This document shows positions 1-49,123 of a DNA stretch of 49,123 nucleotides, one piece after another. The notes below the pieces were generated by a model, which saw only the letters and a program-made list of their open reading frames with translations, ran no database searches and had not been told where the DNA came from. The stretch's first letter is position 1; each line of letters opens with the position of its first letter. Made by a program: the position numbers and the translations under genes. The stretch is from positions 1 to 49,123 of IMG/VR virus record IMGVR_UViG_3300023179_000162. The stretch is one strand, 5' to 3'. The stretch comes from a virus.

Positions 1-5
1 AATAA

Positions 6-374
6 GGTGAAGAAAACATCAAGGGAACAATGTTAAGTGAACCTAAACAAGTAGGATCGACTAGAAGATATCGTAAAGGATTTAATACCACACAAAAAAG
101 TAAGTTAGCAGCATGCAGTAAACTAAAAAATTTGATTGAAAGTGGCAAAATGACTATATGCAGTAAAGCATATGTTACAGAATTAAAATCATTTGTTGCA
201 TCACAAGGTAGCTACGCAGCTAAAATAGGCGAAACTGATGATTTAATTATGGCAAGCTTATTAGTAGTAAGAATGTTTCAACACTTGCAAAATTACAATA
301 GTGAGTTAGATACACACATACGGGATCATAGTGAAATTATAGAACCCATGCCTTTTATAATGACACTTGGATAA
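6..374 (+). CDS. Terminase large subunit, C-terminal nuclease-domain fragment (5' partial)
   Basis: This is the end of a T4 gp17-type large terminase, the motor and nuclease that packages DNA into proheads. The open frame covers about 122 codons, with the first ATG at 30. The segment KSKLAACSKLKNLIESGK, followed by a basic stretch and the acidic motif GETDDLIMASL, matches the end of the RNase H-like nuclease domain; the Asp pair belongs to its active-site region. The ATPase domain would lie upstream of the window. Oddly, an in-frame TAA at 3-5 closes the frame just before residues GEENIKG, so the gene is split here, by an intron, a separate start or an assembly edge. The family call is confident; the cause of the break is not known. 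Confidence 0.8.
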   Translation, partial: GEENIKGTMLSEPKQVGSTRRYRKGFNTTQKSKLAACSKLKNLIESGKMTICSKAYVTELKSFVASQGSYAAKIGETDDLIMASLLVVRMFQHLQNYNSELDTHIRDHSEIIEPMPFIMTLG

Positions 375-381
375 TAATCTA

Positions 382-390
382 GATAAATAC
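382..390 (+). promoter_or_regulatory. Possible late-promoter-like motif GATAAATAC
   Basis: The motif lies about 20 bases before the start of the large packaged-type protein and resembles the T4 late promoter core TATAAATA read by a gp55-type sigma factor. It differs at the first bases, so this is only a weak call. Confidence 0.3.
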
Positions 391-410
391 ACTATCAAAG
401 TGGATTTATC

Positions 411-2807
411 ATGCCTAAAAGTAATGAATTAATAAATGTTGATTTAGACAATTTTTTGGACGCAAAAAATTTAGACGCTGTTCCTTACGATAGTAGTGGA
501 AAACAGGTTGCTATACCTGATGATGCTGAAGTATTTCAATTTAAATTTGCACCTGATGGTGTAGAAAAAGGTACAGCAACTGTATCTATTGATGGAACAA
601 AAGCACTTACACTATATTATGATGATGCCATTATGAATGAAAGTCATGACACAGATGATGAATGGTTTGATTTTGTTAAATCATTAAAACGTTTTGCTAC
701 ACAACATCAACTTAGTTTTAACATAAAAAATATAGATCGATTGGCAAATGATATGAAAAAACGTGAACATCAAAAACAATTAGATGAGGGTTACTACGGC
801 ACACGTCATACAAGCTATAGCGAAAAAAACCCTGGCACTGTAAAAATGATACTCAAACATAGTAGACCACTTGACGAAACTGACCAACGATTTCGTAATA
901 TTGAAAAGATTTTTCTTGAAACAGAAACAGGTGAACGTTTCTTACTTGATACTAAAAAACCAAGCATTGGTAGAGCATATGCACGTCATTTAGCTGAAGG
1001 TGGACGTTATAATGATGAACGTTGGAACCATATTAGTCAAATGGCAGAAGATATAAGTCGTTTAGGTGGATTCATACGTGCTACACGCAACAAACAATTT
1101 AATGAAAGTGCAGTAAAATTAGTTAGTGAAGCACAAAATCATTACCAATCACTACGTGAAACTATCAAACACATACAAGGTTCACGTGGTTATAACAAAT
1201 ATTTTGAAAGTTGGAAGCCAACATTAATTGAAAATGCAGATGATGCCTCAGTTACTGAAATGTTTGTTACACAACGATTAGACCCACGTGTGGAAAATGC
1301 ATTACCTGTTCTTAATCGTTTAGCAAAAAATTTAACAGAAATAAGCGAAGTTGCTCAGTTTGAAAGTTGGGCTAATGATATTGTTTCTGAAGTATTGCAC
1401 CCTACACTAGAAGGTACATTAGATGATTTAGTAGATTTGTTGGGGGCAGAAAGTGAAGCAATGACATTAGGTCCTGATGGTAAAAATGCTATCAACGAAT
1501 TAAGTGGTATTTTGGATGAACCTGATTTATATCAACGATTACAAAAAGCAGGACAAAGTAACCCTGACCAAGATGCACGTCCTATCATTATTGGATGGAT
1601 GCAGGAAAATGCTAGTGATAAACACTATGAAGAAGTTTTATCCAAAATGGAAGTAGAAGAAACACCTCCTCCTGCGCCACCACCAAAGGCAAAACCTGTT
1701 GTTAAACCTAAGGAAGTTCCACCTCCACCTGATGTTGCTGAAGATTATGACCCACGTTTGTCACAAAAAACACAAATTGCAGGTACCTTACCCACATATC
1801 GGTATGCCAAAGGTTTGCTAGATAAAGTAGAAGGTCCACAAGGCAAGACATTAGACTTTGGTGCGGGATTGGGATTAGGTTCAGCAGAAATTGGTGCTGA
1901 TAGTTATGAAATGCATCCTAAGGCAGGATTCAAGCCTAACTTTGATCGTGTTGATAGTATACCTGATGAGTCATATGCAAAAATTGTATCATTAAATGTT
2001 CTTAATGTTATACCTAATGATAAAGGTTGGCGTGATGCAGCAGTAAAAGATATTGGTCGTATCCTTATGCAAGGTGGTTCAGCACTTATTACAACACGTG
2101 GCAAAGATGTTTTATCTGCAAAAGGTGAGCCACAAGATGAACCTAATAGTATCATTACAACTGCAGGAACGTTCCAAAAAGGATTTACTCCACAAGAATT
2201 AAAAGGTTATGTACAAAGTGTACTCGGTGGTGGGTTTACAGTAAAGACAGTAAAAGTAGGTAGTGCACCTGCAGCAATACTTGTGACTAAGGGTGGTGAG
2301 CAAGTCAATGAGCTTAAAGGTAAGATGCCTACACCTGATGAAATGCGAGCTTTGTTACGAAAACAAAAGAAACGTTTTGATGATCAAGGTTTTGTACGTG
2401 CAGCAGATGATACAGCAAAAATGCTCAAACAACGTACACAGCAACCTAGTGCTAAAGTTGAAGAATATTTAAAAGAGTTTGAAGGTGAAATTGAAGAGGC
2501 ATGTTGGAAAGGCTATCATAAAGATGGTATGAAAACCATGTTTGGTAAAAAATATCCTAATTGTGTTAAAAATAAAGCCAATGAAAGTTCAGTACAAGAA
2601 GCAGCAAAAGATAAAGAATCTTCAGTAAAAGTACGTAACCCTGTAGCCAAAAATGCTATGGCAGGAATTGGTGGGGGTGGTATGGGCAAACACAAAGATA
2701 AAAAACAAGCTGATAAGCGTGGTGAAGTAAAACATAAAAAAGATAAAGTCCCAATGGATCTTGAAGAAGGATCACTTGATAGGATTAGAAAACTATCAGG
2801 TCTATAA
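411..2807 (+). CDS. Large phage protein with internal SAM-methyltransferase-like domain and basic packaged-type tail
   Basis: The protein has 798 residues. Residues 1-415 are not recognised. A Pro/Lys-rich linker (about 417-446) leads to a Rossmann methyltransferase-like domain at about 450-650, with a glycine-rich SAM loop DFGAGLGLGS near 481 and an acidic second motif after it. A short segment near 697-720, CWKGYHKDGMKTM ending in YPNCVKN, matches a Cys/Lys motif that recurs in virion-associated proteins of marine T4-like phages. The tail is Lys/Gly-rich (KNAMAGIGGGGMGKHKDKK). It follows the terminase and is probably packaged or structural. The methyltransferase substrate is unknown, and activity is not certain because the usual catalytic motif is unclear. 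Confidence 0.6.
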   Translation: MPKSNELINVDLDNFLDAKNLDAVPYDSSGKQVAIPDDAEVFQFKFAPDGVEKGTATVSIDGTKALTLYYDDAIMNESHDTDDEWFDFVKSLKRFATQHQLSFNIKNIDRLANDMKKREHQKQLDEGYYGTRHTSYSEKNPGTVKMILKHSRPLDETDQRFRNIEKIFLETETGERFLLDTKKPSIGRAYARHLAEGGRYNDERWNHISQMAEDISRLGGFIRATRNKQFNESAVKLVSEAQNHYQSLRETIKHIQGSRGYNKYFESWKPTLIENADDASVTEMFVTQRLDPRVENALPVLNRLAKNLTEISEVAQFESWANDIVSEVLHPTLEGTLDDLVDLLGAESEAMTLGPDGKNAINELSGILDEPDLYQRLQKAGQSNPDQDARPIIIGWMQENASDKHYEEVLSKMEVEETPPPAPPPKAKPVVKPKEVPPPPDVAEDYDPRLSQKTQIAGTLPTYRYAKGLLDKVEGPQGKTLDFGAGLGLGSAEIGADSYEMHPKAGFKPNFDRVDSIPDESYAKIVSLNVLNVIPNDKGWRDAAVKDIGRILMQGGSALITTRGKDVLSAKGEPQDEPNSIITTAGTFQKGFTPQELKGYVQSVLGGGFTVKTVKVGSAPAAILVTKGGEQVNELKGKMPTPDEMRALLRKQKKRFDDQGFVRAADDTAKMLKQRTQQPSAKVEEYLKEFEGEIEEACWKGYHKDGMKTMFGKKYPNCVKNKANESSVQEAAKDKESSVKVRNPVAKNAMAGIGGGGMGKHKDKKQADKRGEVKHKKDKVPMDLEEGSLDRIRKLSGL

Positions 2808-2808
2808 T

Positions 2809-4710
2809 ATGTCAACATCAATACTGTTGGAATCTGCTAAACCACCTGTTGGTCGTGAATTCCAACACCTTGAAGATTTAATTTACATAGAAGGCGCACG
2901 TGGTATAAAACGTGTGCTTGAATGTATTGCAGGTATTATTAAACGTCAACCACTTGAAGTAAAATGGGATGGTAGTCCTGCTATAATTTTCGGTAGGACC
3001 GACAATGGTCGTTTTCACTTTGGTGACAAATATAGTCGTGATATTGTAGACAGTTCCCAAGCAGTATATGAACAATATATTGGACGTAAACCTAAACGCA
3101 CATTTGAGCGTGAACAATTTGCACGTGATATGGCAGCATTGTATGACATATATGAAGCAGCAACGCCAAAAGATTTCCGTGGTTTTATGGAAGCAGGATT
3201 GTTATATAAAAATTCACCAAGTTTATTAGAAAACTGTTTCCAATGTAACCCAAATACAGTAATTTATAAAATTAACCCACAAAGTAAATTAGGGCAACGC
3301 ATTGCCAATAGTGTAAGTGGGTGTGCAGCAACCGCATATTTTCGTGATTTACCCGCTACAGGTGGTAGACGATATCCTGTAGGTGACTATGCCAATAGTT
3401 TTACAGGTAATAAGGTTGTTGTTATTCCACCATTACATACAAGTGATTCACCAAAATTAGAACGTGCATTATTAGAAAAATATTGGAACTTTGCTAAACA
3501 AAAGCGTAATAGTATTGATGAGTTTGTATCACCAATGGTTATAAAAAAGATACTATACGAATATGTTAACAGTCAGATTAATGAAAATGATTTAGATGCG
3601 TTACATAATTTAGGAGATAATTTTACTACCTATGCACGTGGTAGTTTATCTGCCAAAGAACAAAACATATTAGCTGAACATTTAAAAACACATTTAGATG
3701 GGGCTAACGATACTTTTAGGATGATACGTGCTACTATGAAAATTAAAGATTTAATTGTTGACCAACTTGAGGAAGGTACGCTACGTAAGTTAGGGATTGA
3801 GGCAGAACTACCTGATGGACAACGTGGTGGTGAAGGATTTGTTTATGATATCAATGAAGGTGTTAACCCAATTAAATTAGTCAAACGTGGCTCATTTACT
3901 AGAGCAAATAAGTTTAAAAATGAATCTAAGTATTTAAAAGAATCAATTAGTCGTAATGGTAAAAGTGATCGTGCTGTTATTACTTTTGGTCGTTGTATGG
4001 GGCATCGTGGACATATGTACTTAGCCAATAGTGTGTTTACTACAGCTAAAGAACAAGGTGCAGACCCTTATGTAATATTAAGCAGAACTATGGGTGATGA
4101 TGATCCACTTACACCCACAGAGAAAATGTCTATCTATCACAAAGTATTCCCCAATCAAAAGCAGTGTTTTGTTGCTGCAGATGATAGCATGCCTACATTG
4201 ATGAGTGCGTTGAAAAAGTTAAATGAATTAGGATATAAACATATTACTGCTATATTTGGCAATGATCGTGTTGATGGTATGAAGCATGTTAAAGAGTATA
4301 ATGGCAAGAGTTATCAATTTGAAACCTTAGATGTTATAAGTAGGCAACAAACCAATGATCCATATAAGAATTTAAATGGACCACGTGGCACAGATATGCG
4401 CAAAGTGTTAGCTGATCCTAATTTATCTGAAGAACAGAAATTTGGATATTGGCGCAAATGTATGAGTCCACAATTAAGTGATGATGATGTACAATATATT
4501 ATGAGCATTGTACAAAAACGTATGGGGCATCAGCTTGATGAAGCGGACAATCCTATGTATATAGGTGGTAACCAAAACAGCCCTATCCCAGGCACCCCTG
4601 AAGATTTATCCGATGTGCGCACACCTGCTCAAAAGCGTAAGGATGCGATTAAAGCTATTAAACAAGCACGTGAATTACGCAAATTTATGGGTCATAAGCC
4701 ACAACGTTAA
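2809..4710 (+). CDS. Two-domain nucleotidyltransferase: KxDG ligase-like (DUF6267-like) plus HxGH cytidylyltransferase-like domain
   Basis: The start is the ATG at 2809, two bases after the upstream stop, giving 633 residues. The N-terminal part has VKWDGSPAIIFGR near residue 62, the KxDG-type motif of covalent nucleotidyltransferases, followed by a FGDKYSRD segment; this is typical of a large phage family (DUF6267). The C-terminal part (about 400-590) starts with TFGRCMGHRGHMYLA, an HxGH-type signature of cytidylyl/adenylyltransferases, and ends with GPRGTDMR, resembling the family's ISGTxxR motif. It therefore appears to combine two chemically different nucleotidyl-transfer domains. RNA or NAD-related repair is plausible but unproven. 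The neighbour suggests co-expression with a packaged protein. Confidence 0.65.
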   Translation: MSTSILLESAKPPVGREFQHLEDLIYIEGARGIKRVLECIAGIIKRQPLEVKWDGSPAIIFGRTDNGRFHFGDKYSRDIVDSSQAVYEQYIGRKPKRTFEREQFARDMAALYDIYEAATPKDFRGFMEAGLLYKNSPSLLENCFQCNPNTVIYKINPQSKLGQRIANSVSGCAATAYFRDLPATGGRRYPVGDYANSFTGNKVVVIPPLHTSDSPKLERALLEKYWNFAKQKRNSIDEFVSPMVIKKILYEYVNSQINENDLDALHNLGDNFTTYARGSLSAKEQNILAEHLKTHLDGANDTFRMIRATMKIKDLIVDQLEEGTLRKLGIEAELPDGQRGGEGFVYDINEGVNPIKLVKRGSFTRANKFKNESKYLKESISRNGKSDRAVITFGRCMGHRGHMYLANSVFTTAKEQGADPYVILSRTMGDDDPLTPTEKMSIYHKVFPNQKQCFVAADDSMPTLMSALKKLNELGYKHITAIFGNDRVDGMKHVKEYNGKSYQFETLDVISRQQTNDPYKNLNGPRGTDMRKVLADPNLSEEQKFGYWRKCMSPQLSDDDVQYIMSIVQKRMGHQLDEADNPMYIGGNQNSPIPGTPEDLSDVRTPAQKRKDAIKAIKQARELRKFMGHKPQR

Positions 4711-4750
4711 GAATATATATTCTTTACACCCTTGTTTATCCTAAATACTT

Positions 4751-4777
4751 TTGACGCAGAAAGAAATGTTGTAATAT
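4751..4777 (+). promoter_or_regulatory. Possible promoter region for gp32 gene
   Basis: The 144-base gap 4711-4854 holds a TTGACG box at 4751 and TAATAT at 4772, with a short 15-base spacer. They are followed by TTCTGTAGTCA, which matches the leader seen after other promoters in this window. A late-like CTAAATAC lies at 4741. The short spacer keeps confidence low. Confidence 0.35.
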
Positions 4778-4854
4778 TCATTCTGTAGTCAAAGTTCTCG
4801 AAACTACACTTAGGTCTCATTTAGCTATCATTTTACTTTTTAAGGAGAAATCAA

Positions 4855-5859
4855 ATGTCAAATTTAGCTGCCATTCGTGCAAAATTAGCTGCACAAGAAA
4901 TCAAAAGCAACCCACAATCAGCAACATCTTATTCAGGTGACAATGCCATTTATCCACATTGGAATATGGAAGAAGGTACAACCACTACGGTTCGTTTCTT
5001 ACCTGACGCAGATGGTTTGAATGATTATTTTTGGGTTGAGCGTAACATGATTAATCTTGAATTTCGTGGTATCAAGGGACAATCATCTAATTTAGTTACT
5101 GTTAAAGTACCATGTGTTGAAATGTTTGGTGACAACTGTCCCATTCTTGCAGAGGTTCGTACATTTTATAAAGACCCATCATTAAAAGAAATTGCTAACA
5201 AGTATTGGAAAAAGCGTACTTATATTTTCCAAGGTTTTGTTCGCAACAGTCAGATGACTGAAGAAAATCAACCTGAAAACCCAATTCGTCGATTCATTAT
5301 TTCACCACAAATTTTCGGTGTAATTAAGAATAGTTTGATGGATCCTGATATTGAAGAAGTACCCACACATTATTTGCGTGGTCTTGATTTTAGAATTATT
5401 AAAACAAGCAAAGGTGGTTATGCTGATTACAGTACAAGTGGTTGGGCACGTAAAGAAAGTGCTTTAACTGCTGATGAGCAGCAAGCCATTGAAAAGTTTG
5501 GTTTATTTAATTTAAAAGATTTCTTACCTAAGAAGCCTAGCGAAAGCGAACTACGTGTTATGAAAGAAATGTTTGATGCTAGTTTGAACGGTGAGGAATA
5601 TGATACTGAAAAATGGGGTGCATATTATCGCCCAAGTGGTGTACAAGCACCACAAAATACAAGTCATGTATCACATGATGAAGAAGAATCTTCGTATGTA
5701 GTTCAATCTCCTGTAGCTACAAAATCTGTTACTAAACAGGTTGACGAAGAACCTGTTGTAGCAACTGACGTTAAAGTAACTACGCAAGTTAGTGAAGCAA
5801 AGCAAAACGTAACTGACGTTCTTGCAATGATTCGTAGCAAGCGTAATGCACAAGCGTAA
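4855..5859 (+). CDS. Single-stranded DNA-binding protein, gp32 type
   Basis: This 334-residue protein coats single-stranded DNA during replication and recombination. The N-terminus (SNLAAIRAKLAAQE) matches the basic self-association arm of T4-type gp32. The core has FLPDADGLNDYFWVERNMI and a CVEMFGDNCPILAEV segment with Cys87 and Cys95, which corresponds to the zinc-binding region of gp32. The C-terminal third is acidic and Ser/Thr/Val-rich, as expected for the partner-binding tail. The length is close to T4 gp32 (301). A good AAGGAG site precedes the ATG. It heads the recombination block with UvsX and the UvsY-like gene. Confidence 0.9.
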   Translation: MSNLAAIRAKLAAQEIKSNPQSATSYSGDNAIYPHWNMEEGTTTTVRFLPDADGLNDYFWVERNMINLEFRGIKGQSSNLVTVKVPCVEMFGDNCPILAEVRTFYKDPSLKEIANKYWKKRTYIFQGFVRNSQMTEENQPENPIRRFIISPQIFGVIKNSLMDPDIEEVPTHYLRGLDFRIIKTSKGGYADYSTSGWARKESALTADEQQAIEKFGLFNLKDFLPKKPSESELRVMKEMFDASLNGEEYDTEKWGAYYRPSGVQAPQNTSHVSHDEEESSYVVQSPVATKSVTKQVDEEPVVATDVKVTTQVSEAKQNVTDVLAMIRSKRNAQA

Positions 5860-5875
5860 ATAGCATTGTCAAATA

Positions 5876-5897
5876 GGGTGGCACTACGGTGCTGCCC
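5876..5897 (+). terminator. Stable RNA hairpin after gp32 gene (UACG tetraloop)
   Basis: GGGTGGCAC and GTGCTGCCC form a 9-base-pair stem with two G-U pairs around the loop TACG. The C(UACG)G closure is one of the very stable UNCG tetraloops. There is no long T run, so it may protect the gp32 mRNA end or only partly terminate transcription. Confidence 0.5.
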
Positions 5898-5916
5898 ATC
5901 TTTAAGGAGATAACAA

Positions 5917-6150
5917 ATGACCTTACCTGATGAAAGGTACAGAGCTTTAAAACAAGGTAAAAAGTTATTGGAAGAACTCTGCGACCCAGGCCGCACCCCA
6001 CGTGTTCCAAGTAATGTACGTGATCGTGCAAGGGCAGCACTAAAACACTTTCCCAATGATTTTGATATCGATTGTTTAGCAGACTCTGCACCAAGTATAC
6101 TTGATAAACAATTATTCAAAGTATATACAAATAACTCTATTGCAAAGTAA
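5917..6150 (+). CDS. BPSL0761-family small protein
   Basis: This 77-residue protein begins TLPDERYRALKQGKKLLEEL and continues with VPSNVRDRARAALKHFPNDFDI. The pattern matches a proteobacterial small-protein family (BPSL0761) of unknown function, in which a helical TxPxERxRAL start leads to an RxxARxLLRHYP segment. An AAGGAG site lies upstream. It sits between gp32 and uvsX, a place usually held by replication or recombination genes. No function can be assigned. It is probably host-derived, because the family is mainly bacterial. Confidence 0.6.
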   Translation: MTLPDERYRALKQGKKLLEELCDPGRTPRVPSNVRDRARAALKHFPNDFDIDCLADSAPSILDKQLFKVYTNNSIAK

Positions 6151-6155
6151 AGACT

Positions 6156-7220
6156 ATGGGAAAACCGTTTGATATAAGTAAATTTCGTAAAGACGTAACA
6201 AAAAGTATTGAAGGAATTAGTATAGGATTTCATGATCCCACTGATTGGATTTCAACAGGCAACTATGCCCTTAACTATCTTATCAGTGGTGATTTTAATA
6301 AAGGTGTACCACTTGGAAAAGTTACTGTATTTGCAGGTGAAAGTGGTAGTGGCAAATCATATATTTGCAGTGGTAATATCGTAAAAAATGCACAAGAACA
6401 AGGTATTTTTGTTGTTTTAATTGACAGCGAAAATGCACTTGATGAAAGTTGGTTACATGCACTAGGTGTAGATACAAGCGACGATAAATTGTTGAAAATG
6501 AATATGGCAATGATTGATGATGTTGCCAAAACTATATCAACATTTATGAAAGACTATAAAGAAACACCTGTTGCTGAAAGACCTAAAGTATTATTTGTTA
6601 TTGATAGTTTAGGTATGCTTATGAGTCCTACTGAAGTAAACCAATTTGATAGTGGTGACTTAAAAGGTGATATGGGACGCAAAGCTAAAGCATTAAAAGC
6701 ATTAGTTACTAACTGTGTAAATATGTTTGGTTCATTCAATGTAGGATTGGTTGCAACTAATCATACCTATGCTTCACAAGACCCATACAATCCTGATCCT
6801 AACGTAAGTGGTGGACAAGGTTTTGTATTTGCTAGTAGTATTTTAGTAGCAATGAAAAAACTTAAACTAAAAGAAGATGAAGAAGGTAACAAAACATCAG
6901 ATGTGCTAGGTATACGTGCAGGTTGTAAAGTAATGAAAACACGTTTTGCTAAACCATTTGAAGATGTTGAAGTACAAATTCCATACGAAACAGGTATGAA
7001 TCCTTATAGTGGTTTTTTTGACTTGATTGATAAAAAAAGATTTGTTACTAGAGAAGGAAACCGCTATATGTATACTGATTTAAATGGTGAAGTACATCGT
7101 TACTTTCGTAAAGAGTGGACAAAAAATGAAAACGGTATTATGGATTTGGTAATGAAGGAATTTTCTCAACGTGAAAAACTAGTAAATACTGAACTAGCGG
7201 AGGCAGAACAAAATGCTTGA
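6156..7220 (+). CDS. uvsX: UvsX recombinase (RecA/RAD51 family)
   Basis: This 354-residue protein catalyses homologous strand exchange on gp32-coated DNA. It has a Walker A motif GESGSGKS at 61-68, a Walker B strand VLFVIDSLGML near 146-156, and a DNA-binding/ATP-sensing region with NHTYASQDPYNPDPN and SGGQGFVFASS. The C-terminal region runs to an acidic end. The length is close to the T4 protein (391). It lies directly after the BPSL0761-like gene and overlaps the next gene by 8 bases, which suggests translational coupling. Family and role are clear. Confidence 0.92.
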   Translation: MGKPFDISKFRKDVTKSIEGISIGFHDPTDWISTGNYALNYLISGDFNKGVPLGKVTVFAGESGSGKSYICSGNIVKNAQEQGIFVVLIDSENALDESWLHALGVDTSDDKLLKMNMAMIDDVAKTISTFMKDYKETPVAERPKVLFVIDSLGMLMSPTEVNQFDSGDLKGDMGRKAKALKALVTNCVNMFGSFNVGLVATNHTYASQDPYNPDPNVSGGQGFVFASSILVAMKKLKLKEDEEGNKTSDVLGIRAGCKVMKTRFAKPFEDVEVQIPYETGMNPYSGFFDLIDKKRFVTREGNRYMYTDLNGEVHRYFRKEWTKNENGIMDLVMKEFSQREKLVNTELAEAEQNA

Positions 7221-7470
7221 CACAGTTGCAGCAGTTTATGAAGTACTTAAACGATACATCAGCACAACCGATATGCGTGATGCTGCTGAGGATGTTTTAA
7301 ATGTTTTAATTGACCATGATGTACATTTTGATGACGTGCGTGAAGCTTTTTCAAGTGAGAAAGAAATGCTTGGTGCGTTAAAAGCATATCAAGATGATGA
7401 AGCAGACTATGATGATGACGAGGACTTCGCAGATGACGAAGATTATGATGATTGGAACGATAATGAGTAG
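7213..7470 (+). CDS. Small acidic protein downstream of UvsX
   Basis: This 85-residue protein has a helical first half (AVYEVLKRY, DAAEDVLNVLIDHDVHFDDV) and a strongly acidic tail of Asp/Glu/Tyr/Trp (DDDEDFADDEDYDDW). The start overlaps the uvsX stop, so it is probably made with UvsX. I do not recognise the family. The acidic tail could bind a recombination protein or mimic DNA, but that is inference. Confidence 0.7.
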   Translation: MLDTVAAVYEVLKRYISTTDMRDAAEDVLNVLIDHDVHFDDVREAFSSEKEMLGALKAYQDDEADYDDDEDFADDEDYDDWNDNE

Positions 7471-7473
7471 ACC

Positions 7474-7935
7474 ATGGGTTGGTTTAACACAGTAACACAA
7501 AATCTATCAGCATTGCCCGATTTTATTGGACATTATCAAGAAGAACTTAATCAAGCAAAATATGAAGTAAAAATTATAAAAGGCGAACGTGTTGAACGAT
7601 TGTTAGCCATGCTCCCAGGTATCACCGAGCATCGTTTCAATCAATTACAAGAGATTGAAGCTGTTCTAGACTATATGAATGGACAACTTCGTAAAACACG
7701 TAGCCAAGCTTTTAAAAAGTTTTTAGAGAACTATCCACGTCAATTAACATCACGTGATGCTGAACGTTATGCTGATGCTGAACAAGATGTTATTGACATG
7801 GAAACACTAGTCAATGAAGTTGCTCTTATGCGTAATCAATGGTTGGGTATTATGAAAGCACTTGAGTCTAAAAACTTTATGCTAGGGCATATTGTGCGAT
7901 TGCGTGTTGCAGGAATGGAAGATATTACAATTTAA
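7474..7935 (+). CDS. UvsY-like recombination mediator (tentative)
   Basis: This 153-residue, mostly helical protein lies just after uvsX. Its C-terminal part has the layout of UvsY: an Asp-Val-rich helix (YADAEQDVIDMETLVNEV) followed by WLGIMKALESKNFMLGHIVRLR, resembling the end of T4 UvsY, where SRGFAIKHI precedes the final helix. UvsY loads UvsX onto gp32-covered DNA. The length is close to T4 UvsY (137). The similarity is judged by eye and the N-terminal half is less alike. The position beside uvsX and gp32 supports the call. Confidence 0.5.
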   Translation: MGWFNTVTQNLSALPDFIGHYQEELNQAKYEVKIIKGERVERLLAMLPGITEHRFNQLQEIEAVLDYMNGQLRKTRSQAFKKFLENYPRQLTSRDAERYADAEQDVIDMETLVNEVALMRNQWLGIMKALESKNFMLGHIVRLRVAGMEDITI

Positions 7936-7949
7936 TGTAAAAAAAACGC

Positions 7950-7978
7950 TTGACAAGTTATCCTAATTCACTTATACT
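7950..7978 (+). promoter_or_regulatory. Sigma70-like promoter of the conserved-spacer family
   Basis: TTGACA (7950-7955) and TATACT (7973-7978) are separated by 17 bases. The spacer contains TATCCTAATT, shared with the other promoters of this window. It drives the gene at 8014. Confidence 0.75.
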
Positions 7979-8013
7979 TCCCATATAGTCAGTCAACAGT
8001 AAAGGGGAATACG

Positions 8014-8307
8014 ATGAAAATTGCAGTTTACACCCAATACTCCGAAAACTACGGTACTGCTGATGCACCACGTTGGAAGTCTAAGGGTGGTACAACCTAT
8101 CTTATCAACAACCTTTCTGTTAAGGATGTTTTCTTTTTCAAAGATAACCCTAATATCCTCAGCAATAAATTTAACTTTAGCAATGAGTTTGCTGAAGAAA
8201 TTGTTGCCAACTTTAATATTCTTGATAATGACGATATGTCATTCTGTAAAGAATGGGAATTACCATTCTTAAAACAGTTTTCACGTAGCGACTTTGCCAC
8301 TGCTTGA
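8014..8307 (+). CDS. Conserved phage hypothetical protein (YTQYSENYG start)
   Basis: This 97-residue protein begins MKIAVYTQYSENYG, then has WKSKGGTTYLI, a start shared by a phage hypothetical family. It has its own promoter and an AAGGGG site. The stop codon TGA at 8305-8307 lies inside a TTGACA hexamer. No function is known. The second half is Phe/Asn/Asp-rich without recognisable motifs. Confidence 0.7.
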   Translation: MKIAVYTQYSENYGTADAPRWKSKGGTTYLINNLSVKDVFFFKDNPNILSNKFNFSNEFAEEIVANFNILDNDDMSFCKEWELPFLKQFSRSDFATA

Positions 8308-8320
8308 CAGTGGTAGAGTT

Positions 8321-8350
8321 TTGACATATAATCACTGTATAGTAAATACT
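8321..8350 (+). promoter_or_regulatory. Possible promoter before the 236-residue gene
   Basis: TTGACA at 8321-8326 is followed after 18 bases by AATACT (8345-8350). A second TTGACA lies at 8304 over the previous stop codon. It is weaker than the other promoters here because the -10 box is poor. Confidence 0.45.
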
Positions 8351-8366
8351 TCAAGAGGAAACGAAA

Positions 8367-9077
8367 ATGTACGCTAACCCTGAAGCTGAACAGAATATGA
8401 TTTTTGTCCGTTCTAGGATTAAGTATTCACAAGGTGTTTACACTTCAACAAAACAACGTTGGTTTTGGATGGAACGTAACCAAGGTTTACAGCAAGAGGA
8501 TGGTGTAACACCATACGGTGTACCTTACAAAAAAGGTGATTTCGTACTTTCTATCGATCAAATTATGTCATGGGCAGACTATGGTGTACGTAGTAAAATG
8601 CCTGTAGTCCATGTTGCCGTACTTGACCGTGTTGGTGTACGTGCTTTTTACAAGTTAGGTGGTAAGGGTAACCTACGTGATGGATGGGGACCTGACCCCA
8701 AGAAAACCAAACTATTGTGGGAGCGTCCTGCAGATGTTGTAGGATTACCTGAAGATGACCCTAAAGAAGTTAAAAAATCTACTAAAATGGGTGAGGTTGG
8801 TGAAACTATTGTGGTTGAAGGTATTGTTGTCAAGCATGAAGTTGTCTCCACAGTATATGGTACAGTTGATAAGTTTATGATTAAAGATGCTAATGATAAT
8901 CTGTACATGTATAAGGGTACAAAGTTTTTAAATGAAAAGGGTGGTGCTGTAAAAATTGAAAGTAAAGTAAAAGACCACTTTGAGATGGGTACAGGAACTG
9001 ATTCATGGTTGACTATCTTAGGTGGTAAAGGTAAAAACGCAATGAATGTACTTTTTAAGGAAAATTTTGCAACATGA
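8367..9077 (+). CDS. Hypothetical protein, 236 residues
   Basis: A clear AAGAGGAAACGAAA site precedes the ATG. The protein is basic and rich in beta-prone residues, with Trp-rich RWFWMERNQG near residue 32 and a C-terminal half (about 140-236) that looks like a small beta-barrel (EVGETIVVEGIVVKHEVV, then NDNLYMYKGTKFL). The second part could be an OB-like nucleic-acid-binding fold, but no family was recognised. Its stop overlaps the next start (ATGA). Confidence 0.65.
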   Translation: MYANPEAEQNMIFVRSRIKYSQGVYTSTKQRWFWMERNQGLQQEDGVTPYGVPYKKGDFVLSIDQIMSWADYGVRSKMPVVHVAVLDRVGVRAFYKLGGKGNLRDGWGPDPKKTKLLWERPADVVGLPEDDPKEVKKSTKMGEVGETIVVEGIVVKHEVVSTVYGTVDKFMIKDANDNLYMYKGTKFLNEKGGAVKIESKVKDHFEMGTGTDSWLTILGGKGKNAMNVLFKENFAT

Positions 9078-9223
9078 GACTATTAATTAAAGACTATAAG
9101 TTGACACCTTTAGGTTGGTTTATTGCAGTGCTGTTTGGGTTGTTTTATATCCCACTTTGGGTAATGTTTCATCCTAAAGAATTTTGGAATGAAAGCTTTA
9201 AACCTTGGTTTCGCAATGAATAA
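9074..9223 (+). CDS. Small membrane protein, 49 residues
   Basis: The ATG overlaps the upstream stop (ATGA). One hydrophobic helix, about residues 14-31 (WFIAVLFGLFYIPLWVM), is followed by a short Trp/Phe-rich tail. A basic N-terminus suggests the tail faces out. The function is unknown. Confidence 0.55.
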   Translation: MRLLIKDYKLTPLGWFIAVLFGLFYIPLWVMFHPKEFWNESFKPWFRNE

Positions 9224-9425
9224 TCATTTACGTAATTTAGCAACAAAAGCAAGTCGTGATATTGATTGTGCTTATATGGGGGACGCATATGCTTCATCTT
9301 TAACAAAAGCCATTGTTAAAGACTTAACTGATGAATTAAATAAGATTAAATGGGTTGGAGATGATGAGGGTTGGAATAACGCTGTTGATGCTTTGAAAAA
9401 GGAATTAAAGGCAAGATACACATGA
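9216..9425 (+). CDS. Small hypothetical protein, 69 residues
   Basis: The ATG at 9216 overlaps the upstream stop (ATGAATAA) and is preferred over the ATG at 9189. The protein is mostly helical, with NHLRNLATKASRDID at the start and a Lys-rich helix at the end (AVDALKKELKARYT). The stop overlaps the next start. The family is not recognised. Confidence 0.6.
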   Translation: MNNHLRNLATKASRDIDCAYMGDAYASSLTKAIVKDLTDELNKIKWVGDDEGWNNAVDALKKELKARYT

Positions 9426-9634
9426 AAGTAAGACCACAATATACCGTTAATCCAATTATGATGGAAATTTGGCCTTTAGATGGTTGGAGTAGAAAAGTAA
9501 TTATTGATGCACTTGTGGAAAATAAAATACGTTATACCTTTGTCTTTACTACCATGGGGGAACCTGCACTTAAATTTTTAGACAGTAAAGATTATGAAAG
9601 TGCGTACATGATTATTAGTCATATTGAATTTTGA
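9422..9634 (+). CDS. Small hypothetical protein, 70 residues
   Basis: The ATG overlaps the previous stop. The predicted order is strand, helix (GWSRKVIIDALVENKI), strand, strand, helix (SKDYESAYMIISHIEF), a beta-alpha-beta-beta-alpha layout. This resembles the layout of the array proteins at 41-46 kb, but the end lacks their LRW motif, so membership is doubtful. Its last 16 bases overlap the convergent minus-strand gene. Confidence 0.55.
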   Translation: MKVRPQYTVNPIMMEIWPLDGWSRKVIIDALVENKIRYTFVFTTMGEPALKFLDSKDYESAYMIISHIEF

Positions 9635-9945
9635 GATTCTTTACGCTTGTCTATAAATTCATTGTAAGTTTTAATTATTTCCAACGATTCAGGATTATGC
9701 TCTGTATCATAAGGAACAGGTAGAGTTTGCCATTCTTGTTCACTTACATCACAAGTTATAAGAATTTCATACTTGTGACCATCACTAGTATATAGTTCTA
9801 AGTGATCTAATCCTATAGTGCTTTTACTTGCTTTGATAAGTGCTTCGCCAAGTGAGCGTAATGCCGCCTTTTCACCGACGATAAACGCACGTCCATTAGG
9901 TTCAGTATGATTGTGCATATGTAACCTAGCTTTTGTACTAATCAT
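9619..9945 (-). CDS. Hypothetical protein, 108 residues
   Basis: It is read from the ATG at 9945, overlapping the end of the polymerase-like gene by 8 bases, so the two form a minus-strand pair. The protein starts with a His-rich strand (RLHMHNHTEPNG), a helix (ALRSLGEALIKASKS), then strands (HLELYTSDGHKYEILITCD). The family is not recognised; the alpha/beta layout and shared operon hint at a partner of the polymerase-like protein, by position only. Confidence 0.6.
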   Translation of the reverse strand: MISTKARLHMHNHTEPNGRAFIVGEKAALRSLGEALIKASKSTIGLDHLELYTSDGHKYEILITCDVSEQEWQTLPVPYDTEHNPESLEIIKTYNEFIDKRKESQNSI

Positions 9946-11611
9946 GTTGTAAATCCTTTAATTTTAACCGTTTGTGTTTTTTTACTGTAACATATTCAGT
10001 ATTGTTTTTATATCCGAGTTGTCCAACACCCCATAATATGGGTTGGTCATGAAAACTAATAGCTTTGTCTACAATTACGTCTAAGTATCGATTATTACCT
10101 GTGCCAAGCGTTACAAATGTAATATATTGTTTTGGCTTACTTTTGAACACACGATAGTTGGCAACTAGTCCACAGAATTCGACTTCGCCTGGTTTACGGA
10201 CTTCGTTGCAAAATGGTATAAATTTTTTACTATGCCATTTGCCTGTTTTTGATAACTCATCAAGTTCATTGCCTTCGTATATACTTGTTACAGCATCTGC
10301 TAGTTTAGCTTCATGATGATATACCCATCGACTATAACTACCTTGACAATGTTTTAATGTTGCTTGCCAAAATTTTTGTGGATTGTGTGCTTTTTGATAG
10401 GCAATCGCCCAAATTAATCTACCAAGATTTATAGCATGTGCTCGACATAACCCAAAATTGCTAAGTTCTTTCAACGCAAAAAATATATCTTCTTTGTGTT
10501 CATGGTCACCAATTTTTTTCATAAACTCAAATATTTTTTCTTCATCTTTTTTTGCAAATGCTCTGCGCCACATATCAGCATCATATTGGTTACAACCTAA
10601 CAATTCACTAATCAATATAATGGCATCATCTTCAAAAACAATTGTATTGTTAAAATTGTCTTTACTCCAATCTTGAAAGAAACTAGCTTTACGTCTACCT
10701 TGTGTAGCAACAGGTCTAATCAATGCAGTGGCTAGTACACAATCTTCACGCTTCTTGGGTTTTATTGCACGTAATAATCGACGCATAGCAGGACTTTCTG
10801 CCTGAGTAACACCAAGCACATTGCCACTACTTAATAGCTCCGAAGTTTTGTCATCATATTCAGGATAATCAAGTAAGTTTAAATTAGGCTCAATATCATA
10901 CAATTGTGATAGTCCACGATTAGCTAATATATCAATTTTAAAATGTTCTAAATCTTCAATTTCATACTTGTCAAGTAATATTTGATTTTCTGCATTAATC
11001 AAACTTTTAGGTACGGCACGATCAAAAATCAATATACCACCACAATGTTTACTAATACAACGTTTTTTACCTAGTAATTTCGTTGCTAACCTTTTAGCAT
11101 CAGCCGCATATTCAGGCACTACCTTATCTAAATTTAAATCACGTGGTAATCTACCTTTTGCACCAAATCGTTTAGCAGCTTCACGCACTGCACTTTTTTC
11201 TTTGTATGTAACATAATTGCTTACTCTAGCTGATTGCCCTTTCCATTTTTTAAAGATACGATTCATTACTGTTTCTTGTTGCCAATGTGGAAAATCAAGA
11301 TCAATATCAGGTAAATCATCACGTTTTGGGTTCATAAAACGTGATAAGGGTATGCGTTCTTTGATGGGGTCAACATCACTGATGCCTAGTAACCAACATA
11401 CTAGACTGCTACCTGCGCTACCACGTGTCATGTGTGGTATATCAGTGGTTAATTTAAGTATTTCAACCACACGCAAGAAATGTTTTGCAAAGTTTAGTTC
11501 AAGGATTAAGTTAAGTTCTTCTTCAAGTCGTTGTGTATATTCAGTTTGTGGTGGTAATTGTCTAACAAAATGATGGGTTAATATTTCAAGTTGCTTTAGT
11601 CTTTCTTCCAT
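9938..11611 (-). CDS. Compact C-family DNA polymerase-like protein (DnaE palm region, no PHP domain)
   Basis: This 557-residue protein matches the middle of bacterial DNA polymerase III alpha. RGSAGSS (63-69) followed by LLGISDVDPI and the catalytic PDIDLDF at 101-107 correspond to the palm Asp pair; the KHCGGILI segment near 189 and FKIDILANRGL with Asp227 correspond to the third Asp region. Finger-type segments such as ESPAMRRLLRAIKP follow, and the end may be an OB-like domain. It lacks the N-terminal PHP exonuclease domain and is about half the family length. It may be an accessory or translesion enzyme, or a repurposed polymerase. It sits on an isolated minus-strand island. Confidence 0.75.
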   Translation of the reverse strand: MEERLKQLEILTHHFVRQLPPQTEYTQRLEEELNLILELNFAKHFLRVVEILKLTTDIPHMTRGSAGSSLVCWLLGISDVDPIKERIPLSRFMNPKRDDLPDIDLDFPHWQQETVMNRIFKKWKGQSARVSNYVTYKEKSAVREAAKRFGAKGRLPRDLNLDKVVPEYAADAKRLATKLLGKKRCISKHCGGILIFDRAVPKSLINAENQILLDKYEIEDLEHFKIDILANRGLSQLYDIEPNLNLLDYPEYDDKTSELLSSGNVLGVTQAESPAMRRLLRAIKPKKREDCVLATALIRPVATQGRRKASFFQDWSKDNFNNTIVFEDDAIILISELLGCNQYDADMWRRAFAKKDEEKIFEFMKKIGDHEHKEDIFFALKELSNFGLCRAHAINLGRLIWAIAYQKAHNPQKFWQATLKHCQGSYSRWVYHHEAKLADAVTSIYEGNELDELSKTGKWHSKKFIPFCNEVRKPGEVEFCGLVANYRVFKSKPKQYITFVTLGTGNNRYLDVIVDKAISFHDQPILWGVGQLGYKNNTEYVTVKKHKRLKLKDLQHD

Positions 11612-11651
11612 AGTATGCCTTAGTGTAGTGTGAATATGTTGTAAGCATGGT

Positions 11652-11659
11652 TATTTATA
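11652..11659 (-). promoter_or_regulatory. Late-promoter-like TATAAATA on the minus strand
   Basis: The exact T4 late core TATAAATA, read on the minus strand, lies 41 bases before the start of the polymerase-like gene. This suggests late expression of the minus-strand pair. Confidence 0.45.
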
Positions 11660-11684
11660 AATGCCTATGCCGAAGAATAAAAAC

Positions 11685-11713
11685 TTGACAAGATGCTAGA
11701 GTTGAGTTATACT
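11685..11713 (+). promoter_or_regulatory. Sigma70-like promoter
   Basis: TTGACA (11685-11690) and TATACT (11708-11713) are spaced by 17 bases. It faces the small genes that follow. Its spacer lacks the TATCCTAATT core. Confidence 0.65.
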
Positions 11714-11738
11714 ATAGTATTACGCAAGGAGGACAAAC

Positions 11739-11876
11739 ATGATTTATTTGTTTATCAGTGTATTGACGTTGATGATAGCCGCAAAAGATTTTAGCGACAT
11801 GGATAACAAGCTAGGATGGTTTGGGATTGTAATATCTGCCTGTAACTTTTCTGCATTCTTATTTGAATATTTCTAA
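11739..11876 (+). CDS. Small membrane protein, 45 residues
   Basis: A strong AAGGAGG site precedes the ATG. Two hydrophobic stretches, residues 2-15 and 26-42, are separated by the polar KDFSDMDNK. It is probably an inner-membrane protein of unknown function, first in a run of small genes behind a promoter. Confidence 0.55.
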   Translation: MIYLFISVLTLMIAAKDFSDMDNKLGWFGIVISACNFSAFLFEYF

Positions 11877-11884
11877 ATAAGCAT

Positions 11885-12022
11885 ATGAGCAATTTTGTTT
11901 GGGTAATACTAGGTGCGTTATTGTGTTTCTTACTTGGAGCTATCATTGGTTTTTGGGTAGAAGAACTGACGTATTCGCCACTTACACGTGGTTTTTATGA
12001 ATGTAAAGGATGTTGGAGATGA
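11885..12022 (+). CDS. Small membrane protein, 45 residues
   Basis: One strong transmembrane helix spans about residues 3-20 (FVWVILGALLCFLLGAII), followed by a polar tail with two Cys (YECKGCW). The stop overlaps the next start (ATGA). The function is unknown. Confidence 0.5.
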   Translation: MSNFVWVILGALLCFLLGAIIGFWVEELTYSPLTRGFYECKGCWR

Positions 12023-12240
12023 AGCTGTTTGACACATACGAAATTGTTGACACTATGCAACCTTGTATGAAGCGACCTATTGTTGTACATGCAGTACAAA
12101 TTAATGAAGAATTTAGAGTAAATAGTTTAGAAGGTGATTACGCACAAGGCAAAGCAGGTGATTACCTAATGCGTGGTATAAAAGGTGAGTTGTATATTTG
12201 TGACCGTGAAGTATTTGAATCAACCTATGATTTTGTATAA
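12019..12240 (+). CDS. PGDYG-like small phage protein
   Basis: The ATG at 12019 overlaps the previous stop and gives 73 residues. KRPIVVHAVQIN near the start and GKAGDYLMRGIKGELYICDREVFESTYDFV at the end follow the pattern of phage and bacterial proteins with a PGDYL segment and a C-terminal GELYPCKxDIFxxTY motif. The function of that family is unknown. The protein is full length for its type. Confidence 0.65.
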   Translation: MKLFDTYEIVDTMQPCMKRPIVVHAVQINEEFRVNSLEGDYAQGKAGDYLMRGIKGELYICDREVFESTYDFV

Positions 12241-12242
12241 AA

Positions 12243-12407
12243 ATGAAACCTGTATTAATTCAATCATTATTGCATCATAAACAAAAACGCAAAGCGTTAA
12301 ATGAACATAATATAGACCATTCGCATGGTGGTCGAAAAGACCGTTCAGGCTTTATAGTACTATTATTAATAATAGTAAGTATGATTGTTGCTCTTGCCCT
12401 AAGTTAA
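12243..12407 (+). CDS. Small membrane-anchored protein, 54 residues
   Basis: The N-terminal half is basic and His-rich (LLHHKQKRKALNEH, HSHGGRKDRS), and the C-terminal half is one hydrophobic helix, residues 37-53. This is a tail-anchored layout. It directly follows the PGDYG-like gene. The function is unknown. Confidence 0.5.
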   Translation: MKPVLIQSLLHHKQKRKALNEHNIDHSHGGRKDRSGFIVLLLIIVSMIVALALS

Positions 12408-12409
12408 TC

Positions 12410-12646
12410 ATGCCTGATAAATTAGTTGAATTAATTAAACGTGCAGGATTTAGTAATACTTACGAACAAGTTAGACTTGAACGTTTAATATGGCTAACTG
12501 CCCTAGAAATTAGTCCACTATTAACTGAAGAAGATTGGCTAAAAGTAAAAGAATTGTTGCAGGTACCTGATGATGTGCAGCAACGTAAAAACTTTAATTA
12601 CCTGACCAAATTTAAACAAGAAGATCCTGAAGAATATATGAAGTAG
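12410..12646 (+). CDS. Small hypothetical protein, 78 residues
   Basis: The protein appears all-helical, with DKLVELIKRAGFSNTYEQ, LERLIWLTALEISPLLTEEDW and VKELLQVPDDVQQRKN. It starts two bases after the preceding stop. The family is not recognised. A promoter follows, so it ends a short operon. Confidence 0.6.
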   Translation: MPDKLVELIKRAGFSNTYEQVRLERLIWLTALEISPLLTEEDWLKVKELLQVPDDVQQRKNFNYLTKFKQEDPEEYMK

Positions 12647-12661
12647 TTGTAAAAATACAAC

Positions 12662-12690
12662 TTGACAGTATATCCAATTTTCACTATAAT
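12662..12690 (+). promoter_or_regulatory. Sigma70-like promoter of the conserved-spacer family
   Basis: TTGACA (12662-12667), a 17-base spacer with TATCCAATTT, and a perfect TATAAT (12685-12690) precede TCTATAGTCA, a variant of the shared leader. Confidence 0.75.
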
Positions 12691-12719
12691 TTCTCTATAG
12701 TCAGATATAGGAGATAGAC

Positions 12720-13079
12720 ATGCCACTCGTTCAATATATGGATCACACTCATCCTGATGCATTCGTTGATTTCGAAAAGCTTGAGCCAATGGTTAATACA
12801 GGTTATACCAAACCATGTCCTGTATGCGAATGTTACGGTGGTTGGAATCTTAAACTAAACGCTTATCCACTACACGATAAGCCCAATACTGCAGAAAATC
12901 GTCATCGTTATTCGCACTTTCGCAGTAACTGCTCACATTGTAACGGGTATGGTTATACGTTACCTACTGAAACTTGCAATGGTCATGAGTGGGAGCGCAA
13001 GCAAAACCTAGGTCGCTGCCTTAATTTATATGTGTGTAAAAAATGCAACAAGCACATGGAAGTTGATTCTAGTGATTAA
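12720..13079 (+). CDS. Zinc-finger-like protein, 119 residues
   Basis: Three Cys pairs are visible: CPVC with a nearby Cys-Tyr-Gly-Gly, then CSHCNGYG, then CKKC. The CxxCxGxG-like CSHCNGYG segment resembles DnaJ-type zinc repeats, so zinc binding is likely. A GGAGATAGAC site precedes the ATG. The protein may bind nucleic acid or protein; no specific family was recognised. Confidence 0.65.
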   Translation: MPLVQYMDHTHPDAFVDFEKLEPMVNTGYTKPCPVCECYGGWNLKLNAYPLHDKPNTAENRHRYSHFRSNCSHCNGYGYTLPTETCNGHEWERKQNLGRCLNLYVCKKCNKHMEVDSSD

Positions 13080-13086
13080 ATAGTAC

Positions 13087-13512
13087 ATGGAACATAATTT
13101 TTACAAACTTAAACAACGTTTACAAGAACAAGGATGGTATGTTGCATGGGCACATCCTTGTTGCCAAACTTGTGCATGGCAAGAAGTACCATATGAACAT
13201 CCCGATGGTCCTAATGAAGGTAATAAATTAGATTGGAATAAATTACTATTCAATCATGAACAAGATTGCAACATGGAATGTGAATATGATGATGAAAAAG
13301 ATGAGTACATCTTACCTGATGGCATGACAAAAGATGATTACTGTACATTTCCAACACACAAACCTGAACAAACAACAGGATCATTATTTTGTTTCAATGG
13401 TGATGAACAAGGCGTAAAAAATTTAATCGAAGTATTACCTATTATTGAGGAAAGTGGATGTACTTGGAGTTGGAACAAAACAGGTAATGCAAGAATTTAC
13501 ATAGGGTGGTAG
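13087..13512 (+). CDS. Hypothetical protein with Cys cluster, 141 residues
   Basis: The protein begins with a helix (FYKLKQRLQEQGW) and YVAWAHPCCQTCAWQ, a Cys-Cys-x-x-Cys cluster also seen in small proteins related to DUF6891. An acidic central segment (YDDEKDEYILPDGM) is followed by SLFCFNGDEQ and a final WSWNKTGNARIYIGW strand pair. The DUF6891 relation is uncertain. It is probably co-transcribed with the zinc-finger gene. Confidence 0.55.
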   Translation: MEHNFYKLKQRLQEQGWYVAWAHPCCQTCAWQEVPYEHPDGPNEGNKLDWNKLLFNHEQDCNMECEYDDEKDEYILPDGMTKDDYCTFPTHKPEQTTGSLFCFNGDEQGVKNLIEVLPIIEESGCTWSWNKTGNARIYIGW

Positions 13513-13530
13513 TTGTATAATTACAACGTA

Positions 13531-13559
13531 TTGACAATATATCTCAATTAATGTACAAT
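13531..13559 (+). promoter_or_regulatory. Sigma70-like promoter of the conserved-spacer family
   Basis: TTGACA (13531-13536), a 17-base spacer with TATCTCAATT and TACAAT (13554-13559), lead to GTTTTTGTGGTGATTAA, a variant of the shared leader. Confidence 0.65.
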
Positions 13560-13595
13560 AGTTTTTGTGGTGATTAATTCTTAACGGAGATTGAA

Positions 13596-13892
13596 ATGAG
13601 TAAAGCCCTAGTAAACAAACTTGCTAAGATTCGTGCTGAAATTGCTCTATTGAAAGTTGCAGAAAAGAAAATTGAAACTGCGTTGATTACTGCTGCTAAT
13701 TTTGATAGCATGACGTTTTTCGGTACTGCTACGGTTGCCACGGTAGTTCCCCAACACGAACGTGCTAGTGTTAAGTATGAAGCTATGGTGCGTGATGTAC
13801 TTGGTGATGCCAAAGTAGAATCGCTTGCTGAAGCATATACCAAAATCAGCAAAGTTAGTGCTGCTGTGAAATTGTCAACCTTAGTAAAATAA
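13596..13892 (+). CDS. Hypothetical protein, 98 residues
   Basis: An N-terminal amphipathic helix (LVNKLAKIRAEIALLKVAEKKIETALI) could form a coiled coil, followed by a short beta segment (FFGTATVATVVPQ) and a final helix pair. AACGGAG precedes the ATG. It stands alone behind its own promoter and before a hairpin. The function is unknown. Confidence 0.6.
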   Translation: MSKALVNKLAKIRAEIALLKVAEKKIETALITAANFDSMTFFGTATVATVVPQHERASVKYEAMVRDVLGDAKVESLAEAYTKISKVSAAVKLSTLVK

Positions 13893-13923
13893 TTCTTGAC
13901 TACAAATACATTTTTAGATATTC

Positions 13924-13941
13924 TAGGGGGTAATACCCCTA
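13924..13941 (+). terminator. GGGG/CCCC hairpin
   Basis: TAGGGG and CCCCTA pair around the loop GTAATA. There is no T run, but it closes a one-gene unit just before the next promoter. It resembles the hairpins at 15492 and 39584. Confidence 0.4.
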
Positions 13942-13945
13942 CGGG

Positions 13946-13974
13946 TTGACAGGTCTTTTGAACCCTGTTATACT
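13946..13974 (+). promoter_or_regulatory. Sigma70-like promoter
   Basis: TTGACA (13946-13951) and TATACT (13969-13974) are 17 bases apart and are followed by TTCTGTAGTGATTGATAA, the full shared leader. The spacer itself is different from the family. Confidence 0.7.
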
Positions 13975-14005
13975 AGGTTCTGTAGTGATTGATAAGGAAC
14001 TTGAG

Positions 14006-14185
14006 ATGAAATTTGTTAAATGCTATGCTTGTGATGGTCGCCATGATATAAGCTTCATCAAAATTCTTGAAACCAAAGAAATTAAATATAGTGGTACCTC
14101 AGTTAAATTTAAATGCCCTGATGACAACAGTGAGCAAATAAACAACAGTTTTGTCTTTGAATTTAAAGAACCAAAAACTGCTTGA
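14006..14185 (+). CDS. Small hypothetical protein with two Cys motifs, 59 residues
   Basis: The ATG at 14006 is chosen because an upstream TTG start would lie inside the promoter. The protein starts KFVKCYACDGRHD and later has FKCPDDNSE, so a single zinc-ribbon-like site is possible. Its TGA stop is part of the next promoter's TTGACA. The family is not recognised. Confidence 0.6.
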   Translation: MKFVKCYACDGRHDISFIKILETKEIKYSGTSVKFKCPDDNSEQINNSFVFEFKEPKTA

Positions 14186-14210
14186 CAATATATCCTAATT
14201 TTGCTATACT
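14182..14210 (+). promoter_or_regulatory. Sigma70-like promoter of the conserved-spacer family, overlapping a stop codon
   Basis: TTGACA (14182-14187), a 17-base spacer with TATCCTAATTT and TATACT (14205-14210). The -35 box contains the TGA stop of the previous gene. Confidence 0.75.
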
Positions 14211-14240
14211 TGTTTCTGTTAGATAACTAGTGAGGAATAT

Positions 14241-14567
14241 ATGAACGATACTCAAATTCATGATGTAATTAACAGTGCTTTCCAAGCTGCTCGCACTGCC
14301 ACTAAGGAATATCTTGCAACACATGGTGATGCGGATGCATGTGGGTTTGCATGGGTAAGCATTCGCCCTGCTACAAAAAAAGTAGCAAAAATTCTTAAGA
14401 ATTATGGTGCTGACACATCATTTGAAGGTGGGTTGAAATTGTGGAACCCAAGTCATTCCCCTGTGCAATCAATTTCTGCAAAGGAAGAAGGTGCGTACGC
14501 ATTCGTTAATGTGATGCGTGAAGCGTTCCCTGATGTTACGTTTACTGTTGGTAGTCGGATGGATTAA
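14241..14567 (+). CDS. Conserved phage hypothetical protein, 108 residues
   Basis: The protein has HDVINSAFQAARTATKEYL, then GDADACGFAWVSI, KLWNPSHSPVQSI and a GSRMD end. This is a pattern seen in many phage genomes, with an N-terminal helix and a small mixed fold, but its function is unknown. A GTGAGGAA site precedes the ATG. The three following genes are probably in the same transcript. Confidence 0.65.
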   Translation: MNDTQIHDVINSAFQAARTATKEYLATHGDADACGFAWVSIRPATKKVAKILKNYGADTSFEGGLKLWNPSHSPVQSISAKEEGAYAFVNVMREAFPDVTFTVGSRMD

Positions 14568-14578
14568 AGGAGATGACA

Positions 14579-14797
14579 ATGTATACTGAATTAACTGTAC
14601 AATATACTCGCCATGGTGGTGCTTATGATCGTGGTAACGCAGATGCATACTATGGTCGTGTATTTGATCCACATTATTATGTTGGTGCAACTTATAGCAC
14701 TGAACGTGTAGTTGCGCTAGAAGGTACACCTGAGTATGATGCATACAAACTTGGTTTTGAGGAGTGCACAGATTTTAAAGATTGGGGTGGAGAGTAA
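14579..14797 (+). CDS. Conserved small phage protein, 72 residues
   Basis: The ATG at 14579 lies seven bases after AAGGAG and is preferred over the ATG at 14573. Residues include YDRGNADAYYGRVFDPHYY and GTPEYDAYKLGFEE, a Tyr/Asp-rich pattern of small phage proteins of unknown function. It is followed a few bases later by the next gene. Confidence 0.65.
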   Translation: MYTELTVQYTRHGGAYDRGNADAYYGRVFDPHYYVGATYSTERVVALEGTPEYDAYKLGFEECTDFKDWGGE

Positions 14798-14801
14798 ATC
14801 A

Positions 14802-15002
14802 ATGATAGAAAAGATAACATTAAATTATACTGACTTGCAAAAGTTGATGGATACTCTAAAAGAGTTTGAAGTTAACCATTTTAGTATCATCAAGACGGGT
14901 GGTAGTGGTATTGGGTATGAAGTAGACTTGGAATTTCATCAGGAATTTAAAGGTAGAATGGCAACAATTCGTATCCCAATTACAACAACTGATGAGTGGT
15001 AA
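14802..15002 (+). CDS. Small hypothetical protein, 66 residues
   Basis: The ATG at 14802 is preferred to the upstream ATG at 14736, which overlaps the previous gene. GGAGAG precedes it. One helix (YTDLQKLMDTLKEFEVN) is followed by strands with GGSGIGYEVDLEF. The family is not recognised. Confidence 0.6.
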   Translation: MIEKITLNYTDLQKLMDTLKEFEVNHFSIIKTGGSGIGYEVDLEFHQEFKGRMATIRIPITTTDEW

Positions 15003-15010
15003 AAAACTGC

Positions 15011-15039
15011 TTGACAGTATATCCACATTGTGGCATAAT
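15011..15039 (+). promoter_or_regulatory. Sigma70-like promoter of the conserved-spacer family
   Basis: TTGACA (15011-15016), a 17-base spacer with TATCCACATT and CATAAT (15034-15039), lead to TTTCTGTAGTGATTGATAA, the same leader as at 13974. Confidence 0.7.
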
Positions 15040-15078
15040 TATTTCTGTAGTGATTGATAACCAACTAGGAGATGCCAA

Positions 15079-15471
15079 ATGGCTTACGTTTCCCAAGAAA
15101 AGAAGCAAAACCTCGCAGTTGCCATCAAACAAGTTCTTAAGAAATACGGTGTAAAAGCCACGTTAGGTGTGAATTATCACAGCACGTTAGTTTTAAACAT
15201 CAAGTCTAGCAAGATTGACTTTCTAGGTAACTTTAATGAAACATGCAAGCAAAGTCTTAAAGCTGACCGTGATTACCTTGACGTAAACCCTTATTGGTTT
15301 CAAGACCACTTTAGCGGTGTTGCAAAAGAATTTCTTACTGAAGTAACACAAGCGATGTACGGTCCTGATTACTACGATGAAAGCGATGCCCAAATTGATT
15401 ACTTTAATTGCTCGCACTATATTCGGGTAAATATCGGTAAGTGGAACAAACCCTATGTTCTAGAGCAGTAA
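15079..15471 (+). CDS. LPD29-like domain protein, 130 residues
   Basis: The protein starts AYVSQEKKQNLAVAIKQVLKKYG, continues with VNYHSTLVLNIKSS, HFSGVAKEFLTEVTQAM and ends with YIRVNIGKWNKPYV. That order matches the large-polyvalent-protein-associated domain 29, usually found in phage or conjugative polyvalent proteins and here as a stand-alone gene. The function is unknown. It has its own promoter and a hairpin after it, so it is a one-gene unit. Confidence 0.6.
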   Translation: MAYVSQEKKQNLAVAIKQVLKKYGVKATLGVNYHSTLVLNIKSSKIDFLGNFNETCKQSLKADRDYLDVNPYWFQDHFSGVAKEFLTEVTQAMYGPDYYDESDAQIDYFNCSHYIRVNIGKWNKPYVLEQ

Positions 15472-15491
15472 ATATTAATTTAAACCAACAT

Positions 15492-15506
15492 GGGGCGTAA
15501 TGCCCC
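15492..15506 (+). terminator. GGGGC/GCCCC hairpin
   Basis: GGGGC and GCCCC pair around the loop GTAAT, followed by TATAATTTTA. It is a short terminator-like element between two genes. Confidence 0.45.
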
Positions 15507-15526
15507 TATAATTTTATGAGGATATT

Positions 15527-15742
15527 ATGGAAGAAAATACAACATCAACTGCATTGCCACCTTTTGTTAGTAGATTTATTCGTGATGAAGAAGGCAAGTT
15601 AAATATTGATCCTGAGTGCAAAATTCTAGCTGAGAAACATTATTGGAAAGATAGACCTGCTTATAGTAAGGATGATCGTAGGGTGATGATTGGTCGCTAT
15701 GATGAAAACGGCAATTTAATCCCATTTAAAAATACACGATAA
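15527..15742 (+). CDS. Small hypothetical protein, 71 residues
   Basis: A GAGGAT site precedes the ATG. The protein has PPFVSRFIRDEEGKLNID and a basic end (KDDRRVMIGRYDENGNL). No known family was recognised. It starts a run of genes that leads to DNA ligase. Confidence 0.55.
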   Translation: MEENTTSTALPPFVSRFIRDEEGKLNIDPECKILAEKHYWKDRPAYSKDDRRVMIGRYDENGNLIPFKNTR

Positions 15743-15744
15743 TC

Positions 15745-16095
15745 ATGGCAGGATATAATTTAATCCAAGAAATACGTAGGCTTGAAGAAGATTGTGAGCG
15801 TCTTGGTCTAATGATGTGTCACGCAAAGCATTTTTATAATGAATTTGGTGATGTAGTTGCAGTAAAACCAAAAGATGATGAAGCATTACCTTTGTATTCA
15901 CGTGATGCTGAAGTTTTTATTGGAACCATAAAAGATTTACAAATGTGGTTACGTGGTATAGAATGGGCACGTGGTTATGATGGTATGTTATTTGGCAAAA
16001 ACCATGATAAAAACCGTACAGTTAAAGAAGAAAAGTATCGTGCAGGACAAACATTTAAACTATTAGTAGAAGGAAAAGAAAGTGATAAACCTTGA
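15745..16095 (+). CDS. Hypothetical protein, 116 residues
   Basis: The protein begins with a helix (YNLIQEIRRLEEDCERLGLM) followed by a small alpha/beta region (DAEVFIGTIKDLQMWLRGIEWARG). The length and WLRGIEWARGYD segment recall small proteins in T4-like phages. The next gene overlaps its end by 14 bases. The function is unknown. Confidence 0.6.
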   Translation: MAGYNLIQEIRRLEEDCERLGLMMCHAKHFYNEFGDVVAVKPKDDEALPLYSRDAEVFIGTIKDLQMWLRGIEWARGYDGMLFGKNHDKNRTVKEEKYRAGQTFKLLVEGKESDKP

Positions 16096-16597
16096 AGATT
16101 ACATGAAAGCAATTAATTACAGAGTATCTGAGGGTACAGAATACCTTTGGAAATGCTTTGGTGACAATCCATTTACCTTATCATATTGGGATAATGATCA
16201 TGATGGAGTAAGTGCTGATATTACTTTTGACACACAAACACAAGAGGTATATTACGCCACTGTACATGATTACGCAAAAAGACGGTCATATCGTTTGATC
16301 AATCCTGATTACGTTGAAGCATATCGTCAAGAATGTAAAGATAAAAATGTAGTTGAGAATAATGCTTATGATGAAGTTAACTATGTTACGTTAGAAACTG
16401 ATGAGGACTTTATTGAAAAACTTAGTGCTATTGTAAATAAACAACCATACAACACCAAAGTGCAAGTACCACTTGAATTAGATAAAGAAGAAATGTATAA
16501 TCTAATGAGTTTAGCCCATGAGCGTGACATAACGCTAAACCAACTAGTGGAAAGCATGTTATGGGAAGCTATCAACAAACACGAAACTAAGGTGTAA
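16082..16597 (+). CDS. Hypothetical protein with ribbon-helix-helix-like C-terminus, 171 residues
   Basis: A GTG start at 16082 is favoured by AAGGAAAAG upstream; ATG at 16103 is the alternative. The last 45 residues (VQVPLELDKEEMYNLMSLAHERDITLNQLVESML) have a strand-helix-helix layout typical of CopG/Arc-like DNA binding proteins. The first part is unknown. A regulator role is inferred from that tail only. Confidence 0.55.
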   Translation: MINLEDYMKAINYRVSEGTEYLWKCFGDNPFTLSYWDNDHDGVSADITFDTQTQEVYYATVHDYAKRRSYRLINPDYVEAYRQECKDKNVVENNAYDEVNYVTLETDEDFIEKLSAIVNKQPYNTKVQVPLELDKEEMYNLMSLAHERDITLNQLVESMLWEAINKHETKV

Positions 16598-16599
16598 TT

Positions 16600-17943
16600 A
16601 TGCTTGAATCATGGATCTATAAGTTAAACGAGAGTAGTAGTCGTTTACATAAAGAATCAGTTATACAAGAAGTGTTAAATTTAGCCACACTTGGCGATGA
16701 AAATTGTAAGAACTTTCTTAAATTAGTGCATTTAGCTTATGATCCATTTACTACTTTTGGTGTAAAAGCTGTAGAACCAACTATTGGTATTGTCAATGCT
16801 GAAAACCCTTGGCAAGACTTTAGCTCATTGTTAGCAGAATTAGCTGTGCGTAGCTTAACAGGAAATGCAGCACATGATGCTATTGAAGCTATGAGCGTAC
16901 GATTTAATAGCCCAACATGGAATGATTTTTGTGTCAATGTAATTGGCAAAGATTTACGTTGCGGTATATCTGATAAAACTATTAACAAAATTTGTAAAAA
17001 TACTGAATACGAAATACCAATTTTTTCTTGCCAACTTGCCACTGATAGTGAAGGTCGCCCTGAAATGGTGGGTGTTAAACGTCTTGAACCTAAACTAGAT
17101 GGTGTACGTGTACTAATGGTTGTTATACCACCCTCTGACTATGATGATAGAATCGTTGTAACATGCTACAGTCGTAATGGTAAAGTATTCAATAATTTTA
17201 CGCACATCGAAGAAGAAGTAAAAAATAATTTTGTCCGTATGATTCGTCTAGCATCATCAAGTAATTTAAATACAGGATTTGTGCTTGATGGTGAAGTAAT
17301 GGGCGAATCATTTCAGGATTTAATGCGACAAGCACGTAGAAAAGACAATGCTGATGCTAGCGATAGTGTATTCCACGTGTTTGATATTCTTCCGCTAGTT
17401 GATTTTAGGCGTGGATATTGGAACGCACAATTAAGCAAACGAATTAAAATCTTAGAAGATATGCGTCCTGCTTTGGAAAATATGCCACATGTCAAGTTAT
17501 TGCCACATATTGTAGTTGATTTGGATATAGCTGAAGGTAAAGATCAATTACATCGTTACGCCAATGATTGCGTTGCACAAGGTTTTGAAGGTATCATGAT
17601 TAAAAGTGTGGATGCCCCATACGAATGCAAACGTAATAAATTTTGGTTAAAATGGAAACCAACCATTTCAGTTGACTTGCAAATTGTTGGAGTAGAAGCA
17701 GGTACAGGAAGAAATAAAGGACGTTTAGGCGCATTAATATGCGAAGGTGAAGATCATGGAAAGCACATTATGGTTAACGTTGGTAGTGGGTTTAGTGATG
17801 GTGATCGTGATGATTATTGGGTAAATCGTAATGTAATCGTTGGTCGCACTGTAGAAATTCTTGCTGATGCTGTAACACAAAATCAAGACGGTACGCACTC
17901 ATTAAGATTTCCAAGGTTTCTACGATTTAGAGATGACAAATGA
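16600..17943 (+). CDS. ATP-dependent DNA ligase (T4 gp30 type)
   Basis: This 447-residue enzyme seals nicks in DNA using ATP. The active-site motif EPKLDGVRV places the AMP-accepting Lys at about residue 165, as in T4 ligase. Other ligase motifs follow: VLDGEVMG near 230, FEGIMIKSVDAPYE near 330 and FWLKWKPTISVDLQIVG (the final KxK-type motif). The N-terminal domain resembles T4 gp30. It starts two bases after the preceding stop, and its stop overlaps the next gene. Its place in a run of small accessory genes is unusual compared with T4. Confidence 0.88.
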   Translation: MLESWIYKLNESSSRLHKESVIQEVLNLATLGDENCKNFLKLVHLAYDPFTTFGVKAVEPTIGIVNAENPWQDFSSLLAELAVRSLTGNAAHDAIEAMSVRFNSPTWNDFCVNVIGKDLRCGISDKTINKICKNTEYEIPIFSCQLATDSEGRPEMVGVKRLEPKLDGVRVLMVVIPPSDYDDRIVVTCYSRNGKVFNNFTHIEEEVKNNFVRMIRLASSSNLNTGFVLDGEVMGESFQDLMRQARRKDNADASDSVFHVFDILPLVDFRRGYWNAQLSKRIKILEDMRPALENMPHVKLLPHIVVDLDIAEGKDQLHRYANDCVAQGFEGIMIKSVDAPYECKRNKFWLKWKPTISVDLQIVGVEAGTGRNKGRLGALICEGEDHGKHIMVNVGSGFSDGDRDDYWVNRNVIVGRTVEILADAVTQNQDGTHSLRFPRFLRFRDDK

Positions 17944-18188
17944 TTGTCAATGTTTTTAATATTGATGAACCATGGGTGTTTAATTGGTTTACTTCGCTAT
18001 GCAAAGAACACGAATATAAGTTCATCGTAAAATTAACTATAAAAGATTCGTTATCGATTAAAGTAAGTGATCGTTTAAATGAGTTATCCAAAATTACTAA
18101 TTATAACTTTTATTTGAGTGATGAAAGTGATATCATGGTAGACATACCTGACGAGGAAATTACGTACATTAAATTGAAATATACATAA
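17940..18188 (+). CDS. Small hypothetical protein, possible distant relative of the 41-46 kb array family
   Basis: This 82-residue protein overlaps the ligase stop. It has a helix near the start (WVFNWFTSLCKEH), alternating strands and ends with DEEITYIKLKYT. That ending fits the loose pattern aromatic-x-x-L-K-Tyr of the array proteins. The match is weak and the first half differs, so the relation is tentative. Confidence 0.55.
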   Translation: MIVNVFNIDEPWVFNWFTSLCKEHEYKFIVKLTIKDSLSIKVSDRLNELSKITNYNFYLSDESDIMVDIPDEEITYIKLKYT

Positions 18189-18197
18189 AGGAAAAAT

Positions 18198-19451
18198 ATG
18201 GTTACGTTAGTTAAACATGAATGGCATAGTGTTGATAGTCAATTTGCCGTTGAGCTTGATATAGACTTGTTACAAGAAATTTATCCTGATAAAGATGAGG
18301 ATGAGCTACAGTCTATTTTAGAAGCAATCGAAGATGGTACATACGATATTGATGAGCTTATCGAACATGCTTGGGATAATGATGTTGAAATTATGTGGGA
18401 ACGTCAATATGATGATTGGTATAGTGACCGTAAAGGTGGGTATGAAGTTACCTATGAACTAGGTGATGAAAATAGTTGGCACAGTGAACCTGAACCACCC
18501 GCACCTACACATAAATGCACCAAATGTCGTTGGAAAGGTAGCAAATACGAAACCAAAACTGAATTTTATAATGAAGATGGATCCATTCACACTGAGGATG
18601 AACTAGAATTTCATCACACGGGTGATGTATGCCCAATGTGCGATAGTGCAGTAGAACTTACTCCTGAAGGTCTTGAGAAAGAAGCCAAAATGCAAAAAAT
18701 TTACCAAGAACTTGATGAAATTGAAGTTGATGAGTCTGAAGATGAAGATATCACCAATTTAGAAAATGAATTAGATGAATTAAGAAACTCTACAGATGAT
18801 GACGAACAATCAGAGTATCAACGTATTCATCCTGCGGGAGAATATATCATACGTATTTTTGCTCGCACTACAGAATTAGGTATTGGAACAATTACTAAAG
18901 AACAGTATGAACATTGGAGCAAAGATGAGCACACTTTTGATTTAGGTTCTGCTATCAATGAAGAGTATGACTTTGATGAAAATGAAACACCTGAAGCAGC
19001 ACGTTTTACAAGTAGTGGATATTATGAATTTAATGACGTTGCAGACTTTTATGGTATGGAAGAAGATTCAACTGTTGAAATTATTAACAGTGATGGTGAA
19101 ACAATTTTTGAAGGTGAATTTTCAGAAATTTTTGAAATTGGTCATGGTGATGAAGAATCCTACTATGAATGTAGCAACGAAGTAGATGAAATTTATCCAC
19201 AAACTTACGGTAAAGGTTACTACCTTATGTACAAACAAGGTGGTAAAGGTGGCTCATACCAACATACATTGACTGTTACTGATAATTTAGACTTAGCTAA
19301 ATTTAGAATTGACACAGTAGATTTAGATGGATCTACACACATTAAAACCATTTACTACGATAACGTTGCACTTGATGATGAAGGTATTGATGAAGAGTAC
19401 AATAATTGGAGAGGACAGTGGGCTGATTATTCAGTACATGAAGTTAAGTAA
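18198..19451 (+). CDS. Large acidic protein with zinc-ribbon-like region, 417 residues
   Basis: The protein is very rich in Asp and Glu. A CTKC and CPMC pair around residues 112 and 147 suggests a zinc ribbon. Before and after it are acidic helices (DEDELQSILEAIEDG, NLENELDELRNS) and beta segments (YYLMYKQGGKGGSYQ). It could be a DNA mimic or scaffolding regulator, but no family was recognised. AAAGGAAAAAT precedes the start. A terminator-like hairpin follows. Confidence 0.65.
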   Translation: MVTLVKHEWHSVDSQFAVELDIDLLQEIYPDKDEDELQSILEAIEDGTYDIDELIEHAWDNDVEIMWERQYDDWYSDRKGGYEVTYELGDENSWHSEPEPPAPTHKCTKCRWKGSKYETKTEFYNEDGSIHTEDELEFHHTGDVCPMCDSAVELTPEGLEKEAKMQKIYQELDEIEVDESEDEDITNLENELDELRNSTDDDEQSEYQRIHPAGEYIIRIFARTTELGIGTITKEQYEHWSKDEHTFDLGSAINEEYDFDENETPEAARFTSSGYYEFNDVADFYGMEEDSTVEIINSDGETIFEGEFSEIFEIGHGDEESYYECSNEVDEIYPQTYGKGYYLMYKQGGKGGSYQHTLTVTDNLDLAKFRIDTVDLDGSTHIKTIYYDNVALDDEGIDEEYNNWRGQWADYSVHEVK

Positions 19452-19473
19452 TATCTAAATTAGTTGTTGTATC

Positions 19474-19498
19474 AAGGGGGTTATTATATAATCCCCTT
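19474..19498 (+). terminator. GGGG/CCCC hairpin
   Basis: AAGGGG and CCCCTT pair around a 13-base AT-rich loop, with an extra G-U pair possible. It lies 23 bases after the acidic protein and before the next AGGAGG site. Confidence 0.5.
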
Positions 19499-19514
19499 AT
19501 TATTAGGAGGAATT

Positions 19515-19766
19515 ATGGGATCGTTCAATCGTAAAATTGTTGAATCATTAGACGTTCTTAATAAAATATTGGTTGTTATCTTTATCACTATGGCAGGGAT
19601 AACGTTCTTTGGTGAAGTATTTGATAATTTTATTCCTGCACTTATGTCTGCTTTAGGCATTCTTATTGTTGGTATTGTCACATGTGGTTATACTGCAATA
19701 CTAATCAATGTCAATCAAAATATACAAGCTATGCGGGATAAAATTAATCCTGCTCCTATGGAGTAA
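19515..19766 (+). CDS. Small membrane protein, 83 residues
   Basis: The ATG at 19515 follows AGGAGG and is preferred over TTG at 19464. Two transmembrane helices span roughly residues 17-35 and 39-61, with a polar end. The function is unknown. The next gene starts right at its stop. Confidence 0.6.
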   Translation: MGSFNRKIVESLDVLNKILVVIFITMAGITFFGEVFDNFIPALMSALGILIVGIVTCGYTAILINVNQNIQAMRDKINPAPME

Positions 19767-20012
19767 ATGATGAAAAATATTTTTGGTTATATCGTATGGT
19801 CAGCTAGTCAATGGCAAAAAGAAACTTGGTTAATTATTTTTTGCTTTGTGGTAGGTATTTCTAGCGCAATTGTACAACAACCTTATATATTTCTTGCATG
19901 TATGACTTTGGTTCCAATAATTGGTATAGGTACTATCATTAAGGAAAAAATAAGTAAAAGTTATCTTAAATTTAAACGTATTAAAGAAGCTAGCGAAGAT
20001 TGTCCATTATGA
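19767..20012 (+). CDS. Small membrane protein, 81 residues
   Basis: Two hydrophobic segments (WLIIFCFVVGISSAI and YIFLACMTLVPIIGIG) are followed by a basic tail (KEKISKSYLKFKRIK). It is probably an inner-membrane protein with a cytoplasmic tail. It overlaps the next start by four bases. Confidence 0.6.
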   Translation: MMKNIFGYIVWSASQWQKETWLIIFCFVVGISSAIVQQPYIFLACMTLVPIIGIGTIIKEKISKSYLKFKRIKEASEDCPL

Positions 20013-20455
20013 GAGAAACACTTTATAAAAAAGTTGGACGTAGGTACTTTCCTGTTAGTGAAGATGACCCTAGTTTCTATAATGCCTTTATTAAAGGTTG
20101 TCATTTGGTTATCAGCGACCCTGGCCGCTCTATCCGCAAATACAACATAGACCCTGAATTTGCTCCATTAATTGCTGCAGCAACATTTGCACGTGAGGCA
20201 ATAAGCAAATCACTACGTGACAGTTTAGAAGCACGTCCTTCTAAAATACCTTTAACAGAAGAACAACGTAATGCATGGGATAAACTGTCTAAAGCATTTG
20301 GTGAAGAATGTCATCCAATACAATATCCTAGTATATACGAAGCAGTTGAGTGTGGATTATCTGCACTTGTAAGTGAAGCTGCAGAAAAATTACAAAACCC
20401 CACCGTAAAAGCAGCATATGATAATTTTATGCTAGTCTACCAACTTACAAAATAA
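20009..20455 (+). CDS. Conserved phage hypothetical protein, 148 residues
   Basis: The ATG at 20009 overlaps the previous stop. The protein begins LYKKVGRRYFPVSEDD and has CHLVISDPGRSIRKYNIDPEFAPLIAA, a pattern recurring in phage proteins of unknown function. The rest is helical. It ends one base before a possible pseudogene. Confidence 0.6.
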   Translation: MRETLYKKVGRRYFPVSEDDPSFYNAFIKGCHLVISDPGRSIRKYNIDPEFAPLIAAATFAREAISKSLRDSLEARPSKIPLTEEQRNAWDKLSKAFGEECHPIQYPSIYEAVECGLSALVSEAAEKLQNPTVKAAYDNFMLVYQLTK

Positions 20456-20655
20456 TGTCATTTTTATACAAAATAACTACATGCTGTGCCATACTAATAT
20501 TAGGTAGAAATGCTTTGCTCTTTTTAGACAAAACATTTGCAGATAAGGAAATCTTGCCATAGCAAGAAATACGCTATTATCACACAGATCATTCGGCATT
20601 ATGCGCCGATGGTATAACTATGTACGGTAAATGCAGTAGAAAAAGCGATAAATAA
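20455..20655 (+). pseudogene. Small secreted-type ORF interrupted by an amber codon
   Basis: The ATG at 20455 overlaps the previous stop. A hydrophobic N-terminal stretch (LYKITTCCAILILGRNALLF) is followed by a TAG at 20560-20562. The same frame stays open after it for 30 codons, including YYHTDHSALCADGIT and KCSRK, and ends at TAA 20653. The parts read like one signal-peptide protein broken by a single nonsense codon. Readthrough is possible; TAG is used as a stop elsewhere here. Confidence 0.45.
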
Positions 20656-20661
20656 TATTCT

Positions 20662-22269
20662 ATGCTCAGAGATTTTTTCACTTTTAGTCGTTGGACATTG
20701 TTTGTTGCATTAGCTATAAGTATTATAGCAGCATACTATAGTATCATTGGATTAACTGCAATATTTGCAGGTGCTTTTGTTTCTATTGTTGTTATGGGAA
20801 CTGTGCTTGAAGTTGCCAAAGTTACTACTACCGTATGGTTGCACAAATATTGGTCACGATCAGGTTATACTATAAAGTTATACCTTACTTCAGCAGTCAT
20901 TACCTTAGCGTTTTTGACTAGTATGGGTATTTTTGGTTTCTTATCAAAAGCACATATTGATCAAGGTGTGCCAACAAGTGATGTAGCATCACAAGTATCT
21001 TTATATGATGAAAAAATTAAAACTGAACGTGATAATATTGAAACTGCACGTAAAGCTTTACAACAAATGGATAGCCAAGTGGATCAATTGCTTTCACGTG
21101 GTACTACTGAACAAAATGCAGAAAGAGCTGTAGTAATTCGTAGACAACAATCTAAAGAACGCACTGCCCTACAAAATGATATAGCAAAATCACAAGAAAC
21201 AATACGCAAACTTAACGAAGAACGTGCACCTATTGCTAGCCAACTACGTAAAGTAGAGGCTGAGGTTGGTCCAATTAAATACATTGCAGCACTTATCTAT
21301 GGTGATAACCCCGATCAATCCTTACTAGAAAGAGCAGTACGTTGGGTAACTATTGTTATTGTTGCTGTATTTGACCCATTGGCGATTATTTCAATTCTTG
21401 CTGCTAATAATTCACTAGCATGGGAAAGAGAAGATCGTGTTAAAAAACGTAAAGAAGATGAACCAACCATTGAACAAGATGACGCACCAATAACTACAGA
21501 CGATAAAATTGTAGACACTGAACCAAATAATTTACCCGAAGAACAACCTGAAACAAGGGTAGAGCAAGTTTACTTAACTAAAAAATGGGTTGATAAAGTT
21601 CCAAACATATCGTTTCCGCATCAAGTATACAGAGCACCTGAACCTACCGTATTTAAAAGACCTGTAGTTGAAGAACCTAAAATTATTAATCCTGATGAAG
21701 CGTTTGCAGGATTACCCAAAGCTACGATACCTGAAGTGCAACCAATTAAAGCTGAACCAACAATCGATGATATTAGCTTAACTGCTGATAGTACGATTAA
21801 TGTAACTGAAGCTGATAAATTAAAATTTAAACCTGTACATTTAACAACTACAAATAATAGTGAAATTATTACAGAAAATGTAACTAAGCTTAAACCCTTG
21901 TTTAAGTCAACTGATGAGTATGTAAATTACGATGGTAAAAGTATGAGTATGTCAGCGTTAAAAGGAATCAGACCTGATTTGATACATCCTGCTGACCAAC
22001 CATGGCCTAACCAAATTAATTTTGGTGCGACATTTCCTGAGCAAGCACTAAGTGGTGATACATACATTCGTATAGATAAATTGCCACACATCGTTTATAA
22101 ATTTAATGGTAGTAAGTGGATTGTTGTCAATAAACAACAAAATACAACATACTTGTCACATGAAGGCTATATTGATTATTTAATTGAGTGTATTAAAAAT
22201 GGCAGCATGGATATTGATACACTGACAGAAAGTGAACAAGAAGAAATTGAGCGCAAACTTTCTGCTTGA
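20662..22269 (+). CDS. Membrane protein with coiled coil and conserved C-terminal domain, 535 residues
   Basis: Three hydrophobic segments lie in the first 100 residues (WTLFVALAISIIAAYY, then a Gly/Val-rich one, then a SAVITLAFLTSMGIFGF one). A long coiled-coil region follows (about 110-215), then another membrane helix (WVTIVIVAVFDPLAIISILAA). A Pro/Glu-rich middle leads to a C-terminal domain with SGDTYIRIDKLPHIVYKFNG and EGYIDYLIECIKNG, a domain found in other T4-like phage proteins. It probably sits in the host inner membrane. Its function is unknown. A GATAAATA motif 8 bases upstream gives no clear ribosome site. Confidence 0.65.
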   Translation: MLRDFFTFSRWTLFVALAISIIAAYYSIIGLTAIFAGAFVSIVVMGTVLEVAKVTTTVWLHKYWSRSGYTIKLYLTSAVITLAFLTSMGIFGFLSKAHIDQGVPTSDVASQVSLYDEKIKTERDNIETARKALQQMDSQVDQLLSRGTTEQNAERAVVIRRQQSKERTALQNDIAKSQETIRKLNEERAPIASQLRKVEAEVGPIKYIAALIYGDNPDQSLLERAVRWVTIVIVAVFDPLAIISILAANNSLAWEREDRVKKRKEDEPTIEQDDAPITTDDKIVDTEPNNLPEEQPETRVEQVYLTKKWVDKVPNISFPHQVYRAPEPTVFKRPVVEEPKIINPDEAFAGLPKATIPEVQPIKAEPTIDDISLTADSTINVTEADKLKFKPVHLTTTNNSEIITENVTKLKPLFKSTDEYVNYDGKSMSMSALKGIRPDLIHPADQPWPNQINFGATFPEQALSGDTYIRIDKLPHIVYKFNGSKWIVVNKQQNTTYLSHEGYIDYLIECIKNGSMDIDTLTESEQEEIERKLSA

Positions 22270-22294
22270 CAAGTTATCTAAATTACTGTAATAT
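22266..22294 (+). promoter_or_regulatory. Sigma70-like promoter of the conserved-spacer family, overlapping a stop codon
   Basis: TTGACA (22266-22271), a 17-base spacer with TATCTAAATT and TAATAT (22289-22294). The upstream gene ends in GCT-TGA with its TGA inside the -35 box. Confidence 0.6.
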
Positions 22295-22326
22295 CTAATC
22301 ATTCAAAAAACTTTAGTGAGGAAACT

Positions 22327-23010
22327 ATGAAAAAATCATTGTTGATGGTGGCTTTGTTATCAACTGTACTTGGTGGGTGTGGTACTGCCTCAAAATTATT
22401 AAGTGATGGTGGTATTTCAAGTGGTCAACAAACTGCGATCAGTGAGCAACGTGTTACACAAGACTTTAAGCGCAGAGGTGTTAAAGTTGAGTATAGTTTG
22501 TTCCTACGTGAACTTAAATCAATTGAAGTGACAGGATATGCTCCTGTGTGGGGTAATAGTCCTAGTGCCACTGAAAGTGCATACAAGGTTGCTGAACTAG
22601 ATGCTAAGAAAAAATTAGTTGATTTTATTTGGAAAGAAACAGTAGCTAGTGAAACTAGCGTAAACATGATTAGCAAATCACTAGAACGTGCTCGTGACCA
22701 AAAGACTAATCGTATTGCAAGCAACTATGACAATCAAAATGTTTCAGTAAGTGACATTGACGTAGAAGGTAAACCTACCCAAGCTGCAGGTACTCCCCAA
22801 AATGTAAATGTTGCAACACGCAATGATGCAGTGGAAATTGCTACTACGATGAACAGTGTTATTCGCAGTAATAATAAAGGTATTCTTAGTGGGTTACGAT
22901 TGGTTGATAATGCAGTAATTGATGGAGGTAGAGTAGTAACAGTTGTATATCGTTGGGATGCTAAGCATTCAGGTGATATTCAGGATGTTCGTCGCATGAT
23001 GAGTCGCTAA
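22327..23010 (+). CDS. LPP20-like lipoprotein, 227 residues
   Basis: A lipoprotein signal (KKSLLMVALLSTVLGGC) puts the lipid-modified Cys at 18. The mature part has IEVTGYAPVWGNSPSATESAYKVAELDAKKKLV, typical of LPP20/FlgP-type outer-membrane lipoproteins with many Ala spaced along helices. It has its own promoter and GTGAGGAA site. Its neighbour is a secreted FlgT-like protein, so both probably act in the envelope. Phage lipoproteins of this kind may alter the surface, for example by blocking entry of other phages; this is inference. Confidence 0.65.
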   Translation: MKKSLLMVALLSTVLGGCGTASKLLSDGGISSGQQTAISEQRVTQDFKRRGVKVEYSLFLRELKSIEVTGYAPVWGNSPSATESAYKVAELDAKKKLVDFIWKETVASETSVNMISKSLERARDQKTNRIASNYDNQNVSVSDIDVEGKPTQAAGTPQNVNVATRNDAVEIATTMNSVIRSNNKGILSGLRLVDNAVIDGGRVVTVVYRWDAKHSGDIQDVRRMMSR

Positions 23011-23011
23011 C

Positions 23012-24130
23012 ATGAAAAAACTTCTTGCCGCCACCTTACTTGCAGTACCTTGCTCAGCCAAAGCACTTGATATAGATGTATGGACAATTATCAGTGTAAC
23101 CAAATTTTTGGTTGAGCAGGTAGGAAAAGAACCACCTACCCAACGTGTTCGTGTACAAGTTGAAGCAGACACTGTACAAAGTGCTCAACAAGGAGCATGG
23201 CGTGAAGCATGTAATCAAACATGGGGCAGCACTGTTATTACTGACCGCAGTGCAGTAAATGGTCGATTACAAACTGACAGAGTGGCTAGTAGTTCAAGTT
23301 GCTTTGTAAAAAACTATAGTGTTATTAATTCTGATGTATTGACCAATGCTTATGGACAGAAAAAATATCGTGTTGAAATGGATGTAACCACTTCACCTAA
23401 TAATATAGATGGTAGGTTATTAGGTAATTCAACTGATACAAAACAACTACAGGGTGATCAACATCAAGCTGCCATACAATCTTTAGTGCAAAGTAGACGT
23501 TCGCAGGATAATTTAATTCGTGCTTATTTAAATTATTATCCTGAAGGTGCGTGGGATGTTGAAGTAAAAAGTGTACAAAGTGGGGTACAAAATACACAAG
23601 CATTTTTACGTGTAGCATATGAATATAAATTAAGTTACAAATTTATGCATGGTTTATGGCAAGTACTTGACAAAATGAAAGTACCACCTAATAGTATCAA
23701 TGTATTAGATAAACGTTGCTTTACTGAAGGTAGTCGATATGATGCAGCTTGTAATAGCTTTTACAGTAAAAACTCAGCAGGTGTGCGTAGCGTAAAACTT
23801 ACTATGCGTCAATCAGGACATTTGTTTGGCGAAAGTGATACGTTAACATTGACCGAAGCAAATTATCAAAGTTTGTCTAACGAATTGACAAAATTAAGAG
23901 GTGCAGTTATTCAATTTAATTTTAAAGATGCAGGTGGTAATGTATTATTAAAAGCATGTGATCGAAATGTTAGTATGAATACCGTGATGTTACAAGGTAG
24001 TAATACAGGATTGATTCAGGGTGATAGGTATACACAAAATGTATTGCAACTAAATTTAAATGACATTGATTTAGACAATCTTAAAAATTATCAATCACTT
24101 GAAGCTAAAGTATCGAGCACCTGTTATTAG
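23012..24130 (+). CDS. Secreted protein with FlgT_N-like domain, 372 residues
   Basis: A cleavable signal peptide (KKLLAATLLAVPCSAKALD) is present. The next region has AREACNQTWGS-like spacing (QGAWREACNQTWGSTVI), then SSSCFVKNYSVINSDV and KKYRVEMDVTTSP. This order, an Ala-spaced helix, a G-x-V-xx-Y-x-V strand and a paired strand, is the layout of the FlgT N-terminal domain. The C-terminal half is not recognised. It starts two bases after the lipoprotein and is probably periplasmic. Confidence 0.55.
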   Translation: MKKLLAATLLAVPCSAKALDIDVWTIISVTKFLVEQVGKEPPTQRVRVQVEADTVQSAQQGAWREACNQTWGSTVITDRSAVNGRLQTDRVASSSSCFVKNYSVINSDVLTNAYGQKKYRVEMDVTTSPNNIDGRLLGNSTDTKQLQGDQHQAAIQSLVQSRRSQDNLIRAYLNYYPEGAWDVEVKSVQSGVQNTQAFLRVAYEYKLSYKFMHGLWQVLDKMKVPPNSINVLDKRCFTEGSRYDAACNSFYSKNSAGVRSVKLTMRQSGHLFGESDTLTLTEANYQSLSNELTKLRGAVIQFNFKDAGGNVLLKACDRNVSMNTVMLQGSNTGLIQGDRYTQNVLQLNLNDIDLDNLKNYQSLEAKVSSTCY

Positions 24131-24144
24131 GGATAAGTAATTAT

Positions 24145-25386
24145 ATGGGCGAGGTTTATCATTTTCAAGAATGTAGTTTTTGTGGCAAACACAAAAACGT
24201 AGTTAAAAAACTAATAGTAGGTGAAAGCACTGCTATTTGTAGTGATTGTGTAGAATTATGTAATGACTTATTAAAGGATGATGAACCTGACACTGATGAT
24301 GCTCCACGTAAAATAAGTTTCTATCCTGATGATATAAAAGCATTTTTAGACAATTACATTATTGGACAAGATCATGCTAAAACTATAATTAGTGTTGCAG
24401 TAGCAAATCATTACAAACGTATCACTGCTGATATTAAAGAATTAGAAATACAAAAAGCCAACGTGCTGTTGTTAGGACCAAGCGGTGGTGGTAAAACACT
24501 GTTGGCTAAAACAGTTGCAAAGTACTTAGATGTTCCTTTTATTATAGCAGATGCTACATCATTAACTGAAGCAGGTTATGTTGGTGACGATGTAGAAAGT
24601 ATGATACAACGATTAATTGCTGCTGCTGATAATGATATTGATCGAGCAGAGCGTGGTATTGTTTTTATTGATGAAATAGACAAGATTGCTCGAAAAAGTG
24701 AAAGTGCAAGTATTACACGTGACGTAAGTGGTGAAGGTGTACAACAAGCATTATTAAAAATTGTTGAAGGTACTGTATGTCGTATACCACAAGCAGGTAA
24801 ACGTAAACATCCAAATAATGAGATGTTAGAAATTGATACCAAAAATATATTGTTTATAGCAGGTGGAGCATTTGTTGGCTTAGCAGATATAATTTCAAGG
24901 CGATTACATGGAAATAGCATAGGTTTTGGAGCAGCAGTTAATTCTTCAAAGGCACAAGACAAAGTTCTAGCACAAGTTAATCCTGATGACTTAACTAAGT
25001 TTGGCATGATACCTGAGTTAATAGGTCGTTTTACAAGTCGTGTGGCTATATCAGACTTGACAAAAGATCAACTTGTTGCTATATTGACACAGGTTAAAAA
25101 CAATTTTATAGAACAATATCGCTATTTGTTAAGTTTGGATGAAATTGAAATATCATTTACACCACAAGCTGTTGAACAAATTGCAGAAAACTGCTTAAAT
25201 TTAAAAACAGGTGCAAGAGGTTTACAATCTGAGGTAGAGCGTGTGCTTATGAACGTCATGTTCAATTGTAAAAAATTAAAAGGAAAACACATAGAAATTG
25301 ACAAAAAACATATTGATGACCCTAATTTGCTAAATATGTATTGGGAATCTTACCTAGGATCTACATTACGCAAAGGAAAAAAATGA
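24145..25386 (+). CDS. clpX: ClpX, ATP-dependent unfoldase
   Basis: This 413-residue AAA+ unfoldase feeds proteins to ClpP. The zinc domain has Cys10, 13, 32 and 35. The Walker A motif GPSGGGKT is at 111-118, pore loop AGYVG, Walker B FIDEIDKIARKS, the RKH loop in KRKHPNN, the IGF loop (NSIGFGA) that docks on ClpP, and GARGL for sensor 2. The length is close to E. coli ClpX (424), so it seems complete and able to pair with ClpP. The phage also has ClpP and ClpS. It heads the proteostasis block; the stop overlaps the bS21 start. Confidence 0.93.
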   Translation: MGEVYHFQECSFCGKHKNVVKKLIVGESTAICSDCVELCNDLLKDDEPDTDDAPRKISFYPDDIKAFLDNYIIGQDHAKTIISVAVANHYKRITADIKELEIQKANVLLLGPSGGGKTLLAKTVAKYLDVPFIIADATSLTEAGYVGDDVESMIQRLIAAADNDIDRAERGIVFIDEIDKIARKSESASITRDVSGEGVQQALLKIVEGTVCRIPQAGKRKHPNNEMLEIDTKNILFIAGGAFVGLADIISRRLHGNSIGFGAAVNSSKAQDKVLAQVNPDDLTKFGMIPELIGRFTSRVAISDLTKDQLVAILTQVKNNFIEQYRYLLSLDEIEISFTPQAVEQIAENCLNLKTGARGLQSEVERVLMNVMFNCKKLKGKHIEIDKKHIDDPNLLNMYWESYLGSTLRKGKK

Positions 25387-25592
25387 AAGTAGTTATCAAG
25401 GATGGTCAATCATTTGAAAGTGGTATACGTAAGTTTAAAAAGAAAGTTCTTGAAAGTGGCATGTTAAATGAACTACGTGAACGTCAAGAATATACTAAAC
25501 CAAGTATTGCAAGAAAAATTGCAAGAGGTAAGGCAGTAAGTCGTTGGAAAAAATATTTACGTAGTCAGGAATTACCAACTAAACTATTTTAA
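25383..25592 (+). CDS. rpsU: Ribosomal protein bS21
   Basis: The ATG at 25383 overlaps the clpX stop and gives 69 residues. The protein has the S21 pattern: a KKKVLESGMLNELRERQEY helix with Lys/Arg-rich KPSIARKIARGKAVSRWKKY. bS21 binds near the anti-Shine-Dalgarno end of 16S rRNA, so a phage copy may bias initiation toward phage mRNA. It is full length and directly follows ClpX. Confidence 0.85.
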   Translation: MKVVIKDGQSFESGIRKFKKKVLESGMLNELRERQEYTKPSIARKIARGKAVSRWKKYLRSQELPTKLF

Positions 25593-25593
25593 A

Positions 25594-25749
25594 ATGAAAA
25601 AATCATTTATTGATTGGGTAGAAATAGAAGTCACACCTGAAGAAGAGGAAGCATGGCAAAATTTTCTTACCAAACAATATGAATTAAAACAAAGAGAAAT
25701 TAATTTAGAAACTACAATTCCCAAGGAGATTAAAGATGGCATACAGTGA
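25594..25749 (+). CDS. Small acidic hypothetical protein, 51 residues
   Basis: The ATG lies two bases after the bS21 stop, and the end overlaps the iscU start by 14 bases. It has acidic TPEEEEAWQ and a Lys-rich end (YELKQREINLETTIPKE), probably helical. No family was recognised. The AAGGAGATTAAAG in its end is the ribosome site of iscU. Confidence 0.5.
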   Translation: MKKSFIDWVEIEVTPEEEEAWQNFLTKQYELKQREINLETTIPKEIKDGIQ

Positions 25750-26119
25750 ACAGGTAATAGATCATTATGAAAATCCAAGAAATGTGGGCAGTTTTGATAA
25801 GTCTGATAACGCCGTTGGCACTGGTATGGTTGGGGCACCTGCTTGCGGTGATGTAATGAAACTTCAAATTAAAGTAAAAGATGGAATCATTCAAGATGCA
25901 AAATTTAAGACGTATGGATGTGGCTCAGCGATTGCAAGTAGTTCGTTGGTTACGGAGTGGGTTAAAGGCAAAACTTTGGACGAAGCAACGTCTATCAAAA
26001 ATACTCAAATCGCACAGGAACTTGCACTCCCACCCGTTAAGATCCACTGTTCAATACTTGCTGAGGACGCAATTAAAGCAGCAATAAACGATTATAAACA
26101 AAAACATAGTATTCAATGA
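25736..26119 (+). CDS. iscU: IscU iron-sulfur scaffold
   Basis: This 127-residue protein is the scaffold on which Fe-S clusters are built. Cys37 (PACGD), Cys62 (YGCGSAIASSS) and Cys105 (VKIHCSILAEDA) are the three ligands, and the LPPVK site that binds HscA is at 98-102. The sequence looks close to the Escherichia type, including AYSEQVIDHYENPRNVGSFD. Local GC is about 43% by hand count over 25801-26040, above the neighbours, which suggests a recent bacterial origin. No IscS or HscA was seen, so host partners are needed. Confidence 0.92.
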   Translation: MAYSEQVIDHYENPRNVGSFDKSDNAVGTGMVGAPACGDVMKLQIKVKDGIIQDAKFKTYGCGSAIASSSLVTEWVKGKTLDEATSIKNTQIAQELALPPVKIHCSILAEDAIKAAINDYKQKHSIQ

Positions 26120-26316
26120 TTATATTGTTTGTAGTATTTTTTATTCTTGGTATGGTTTTTCTCATGAGTTCAAGGTGGAACGTTGACCAACAGGTTAAAA
26201 TGAGTATGCCACCCCAAGATATAGAACAAATTAATCTTGAACTTGACAGACGTGAAGAAGTAGGTGTACTATTTCTTTTGATATCAGCATTTTTTCTTAT
26301 TTTTTTAATTATTTAA
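26116..26316 (+). CDS. Small membrane protein, 66 residues
   Basis: It overlaps the iscU stop by four bases. An N-terminal helix ([16 protein letters not shown]) and a C-terminal helix ([16 protein letters not shown]) flank a polar middle. It is probably in the inner membrane, with the middle outside or inside unknown. The function is unknown. Confidence 0.6.
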
Positions 26317-26326
26317 AAGGAACCCC

Positions 26327-27439
26327 ATGAGAATTGAAAATGAAATCTTACTTGATTTCAAGGATGTACTAATTCGTCCAAAGCGTAGTACACTATCAAG
26401 TCGTAAAGAAGTAGACTTAATTAAATGGTATAAATTTAAACATAGTGGGTATGAATATAAAGGTATACCTATTATGGCAGCTAATATGGATGGTGTTGGC
26501 ACTTTAAAAATGGCAGAAACATTAAGTCAACATAGGTTATTCACCTGCCTTATTAAAACTTATAATAAAGACATTGATAATTTTTCTGTATTTAATGTAA
26601 ACAAAGATTATTATGCTGTTAGTACAGGAACTAGTGAAGAAGATTTTCGTAACCTAAACACTATTGTCACAGGTATTGGAGCACAATTTATTTGTATTGA
26701 TGTAGCCAATGGGTTTAGTGAACATTTTGGTGACTTTGTTGAAAGCGTAAGAAATCGTTGGCCTGATAAAACAATTATTGCAGGTAATGTAGTTACAGCA
26801 GATATGACACAGGAGTTAATATTACGTGGAGCAGATATTGTTAAAGTGGGGATTGGGCCTGGGAGTGTTTGCACTACTCGTGTACAAACAGGTGTGGGTT
26901 ATCCTCAACTTAGTGCAATTATCGAATGTGCCGATGCTGCTCATGGTCTTGGTGGGCATATTATCGCTGATGGAGGGTGTACTTGTCCTGGGGATGTTGC
27001 TAAAGCTTTTGGTGCAGGAGCAGATTTTGTAATGCTAGGTGGCATGTTTGGTGGACACGATGAAGGTGGTGGAGAAGTTATTACAAAATATTATAATACT
27101 TCAGAAATTAATCCACTTACAGTTTGGAATAATGATAATACTCATAGCCATGACATGGAACCAATATTAGACATTAAAAAGTTTGTACAATTTTATGGCA
27201 TGAGTAGCGATACTGCTATGAATAAAACACATGGTGGTGTAGCAGAATATCGTTCTAGTGAAGGACGTACAGTAGAAATACCCTATAAAGGACAAGTTAA
27301 AAATACTGTACTTGATATATTAGGTGGTTTACGCAGCACTTGTACTTACGTGGGTGCATCTACTTTAAAACAACTACCAAAATGTACAACATTTATTAGA
27401 GTAAACCGTCAAATTAATGATGTGTTTATCCAAAAATAG
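26327..27439 (+). CDS. guaC: GMP reductase
   Basis: This 370-residue enzyme converts GMP to IMP with NADPH. It aligns well with E. coli Gua[47 protein letters not shown] with the catalytic Cys182, [17 protein letters not shown] and [10 protein letters not shown]. The end matches too ([14 protein letters not shown]). Compared with E. coli there is an insertion of roughly 25 residues after [13 protein letters not shown]. It may adjust purine pools for an AT-rich genome. An AAAAGGAACC site precedes the ATG. The gene is distinct from IMPDH because CBS domains are absent. Confidence 0.87.
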
Positions 27440-27473
27440 TAGAATATATTGCGAAATTTTGTAAAATATATAT

Positions 27474-27539
27474 GAATGTAGATGCCAATGGTTGGGTCTA
27501 CATTTCAAAATGTCATCTTGCTTAATAAAGGAGAAAAAT
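27474..27539 (+). promoter_or_regulatory. Candidate ROSE-like RNA thermometer in hsp20 leader
   Basis: A first hairpin pairs AATGTAGA (27475-27482) with TCTACATT (27497-27504), with an inner CCAA/TTGG stem. A second pairs CUUGCUU (27517-27523) with the AAGGAG ribosome site (27528-27533) around an AAUA loop, with one G bulged. UUGCU facing the Shine-Dalgarno with a bulged G is the hallmark of ROSE elements upstream of bacterial Hsp20 genes. Confidence 0.55.
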
Positions 27540-27989
27540 ATGACAAATCTTACACTTCGTTCATTTGATATTCCCACAATTACAAAGTTTGGTATAGGTT
27601 TCGAGCGTATGTTCGATGAACTATCACGCTTTAATGAAATATCGCAACAAACTAATTACCCACCATATAATGTCATTGAGATAAATGATGACAAGTATGT
27701 TATTGAACTTGCGGTAGCGGGATTTAAAGAAGGTGAAATTGAAATTACTTTAAACAATCGTAACTTAATTGTTAAGAGTAATCGCCAAACTGCAACGGTT
27801 GAAGGCGAAGAAACTAAGTATATTCATCATGGTATCAGTGCACGTGCTTTTATGCGTAGTTGGCCTATTGCTGAGTACGTAGAAGTAACTAGTGCAACTC
27901 AGGAAAATGGTATTTTATCCATTACTTTAGAGCGTAAAGTACCTGAGGAAAAGAAACCAAAAACCATTGCAATTACATATTATAAGTGA
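27540..27989 (+). CDS. Hsp20 small heat-shock protein (IbpA-like)
   Basis: The ATG at 27540 follows AAGGAG and gives 149 residues. The alpha-crystallin domain is clear: PPYNVIEINDDKYVIELAVAGF, EGEIEITLNNRNLIV, YIHHGISARAFMRSW and GILSITLERKVPEEKKPK. The start resembles IbpA (TNLTLRSFDIP). The protein holds unfolded proteins. The gene lies between GMP reductase and ClpS. It is similar to T4-like cyanophage and bacterial Hsp20 proteins. A structured leader suggests temperature control. Confidence 0.88.
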   Translation: MTNLTLRSFDIPTITKFGIGFERMFDELSRFNEISQQTNYPPYNVIEINDDKYVIELAVAGFKEGEIEITLNNRNLIVKSNRQTATVEGEETKYIHHGISARAFMRSWPIAEYVEVTSATQENGILSITLERKVPEEKKPKTIAITYYK

Positions 27990-27996
27990 TAAAATA

Positions 27997-28004
27997 CTAA
28001 ATAA
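27997..28004 (+). promoter_or_regulatory. Possible late-promoter-like motif CTAAATAA
   Basis: CTAAATAA lies just before the hairpin ahead of clpS. It differs from TATAAATA in its first bases. It may place a start of transcription at the hairpin, so this is a weak call. Confidence 0.2.
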
Positions 28005-28048
28005 TAGAGTCAGCGTAGTGTTTTGCTGCGCTGAACTCTATGTTTTTT
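28005..28048 (+). terminator. Terminator-like hairpin before clpS
   Basis: TAGAGTCAGCGTAG pairs with CTGCGCTGAACTCTA with one bulge and one G-U pair, loop TGTTTTG. A TTTTTT run at 28043-28048 follows. It looks like an intrinsic terminator, or attenuator because clpS starts 12 bases later. Confidence 0.6.
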
Positions 28049-28060
28049 AGAGGAAATAAA

Positions 28061-28366
28061 ATGTCAAAAACGGATGTAAAAACAAGAATTAAGCCTAATT
28101 TGAAGATACAAGAACCTAGTTTGTACAAAGTCATTTATATAAATGATGATGTAACTACTATTGAGTTTGTTATAGAATCACTTGTTGAATTTTTTAATTA
28201 TACTGCTGAAACAGCGGTAGAGTTAACAAAGAACATCCATGATGAAGGCAGTGCTGTAGTTGCAACATTACCATATGAATTAGCTGAGCAAAAAGGTTTA
28301 GAAGTAACCTTGTCTGCAAGAGCTAATGGTTATCCTTTACAAATTAAAATAGAAGCTACAGACTAA
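28061..28366 (+). CDS. clpS: ClpS adaptor protein
   Basis: The ATG at 28061 follows GAGGAAATAAA and gives 101 residues. LYKVIYINDDVTTIEFVIESLVEFF, then AVELTKNIHDEGSAVVATLPYELAEQK and a final strand match ClpS. ClpS delivers N-degron substrates to ClpA and blocks other ClpA substrates. The motif residues of the substrate pocket (NDD and the H near DEGSAV) are visible. No ClpA is encoded in this window, so the partner would be a host ClpA. It is convergent with the next minus-strand gene, overlapping by 4 bases. Confidence 0.85.
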   Translation: MSKTDVKTRIKPNLKIQEPSLYKVIYINDDVTTIEFVIESLVEFFNYTAETAVELTKNIHDEGSAVVATLPYELAEQKGLEVTLSARANGYPLQIKIEATD

Positions 28367-29049
28367 GCTAAAGGTATTTTCTTAGGGTGGTAAGGATTGT
28401 GCATTTTAGGATTGTTACAATACCTACGTGAATTAAAGGTATGATCAATCATTCTTTTGTATGATCCAAATAACCATGTATCTATTTTGTGTTTAATGTC
28501 TTGTGATAAACACATAATCAATCCCATTTGATCAATAACTTGCACTGTAGGATCATTAAAAGTAATTTGTTTCGAGGGTAAACAGCTTGATACAACTACT
28601 ATTCTTGTAGCGTCTTGATGGTCTTGCAAACTTTTTACAGTGCGTGACAAATAAGTAAAATCCTCATCAAAGTATTTCAATGCTGTATCAGCGTCATTAT
28701 TGTCAGTATTATACCACCCATTTATACCAATAAATGCAACACCATTAAGTATTATAACGTGATTGTGTAAGTAAACTACATTAGGTATAGGTTTACATAT
28801 AATACGTAATTTTTCAATAACAATATTTGAATTTTCTATATGGGTATTTTCTAAAGCACCATCAATATATAGTACACCACGATAGTATTGACTTAAGTTT
28901 TTTAAAACACTCTCGACTACTGTTAAATCTGTACTAATGTTACCTGCTACAACACAAAATAGTGATGTAGCTTTACCATCCCAATCAAACTCGTCATCTG
29001 CAGTTAAATTTAAATCACTTATTAAATCTACAGCGAAAGAAAAATCCAT
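28363..29049 (-). CDS. Metallophosphoesterase-fold protein lacking metal ligands (likely pseudoenzyme)
   Basis: The protein has 228 residues and the order of a calcineurin-like phosphoesterase, but the active site is gone. The first motif reads ISDLNL (residues 10-15; Asn instead of His), the GD motif is VAGNIS (34-39; Asn instead of Asp), the GNHE site is DGALE, the HH motif is SSCLPS (154-159) and GHxH is FGSYKR (194-199). The intact relative at 38436 shows DAH, GDI, GNHE, THHAP and GHVH. So the fold may be kept for binding. It forms a minus-strand pair with the next gene. Confidence 0.55.
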   Translation of the reverse strand: MDFSFAVDLISDLNLTADDEFDWDGKATSLFCVVAGNISTDLTVVESVLKNLSQYYRGVLYIDGALENTHIENSNIVIEKLRIICKPIPNVVYLHNHVIILNGVAFIGINGWYNTDNNDADTALKYFDEDFTYLSRTVKSLQDHQDATRIVVVSSCLPSKQITFNDPTVQVIDQMGLIMCLSQDIKHKIDTWLFGSYKRMIDHTFNSRRYCNNPKMHNPYHPKKIPLA

Positions 29050-29052
29050 TTT

Positions 29053-29337
29053 TTAATTTTTTGGTGTTCTAGGTTTTCTTGGCTTAGTTGGTTTTGGTTC
29101 TGCAGGTGGTGGGGTTTCTGCCTTTTGTTTTTTGATTGGTGCTACGACAACGTTATCTTTTTTAGCTTTGCGTGGTGCTTTTGCTTCAGGTTTTGGTTGT
29201 TCAGCTTGTGGTGCTGCAACAGGTTCAGGCGCAACTACAGGTGCAGTACTCTCAACACGAACATGTGTTCCTGTATCAGTAGGTTCTTGTTTACCAACAA
29301 ATAGTTCTCTGATAAATTTTCCAATTTTTTCAAACAT
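29053..29337 (-). CDS. Pro/Ala/Lys-rich low-complexity protein, 94 residues
   Basis: The start has an amphipathic helix (FEKIGKFIRELFVGK); the rest is rich in Pro, Ala, Lys and Glu (PEPVAAPQAEQPKPEAKAP, then KPTKPRKPRTPKN). A GGAG site precedes the start. Such tails resemble histone H1-like or linker proteins. The helix could bind membrane or protein. The function is unknown. Confidence 0.55.
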   Translation of the reverse strand: MFEKIGKFIRELFVGKQEPTDTGTHVRVESTAPVVAPEPVAAPQAEQPKPEAKAPRKAKKDNVVVAPIKKQKAETPPPAEPKPTKPRKPRTPKN

Positions 29338-29402
29338 TTTATATCTCCTAATTTAGTATTTAATCTTTCTAATTTCAACTTTAAATTTTGGTAAATAACG
29401 TA

Positions 29403-29894
29403 ATGAAACGTTCTAAAATAAAAGAAATAATGGAATTACCACTTCCTACCATTACTGAGCAACGTAAGAAATCATATCGACCTACCCTAAGAAAAATTAG
29501 ATCAACTTATAGATTGATTAATGAAGAAATTTTTCAAAATAAATTAACAATACCCGAAATACAATTGATACAACGATCAAGATATTGGGGTTTATGTATG
29601 GGTAAAGGTAGAGGTGGTAGTCCATTTCCTACAGGATCATATTGTGTTATAAAATTAAACAATAAATTTTATTCACAGCATTGGATGATTGCCACATTAT
29701 CTCATGAAATGGTGCATCAATATCAATGGGATATTGATAGTGAGCAACGTAAAAAAAGGGGGAAACCACCTATTATGAGTCATGGACCGTCATTTCATGC
29801 TTGGAAAAAAAAGTTGGCTAAGTTTGGTATTACTTTAAAAACAACTTTTTCAAAAGAAAAATGGTTTACCTATCAAAAATTAGATAAGTGTTAG
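29403..29894 (+). CDS. SprT-like metalloprotease, 163 residues
   Basis: The ATG at 29403 is used. The zinc-site motif LSHEMVHQYQWD (HExxH at 101-105) is preceded by RSTYRLINEEIF and NKLTIPEIQLIQRSRYWG, as in SprT/Spartan-type proteases. A following SHGPSFHAWKKKLA segment supplies the third ligand. SprT proteins cleave DNA-protein crosslinks in eukaryotic Spartan; the bacterial roles are not well known. It sits between the minus-strand pair and a DUF2452 gene. Confidence 0.75.
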   Translation: MKRSKIKEIMELPLPTITEQRKKSYRPTLRKIRSTYRLINEEIFQNKLTIPEIQLIQRSRYWGLCMGKGRGGSPFPTGSYCVIKLNNKFYSQHWMIATLSHEMVHQYQWDIDSEQRKKRGKPPIMSHGPSFHAWKKKLAKFGITLKTTFSKEKWFTYQKLDKC

Positions 29895-29928
29895 ATTGTT
29901 TTTGCATACTGATACGTTATAATGCACC

Positions 29929-30411
29929 ATGTCTGAAGATAAAAAACCCAATTCAATGAAGGGTAGAACAAGTTATGATTCTGAAATCGGAGGTTTACCT
30001 GCGATTTTTATAAACAGAAACATAACAGAATATCCTGTTGAAGTAAGTGCACCAAAGTTTGACCTTGTGCCTATAAAGCAACAAAAAGATATTATGCTTA
30101 ATGTTGCAAGGTTGCATGCTCATCAAGAGTATGATAGGATTATGCAACTTGTAAATGTATTGCAGGATCAAGCAGCACAAATTAAACGTAGGTTAGATAT
30201 TACAGATTGGGTTCACGCAGCAGAATACAAGTTTCAAATAGCTCACGGTCAAACATATTGGTTGTTATATGATCAACAGATACAGAAAACAAGGTTGTCG
30301 CTGCATGGTCCTAACGATTGGAGCACAGGTGTACCCGAACATTACGAGTACATAACTAAAGTTCAATGGTTAGGTGATTATACTTGGATTGAAGTAGAGG
30401 AAAATAAATGA
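29929..30411 (+). CDS. DUF2452-family protein, 160 residues
   Basis: The protein has [29 protein letters not shown] near the start, a helix ([21 protein letters not shown]) and [21 protein letters not shown] and [11 protein letters not shown] at the end. These features match DUF2452, a family of unknown function. The start is six bases after a TATAAT. It overlaps the clpP start by four bases. Confidence 0.65.
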
Positions 30412-31007
30412 GTCTTGTACCAATAGTTATAGAACAAACAAGTCGTGGTGAACGTAGCTACGATATTTACAGTAGATTACTACGTGATCGTGTAGTGATA
30501 TTAAATGGTGAAGTAAATCAAATTACAGCCAATCTTATCGTAGCGCAATTACTCTTTTTAGAAAGTGAAGATACTGATAAAGATATTAGTTTTTACATCA
30601 ACAGCCCAGGCGGTTCTGTCACCGATGGCATGAGTATTTATGATACTATGCAATTTATCAAACCTGATGTTTCTACCATTGTTATGGGTCAAGCTTGTAG
30701 TATGGGATCATTCTTAGCACAAGCAGGTGCTGTGGGTAAACGTTTTATACTACCCCATGCACGTCACATGATACATCAACCTAGCGGTGGAGCACGTGGT
30801 ATGGCTAGTGACATGGAAATTTCACTAAAAGAAATTTTAAAAATGAAGCGTATGTTGACTGACCTTTACGTAAAACACAATACTGCAGGTAAAACCTTTC
30901 AAGATTTTCAACAGGATATGGACAGGGACAAGTATATGTCTGCTGAAGAATCAGTCGAATATGGTTTGGCAGATAAAGTTATTAGTAAAAGAGAAACTCA
31001 TGTCTAA
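30408..31007 (+). CDS. clpP: ClpP serine protease
   Basis: This 199-residue protein is the proteolytic chamber for ClpX. The catalytic Ser98 lies in [10 protein letters not shown] and His123 in MIHQPSGG; the Asp is in the [11 protein letters not shown] segment near 170-174. [16 protein letters not shown] is the oxyanion region. Length and order match bacterial ClpP without a long propeptide. The product likely pairs with the ClpX encoded 5 kb upstream. The end overlaps the next gene by eight bases. Confidence 0.93.
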
Positions 31008-32058
31008 ATTACTTACATCAACAGTGATTGTTGATGATATGGTCAAAGCAGTAAGCACTGCTTTTGATTATGAATTCACAGGTGTATCAACATTTACTGT
31101 GCCACAATTTGAATTACCTGACCAATATCAAATTGGTTTGATTGTTGGTCCGAGCGGTAGTGGCAAATCTAGTATATTGTCAACGATTGGCACTGTTGAA
31201 AAACCACAATGGGATGTAAATAAAGCAATTTGTAGCCATTTTAATCGTTTAGATGAGTTACATGCAGTTGGGTTAAACAGTATTCCAACATTGTGCAGAC
31301 CATACCATGTTTGTTCTAATGGTGAACAACATCGTGCTGATATGGCTAGACAGTTAAAAAGTGGTGCTGTGATTGATGAATTTACAAGTGTGGTAGACCG
31401 TAATGTAGCTAAAAGTTTAAGTAATGCTATACATCGATATGTTAAGGCAGAAGGTTTACAGCGTGTAACATTTGCAACATGTCATTATGATATTGTTGAG
31501 TGGCTTCGTCCTGATTGGGTATTTGATACCGCAACGGGCGAACTCACAAGGGGGTTACTTCGGCAACGTCCAACAATCACTTTGGAAATCATACCTGCTG
31601 ACAGAAAACTGTGGACAGCCTTTGCTCCGCATCACTATTTAAGTGGTAGTATGAACAAATCATCTAAATGTTGGGCAGCAGTATGGAATGATGTTATCAT
31701 AGGGTTTGCTGCTGTATTGCCTCAACCAAGTGGTACGTTAAAAAACGCTTATCGTGGGCATCGTACAGTGGTACTACCTGATTTTCAAGGATTAGGAATT
31801 GGTGTAAGATTTAGTGATGCTGTTGCTAAAATGCACGTAGAACAAGGTAAACGTTATTTTAGCAAAACTGCTAATCCTAGGATGGGTGGCTATAGGGATA
31901 ACTCTCCTCTATGGAAACCTACGAGTAAGAACAAGATGAAACGAAAAGATTATTTGCTAAGTGGTACACAACATGAAAACCAAATGCTTTCTGTAGAATC
32001 TTTACTTGCACATGCTAACAGAGAGTGTTGGTCACATGAATATATAGGAGAAAAATGA
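31000..32058 (+). CDS. ABC-type ATPase fused to GNAT acetyltransferase (COG2401-like)
   Basis: The ATG at 31000 gives 352 residues. The N-terminal ATPase has Walker A GPSGSGKS at 50-57, a signature-like [15 protein letters not shown] and Walker B-like [13 protein letters not shown]. The C-terminal part (about 190-320) resembles an acetyltransferase ([16 protein letters not shown]). This order matches a family of predicted ATPase-acetyltransferase fusions. Its substrate is unknown. It overlaps clpP by 8 bases and the next gene by four, so it is co-translated with clpP. Confidence 0.7.
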
Positions 32059-32600
32059 TGAGTATGCAACTTGAAGATGTTCAAATAGAGCGACTTGAAA
32101 AATTACTTCAAAATGTCGTGGATGATATGTTCTATCCCAATGATTACGATGGATGGGAACGTGGCACAGATTATAGCGATACGCCTGGAATCAAGTGCAT
32201 CTTTGAACAGTACGGTGATCTTGAAACTGAAGATGAAAATGGCGAGTATGTGTATGAGGAAGGTGGTAATAAAGATATGCGTTGTTATGCTATTTTTATA
32301 CACAAAGATAGCAAAGAAGGTGAATTTCCTGAACATGACACTGCTTGGAATTTAATTATGCATCGTCCAAAGGAAGAAGTTTGTATTTTTGCTTGGTATG
32401 ATGTTAAGGAAAGTTCATGGGAGTTTGTTAATACCTATGACTTAGATAGTGAAATGGGTGAAGAGGTTCTTATGGATGTAGTAGATTATATCTTGGAAGA
32501 ATATTATCCTGAATATGATGAAGAAGAGGAAGAAGAAGCCGAACCTGTTGAAAAAAATGATCCAACTGCATGGCCTTTTGGCACTGTACCTAAAAAATAG
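32055..32600 (+). CDS. Acidic hypothetical protein, 181 residues
   Basis: The start overlaps the previous stop. The protein has many Asp and Glu, a Glu-run (EEEEEEAEPVEK) near the end, and a last segment DPTAWPFGTVPKK. A helix pair opens it (IERLEKLLQNVVDDMF). No family was recognised. An acidic partner or DNA mimic role is possible. Confidence 0.6.
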   Translation: MMSMQLEDVQIERLEKLLQNVVDDMFYPNDYDGWERGTDYSDTPGIKCIFEQYGDLETEDENGEYVYEEGGNKDMRCYAIFIHKDSKEGEFPEHDTAWNLIMHRPKEEVCIFAWYDVKESSWEFVNTYDLDSEMGEEVLMDVVDYILEEYYPEYDEEEEEEAEPVEKNDPTAWPFGTVPKK

Positions 32601-32611
32601 TTGGTTATATT

Positions 32612-33397
32612 ATGAGCACTAAAGTACAATCTACCATTGCAAAATTTATTAATTTATATGGTTTACCTCATGAAATTGGTGCTACAGGATGGATAGCCGA
32701 AATTAGTACATGGTATTATGGTGATACATTAGTAGGACAGTCTAACGAACAATCCAAAGGATGGATTAGTGTAAACAAAGAAAGTTCTAATTTAAACGAA
32801 CATAGTTATTTAAATTATACTGATGCTGATTCTGTTTTGGCAATTGCTAGTGCGATTTGCCAAAATACCTCCGTTGATACTACATTACATTTTGAAATTC
32901 ATGACAAAGAATTTTTAGTAGATTTGCATAATGAAGATGCTAATGGAAAAGGGTGGGAATGGGTAGATGGTGAAGATGAATTAGAAAGAAAAGTTAGAGA
33001 GCTTACTAATCATCCTACTGATCCTGAACATCCAAACTATGATGATTTTGATATTGATTGTGTAGATTTTGTTTGGGAACAATGCCAAGAAAATATCGTA
33101 GAAACGTTCTATGATTTCCCCTACCATGTATCTTTTATTAATTGGTCAAATGGTGCAGTAATTCAACTTGAAATTAAAAAAGATGTTATTAAAATTAAAA
33201 AAATAGAACATCCACCTGCCAAACATCAAGTTACAGTGTATTTGAAAGATGAGAATTATTATGATGAAATTAAAGCATGGTTAGGACAAAACAATATATC
33301 TTATGAATTAGTGTTCAAACCTGCACCATATTTTAGTGTATCCTTCTTATTCAATAGTGGTGAAGATGCCACACTTTTCAGCTTAAAATTCTCCTAA
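32612..33397 (+). CDS. Hypothetical protein with array-family C-terminal domain, 261 residues
   Basis: The first 200 residues are unrecognised, Asp/Asn/Trp-rich with mixed strands and helices. The last 60 residues read HQVTVYLKDENYYDEIKAWL, then SYELVFKPAPYFSVSF and end SGEDATLFSLKFS. That strand-helix-strand-strand-helix layout and the DAtlFsLKF ending match the short proteins of the 41-46 kb array. It seems to be a larger protein carrying one such domain. Confidence 0.6.
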   Translation: MSTKVQSTIAKFINLYGLPHEIGATGWIAEISTWYYGDTLVGQSNEQSKGWISVNKESSNLNEHSYLNYTDADSVLAIASAICQNTSVDTTLHFEIHDKEFLVDLHNEDANGKGWEWVDGEDELERKVRELTNHPTDPEHPNYDDFDIDCVDFVWEQCQENIVETFYDFPYHVSFINWSNGAVIQLEIKKDVIKIKKIEHPPAKHQVTVYLKDENYYDEIKAWLGQNNISYELVFKPAPYFSVSFLFNSGEDATLFSLKFS

Positions 33398-33402
33398 CAA
33401 GC

Positions 33403-33431
33403 TTGACAAATTTATTTTTTCAGAGTAAAGT
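33403..33431 (+). promoter_or_regulatory. Sigma70-like promoter (weak -10)
   Basis: GCTTGACA (TTGACA 33403-33408) and TAAAGT (33426-33431) are 17 bases apart. The gene at 33456 follows with an AGGAGG site. Confidence 0.5.
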
Positions 33432-33455
33432 TGTTTTAACTTAATAGGAGGTTGT

Positions 33456-33674
33456 ATGGGTTACAAGATCATTCCCTCAATTCCCGCCCGTTACACTAAA
33501 TTGAAAGGTCTTGAAGGTCCTTTCATGTATGAATCAGGTAAAGTATTGTACTATGATGCTACGGTAGGTCAATACTATGACCGTGATAGTGACTTTTACC
33601 TTGAATACGAAGAAGCTGACTATCATATCAACTATGGTGCACGTAAAACTTTTGAAATATTAAAAACCATATGA
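33456..33674 (+). CDS. Small hypothetical protein, 72 residues
   Basis: A TAGGAGGTTGT site precedes the ATG. The protein has IPSIPARYTKLKGLEGPFMY and Tyr/Asp-rich segments (YYDATVGQYYDRDSDFYLEY). It is a typical small phage protein without a recognised family. The stop overlaps the next start. Confidence 0.6.
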   Translation: MGYKIIPSIPARYTKLKGLEGPFMYESGKVLYYDATVGQYYDRDSDFYLEYEEADYHINYGARKTFEILKTI

Positions 33675-33835
33675 CTAAAACATTAATTGCAGGTATTGGT
33701 TTTATTTTTGGTAGTGTACTTGGTTCCATGTACGCTCAGCAAAAATTTATGTTACATTGCGACTTAAATAAAAACATTGTGATACGTAGTATGATCTATG
33801 ATTGCAGTAAAAAACAATTAAAGAATGAAGTATAA
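33671..33835 (+). CDS. Small membrane-anchored protein, 54 residues
   Basis: The ATG overlaps the preceding stop. A hydrophobic Gly-rich helix (LIAGIGFIFGSVLGSMYA) is followed by a basic tail with two Cys (HCDLNKN and DCSKK). It may be a signal-anchored protein. The function is unknown. Confidence 0.5.
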   Translation: MTKTLIAGIGFIFGSVLGSMYAQQKFMLHCDLNKNIVIRSMIYDCSKKQLKNEV

Positions 33836-33837
33836 CC

Positions 33838-34401
33838 ATGGATTTAAATTTAATGTCATATTGTAAAGTTTACAAAAATATTTTTGAAAAAGGGTTTTGT
33901 CAAACTGTAATTACACAATTAGAAAAAGAATATTGGCATACACATGCATTTTTTGGATATGACGTTGCCCACCGAGTTCAATATGATAACGAATTAAGTA
34001 TTAGTTGGGCAAAATTTCCTGAAAAAATAATTTTACAGGAAAAATTATGGTATATAATTCAAAAGTACATCATTGACGATTTACAATCACCTGTATATAC
34101 AGGATGGAATGGTTATACTGAAATACGATTTAATAAGTATAATGTAGGAACGGAAATGCATGAACATTGTGATCATATTCAATCTATGTTTGATGGTATA
34201 AGAAAAGGTATACCTACTTTATCTATCGTAGGACTGTTAAATGATGATTATGAAGGTGGTGAGTTTGTTATGTGGAATGATACACTGATTGACACACCAT
34301 GTGGTTCAGTGTTAATTTTTCCTAGTAATTTTTTGTATCCTCACAAAGTTACTCCTGTAACCAAAGGAATAAGATATTCTTTTGTATCTTGGGTATGGTA
34401 A
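33838..34401 (+). CDS. 2-oxoglutarate/Fe(II) oxygenase (prolyl hydroxylase-like), 187 residues
   Basis: The iron-binding triad is visible: His110 and Asp112 in HEHCDHI, and His169 in YPHKVTPV; Arg179 in GIRYSF binds 2-oxoglutarate. The order of strands between (IVGLLNDDYEGGEFVMWND and CGSVLIFPS) matches the double-stranded beta-helix of P4H-like enzymes. T4-like phages often carry these, with unknown substrates. It starts two bases after a small membrane gene. Confidence 0.78.
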   Translation: MDLNLMSYCKVYKNIFEKGFCQTVITQLEKEYWHTHAFFGYDVAHRVQYDNELSISWAKFPEKIILQEKLWYIIQKYIIDDLQSPVYTGWNGYTEIRFNKYNVGTEMHEHCDHIQSMFDGIRKGIPTLSIVGLLNDDYEGGEFVMWNDTLIDTPCGSVLIFPSNFLYPHKVTPVTKGIRYSFVSWVW

Positions 34402-34435
34402 ATTGAAATTTAAACGCTATAATTCGGAGCAAAAT

Positions 34436-34846
34436 ATGGGACTTGATCAATACGCTTACGTTACCGCACAAGCAGGTGACTATGATAGTTATTATGAAAA
34501 TAATAATGTCTCTAAACCACGTGAATTAGCATATTGGCGTAAACACCCTAATTTACAAGGGTGGATGGAAAAGCTTTGGTTAAAAAAAGGTGGTACACCT
34601 GACACCAATTCTGATCGTTCATGGGGTTCAAGTTTCAATAATATTGAACTTGAATTGACATGGGATGATCTAAATCAACTTGAACAAGACATTAATAATG
34701 GTGTTGTAGCATCTTTAGATATTAAAGGATTTTTCTTTGGTACCCCAAAAGATGACTATTATCGTAACCAAGATTTGCAGTTTATTGCTGATGCCAAGGC
34801 TGAGCTTATAATAGGGTTAAAAGTTTTTTATAATTCAAGTTGGTAA
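34436..34846 (+). CDS. Conserved phage hypothetical protein, 136 residues
   Basis: The ATG at 34436 follows GGAGCAAAAT. The protein starts GLDQYAYVTAQAGDYDSYY, then has ELAYWRKHPNLQGWMEKLW and NNIELELTWDDLNQLEQDI. This start recurs in phage proteins of unknown function. The last part holds FFFGTPKDDYYRNQD. No domain is known. Confidence 0.65.
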   Translation: MGLDQYAYVTAQAGDYDSYYENNNVSKPRELAYWRKHPNLQGWMEKLWLKKGGTPDTNSDRSWGSSFNNIELELTWDDLNQLEQDINNGVVASLDIKGFFFGTPKDDYYRNQDLQFIADAKAELIIGLKVFYNSSW

Positions 34847-34916
34847 TTATATCGTAATTTTCTTGAAATCATTCTATAATATGATAATATAGTTTATGTT
34901 TTATAAGGATATAAAA

Positions 34917-35429
34917 ATGGTTAACGGTGATAAAAAAATTGATAATAATACATTAGGAGCGGTTATTAGCTTAACCGAAGGTATTAAAGAGCGGTTTGAA
35001 AGACAAAATAGTGAGTTAAAAGCAAACTTAACATATGTCAACAATATGTTAACGTTGTTAAATAATATGGCTATAGAGAATGCCACTATAGATACAAAAA
35101 AACCATTGCAAGAACAAAGTGAATTATTTGCAAGTGATTTACTTACAGTAGATCAAGTAGGCAATGTAAAATTACCTACTACGGTTAACAATAGAAAAGT
35201 TAAAAAATTTGTAGCAAAGAAGGAAACAGTAAAATCTTATGTAGGTAAATATCTTATCAGTTGTAAAAAACCTAATGACGATACATCAATACCATGTAAA
35301 GATTTTAATCCAAGAACTTTACAGCGAGCAGTTTCTCATTATGCAATTAAAAATTGGCCTGAGCATAAGCATGGTGATAGAATTTCTTGTTTTAATGAAC
35401 AAGACAATACGTTAGAAGTGATTCGATAA
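34917..35429 (+). CDS. Hypothetical protein with N-terminal coiled coil, 170 residues
   Basis: The ATG at 34917 follows TAAGGATAT. Residues about 15-50 may form a coiled coil (EGIKERFERQNSELKANL). The middle has a basic stretch (RKVKKFVAKKETVKSY) and the end a His-rich helical domain (TLQRAVSHYAIKNWPEHKH). No family was recognised. The role could be DNA or protein binding. Confidence 0.6.
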   Translation: MVNGDKKIDNNTLGAVISLTEGIKERFERQNSELKANLTYVNNMLTLLNNMAIENATIDTKKPLQEQSELFASDLLTVDQVGNVKLPTTVNNRKVKKFVAKKETVKSYVGKYLISCKKPNDDTSIPCKDFNPRTLQRAVSHYAIKNWPEHKHGDRISCFNEQDNTLEVIR

Positions 35430-35432
35430 GGA

Positions 35433-36008
35433 ATGCTTAAAGATTATATCATTCTAGATAATGCACTTGATGATCCTGATAAATTGATTGATTTAGCAAA
35501 AACTATATCATATCATTCGTCAGGTGATATGAAAATTAAAAATGTTAAATTATGTCCTCCTGATGAGGATAAGTCATTAGTTTGTGGTAATTGGAAAGGT
35601 TTTAGGTCAAACCCTTTATGGTCAATTAATCCTGAATATAGCAATGAAATTTTATTTCAAATATTTTCAAAGATACTACTACCTGAAATTACAGTAGAAT
35701 GGAATGTTGATTCTCATTTACATTACTTCCCCAAAGGTTTAAAATATGGTGATTGGTGGTGGCATAAAGATGAAGTATTCATGGCAGGTGTACTTTATTT
35801 AAATAAAAATCCAAAAAAGTATAGTGGGACAATTGTAAAAATAAATGGTACTGATGTAGTGTTAGACAATGTTTTTAACCGTTTTGTTTTGTATAATTCA
35901 TTGTTGGAGCATCGACCACAAAGCGGGTTTGGTACAAAAGATACAGATGCAAGATTGACGTTAACTGTTTTTGTAAATACACTTAAATTTGGTAGAATTA
36001 ATTCTTAA
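35433..36008 (+). CDS. 2OG-Fe(II) oxygenase-like protein, 191 residues
   Basis: The residues expected for Fe(II) are His111 and Asp113 (WHKDEVFMAGVLYLN) and His160 (LEHRPQSGFG), with Arg174 in DARLTLTVF. This His-x-Asp...His plus Arg is the oxygenase pattern, and the whole order resembles DUF6445-like proteins. It is followed 17 bases later by a paralog. The substrate is unknown. The start lies 3 bases after the preceding stop. Confidence 0.62.
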   Translation: MLKDYIILDNALDDPDKLIDLAKTISYHSSGDMKIKNVKLCPPDEDKSLVCGNWKGFRSNPLWSINPEYSNEILFQIFSKILLPEITVEWNVDSHLHYFPKGLKYGDWWWHKDEVFMAGVLYLNKNPKKYSGTIVKINGTDVVLDNVFNRFVLYNSLLEHRPQSGFGTKDTDARLTLTVFVNTLKFGRINS

Positions 36009-36025
36009 CATTTTATATACTAATA

Positions 36026-36598
36026 ATGCTTCCTCCTTACTTAATTCTTGATGATGCTATTGATGACCCGTTCAAGGTTATTGATTATGCTAAAACAATA
36101 AACTATTTTTCAGGAGAAAAAAAGCCTTTAAAAGGTATCAGTTTATTTCCTAATGACATGGATAGAACTGAAGTTAAGGGGGGATGGATTGGGTTTAGAT
36201 CATATCCAATTTATAAACATAACCCTGAACTAAATAGCGAAATTTTGTCAACTATATTAAACAAGATTTTACCACCCAAAATTTCCTATGAGTACAACAT
36301 TAGTACTTATCTTCAGTATACTCCAATTGGAATTCACTATGATTATAATAAATTGTGGCATATAGATCCAACATGTTTGATGGCAGGTCTTTTATATTTA
36401 ACGCCAAATCCACCAAGTAATAGTGGAACTATCATTAAACTTGATGATAAAGAAATTATTTTAGACAATGTTTTTAATAGATTTGTATTCTACAATTCAT
36501 ATTTGTTTCATAGACCACAAGCAGGTTTTGGTAATTCAATAAAAAATGCAAGACTTACATTTTTGGTTTTTTTACACCATATTAGTTTACGAAGATAA
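36026..36598 (+). CDS. 2OG-Fe(II) oxygenase-like protein, paralog of its neighbour
   Basis: This 190-residue protein parallels the previous one along its whole length (ILDDAIDDPFKVIDYAKTI against ILDNALDDPDKLIDLAKTI). His112, Asp114 (WHIDPTCLMAGLLYLT), His162 (LFHRPQAGFG) and Arg176 are kept. They are probably a tandem duplication. Retention of all ligands in both suggests both are active. Confidence 0.62.
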   Translation: MLPPYLILDDAIDDPFKVIDYAKTINYFSGEKKPLKGISLFPNDMDRTEVKGGWIGFRSYPIYKHNPELNSEILSTILNKILPPKISYEYNISTYLQYTPIGIHYDYNKLWHIDPTCLMAGLLYLTPNPPSNSGTIIKLDDKEIILDNVFNRFVFYNSYLFHRPQAGFGNSIKNARLTFLVFLHHISLRR

Positions 36599-36624
36599 TT
36601 AAATTATTACACAAAGGAATGATT

Positions 36625-36750
36625 ATGGATTGGTTTCAGGAAAGTATTCTTCTTCTAGTAATATCAGTCATTGGGTTAGGTATTATCCACGGCATAGAAA
36701 AAATAGCTAGAATTCTCGATCATCATTTTCACAACAACCAAACAAAGTAG
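36625..36750 (+). CDS. Small membrane protein, 41 residues
   Basis: An AAAGGAATG site precedes the ATG. The protein has one hydrophobic helix (SILLLVISVIGLGIIHGI) and a His-rich end (DHHFHNNQTK). The function is unknown; a promoter follows its stop. Confidence 0.5.
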   Translation: MDWFQESILLLVISVIGLGIIHGIEKIARILDHHFHNNQTK

Positions 36751-36751
36751 C

Positions 36752-36780
36752 TTGACATGCTTATCCTAATTTGCTATACT
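36752..36780 (+). promoter_or_regulatory. Sigma70-like promoter of the conserved-spacer family
   Basis: TTGACA (36752-36757), a 17-base spacer with TATCCTAATTT and TATACT (36775-36780) precede TGTCTATAGTGA, a variant of the shared leader. This copy is one of the closest to the consensus. Confidence 0.8.
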
Positions 36781-36809
36781 ATGTCTATAGTGAAAAACAG
36801 GAGATAGAA

Positions 36810-37115
36810 ATGAAGACTTCTTTGACTGACACGGTTTATACGGATCCTGGACACGGATGGGTTAAGGTTCCACTTGCACGTCTTAGTAAATTAGGAATTC
36901 TTGATAAAATTACCACTTACAGTTACATTCGTAACGATCATGCTTATCTTGAAGAAGATTTAGATTTTTCTACTTACATTTCTGCGCTTAAAGCAGTAGG
37001 AATTACTCCTAAATTTAAAGAAAAACATACCAATAAATATAGCAAAATCCGTAGCTATCGTCACTACACGCCTAGTCTTGCTACTGAATTAGTTCGTCTT
37101 ACTCAAGGACTTTAA
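36810..37115 (+). CDS. Conserved phage hypothetical protein, 101 residues
   Basis: The ATG at 36810 follows AGGAGATAGAA. The protein has TDPGHGWVKVPLARLSKLGI and HAYLEEDLDFSTYISALKAVG, a pattern widespread in phage and bacterial small proteins of unknown function. The end has HTNKYSKIRSYRHYTPS. It has its own promoter. Confidence 0.68.
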   Translation: MKTSLTDTVYTDPGHGWVKVPLARLSKLGILDKITTYSYIRNDHAYLEEDLDFSTYISALKAVGITPKFKEKHTNKYSKIRSYRHYTPSLATELVRLTQGL

Positions 37116-37117
37116 CA

Positions 37118-37249
37118 ATGAAAAACTTTCTATTTGGTTCCATTTTCGGAATAATCATTGCCACGGTTGGTTTTAGTGGTGTTGCAAGATTACTAGACAA
37201 TAGTGTGGAAAAAGTAAAAGAAACAGTACAGGAACAAGCTAACAGATGA
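37118..37249 (+). CDS. Small membrane-anchored protein, 43 residues
   Basis: One hydrophobic segment (FLFGSIFGIIIATVGFSGV) is followed by a charged helix (NSVEKVKETVQEQANR). The ATG lies two bases after the preceding stop, and the stop overlaps the next start. The function is unknown. Confidence 0.5.
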   Translation: MKNFLFGSIFGIIIATVGFSGVARLLDNSVEKVKETVQEQANR

Positions 37250-37440
37250 AAATTTTAAACTCTATATGGTTTACAAACAAAGATGCCTGTATTGGTGTGG
37301 TTAAAGTAGATGTACCATACGAAGGTATCAAATACTTTATTGGTTTGGGTTTTGGTGAAAACAAAACTGCTGATGAACAATATATCGCAGATTGGGGTTC
37401 ATCATTTCCTATTGAAGTAGGTGAAAAATTATTTTCATAA
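37246..37440 (+). CDS. Small hypothetical protein, 64 residues
   Basis: The ATG overlaps the preceding stop. Beta segments (IGVVKVDVPYEGIKYFIGLGFG) are followed by an acidic end with EQYIADWGSSFPIEVG. The pattern is typical of small phage proteins with unknown function. It precedes another small gene by 8 bases. Confidence 0.6.
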   Translation: MKILNSIWFTNKDACIGVVKVDVPYEGIKYFIGLGFGENKTADEQYIADWGSSFPIEVGEKLFS

Positions 37441-37448
37441 GGTAATAT

Positions 37449-37712
37449 ATGAGCGTACATAGTATCAGTGCTGTATCACCCGTAGGTAGTAATGCACGTC
37501 AAGTTATGATGGAATTGTGGAGTATGAGCATGCTACCTCGTGTAAACGGACAAATACGTTATCATAGTCAAGACATTATGGTAAATAGTGTTGGTAGTTC
37601 GTCACTTAATCAAAGCTACCGTAATATTAATCAACCCATTCATGTTGAACCTGCTGCTAAATTACAACTAAGTCCTGCAGCACTAAGTTATTTACAGAAT
37701 AATCGACCATAA
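37449..37712 (+). CDS. Small hypothetical protein, 87 residues
   Basis: The protein has repeats of Ser and Asn (SISAVSPVGSNARQVMMELWS) and a mid segment SQDIMVNSVGSSSLNQSYRN. The end may be helical (AAKLQLSPAALSYLQ). No family was recognised. It ends just before the next promoter. Confidence 0.55.
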   Translation: MSVHSISAVSPVGSNARQVMMELWSMSMLPRVNGQIRYHSQDIMVNSVGSSSLNQSYRNINQPIHVEPAAKLQLSPAALSYLQNNRP

Positions 37713-37724
37713 TAACCATACTGC

Positions 37725-37753
37725 TTGACATGGTTATCTAAATTTAGTATACT
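37725..37753 (+). promoter_or_regulatory. Sigma70-like promoter of the conserved-spacer family
   Basis: TTGACA (37725-37730), a 17-base spacer with TATCTAAATTT and TATACT (37748-37753) precede CTCCTAAAGTCA. The gene at 37781 follows an AAGGAG site. Confidence 0.75.
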
Positions 37754-37780
37754 ACTCCTAAAGTCAATAAGGAGATGTAA

Positions 37781-37966
37781 ATGAATATGCCAATAGGTTT
37801 TGCAAATAATACCGCAACATGGTATGAAATGAGTCCTGCTGAACGTGCAGAATTATTTAATATTACTGAAACAGACTATACTAACTACTTGCATGATATG
37901 GAAGTACGTTATACAATTATTGATGCAGCACTTATACAATCCACTCAGGAGTTGGAAAATGCATAA
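37781..37966 (+). CDS. Small hypothetical protein, 61 residues
   Basis: The protein starts NMPIGFANNTATWYEMSPAE and is then helical (RAELFNITETDYTNYLHDM). The stop overlaps the next start. The function is unknown. AAGGAG lies upstream. Confidence 0.6.
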   Translation: MNMPIGFANNTATWYEMSPAERAELFNITETDYTNYLHDMEVRYTIIDAALIQSTQELENA

Positions 37967-38273
37967 AGTAATCAAAAAAGACAAGCTTCATAATCGTTCA
38001 ATGAAGAATAAAGACCGTATTTCCTATCGTCTTGATTTTATTCATCAAGATGGTACACGGTTTGCTTTTAGTAACATTTCCACGATTGGTGATGTTCTTA
38101 ACATTCAAAATGTTGACCATCGTGATACTATTATCAATGCTCTACAAGAAATTGCATTGTCTGACCCTAATGCGGTTGGTATTGTAACGGATGCACCACG
38201 TTGGGTAAGTCACAAAATCTACCCACACTCGTTGCATGTTCAGGTAAACTTACTTGATTTGGAAGAAGCATGA
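37959..38273 (+). CDS. Hypothetical protein, 104 residues
   Basis: The ATG at 37959 overlaps the previous gene by 8 bases. The protein has a basic beginning (HKVIKKDKLHNRSMKNKDR), strands and two helices (INALQEIALSDPN). The end reads HSLHVQVNLLDLEEA. The family is not recognised. Its stop overlaps the next gene. Confidence 0.6.
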   Translation: MHKVIKKDKLHNRSMKNKDRISYRLDFIHQDGTRFAFSNISTIGDVLNIQNVDHRDTIINALQEIALSDPNAVGIVTDAPRWVSHKIYPHSLHVQVNLLDLEEA

Positions 38274-38455
38274 ATGCCTTAGATCAGATGGTACAGGTTG
38301 CACTTGGTGAAGATTATAATATTTTAAAACAAATTGGATACATTGTGCCTGTACAAGAACATCATAAACAAAGTACAATAAGTGATTGTCAAACCAATTC
38401 TTTTGGTTGGATGGTGACTTTTTTGGAACAACAACATGAAAATAGCGTTAGTTAG
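38270..38455 (+). CDS. Small hypothetical protein, 61 residues
   Basis: The ATG overlaps the preceding stop. The protein has helix DQMVQVALGEDYNILKQIGY and ends in QQHENSVS. Its last 20 bases overlap the metallophosphoesterase start. The function is unknown. Confidence 0.55.
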   Translation: MNALDQMVQVALGEDYNILKQIGYIVPVQEHHKQSTISDCQTNSFGWMVTFLEQQHENSVS

Positions 38456-39275
38456 CGATGCACATTTAGAATTTGGTGATTTATCTTTTGCCAATGATCA
38501 AAACGCAGATGTATTGATATTGGCAGGAGACATTCTTATTGCCAAAGATTTATACGATTATGGACGTAATGATGCTGTGCTTCCACTACAACAATGGTCT
38601 AATCGTTATCAACGTGTATTAGCATACCGTAAATTTTTAGAAGAATGTAGTGCTGCATTTAAACATGTGTTATGGGTAGCAGGTAATCATGAGTTTTATC
38701 ATGGTAAATGGTTTGAAACACTTGACATATTAAAGAATGAAGCATCGTATTTTTCTAATGTTACTTTTATGGAAAATACAACGGTTGATATAGATGGGTA
38801 TAAGTTTATTGGTGCATCAATGTGGACTGATGCCAATAAGCAAGACCCACTTACAAAATTGCATTTAGAATCTGTTTTGAACGATTACCGCATGATTAAA
38901 AATGAACATGAAGGGTATCGTAGGTTAAAAGTAGCTGATTCGTTATCTCGGCATTTAACAAGTATGAAGTATTTTAATAAGCAGTGGGACAAACTTAAAC
39001 ATGATAAAGTAGTCATGGTAACACATCATGCTCCTACTTTTCAGTCAATTAGTCCTGATTATATTGGTGAAACTTTAACAAATGGAGGATATGCTACTGA
39101 CTTATCAAATTTAATATTAGACAATCCACAAATTAAATTGTGGGTGCATGGGCATGTTCATGCAAAAAATGATTACATGGTAGGCAATTGCCGTGTAGTT
39201 TCCAATCCACGTGGCTATATTGGGTATGAAATCCTTCCCGATCAATGGAAACTTGAATACTACGATGTATCCTAA
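38436..39275 (+). CDS. Metallophosphoesterase (calcineurin-like), 279 residues
   Basis: All metal-site motifs are present: SDAHLEF (Asp8, His10), LAGDILI (Asp32), AGNHEF (Asn84, His85), THHAPT (His197) and VHGHVHA (His240, His242). The protein is likely a phosphodiesterase or phosphatase; the substrate cannot be read from sequence. It overlaps the previous gene by 20 bases. It gives a reference for the decayed relative at 28363. Confidence 0.82.
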   Translation: MKIALVSDAHLEFGDLSFANDQNADVLILAGDILIAKDLYDYGRNDAVLPLQQWSNRYQRVLAYRKFLEECSAAFKHVLWVAGNHEFYHGKWFETLDILKNEASYFSNVTFMENTTVDIDGYKFIGASMWTDANKQDPLTKLHLESVLNDYRMIKNEHEGYRRLKVADSLSRHLTSMKYFNKQWDKLKHDKVVMVTHHAPTFQSISPDYIGETLTNGGYATDLSNLILDNPQIKLWVHGHVHAKNDYMVGNCRVVSNPRGYIGYEILPDQWKLEYYDVS

Positions 39276-39279
39276 TTTA

Positions 39280-39308
39280 TTGACAATTGAGCCGAAAGAA
39301 GTTATTAT
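39280..39308 (+). promoter_or_regulatory. Sigma70-like promoter
   Basis: TTGACA (39280-39285) and TATTAT (39303-39308) are 17 bases apart. The spacer does not carry the TATCC core. A possible extra hairpin (CGTTG then CAACG) follows at 39316-39330. Confidence 0.55.
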
Positions 39309-39354
39309 CTCTATACGTTGTTAAACAACGATTTTTTAAAAAGGAAATTTAAAT

Positions 39355-39579
39355 ATGAAAACTACTGTTAAAACTGCAAAACCAACTCTTTCTAAAACTG
39401 CTCGTCTTGGTGAGCAACTTCGTGCAGGTAAAACCTTTACCGCAGCACAAATCAAACAGCGTTTTGGATTAGCAAACCCACGTGCTAGCGTTAGTGACGT
39501 TCGTCGTGGTGGTCTCCAAGTCTATGCTATTCAGCGTAGCGGACGTGCAACGGTTTATTCTACCAAAGCACCTGTCTAA
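39355..39579 (+). CDS. Helix-turn-helix DNA-binding protein, 74 residues
   Basis: The protein is basic, with KTARLGEQLRAGKTFTAAQI and KQRFGLANPRASVSDVRRGG, which fits a small winged-helix or HTH domain like those of phage regulators. The end has VYAIQRSGRATVYST strands. It has its own promoter, an AAGGAAAT site and a terminator-like hairpin, so it is a one-gene unit and might regulate others. Confidence 0.65.
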   Translation: MKTTVKTAKPTLSKTARLGEQLRAGKTFTAAQIKQRFGLANPRASVSDVRRGGLQVYAIQRSGRATVYSTKAPV

Positions 39580-39583
39580 TTAA

Positions 39584-39600
39584 AGGGGTGCAATGCCCCT
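39584..39600 (+). terminator. GGGG/CCCC hairpin
   Basis: AGGGGT and GCCCCT pair (one G-U) around the loop GCAAT, followed by AAAACTTTA. It resembles the hairpins at 13924 and 15492. Confidence 0.5.
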
Positions 39601-39633
39601 AAAACTTTACTAATTATTAATATTTCATAGTTT

Positions 39634-39705
39634 GAACAGGTCTATTCAAAATCTGTTCTTTTCCATTTCTTTAAATAGTTTTAACGGATCTATTCAAAAT
39701 CCGTT
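39634..39705 (+). repeat. Two hairpins with identical loops and different stems
   Basis: Hairpin one pairs GAACAGG (39634-39640) with TCTGTTC (39652-39658); hairpin two pairs AACGGA (39683-39688) with TCCGTT (39700-39705). Both have the same 11-base loop TCTATTCAAAA. They lie in the leader of the gene at 39728. The stems differ but pair, so a structured element is likely. Confidence 0.55.
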
Positions 39706-39714
39706 TCACACTAC

Positions 39715-39722
39715 TATAAATA
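39715..39722 (+). promoter_or_regulatory. Late-promoter-like TATAAATA
   Basis: The exact TATAAATA core lies six bases before the ATG at 39728. It would place the start very near the codon, so either it drives a leaderless message or is a chance match. Confidence 0.3.
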
Positions 39723-39727
39723 CTACT

Positions 39728-40126
39728 ATGGAAGAATTAAACATTACACAATTCTTGTACAATGTCATTACTTTGTTTTTGACTTTTTTAATGGGTAGTA
39801 TATGGGGTATATCCATTGTTCGAAGAAAACTTAAAGAACAAACTAAGGTAGACCTTACAAAAAATGGTGATACTACTACGCAACACGTTTCCATGCCAGG
39901 TTGCATCCTACGTGTCGAACAAGTTGAAGGCGTAATGTTGTTTTATGATACAGCAGATAATCAATTTATGTGTCAAGGAACTACCCTTGAAGAGTCTGCT
40001 AAAAATTTTAGTATTGTCACAAAAAATCAGTTAGCAGGAATTTTTACCTTAAATAATGAACGCTTTGTATTTCATGATGCAGAATGTTTACCTGTGAGTG
40101 ACTATAATGAAAGTAAAACTAAGTAA
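39728..40126 (+). CDS. Membrane-anchored hypothetical protein, 132 residues
   Basis: The ATG at 39728 is preferred over TTG at 39632, because the hairpins would otherwise be coding. A membrane helix (FLYNVITLFLTFLMGSIWGI) leads to a cytoplasmic domain with strands (SMPGCILRVEQVEGVMLFYD) and Asn/Glu-rich end. No family was recognised. The stop overlaps the next gene by 20 bases. Confidence 0.6.
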   Translation: MEELNITQFLYNVITLFLTFLMGSIWGISIVRRKLKEQTKVDLTKNGDTTTQHVSMPGCILRVEQVEGVMLFYDTADNQFMCQGTTLEESAKNFSIVTKNQLAGIFTLNNERFVFHDAECLPVSDYNESKTK

Positions 40127-40640
40127 GTATTACAAAAACAAAGGTCGTAAAATAGAAGTAGAAATTCAAAATTTTGATATTTGGAATTTAGACGAAAGTT
40201 TGGCTTATATAATTTACCCTGCTCTGCTTAAATTAAAAGAAAGCAAACACGGTATTCCTGTAGAATTTGCGGTGGTAGGTGGCGAATCTTGGGACAATCA
40301 ACAAAGTTTTGATTTCTATACTGAAACTGTAGATTCAGCATACGAAGAAAAAATCAAGCAATGGTATGAAATTCTTGATAAAATGATTTGGGCATTTGGG
40401 GAAATCATTCGTGATAACGAAGAAAATTTTCATTATGGCACGATACCAAACTTCAAATTTAAAAAAACAGGTCAAACTATGTTGAATCCTCTTACCAATA
40501 AAGTTGAAGAGTTAAGTGAGCTTGTAGACCCTGATCCTAACGGTCATTTCTTTGACATGGATGGTTATGTCCTATACCAAGACCGTATTCAAGAAGGGTT
40601 AGAACTATTTGGTAAATATTATCGATCATTGTGGGACTAG
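40107..40640 (+). CDS. Conserved phage hypothetical protein, 177 residues
   Basis: The ATG at 40107 is chosen, with GTG 40098 as alternative. The protein has IQNFDIWNLDESLAYIIYPA, then KQWYEILDKMIWAFGEII and FDMDGYVLYQDRIQEGLELF, a pattern shared by phage proteins with Trp-rich helices. The function is unknown. It is probably full length. Confidence 0.65.
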   Translation: MKVKLSKYYKNKGRKIEVEIQNFDIWNLDESLAYIIYPALLKLKESKHGIPVEFAVVGGESWDNQQSFDFYTETVDSAYEEKIKQWYEILDKMIWAFGEIIRDNEENFHYGTIPNFKFKKTGQTMLNPLTNKVEELSELVDPDPNGHFFDMDGYVLYQDRIQEGLELFGKYYRSLWD

Positions 40641-40641
40641 G

Positions 40642-41145
40642 ATGAAAAAAAAGTTTATACAACTTTACGCTGATATTGCTAAACGAGTATCGGAATTAAG
40701 TTATGCTGTACGGTTGAAAGTTGGTGCGATTATTGTTAAAGATGATCGTATTATTAGTATTGGCTACAATGGTATGCCTAGTGGATGGGATAATGGATGT
40801 GAATACACTGAATTTATGCCTATCAATGATCCTACAGCAAAATTTCAAGACTATCCTTTGATATCTAATTTTTGGATTAACGGTCATAGTGTAGAAAGAA
40901 GATACAGACTAAAAACTAAACCTGAAGTATTGCATGCAGAGTCAAATGCTTTGGCAAAATTGGCTAAGTCTAATGAGTGTGGGGATGGAGCTGATTTGTT
41001 CATTACCCATAGTCCTTGTATTGATTGTGCAAAATTAATATATCAATCAGGTATTCGTCGTGTATGGTTTGGCATACACTATAGGTCAACTGATGGTATT
41101 GAATTTTTAAGAAAAAGTGGTATAGAAGTAAACCAACATGAGTGA
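40642..41145 (+). CDS. dCMP deaminase
   Basis: The ATG at 40642 lies one base after the preceding stop. The zinc-site motifs are HAE (98-100) and PCIDC (125-129), with KVGAIIVKDDRIISIGYNG at the start and the typical substrate loop. The enzyme makes dUMP from dCMP for dTTP synthesis, useful in an AT-rich genome. The length (167) is close to T4 dCMP deaminase (193). Its stop overlaps the first array gene. Confidence 0.85.
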   Translation: MKKKFIQLYADIAKRVSELSYAVRLKVGAIIVKDDRIISIGYNGMPSGWDNGCEYTEFMPINDPTAKFQDYPLISNFWINGHSVERRYRLKTKPEVLHAESNALAKLAKSNECGDGADLFITHSPCIDCAKLIYQSGIRRVWFGIHYRSTDGIEFLRKSGIEVNQHE

Positions 41146-41329
41146 CCTTACGTGTAGTGTAACCATACCTTATGGGAAATTAGGCGACATTTTTGAATGG
41201 TGTCAAAATAATTGTGTTGGAGAATGGCATTTTGCTAATTTAGATGTAGGTGGGGAACAAGCAGGACATTATGTAGTAAGTTTTAGTAATGAAAATGATT
41301 GTACTTTTTTTGCAATGAAATGGATGTAG
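41138..41329 (+). CDS. Array family protein 1, 63 residues
   Basis: This is the first copy of the tandem family, overlapping the dCMP deaminase end by 8 bases. The protein ends NENDCTFFAMKWM. A helix (GKLGDIFEWCQNNC) is followed by strands (EWHFANLDVGG, HYVVSFSN). The ATGGATGTAG at its end holds the next start. Like the other copies it seems a single small domain of beta-alpha-beta-beta-alpha type. Confidence 0.65.
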   Translation: MSDLTCSVTIPYGKLGDIFEWCQNNCVGEWHFANLDVGGEQAGHYVVSFSNENDCTFFAMKWM

Positions 41330-41544
41330 GGCAACGTTTTATCATTTTTGAAAATGCATCAACCGTGACAATTTACGAGCATTGTTGTTTTATAATAGAT
41401 TTTACTTGGTGGGTGCAACATGATGCAGAAATAACAAGTTGGTTACTTAAGCATATTGGGGTAAATAACTTTAAATTAGATGGTGTTGTTCTACAGTTTT
41501 CCACAGCAGAATTGCAATCTTTTTTCCTATTAAAATGGGGCTAA
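41320..41544 (+). CDS. Array family protein 2, 74 residues
   Basis: The ATG at 41320 overlaps the previous stop. The protein has a helix (HDAEITSWLLKHIG), a strand (FKLDGVVLQFS) and the end TAELQSFFLLKWG, with FFLLKW as the family motif. The first half differs from other copies. Confidence 0.6.
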   Translation: MDVGQRFIIFENASTVTIYEHCCFIIDFTWWVQHDAEITSWLLKHIGVNNFKLDGVVLQFSTAELQSFFLLKWG

Positions 41545-41547
41545 TAT

Positions 41548-41766
41548 ATGTCTATAACCGTTGACTCTTTTGATTGTAGAAGACCTATTGCTGATCTTGG
41601 TGTTAATCAAGAATGTATTAACTTTATTCCTGCATTTGAAAAAAAACATGACTGTAAAGTACACTATTATGTTTTGACTGTTGGTGAAAAAAATATTAGG
41701 CTAATTTCATATATTGAATTTTTTAATGAAGCTAGTTACAACTTATTTGCTTTAAAGTATTTGTAA
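41548..41766 (+). CDS. Array family protein 3, 72 residues
   Basis: The protein ends NEASYNLFALKYL, with YL in place of the last Trp. Helix NQECINFIPAFEKKH and strands VHYYVLTVG and IRLISYIEFF are visible. It starts 3 bases after the preceding stop and ends 2 before the next. Confidence 0.6.
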   Translation: MSITVDSFDCRRPIADLGVNQECINFIPAFEKKHDCKVHYYVLTVGEKNIRLISYIEFFNEASYNLFALKYL

Positions 41767-41768
41767 AG

Positions 41769-41999
41769 ATGCTGATTAAATTATTTGAAGAAACTGAAAC
41801 TGAGCCTAAACCTATATGGTGGGTAAATTTTTTGTGTCAAAATGATGCCATATTTTTCCCACCATATCAATTAAATATTATGTTAGAACCTTATGGTGCA
41901 CAGTTTATTACTGAAACTGATACGCCACCGTGGGGAGCACGTTATATCAAGTTTAATTCGCTTGACAATTACGTATTTTTTATGTTAAAATGGATGTAA
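41769..41999 (+). CDS. Array family protein 4, 76 residues
   Basis: The protein has a Pro/Trp-rich segment (EPKPIWWVNFL), a helix (PPYQLNIMLEPYG) and the ending SLDNYVFFMLKWM. The divergent front and conserved end fit the family. The following gene at 42004 is not a member. Confidence 0.6.
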   Translation: MLIKLFEETETEPKPIWWVNFLCQNDAIFFPPYQLNIMLEPYGAQFITETDTPPWGARYIKFNSLDNYVFFMLKWM

Positions 42000-42003
42000 T
42001 GAA

Positions 42004-42153
42004 ATGTACAAATATCAACTTTGGGTTAGGTTAAACGATTATCAAACTGCCAATACTATCATTTGGGCTAATAATGATTATGAAGCTAAGATGCTAGGTG
42101 AGGCACAATATGGAGTAGGTAATGTCCTCAATTACACAAGAATTGATGATTGA
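42004..42153 (+). CDS. Conserved small phage protein, 49 residues
   Basis: The protein reads YKYQLWVRLNDYQTANTIIW, then NDYEAKMLGEAQYGVGNVLN and ends YTRIDD. This start and the AKMLGEAQYG segment occur in many phage genomes. It is not an array member. It overlaps the next gene by 32 bases. Its function is unknown. Confidence 0.65.
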   Translation: MYKYQLWVRLNDYQTANTIIWANNDYEAKMLGEAQYGVGNVLNYTRIDD

Positions 42154-42346
42154 GTCTAAAGAAGTTAACAAAGAAGGTTGTTATGATTGGATAGAATGTT
42201 ATGCATTATTACCTAAGATTACTGTAACAGGTAAATTTTTATGGTTGAAGAAATGTTATAAACGTAGAGTGCGTATTACTTGGAAACAACCTTGGGATGT
42301 TGATTACGTTATGGAGTATGCTACTGCCTTCGATTTATTGAAGTAA
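42122..42346 (+). CDS. Small hypothetical protein, 74 residues
   Basis: A GGAGTAGGTA site precedes the ATG within the upstream gene. The protein has SKEVNKEGCYDWIECYALLP, a basic middle (WLKKCYKRRVRITWK) and ends VMEYATAFDLLK. It lacks the array motif. It lies inside the array but seems unrelated. Confidence 0.55.
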   Translation: MSSITQELMIESKEVNKEGCYDWIECYALLPKITVTGKFLWLKKCYKRRVRITWKQPWDVDYVMEYATAFDLLK

Positions 42347-42348
42347 CC

Positions 42349-42576
42349 ATGAATGTTAAGCGATATATTGCTCATGTATGGGGATGGGATACTAATTGTA
42401 ATGGGTGGTATCTAGCATATGTCAATAGTGGTAATTATGAAGAAGTCCTAGATTGGTTATACGCTAATGTAGAAGGATGTGAAAAACATTGTCGTTGGCG
42501 ATTTTTTCATCAGCACACTGAGGTAAAATTTAGACATGAACGTGATTTTGTATGGTTTAATTTAGTGTGGCGATAA
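42349..42576 (+). CDS. Array family protein 5, 75 residues
   Basis: The protein has a strand (YIAHVWGWD), a helix (NYEEVLDWLYANVEG) and strands, then ends HERDFVWFNLVWR, which keeps aromatic-Phe-x-Leu and Trp. Its TAA overlaps the next start (TAATGG). Confidence 0.65.
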   Translation: MNVKRYIAHVWGWDTNCNGWYLAYVNSGNYEEVLDWLYANVEGCEKHCRWRFFHQHTEVKFRHERDFVWFNLVWR

Positions 42577-42815
42577 TGGCATATTTTGTTAAAAAAAATC
42601 GTGAATTAATACAAGTTTTATATAACGTATGGGAAGATTCATACGAGTCAGGACAAACAAATATATCAAAATTGGGTATTGATTCAAGAATTCAGTATTG
42701 TGAGTGGTATTATGATAATTATGGTATCAACCTAGTTTATAATGGACATGACTTAAAAGGTATGATTTTTAAAAGTGCGGAACACTATACATGGTTTATG
42801 TTAAATTATTCTTAA
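42576..42815 (+). CDS. Array family protein 6, 79 residues
   Basis: The ATG at 42576 overlaps the previous stop. Helices (NRELIQVLYNVWED, DSRIQYCEWYYDN) and strands are visible, with the end SAEHYTWFMLNYS, a variant of the motif. The protein is about average length for the family. Confidence 0.6.
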   Translation: MAYFVKKNRELIQVLYNVWEDSYESGQTNISKLGIDSRIQYCEWYYDNYGINLVYNGHDLKGMIFKSAEHYTWFMLNYS

Positions 42816-42816
42816 T

Positions 42817-43104
42817 ATGCTATTAACTAGAACTGAATTTATAAAATAAGCTAATAAACATTGGCCTAATATAGGTGCGGATAATACTAGCCCATTATGG
42901 ATACCTGAAGTAAGTTTAGGTGAACAATGTCAATATTTTTTGTTTATTCCTGTGATGCAACGTTGGAACAAAAGTGATTTTTGGGAATGGTCAGATAAAT
43001 TATTGATTGGGAAAACACGATGTTTCATGCGTGGTAATGATGGTGAAATATGGGGATTTACCAATGAAGATGATATTAATATGTTTTTGTTGAGATGGTC
43101 ATGA
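42817..43104 (+). pseudogene. Array family copy 7, interrupted near its start
   Basis: The frame from ATG 42817 meets TAA at 42847-42849 after ten codons. The same frame then stays open for 84 codons to 43104, including EVSLGEQCQYFLFIPV, KSDFWEWSDKLLIGK and the ending NEDDINMFLLRWS. All three pieces fit the family. It may be a broken copy, or a shorter one from an internal start such as GTG/ATG at about 42953. Confidence 0.6.
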
Positions 43105-43370
43105 AAGATTGTATCCAAGATTTTATTGCAGCTTGGAAGCATTATGATGGGCTTTCTGCTCCAACTATTACAAGGTGGAGCAATAGGTTAGCTGAGGGTG
43201 GCTATTATAGTGTTCAATTGACAGGTCAAAGTCTTTTAGTTGATTTGCATGATGTACGTAAATGGTGTGAGGAGCAGTTTGGTACAAGACATTATATTTG
43301 GACAGGTAACGTATTTTGGTTCGAAAATGAACGTGATGCCCATTGGTTTGCATTAAGGTGGGGTGGTTGA
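43101..43370 (+). CDS. Array family protein 8, 89 residues
   Basis: The ATG at 43101 overlaps the previous frame's TGA; GAGATGG in the upstream motif is the likely ribosome site. The protein has helices (IQDFIAAWKHYDG, DVRKWCEEQFG) and ends NERDAHWFALRWGG. It is one of the best members. Confidence 0.7.
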   Translation: MKDCIQDFIAAWKHYDGLSAPTITRWSNRLAEGGYYSVQLTGQSLLVDLHDVRKWCEEQFGTRHYIWTGNVFWFENERDAHWFALRWGG

Positions 43371-43573
43371 TGAGTAAGCGAGATTGGTGTAATATTCCCG
43401 TTAAAGTTCCATATCGCAGCTATGGTCAATGGCGTGATTTGCGTATATGGCTGATAGAAAATGTACACGATATGGACTATGATGCTGCAGGAGTAGATTT
43501 ACAGGATGATAAGAGAATTTTTTACTTTGCCAAATCAAAGGATGCTATATGGTTCGCACTGAGGTGGTCATGA
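43370..43573 (+). CDS. Array family protein 9, 67 residues
   Basis: The ATG at 43370 overlaps the preceding stop (TGATG). The protein shows the plain fold: strand (NIPVKVPYRS), helix (QWRDLRIWLIENVHD), strand (AAGVDLQDD), strand (RIFYFAKS) and helix (DAIWFALRWS). The TGAGGTGGTCATGA end also begins the next gene. Confidence 0.72.
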   Translation: MSKRDWCNIPVKVPYRSYGQWRDLRIWLIENVHDMDYDAAGVDLQDDKRIFYFAKSKDAIWFALRWS

Positions 43574-43797
43574 TTGGTTTTTACTTAGAAAATATGCTAA
43601 TAGATTGTCCCATATATTGGCAAAACTTTGTTAAGGCCAATCAAGATAATTCTGATCATGACATAGCATTAAGAATACTTAATAGAAAACTTAAGCCCTT
43701 TAAAGCAAGATATGTTCCCGCAAACTTTCGTGACCCCGATAAAGTGATATTTGAAGATGAGCATAGCTTAAATTGGTTTATATTGAGGTGGGCGTAA
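43570..43797 (+). CDS. Array family protein 10, 75 residues
   Basis: The ATG lies in TCATGA at the previous end. The protein has helices (WQNFVKANQD, DIALRILNRKL) and the ending DEHSLNWFILRWA. The last bases GAGGTGGGCGTAAGGTGGGCG are partly duplicated around the next start. Confidence 0.68.
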   Translation: MIGFYLENMLIDCPIYWQNFVKANQDNSDHDIALRILNRKLKPFKARYVPANFRDPDKVIFEDEHSLNWFILRWA

Positions 43798-43798
43798 G

Positions 43799-44014
43799 GT
43801 GGGCGTAGTAAGACCACAAGATTTTGAACATCGTATAGAAATTGAACCTATATTGACTAAAAGTCATGAAGATGCTATACATGAATGGTGTAGGCGACAT
43901 TTAGGTAGATACGGTGAAACTTGGTATACCTATTACAGCCAACAAAGTCATAAAATCATAGTATGTTTTCAGCATAGCCAAGATGCTGTTTGGTTTACTT
44001 TGAGATGGGCATAA
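43799..44014 (+). CDS. Array family protein 11, 71 residues
   Basis: A GTG start at 43799 lies next to the previous stop, in the repeated GGTGGGCGTA. Helix HEDAIHEWCRRHLGRYG, strands and the ending HSQDAVWFTLRWA fit the family. The start choice is tentative. Confidence 0.62.
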   Translation: MGVVRPQDFEHRIEIEPILTKSHEDAIHEWCRRHLGRYGETWYTYYSQQSHKIIVCFQHSQDAVWFTLRWA

Positions 44015-44262
44015 TGTATAATTTTAATAGTCCATTTAAAAAAGAATGGGAAGAACAACTAAAATGGTTGGATGAAACTATACAAAGAAATTATACCAAT
44101 GATGGTAGACCATTCAATAAAAGTACGGTGGCTCAATTTTTAGAATGGCGCAGTATGGATAAAGAAACATGGAAGTTTAGAATACAAGGATTGCCTCCTA
44201 CACTTATAGTTACTTTTAAAGAGCCTGAACATGAATTCTTATATAATTTAAGATGGAGATAA
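44014..44262 (+). CDS. Array family protein 12, 82 residues
   Basis: The ATG overlaps the previous TAA. The protein has a helical start (KEWEEQLKWLDETIQRN), a strand (TWKFRIQGLPPTLIVTF) and the ending EPEHEFLYNLRWR. The motif Phe is replaced by Tyr. GAGATGG in the upstream end is the probable ribosome site. Confidence 0.62.
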   Translation: MYNFNSPFKKEWEEQLKWLDETIQRNYTNDGRPFNKSTVAQFLEWRSMDKETWKFRIQGLPPTLIVTFKEPEHEFLYNLRWR

Positions 44263-44263
44263 A

Positions 44264-44485
44264 TTGGCTATTGATGTAGTCATTGAAGGTAAAGAATTAT
44301 CACAATATATGGACATTGTGCGTGAACTACGTGCCTCAGGATTAAATCAAGGAGAACATTTTGATTTTAAATACATCCCATCAGTATATGATTACGAAAA
44401 ATATAGAATTACTCCAAAAAAAGTTATCTTTACATTTTATGATGAACAATACTCTACATTATTTCGGTTAAAATATGAATCCTAA
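44264..44485 (+). CDS. Array family protein 13, 73 residues
   Basis: A TTG start at 44264 is suggested by TGGAGAT upstream. Helix ELSQYMDIVRELRASG and strands (KKVIFTFY) precede the ending DEQYSTLFRLKYES. The next gene starts inside its last 11 bases. Confidence 0.55.
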   Translation: MAIDVVIEGKELSQYMDIVRELRASGLNQGEHFDFKYIPSVYDYEKYRITPKKVIFTFYDEQYSTLFRLKYES

Positions 44486-44660
44486 ATATCCGTATATTGC
44501 ATCTATTTGTCCTCCTGATGGTGGTAAACGTGGTTGGTATGATGTAATATCGTGGTGCCATGAAAAGATAGGTGCTTCACATTCTCAATATGTAGGCGAA
44601 GGTGTTTTTGCATTTGAAAATGAAAGTGATTATATGATGTTTATATTGAGGTGGTCATAG
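44475..44660 (+). CDS. Array family protein 14, 61 residues
   Basis: The ATG overlaps the previous end. The protein has a strand (YIASICPPDGG), a helix (WYDVISWCHEKIGAS), strands and the ending NESDYMMFILRWS. The GAGGTGGTCATAG end carries a ribosome-site sequence but no start codon. Confidence 0.65.
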   Translation: MNPKYPYIASICPPDGGKRGWYDVISWCHEKIGASHSQYVGEGVFAFENESDYMMFILRWS

Positions 44661-44678
44661 ATTGAATGTGATATAACG

Positions 44679-44885
44679 ATGAGAAGACTTAAAAAAGAAA
44701 TTTGGCCCTATAAAATTACAGTGAACTATCCTGCTGATTCTCAAATTATTGATATTGAACTATGGTTAATTGAAAAGTTTGGTGAAAGAAGAAATAAGTG
44801 GAACATAGTTTATGGTTTTTATAAGTCTGATTTTTACTTTAAAGAAGAATCTATGCTAACCTTTTTTGCAATCCGATGGAACTAA
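44679..44885 (+). CDS. Array family protein 15, 68 residues
   Basis: It starts 18 bases after the preceding stop. Strand ITVNYPADS, helix IDIELWLIEKFG, strands (WNIVYGFY, DFYFKEES) and the ending MLTFFAIRWN are visible. Its end lacks GAGGTGG. Confidence 0.65.
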   Translation: MRRLKKEIWPYKITVNYPADSQIIDIELWLIEKFGERRNKWNIVYGFYKSDFYFKEESMLTFFAIRWN

Positions 44886-44919
44886 CATATAGTCAAATAG
44901 TATCTTATTTGAGGTGGTC

Positions 44920-45174
44920 ATGACATATATACAGGATTCTGACCTATGGTATACACTACAGGTATATTTTAAAAATATTATCATGCCCGACTTGGCTAAT
45001 GATGATAAAGTTTGGGCACATGAATTTAGACGATGGCTTAAAGAACAAGGTGCTGAAATTGAGCAATCACCATACCGATTAGTGCGTAATAGTTTAGGTA
45101 TAGCACCCCACTATGATAAATTGTTCTTTGATGATGAACAAAGGTTAGCTTGGTTTGTATTGAGGTGGTCATAA
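44920..45174 (+). CDS. Array family protein 16, 84 residues
   Basis: The ATG at 44920 follows an orphan TTGAGGTGGTCATGA that no longer encodes an end. Helices (DLWYTLQVYFKNI, AHEFRRWLKEQG) and the ending DEQRLAWFVLRWS are typical. It supports the cassette idea, because the ribosome site is kept without its gene. Confidence 0.65.
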   Translation: MTYIQDSDLWYTLQVYFKNIIMPDLANDDKVWAHEFRRWLKEQGAEIEQSPYRLVRNSLGIAPHYDKLFFDDEQRLAWFVLRWS

Positions 45175-45220
45175 AATTAAAAAATTAATTAAAATTAACG
45201 GTAAAAATTATAATGACTAC

Positions 45221-45547
45221 ATGCCATTTGGCTTAAACATTATAGAAAAACTTTGGTGGTGGTTGGTTCCAGGCGTCCTTGTCAAAGTAAAATGGCCGAA
45301 GGGTATGATCACCGTAGATCATAATGATCCAAGATGGGTTGATTATGGTGGTGCAGTATGGATAACCTATGAAAGCACTGACCCTAATGATCATTATCGC
45401 CCATGGATGGAAGCAAATATTGGTAAACAAAAGTGGGATTGGGATTGGGGATTTGTAGGCAATGATGTTTCAGATAACTGTTTAACCATTAAAGTTAGAC
45501 AAAATAAGGCAGAGTATGCTACAATGATGATTATGATGTGGGGATAG
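45221..45547 (+). CDS. Array family protein 17 (divergent), 108 residues
   Basis: The longest copy has Trp-rich segments (EKLWWWLVPGVLVKVKWPKG, KWDWDWGFVG) and ends NKAEYATMMIMMWG, so Trp is kept but the Phe-Leu-Arg is lost. The start is ATG 45221. It may be a drifted copy; the family call is tentative. Confidence 0.55.
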   Translation: MPFGLNIIEKLWWWLVPGVLVKVKWPKGMITVDHNDPRWVDYGGAVWITYESTDPNDHYRPWMEANIGKQKWDWDWGFVGNDVSDNCLTIKVRQNKAEYATMMIMMWG

Positions 45548-45548
45548 T

Positions 45549-45806
45549 ATGCGAATAAAACCTTTTCAATCACGATATGCAGTAACTTGGGAAGAATATC
45601 CTACAGGTATTTCCAACCCAAATGGTAAAGTGAAGATGGTAAATTGGTGTATCAAAAATTTAAAATTAGATTATATTACATTGGGGTTTTACGCACATGA
45701 CCGAAATGGGTTTTACGAACATAACCCACCAAATACTGTAAATTCTTGGATGTTAATTAATTTATCAAACGATATTTTAATAACAACAGAAGACGATGTT
45801 CATTGA
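45549..45806 (+). pseudogene. Array family copy 18, truncated at the motif
   Basis: The protein ends TEDDVH and then a stop where the aromatic of the motif would be. TGA in place of TGG would explain it. The frame after the stop continues for 38 codons to 45921 but shows no LRW. Helix and strand order before it (KVKMVNWCIKNLKLD, NSWMLINLS) fits the family loosely. Confidence 0.5.
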
Positions 45807-45924
45807 AAATTATTAGATCATGGATCATTAAAAGCAATTATACTTGATGATTACAGCAAAGCATGTGAACTAGCAAATTTTGTTGATCAAATTCATACAT
45901 TTAATATAATTAAAAGATACTGAC

Positions 45925-46116
45925 ATGAGAACTGCACTTTTTCAGCGTGAATTCACCGTAAAGGAGGTAGGTCCTATTAGTGATTTTTTAAAACAATGTA
46001 GGAAAATCATGGGACAACCTTCACCTCAAACATGGGAGTTTCATGGAAATTATAGTAAAATTTATTTATACGTTTATGAAGATAAGTATGCCACATGGTT
46101 TAGTTTAAGGTATTAA
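45925..46116 (+). CDS. Array family protein 19, 63 residues
   Basis: The last copy has a helix (PISDFLKQCRKIMGQ), strands (TWEFHGNYSKIYLYVY) and ends EDKYATWFSLRY, without the final Trp. The next gene starts 1 base later. It marks the downstream edge of the array. Confidence 0.65.
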   Translation: MRTALFQREFTVKEVGPISDFLKQCRKIMGQPSPQTWEFHGNYSKIYLYVYEDKYATWFSLRY

Positions 46117-46117
46117 T

Positions 46118-46399
46118 ATGGGTTATTGGATTTTTGAGCGTGAATCAAATAATTTTAAAGATATACTTAATGACACAAGTATAAAACCTTTAATTCGAAC
46201 TAAGATATCTTGGAAGAATCATTTAATGATAATGTTAAACAATGACAATAATAAAGTTGAAAACGTTGAAAGTTATATTGCGTTAAAATTTGGTGATTCA
46301 CTTAAAAAAGGTGAATTGGCTAAAAATTACACACCGATTGATGGCGTGGATTATATTTCGAAAGTTCCTCCACATCTAAAAAACCAACGAAGAAAATAG
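46118..46399 (+). CDS. Hypothetical protein, 93 residues
   Basis: The protein starts GYWIFERESNNFKDILNDTS, has KISWKNHLMIMLNN and ends with a basic KVPPHLKNQRRK. It lacks the array motif, though its size is similar. The gap 46400-46540 after it holds only a late-like motif near its end. Confidence 0.5.
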   Translation: MGYWIFERESNNFKDILNDTSIKPLIRTKISWKNHLMIMLNNDNNKVENVESYIALKFGDSLKKGELAKNYTPIDGVDYISKVPPHLKNQRRK

Positions 46400-46502
46400 G
46401 ACTGTACCACCAAATCAAAAAGTTGACCATTGCAAAATCTAAGCACAAATTTGTATAAGCATCAAGTGGTCTAAACATATAGTATTTATGTATTTTTTGT
46501 GT

Positions 46503-46510
46503 TATAAATA
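46503..46510 (+). promoter_or_regulatory. Late-promoter-like TATAAATA
   Basis: The exact TATAAATA core lies 31 bases before the ATG at 46541, a distance like that in T4 late genes, with AGGAGG between them. The rest of the 46400-46540 gap shows no clear element. Confidence 0.5.
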
Positions 46511-46540
46511 ACCTTTGAAAACTTCTATAGGAGGAAATAT

Positions 46541-47227
46541 ATGTTTTCACAATCTATTACATACCCAACAGCTAGTGAAATTAATTCAGCAATGGCAGGT
46601 GTGTATAAAAACATGTCACTTGCTGTCGTTGTAAGTATGCTTGTTTCTTATTGGGTTGGAACTACCCCTGAATTATTACAGTTCTTTTTTACAGGTATTA
46701 TGAAATGGGTGGTAATTTTTGCACCACTTGTTGCTGTATTTGCTGTGAGTTATGGATTATCACAAGTACAATCTAAAGAAGTTGCACTATTGATGCTATT
46801 AGGTTTTGCTGCATTAATGGGTTTAAGTTTTGCTACCATCTTTGCTGTATATCAAATGGGTAGTATTTTTACCGCATTTATGGGCGCAGCAGTATTATTT
46901 GGGACAATGAGTTTTTATGGTTACTTTACTAAAAACAATCTTGATAGTATTGGTAAGTTTCTGTTTGTTGGGCTTATTGCTATTGTTATCGCCTCTATTA
47001 TTAATATCTTTATTGGTAGTAGTGTTGCTGCTATGGTTATTAGTGCACTTGCTATTGTTATTTTTCTTGGTTTAACTGCGTATGACACACAGAAAATTCG
47101 TGAAATGATCATGGAAGAAGGTGCAACTGCTAGAGTAGAATCATTAGGTGCGTTAACACTTTATCTAGATTTTATCAATATTTTCTTGAATTTATTACAG
47201 TTGTTTGGTTTGAAGAAAGACGATTAA
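46541..47227 (+). CDS. Bax-inhibitor-1-family (YccA/TMBIM-type) membrane protein
   Basis: This 228-residue protein has seven hydrophobic segments, spread through the length. The family end AYDTQKIREMIMEE and the last ALTLYLDFINIFLNLLQLFG helix are characteristic. YccA in E. coli inhibits FtsH; here it could protect phage proteins or alter the membrane, which is inference. A strong AGGAGG site precedes the ATG. The convergent next gene overlaps its end by 53 bases. Confidence 0.82.
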   Translation: MFSQSITYPTASEINSAMAGVYKNMSLAVVVSMLVSYWVGTTPELLQFFFTGIMKWVVIFAPLVAVFAVSYGLSQVQSKEVALLMLLGFAALMGLSFATIFAVYQMGSIFTAFMGAAVLFGTMSFYGYFTKNNLDSIGKFLFVGLIAIVIASIINIFIGSSVAAMVISALAIVIFLGLTAYDTQKIREMIMEEGATARVESLGALTLYLDFINIFLNLLQLFGLKKDD

Positions 47228-47852
47228 CAAAATCTAATAGCAGCATATGGTGCCTATTATGGTGCCAATGCTGCTTTATATATTTGTACTTTTCATACCA
47301 AAATTTTTCACTTTCAGGGTGACACCCAATAATACCTATGTTGTTTTGTATTATAGCCATAGGGTCATGATTGGCATAACGTGCTATTACTTTAAATTTA
47401 CGCTCATTGCCTAGCAACGAACATCCATCATAAAAAAACATGTTTTCTTTATTATCTAACCATTTTACAGTAGCTACCGTAGCATATGAACGTCTTATAT
47501 CTGTATCAGGTCTTTTAATATATTGTACTGCTTCAACATGTTTTAGGATATTAAAGTAATATGATGAAGCCCAATATGCACCCATACAAATACCCAAATA
47601 ATATCCACCATTGAATACAAAGTCTTGGATTTTTTGTACAGTATCTTGTGTAAAGAATTTATAGAATTTATCGCTACTACCAATGCCACCTGGGAAGGCA
47701 ATGACATCGGTTTTACTAAGAACTTTGTCAATATTGTCTTGTTCAGACCAAATTGTAATTTTATAGGATTGCTGCAAGGCATTTATCATACCATTGCAGC
47801 ACCAAATAGAGCATTCAGGATCGTGTTGAAATAATGCTAAATATTTTTTCAC
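47175..47852 (-). CDS. Class I glutamine-amidotransferase-like (BPL_N) protein, 225 residues
   Basis: A GTG start overlaps the upstream TGA (GTGA). The protein has VIAFPGGIGSSDKFYK and GGYYLGICMGAYWASS, the nucleophile-elbow with Cys in GICMGAY, as in the N-terminal domain of biotin-protein ligase-like proteins. A late His-Pro-Glu (GCHPESEKF) may complete a Cys-His-Glu triad. The enzyme's reaction is not known. It overlaps bax-inhibitor gene by 53 bases at its 3' end. Confidence 0.65.
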   Translation of the reverse strand: MKKYLALFQHDPECSIWCCNGMINALQQSYKITIWSEQDNIDKVLSKTDVIAFPGGIGSSDKFYKFFTQDTVQKIQDFVFNGGYYLGICMGAYWASSYYFNILKHVEAVQYIKRPDTDIRRSYATVATVKWLDNKENMFFYDGCSLLGNERKFKVIARYANHDPMAIIQNNIGIIGCHPESEKFWYEKYKYIKQHWHHNRHHMLLLDFVNRLSSNQTTVINSRKY

Positions 47853-48037
47853 ATTGGGTCAGCATCGGGAAAAGTATGATTTTCTGATGAAGATTGAACG
47901 TGCATATCTACAAAATCATATTGTGAAAGTGTATAGATTAAACTTTTTACAGTTTCTAGTGTTTCAAGTTGATCTACTGACTCACTATTAAGTTCTACTT
48001 TAATATCTAAACCGTTGATTGTCATTTCTAATTTCAT
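47849..48037 (-). CDS. Small hypothetical protein, 62 residues
   Basis: An AAGGAAAAAA site precedes the ATG. The protein has LEMTINGLDIKVELNSES and helix TLETVKSLIYTLSQYD. It is translationally coupled with the amidotransferase-like gene. The function is unknown. Confidence 0.55.
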   Translation of the reverse strand: MKLEMTINGLDIKVELNSESVDQLETLETVKSLIYTLSQYDFVDMHVQSSSENHTFPDADPM

Positions 48038-48056
48038 GTTTTTTCCTTTTATATAT

Positions 48057-49055
48057 TTATTTTAGTGTAACGAAATTATCTCTGAAAATATTCCAAGCTT
48101 CTTCCCAACTCCATTTCAAACTATTCATTTCAACATCAAATCTGTTTAATGTTAAACATTCTGTTATTGCTTGTTTAAGGTTTTCTCTTAAAAATCCTGT
48201 TTTACCATGATCCACAACGTCTAATGGTCCTTGGCATGGGTAAGCTGCTACAGGAGTACCACATGCCATTGCTTCAATCATTACGATGCCAAATGTTTCC
48301 CAACGACTTGGAAATACAAAAACATCAGCATTTGCATAATATGATGCTAAATCTGTTCCTGTTTTAAATCCTACAAATTCTACATCAGGGAATTTTTTTT
48401 GTAATTCTTCTCGATATGGACCATCTCCAACCAAGATTTTGTGTGCATGAAAATAATCCAATGAGCAAAAATCATCTAAATTTTTTTCTTTGCTTATACG
48501 ACTGACACATACTAAGTTTAGTTTTTCGTTTGTTTTATTTCTTAAACTAGACTTAAATATAGAACGATTAACGCCACGAGTCCAAGATATTATGTTACCT
48601 TTAAGTCCTTTTTCTTTAAGTTGATTTACCATACTATCAGTTGTAGTTAATACTTTTCCTGTGTGTTTGTGGAACCATTTTATATATTTCCAAGTAATTG
48701 ATTCAGGTAGTCCCAATAAAGTTTTAAGTCCTTCAGGGAACTTAGTATGATAAGCAGTATTGTAGCGAATATTATGTTTTGTAAGATATGCTCTAGCCCA
48801 CAGACCCACAGGACCCTCCGTTGCGATATGGATATGATTCGGATTGATCTCCTCAATCTTCTCGCCCATCGACCTTGGATAGGCAATCTTGACTTCGTTA
48901 TAGATAGGGCAATCAAAGTGGCGGAACTCATCGGGAGTAATATAAACAAAGTTATAACCATCCCGAACCGCAAACGTTTCAATATTTTTGTATGTTGTAA
49001 CAACACCATTTATTTGATCTTTCAAGTTATCTGTAATTATAAGTATTTTCTTCAA
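48057..49055 (-). CDS. Glycosyltransferase family 4, 332 residues
   Basis: A TTG start with GGAG eight bases upstream is used; no ATG fits. The N-terminal half starts KKILIITDNLKDQINGVVTT with the acceptor-binding Gly-Val loop. The C-terminal half has LVCVSRISKEKNLDDF, ILVGDGPY and ETFGIVMIEAMACGTPVAAY, the nucleotide-sugar motif with the EX7E Glu pair. It may glycosylate a host lipid, surface or phage component. The stretch 48781-48925 has clearly higher GC than the rest, suggesting recombination within the gene. Confidence 0.82.
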   Translation of the reverse strand: MKKILIITDNLKDQINGVVTTYKNIETFAVRDGYNFVYITPDEFRHFDCPIYNEVKIAYPRSMGEKIEEINPNHIHIATEGPVGLWARAYLTKHNIRYNTAYHTKFPEGLKTLLGLPESITWKYIKWFHKHTGKVLTTTDSMVNQLKEKGLKGNIISWTRGVNRSIFKSSLRNKTNEKLNLVCVSRISKEKNLDDFCSLDYFHAHKILVGDGPYREELQKKFPDVEFVGFKTGTDLASYYANADVFVFPSRWETFGIVMIEAMACGTPVAAYPCQGPLDVVDHGKTGFLRENLKQAITECLTLNRFDVEMNSLKWSWEEAWNIFRDNFVTLK

Positions 49056-49123
49056 TTTTAAATCTCCAAAATTAAGCCAAAGATCCTAGGGATCTATACT
49101 ATCTAAGACATCGCTATCATTTA

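Follow-up and report, generated by a model that had tools for sequence, protein, structure and literature searches.

A probable ROSE-like RNA thermometer in the hsp20 leader of a T4-like phage and its relatives

The small heat shock gene hsp20 is a core gene of cyanophages, and its control is unexplained in the open-access literature that we searched. The stretch of DNA analysed here (the window) is a virus contig of 49,123 bases with T4-like genes (ssDNA-binding protein, UvsX). It carries an hsp20 gene preceded by the leader GAAUGUAGAUGCCAAUGGUUGGGUCUACAUUUCAAAAUGUCAUCUUGCUUAAUAAAGGAGAAAAAUAUG, and this raises the question of whether a phage can sense temperature directly through its own mRNA. 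An earlier prediction, made from the sequence alone, had placed a ROSE-like RNA thermometer in front of this gene. It claimed that the ribosome site AAGGAG pairs with CUUGCUU, with one bulged G, around an AAUA loop, that a second, longer hairpin lies upstream and that the phage Hsp20 would respond to heat without host sigma32.

The core pairs of hairpin 2 can be read directly from the sequence: C27517-G27533, U27518-A27532, U27519.G27531, C27521-G27530, U27522-A27529 and U27523-A27528, with G27520 bulged and the AAUA loop at 27524-27527. The minimum-free-energy fold reproduces the same pairs. The predicted pairing (27517-27533) is exactly as claimed; the longer upstream hairpin is also present (27474-27505), and the proposed span of 27474 to 27540 fits both hairpins. 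Hairpin 1 folds better than 200 of 200 shuffles (z -3.4), and its bulged G27484 sits in a Y-G-C/GG context, as does that of hairpin 2. In the predicted fold, the outer-arm pairing of hairpin 2 (27511-27515 with 27541-27545) takes in two bases of the start codon, its U and its G. GTCA occupies the outer-arm position in 27 leaders, and every one of these starts with ATGAC, compared with 41 of the 107 without it; these GTCA/ATGAC leaders belong mostly to one clade. The coordinates are collected in Table 1.

Table 1. Position of the leader elements and neighbouring genes in the window.
Feature	Coordinates	Strand	Basis or remark
ClpX	24145-25386		member of proteostasis cluster
NifU-type scaffold	25736-26119		accompanies proteostasis cluster
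IMP dehydrogenase/GMP reductase	26327-27439		accompanies proteostasis cluster
AT-rich promoter-like stretch TGTAAAATATATAT (tentative)	27460..27473	+	relatives have TATAAATA/TATAAT 3-5 nt before hairpin 1
Hairpin 1, loop UGG, bulged G27484	27474..27505	+	stem 27474-27483/27496-27505, inner stem 27485-27488/27492-27495
Outer arm of hairpin 2 (UGUCA), able to pair with 27541-27545	27511..27515	+	predicted fold
Hairpin 2, putative thermosensor hairpin	27516..27534	+	U27516-A27534 plus anti-SD/SD helix; sequence, fold, model match 27476-27542
Anti-Shine-Dalgarno CUUGCUU with U(U/C)GCU motif, G27520 bulged	27517..27523	+	core in 47/49 unique hsp20 leaders; bulged G and C-G above it invariant in 101 leaders
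Ribosome binding site AAGGAG	27528..27533	+	sequence
hsp20 coding sequence	27540..27989	+	149 aa; Pfam HSP20 66.7 bits, E 2e-18; PHROG 432 140.5 bits
Probable terminator, hairpin then T run, between hsp20 and clpS	28004..28048	+	terminator scan 2 vs 0.4 expected; fold z -4.9
ClpS	28061-28366		member of proteostasis cluster
SprT-like	29388-29894		member of proteostasis cluster
ClpP	30408-31007		member of proteostasis cluster

The identity of the gene as phage hsp20 is also confirmed, by its Pfam HSP20 and PHROG 432 matches and by its position on a T4-like virus contig. An in-frame ATG at 27510 is not kept in the leaders of relatives, and we therefore take 27540 as the start codon; a coding N-terminal extension from 27510 was considered and rejected, the reading frame not being preserved among relatives. 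The hairpin and T run behind the gene are predicted to be a terminator or attenuator ahead of clpS, a terminator being likely, in which case hsp20 would be a one-gene message. The surrounding region (24145-31007) is a proteostasis cluster within a single phage, comprising ClpX, Hsp20, ClpS, SprT-like and ClpP genes. The contig, T4-like in other respects, also includes a DNA polymerase III alpha-like gene (Pfam DNA_pol3_alpha) at 9938-11611 on the minus strand. Megablast of the window against phage isolates gave no match.

Conservation was assessed with relatives selected by Hsp20 protein similarity alone, which provided 49 distinct leaders. We defined the core of the element as the pattern YYGCT..RGGR within the last 50 bases of the leader. 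In the window alone a match to this core is weak evidence, roughly a 1-in-20 chance match, since 5.1% of shuffles of the window leader contain it. Among the relatives, the core is present in 47 of the 49 hsp20 leaders compared with 26 of the 474 other genes examined on these contigs, and three of these 26 are dnaK genes with a real element. The two hsp20 genes that lack it (L023 and L026) seem to follow immediately on another gene and to have no separate leader; there the element is found before dnaK instead. Both the UUGCU and UCGCU forms of the anti-SD motif occur. The hairpin with a 5' bulge upstream of the core is similarly constrained: of 130 leaders, 121 have G as the bulged base (57 of 238 in shuffles), 124 have a C-G pair above the bulge and 116 have U.G or C-G below it.

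A covariance model (R1), built from ten leaders with the window excluded, matches window positions 27476-27542 at 64.7 bits (E 1e-13) and also matches nearly all other leaders. In 101 aligned leaders, 93.8% of cells pair compared with 74.5% in shuffles, double-sided changes occur in 342 cells compared with 101 in shuffles, and pairing falls to 48-57% in slid-partner controls. Both hairpins retain the bulged G in its Y-G-C/GG setting. Hairpin 1 covaries strongly, with nine of its 11 model pairs changing on both sides. Hairpin 2 is nearly invariant, its bulged G and the C-G pair above entirely so, and it shows little covariation, the ribosome site being fixed. The U.G pair of the ROSE motif is changed to C-G in 14 of the 101 leaders, always beside the bulged G, and this is mostly a one-sided change. 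Fitting this alignment to the model favours the structure, but the unaided fold and the raw sequences agree with it: RNAalifold predicts hairpin 1 unaided, with seven of nine pairs compensated. A first MAFFT alignment of 25 sequences was excluded, having misaligned hairpin 1. Conservation across relatives and covariation show that the structure of the leader is real, far beyond chance.

The sequence-level features that define ROSE-like thermometers are all present. The leader stands upstream of a heat-shock gene, the encoded protein having an HSP20 domain; a U(U/C)GCU motif pairs imperfectly with the SD (UUGCU 27518-27522 with AGGA 27529-27532); a bulged G (G27520) lies within the anti-SD helix; there are two hairpins, within the usual two to four, with the SD in the 3'-most; and the structure is conserved by compensatory changes, chiefly in hairpin 1. 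A search with the ROSE models, which the original prediction had suggested as a check, found no ROSE family in Rfam scans of the window, and ROSE_3 (RF02523) gave no match there at E 10. On phage relatives ROSE_3 scores 20.6-34.5 bits over the whole element, aligning in full length to L201, L208, L205 and L209, and no phage leader tested reaches its gathering cut-off of 43 bits. ROSE_3 has the same two-hairpin layout, with a bulged G both in hairpin 1 (GAUGCC...GGGUC) and in hairpin 2. Since the plan is shared with ROSE_3 and the ibpA element but the score lies below the cut-off, we call the phage leaders ROSE-like by structure and not members of RF02523 by score. A search of 349 Pseudomonadota genomes gives ten loci with ROSE_3 and six with our phage model R2, two of them common to both (in G140 and G200); the readable R2 loci, the weakest excepted, lie before hsp20/ibpA-type genes. 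The suggestion of a ROSE-like thermometer is thus supported, all testable sequence-level features being present and conserved, although a temperature effect is unproved. Absence of the pairing from relatives had been named as grounds for refutation; this was examined and the pairing was found to be conserved.

The closest known system is the short ROSE element of Pseudomonas ibpA (Krajewski 2013, PMC3669281). It too has two hairpins in about 60 nt before a small heat shock gene; the first is stable, and in the 3' one U(U/C)GCU pairs with the ribosome site. It has been shown experimentally to respond to heat: hairpin 2 melts while hairpin 1 stays closed (PMC3669281). In another ROSE-like element, deletion of the bulged G or a change of U.G to C-G lowers the heat response (PMC11342760). 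The ibpA element is chromosomal and transcribed by sigma32 (PMC3669281), whereas that of the window is carried by a phage and associated with promoter motifs of late or sigma70-like type, and in phage relatives the element is also found on dnaK and groES. In addition, the start codon is unpaired in ibpA but predicted to be partly paired in the clade of the window.

Relatives of hsp20 are present in 507 of 50,697 phage records, mostly cyanophages. The element was found in 20 of the 21 phage isolates examined, which include cyanophages (for example, Syn9, Syn1, S-RIM2, P-RSM4 and MED4-213), Pelagibacter and Methylophilales phages, Sinorhizobium phage Phosso and Pseudomonas phage 30-2; the sole exception, with no match, is Salicola phage SCTP-2. 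All 13 complete isolates have their best model match at the hsp20 leader; syn9 alone shows a further match, a weak one. In freshwater phage contigs the element occurs twice, before dnaK and again between dnaK and hsp20. Among related viral dnaK genes, 53 of 54 unique leaders contain the element, with the second copy before the following hsp20; these are not 53 independent cases, because the dnaK group is closely related. The metagenomic contigs in these comparisons are predicted viruses. The element precedes groES in a single case (L171), and a GroES search for further cases yielded only copies of this one locus.

A number of other leaders deserve mention. Some dnaK leaders (L312 1415-1494, also L322, L326 and L318) appear to have three hairpins, like the classical longer ROSE, in the order hairpin 1, a small GGGCAUGGUGCCC-type hairpin and the ribosome-site hairpin. 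ROSE-like leaders also occur before a rubredoxin-like gene directly preceding hsp20 (L117 2229-2283, L186 4043-4096), where the leader of hsp20 itself falls within the end of the rubredoxin gene, and before genes for two small proteins of 65 and 90 aa (L145 4153-4209, L091 2801-2861), whose family is unknown and which weakly resemble phasins. A groES leader on the minus strand of L182 (9659-9715) has a weak model match (16.2 bits) without the ROSE core and is possibly another kind of leader. The hsp20 leader of a SAR86 bacterium (L212 1912-1994) matches the phage model weakly (25.1 bits) and is a possible cellular counterpart in marine plankton. The virus contig L171, with putative groES and hsp20 thermometers, also encodes a permuted/alphaproteobacterial-type tmRNA at 3178-3493 (Rfam 107.5 and 85.7 bits). 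Weak matches lacking the conserved core were discarded, both in the window (4808-4857, 17.6 bits, before the ssDNA-binding protein gene) and in syn9, G374 and G373.

Motifs resembling TATAAATA have the form of T4-type late promoters. Across 121 leaders, occurrences of TATAAATA (allowing at most one mismatch) are most frequent 3-5 nt ahead of hairpin 1, and 100 of these leaders have a -10-like hexamer within 22 nt, compared with 55 in shuffles. Some leaders (for example, L056) have a TTGACA-17-TATAAT sequence before hairpin 1. A scan for sigma70 sites at 27460..27473 of the window found none. The position of these motifs points to hairpin 1 as the start of the message. Resemblance of the sequences upstream of many relatives' leaders to phage late or sigma70 promoters would fit independence of sigma32; this remains only a possibility, with no mapped start site. 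The predicted heat response without host sigma32 is unproved, the promoter motifs of relatives being merely compatible with it.

The sequence, pairing, conservation, covariation, placement before chaperone genes and likeness to cellular ROSE are shown. We consider it likely that positions 27474-27545 form a short ROSE-like RNA thermometer with two hairpins, carried by a T4-like phage and controlling a viral chaperone; opening with temperature, the effect on translation and sigma32 independence are inferred. Hairpin 1 would stand at the start of the hsp20 message, or close to it, as a stable structural or protective element. Hairpin 2 would hide the ribosome binding site through imperfect U(U/C)GCU pairing, weakened by the bulged G and the U.G pair, and in the clade of the window would also tie up the start codon. 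As the infected cell warms, hairpin 2 would open, ribosomes would bind and viral Hsp20 would be made independently of any heat-shock sigma factor. The cassette would likewise govern dnaK in related phages and, at one locus, groES. In nearest-neighbour calculations, hairpin 2 by itself comes to -2.8 kcal/mol at 25 C and to -0.5 at 42 C. For whole leaders, the predicted accessibility of the site varies only slightly with temperature and fails to distinguish hsp20 leaders from controls. This model ignores the non-standard pairs of ROSE.

The strongest alternative, which we regard as unlikely, is that the conserved leader restrains the translation of chaperone genes without being tuned to temperature. 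Hairpin 2 might then merely lower initiation, or it might answer to a phage protein (RegA, for example) or to the load of ribosomes; hairpin 1 might bind a protein or protect from RNase. In its favour, the melting calculations show no switch (with the reservation just given), the structure of hairpin 1 is more conserved than expected of a mere spacer and has its own invariant bulged G, and regA lies just upstream in several cyanophages. Against it, the element tracks chaperone genes (hsp20, dnaK, groES) and not early genes, and its plan is common to cellular elements proven to be heat-responsive (PMC3669281). A metabolite riboswitch is very unlikely. The region 27458-27542 has weak Rfam matches to preQ1-II (RF01054, 15.9 bits) and freshwater-2 RNA (RF02980, 16.4 bits), and freshwater-2 reaches 32.5 bits in L209. 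However, the window scores are far below gathering (47 bits for preQ1-II, 49.9 for freshwater-2), both resemblances amount to tail matches only, that to freshwater-2 stemming from the AAAGGAGAAAACAAAUG tail and recurring at many unrelated places in the same genomes, and the controlled genes are chaperones. Chance pairing in an AT-rich leader, for which the core in 5% of window shuffles might speak, is all but excluded by conservation across phage groups and covariation. A fourU thermometer was also rejected: the anti-SD is CUUGCUU, without four successive U opposite the SD.

Thermometers are known in phages, namely lambda cIII, SPbeta blyA and a sigma70 gene of gut Caudoviricetes (PMC4166951, PMC11182007). 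These likewise are phage mRNA leaders governed by temperature, but that of lambda cIII acts in the opposite sense, those of blyA and the sigma70 gene are fourU elements, and none is a ROSE element or controls a chaperone. The Synechocystis hsp17 and Anabaena sHSP thermometers (PMC4477652, PMC4166951) also govern small heat shock genes; that of hsp17 is a single hairpin, whereas cyanophage leaders follow the proteobacterial two-hairpin plan. In the open-access literature searched (subscription journals were outside its scope) we found neither a phage ROSE element or phage hsp20 thermometer nor any experiment on such a leader. For the S-PM2d hsp20 leader, a putative Pho box, ATTCAAACTCGCTTAAATA, has been proposed at -31 (PMC10976474). 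As inferred from the published letters, it contains the ROSE anti-SD motif and may possibly belong to a thermometer instead. Cyanophage Hsp20 groups with bacterial class A proteins and not with cyanobacterial ones (PMC3827213). This would fit, as no more than a possibility, a joint entry of gene and thermometer from proteobacteria.

A phage branch of ROSE-like RNA thermometers on viral chaperones is the best reading of these results and a likely one, with the temperature response inferred. What is probably new is the setting of a known kind of thermometer, in the widespread chaperone leaders of phages. With a ROSE-like leader before the chaperone genes of very many aquatic phages, these phages probably switch on their own chaperones on heating. 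A bolder reading, which we would neither favour nor dismiss, is that large T4-like phages run an RNA-only heat-shock regulon. Transcribed from phage or sigma70-type promoters, dnaK, hsp20 and in some cases groES would each have a ROSE thermometer of its own, and viral Hsp70, Hsp20 and GroES would rise with temperature in hosts with other types of thermometer (for example, cyanobacteria). If the thermometer reading is true, phage dnaK and groES would be new clients of such elements, and viruses that rank among the most abundant in lakes and seas would sense temperature directly and respond with their own chaperones, which would bear on infection during warming.
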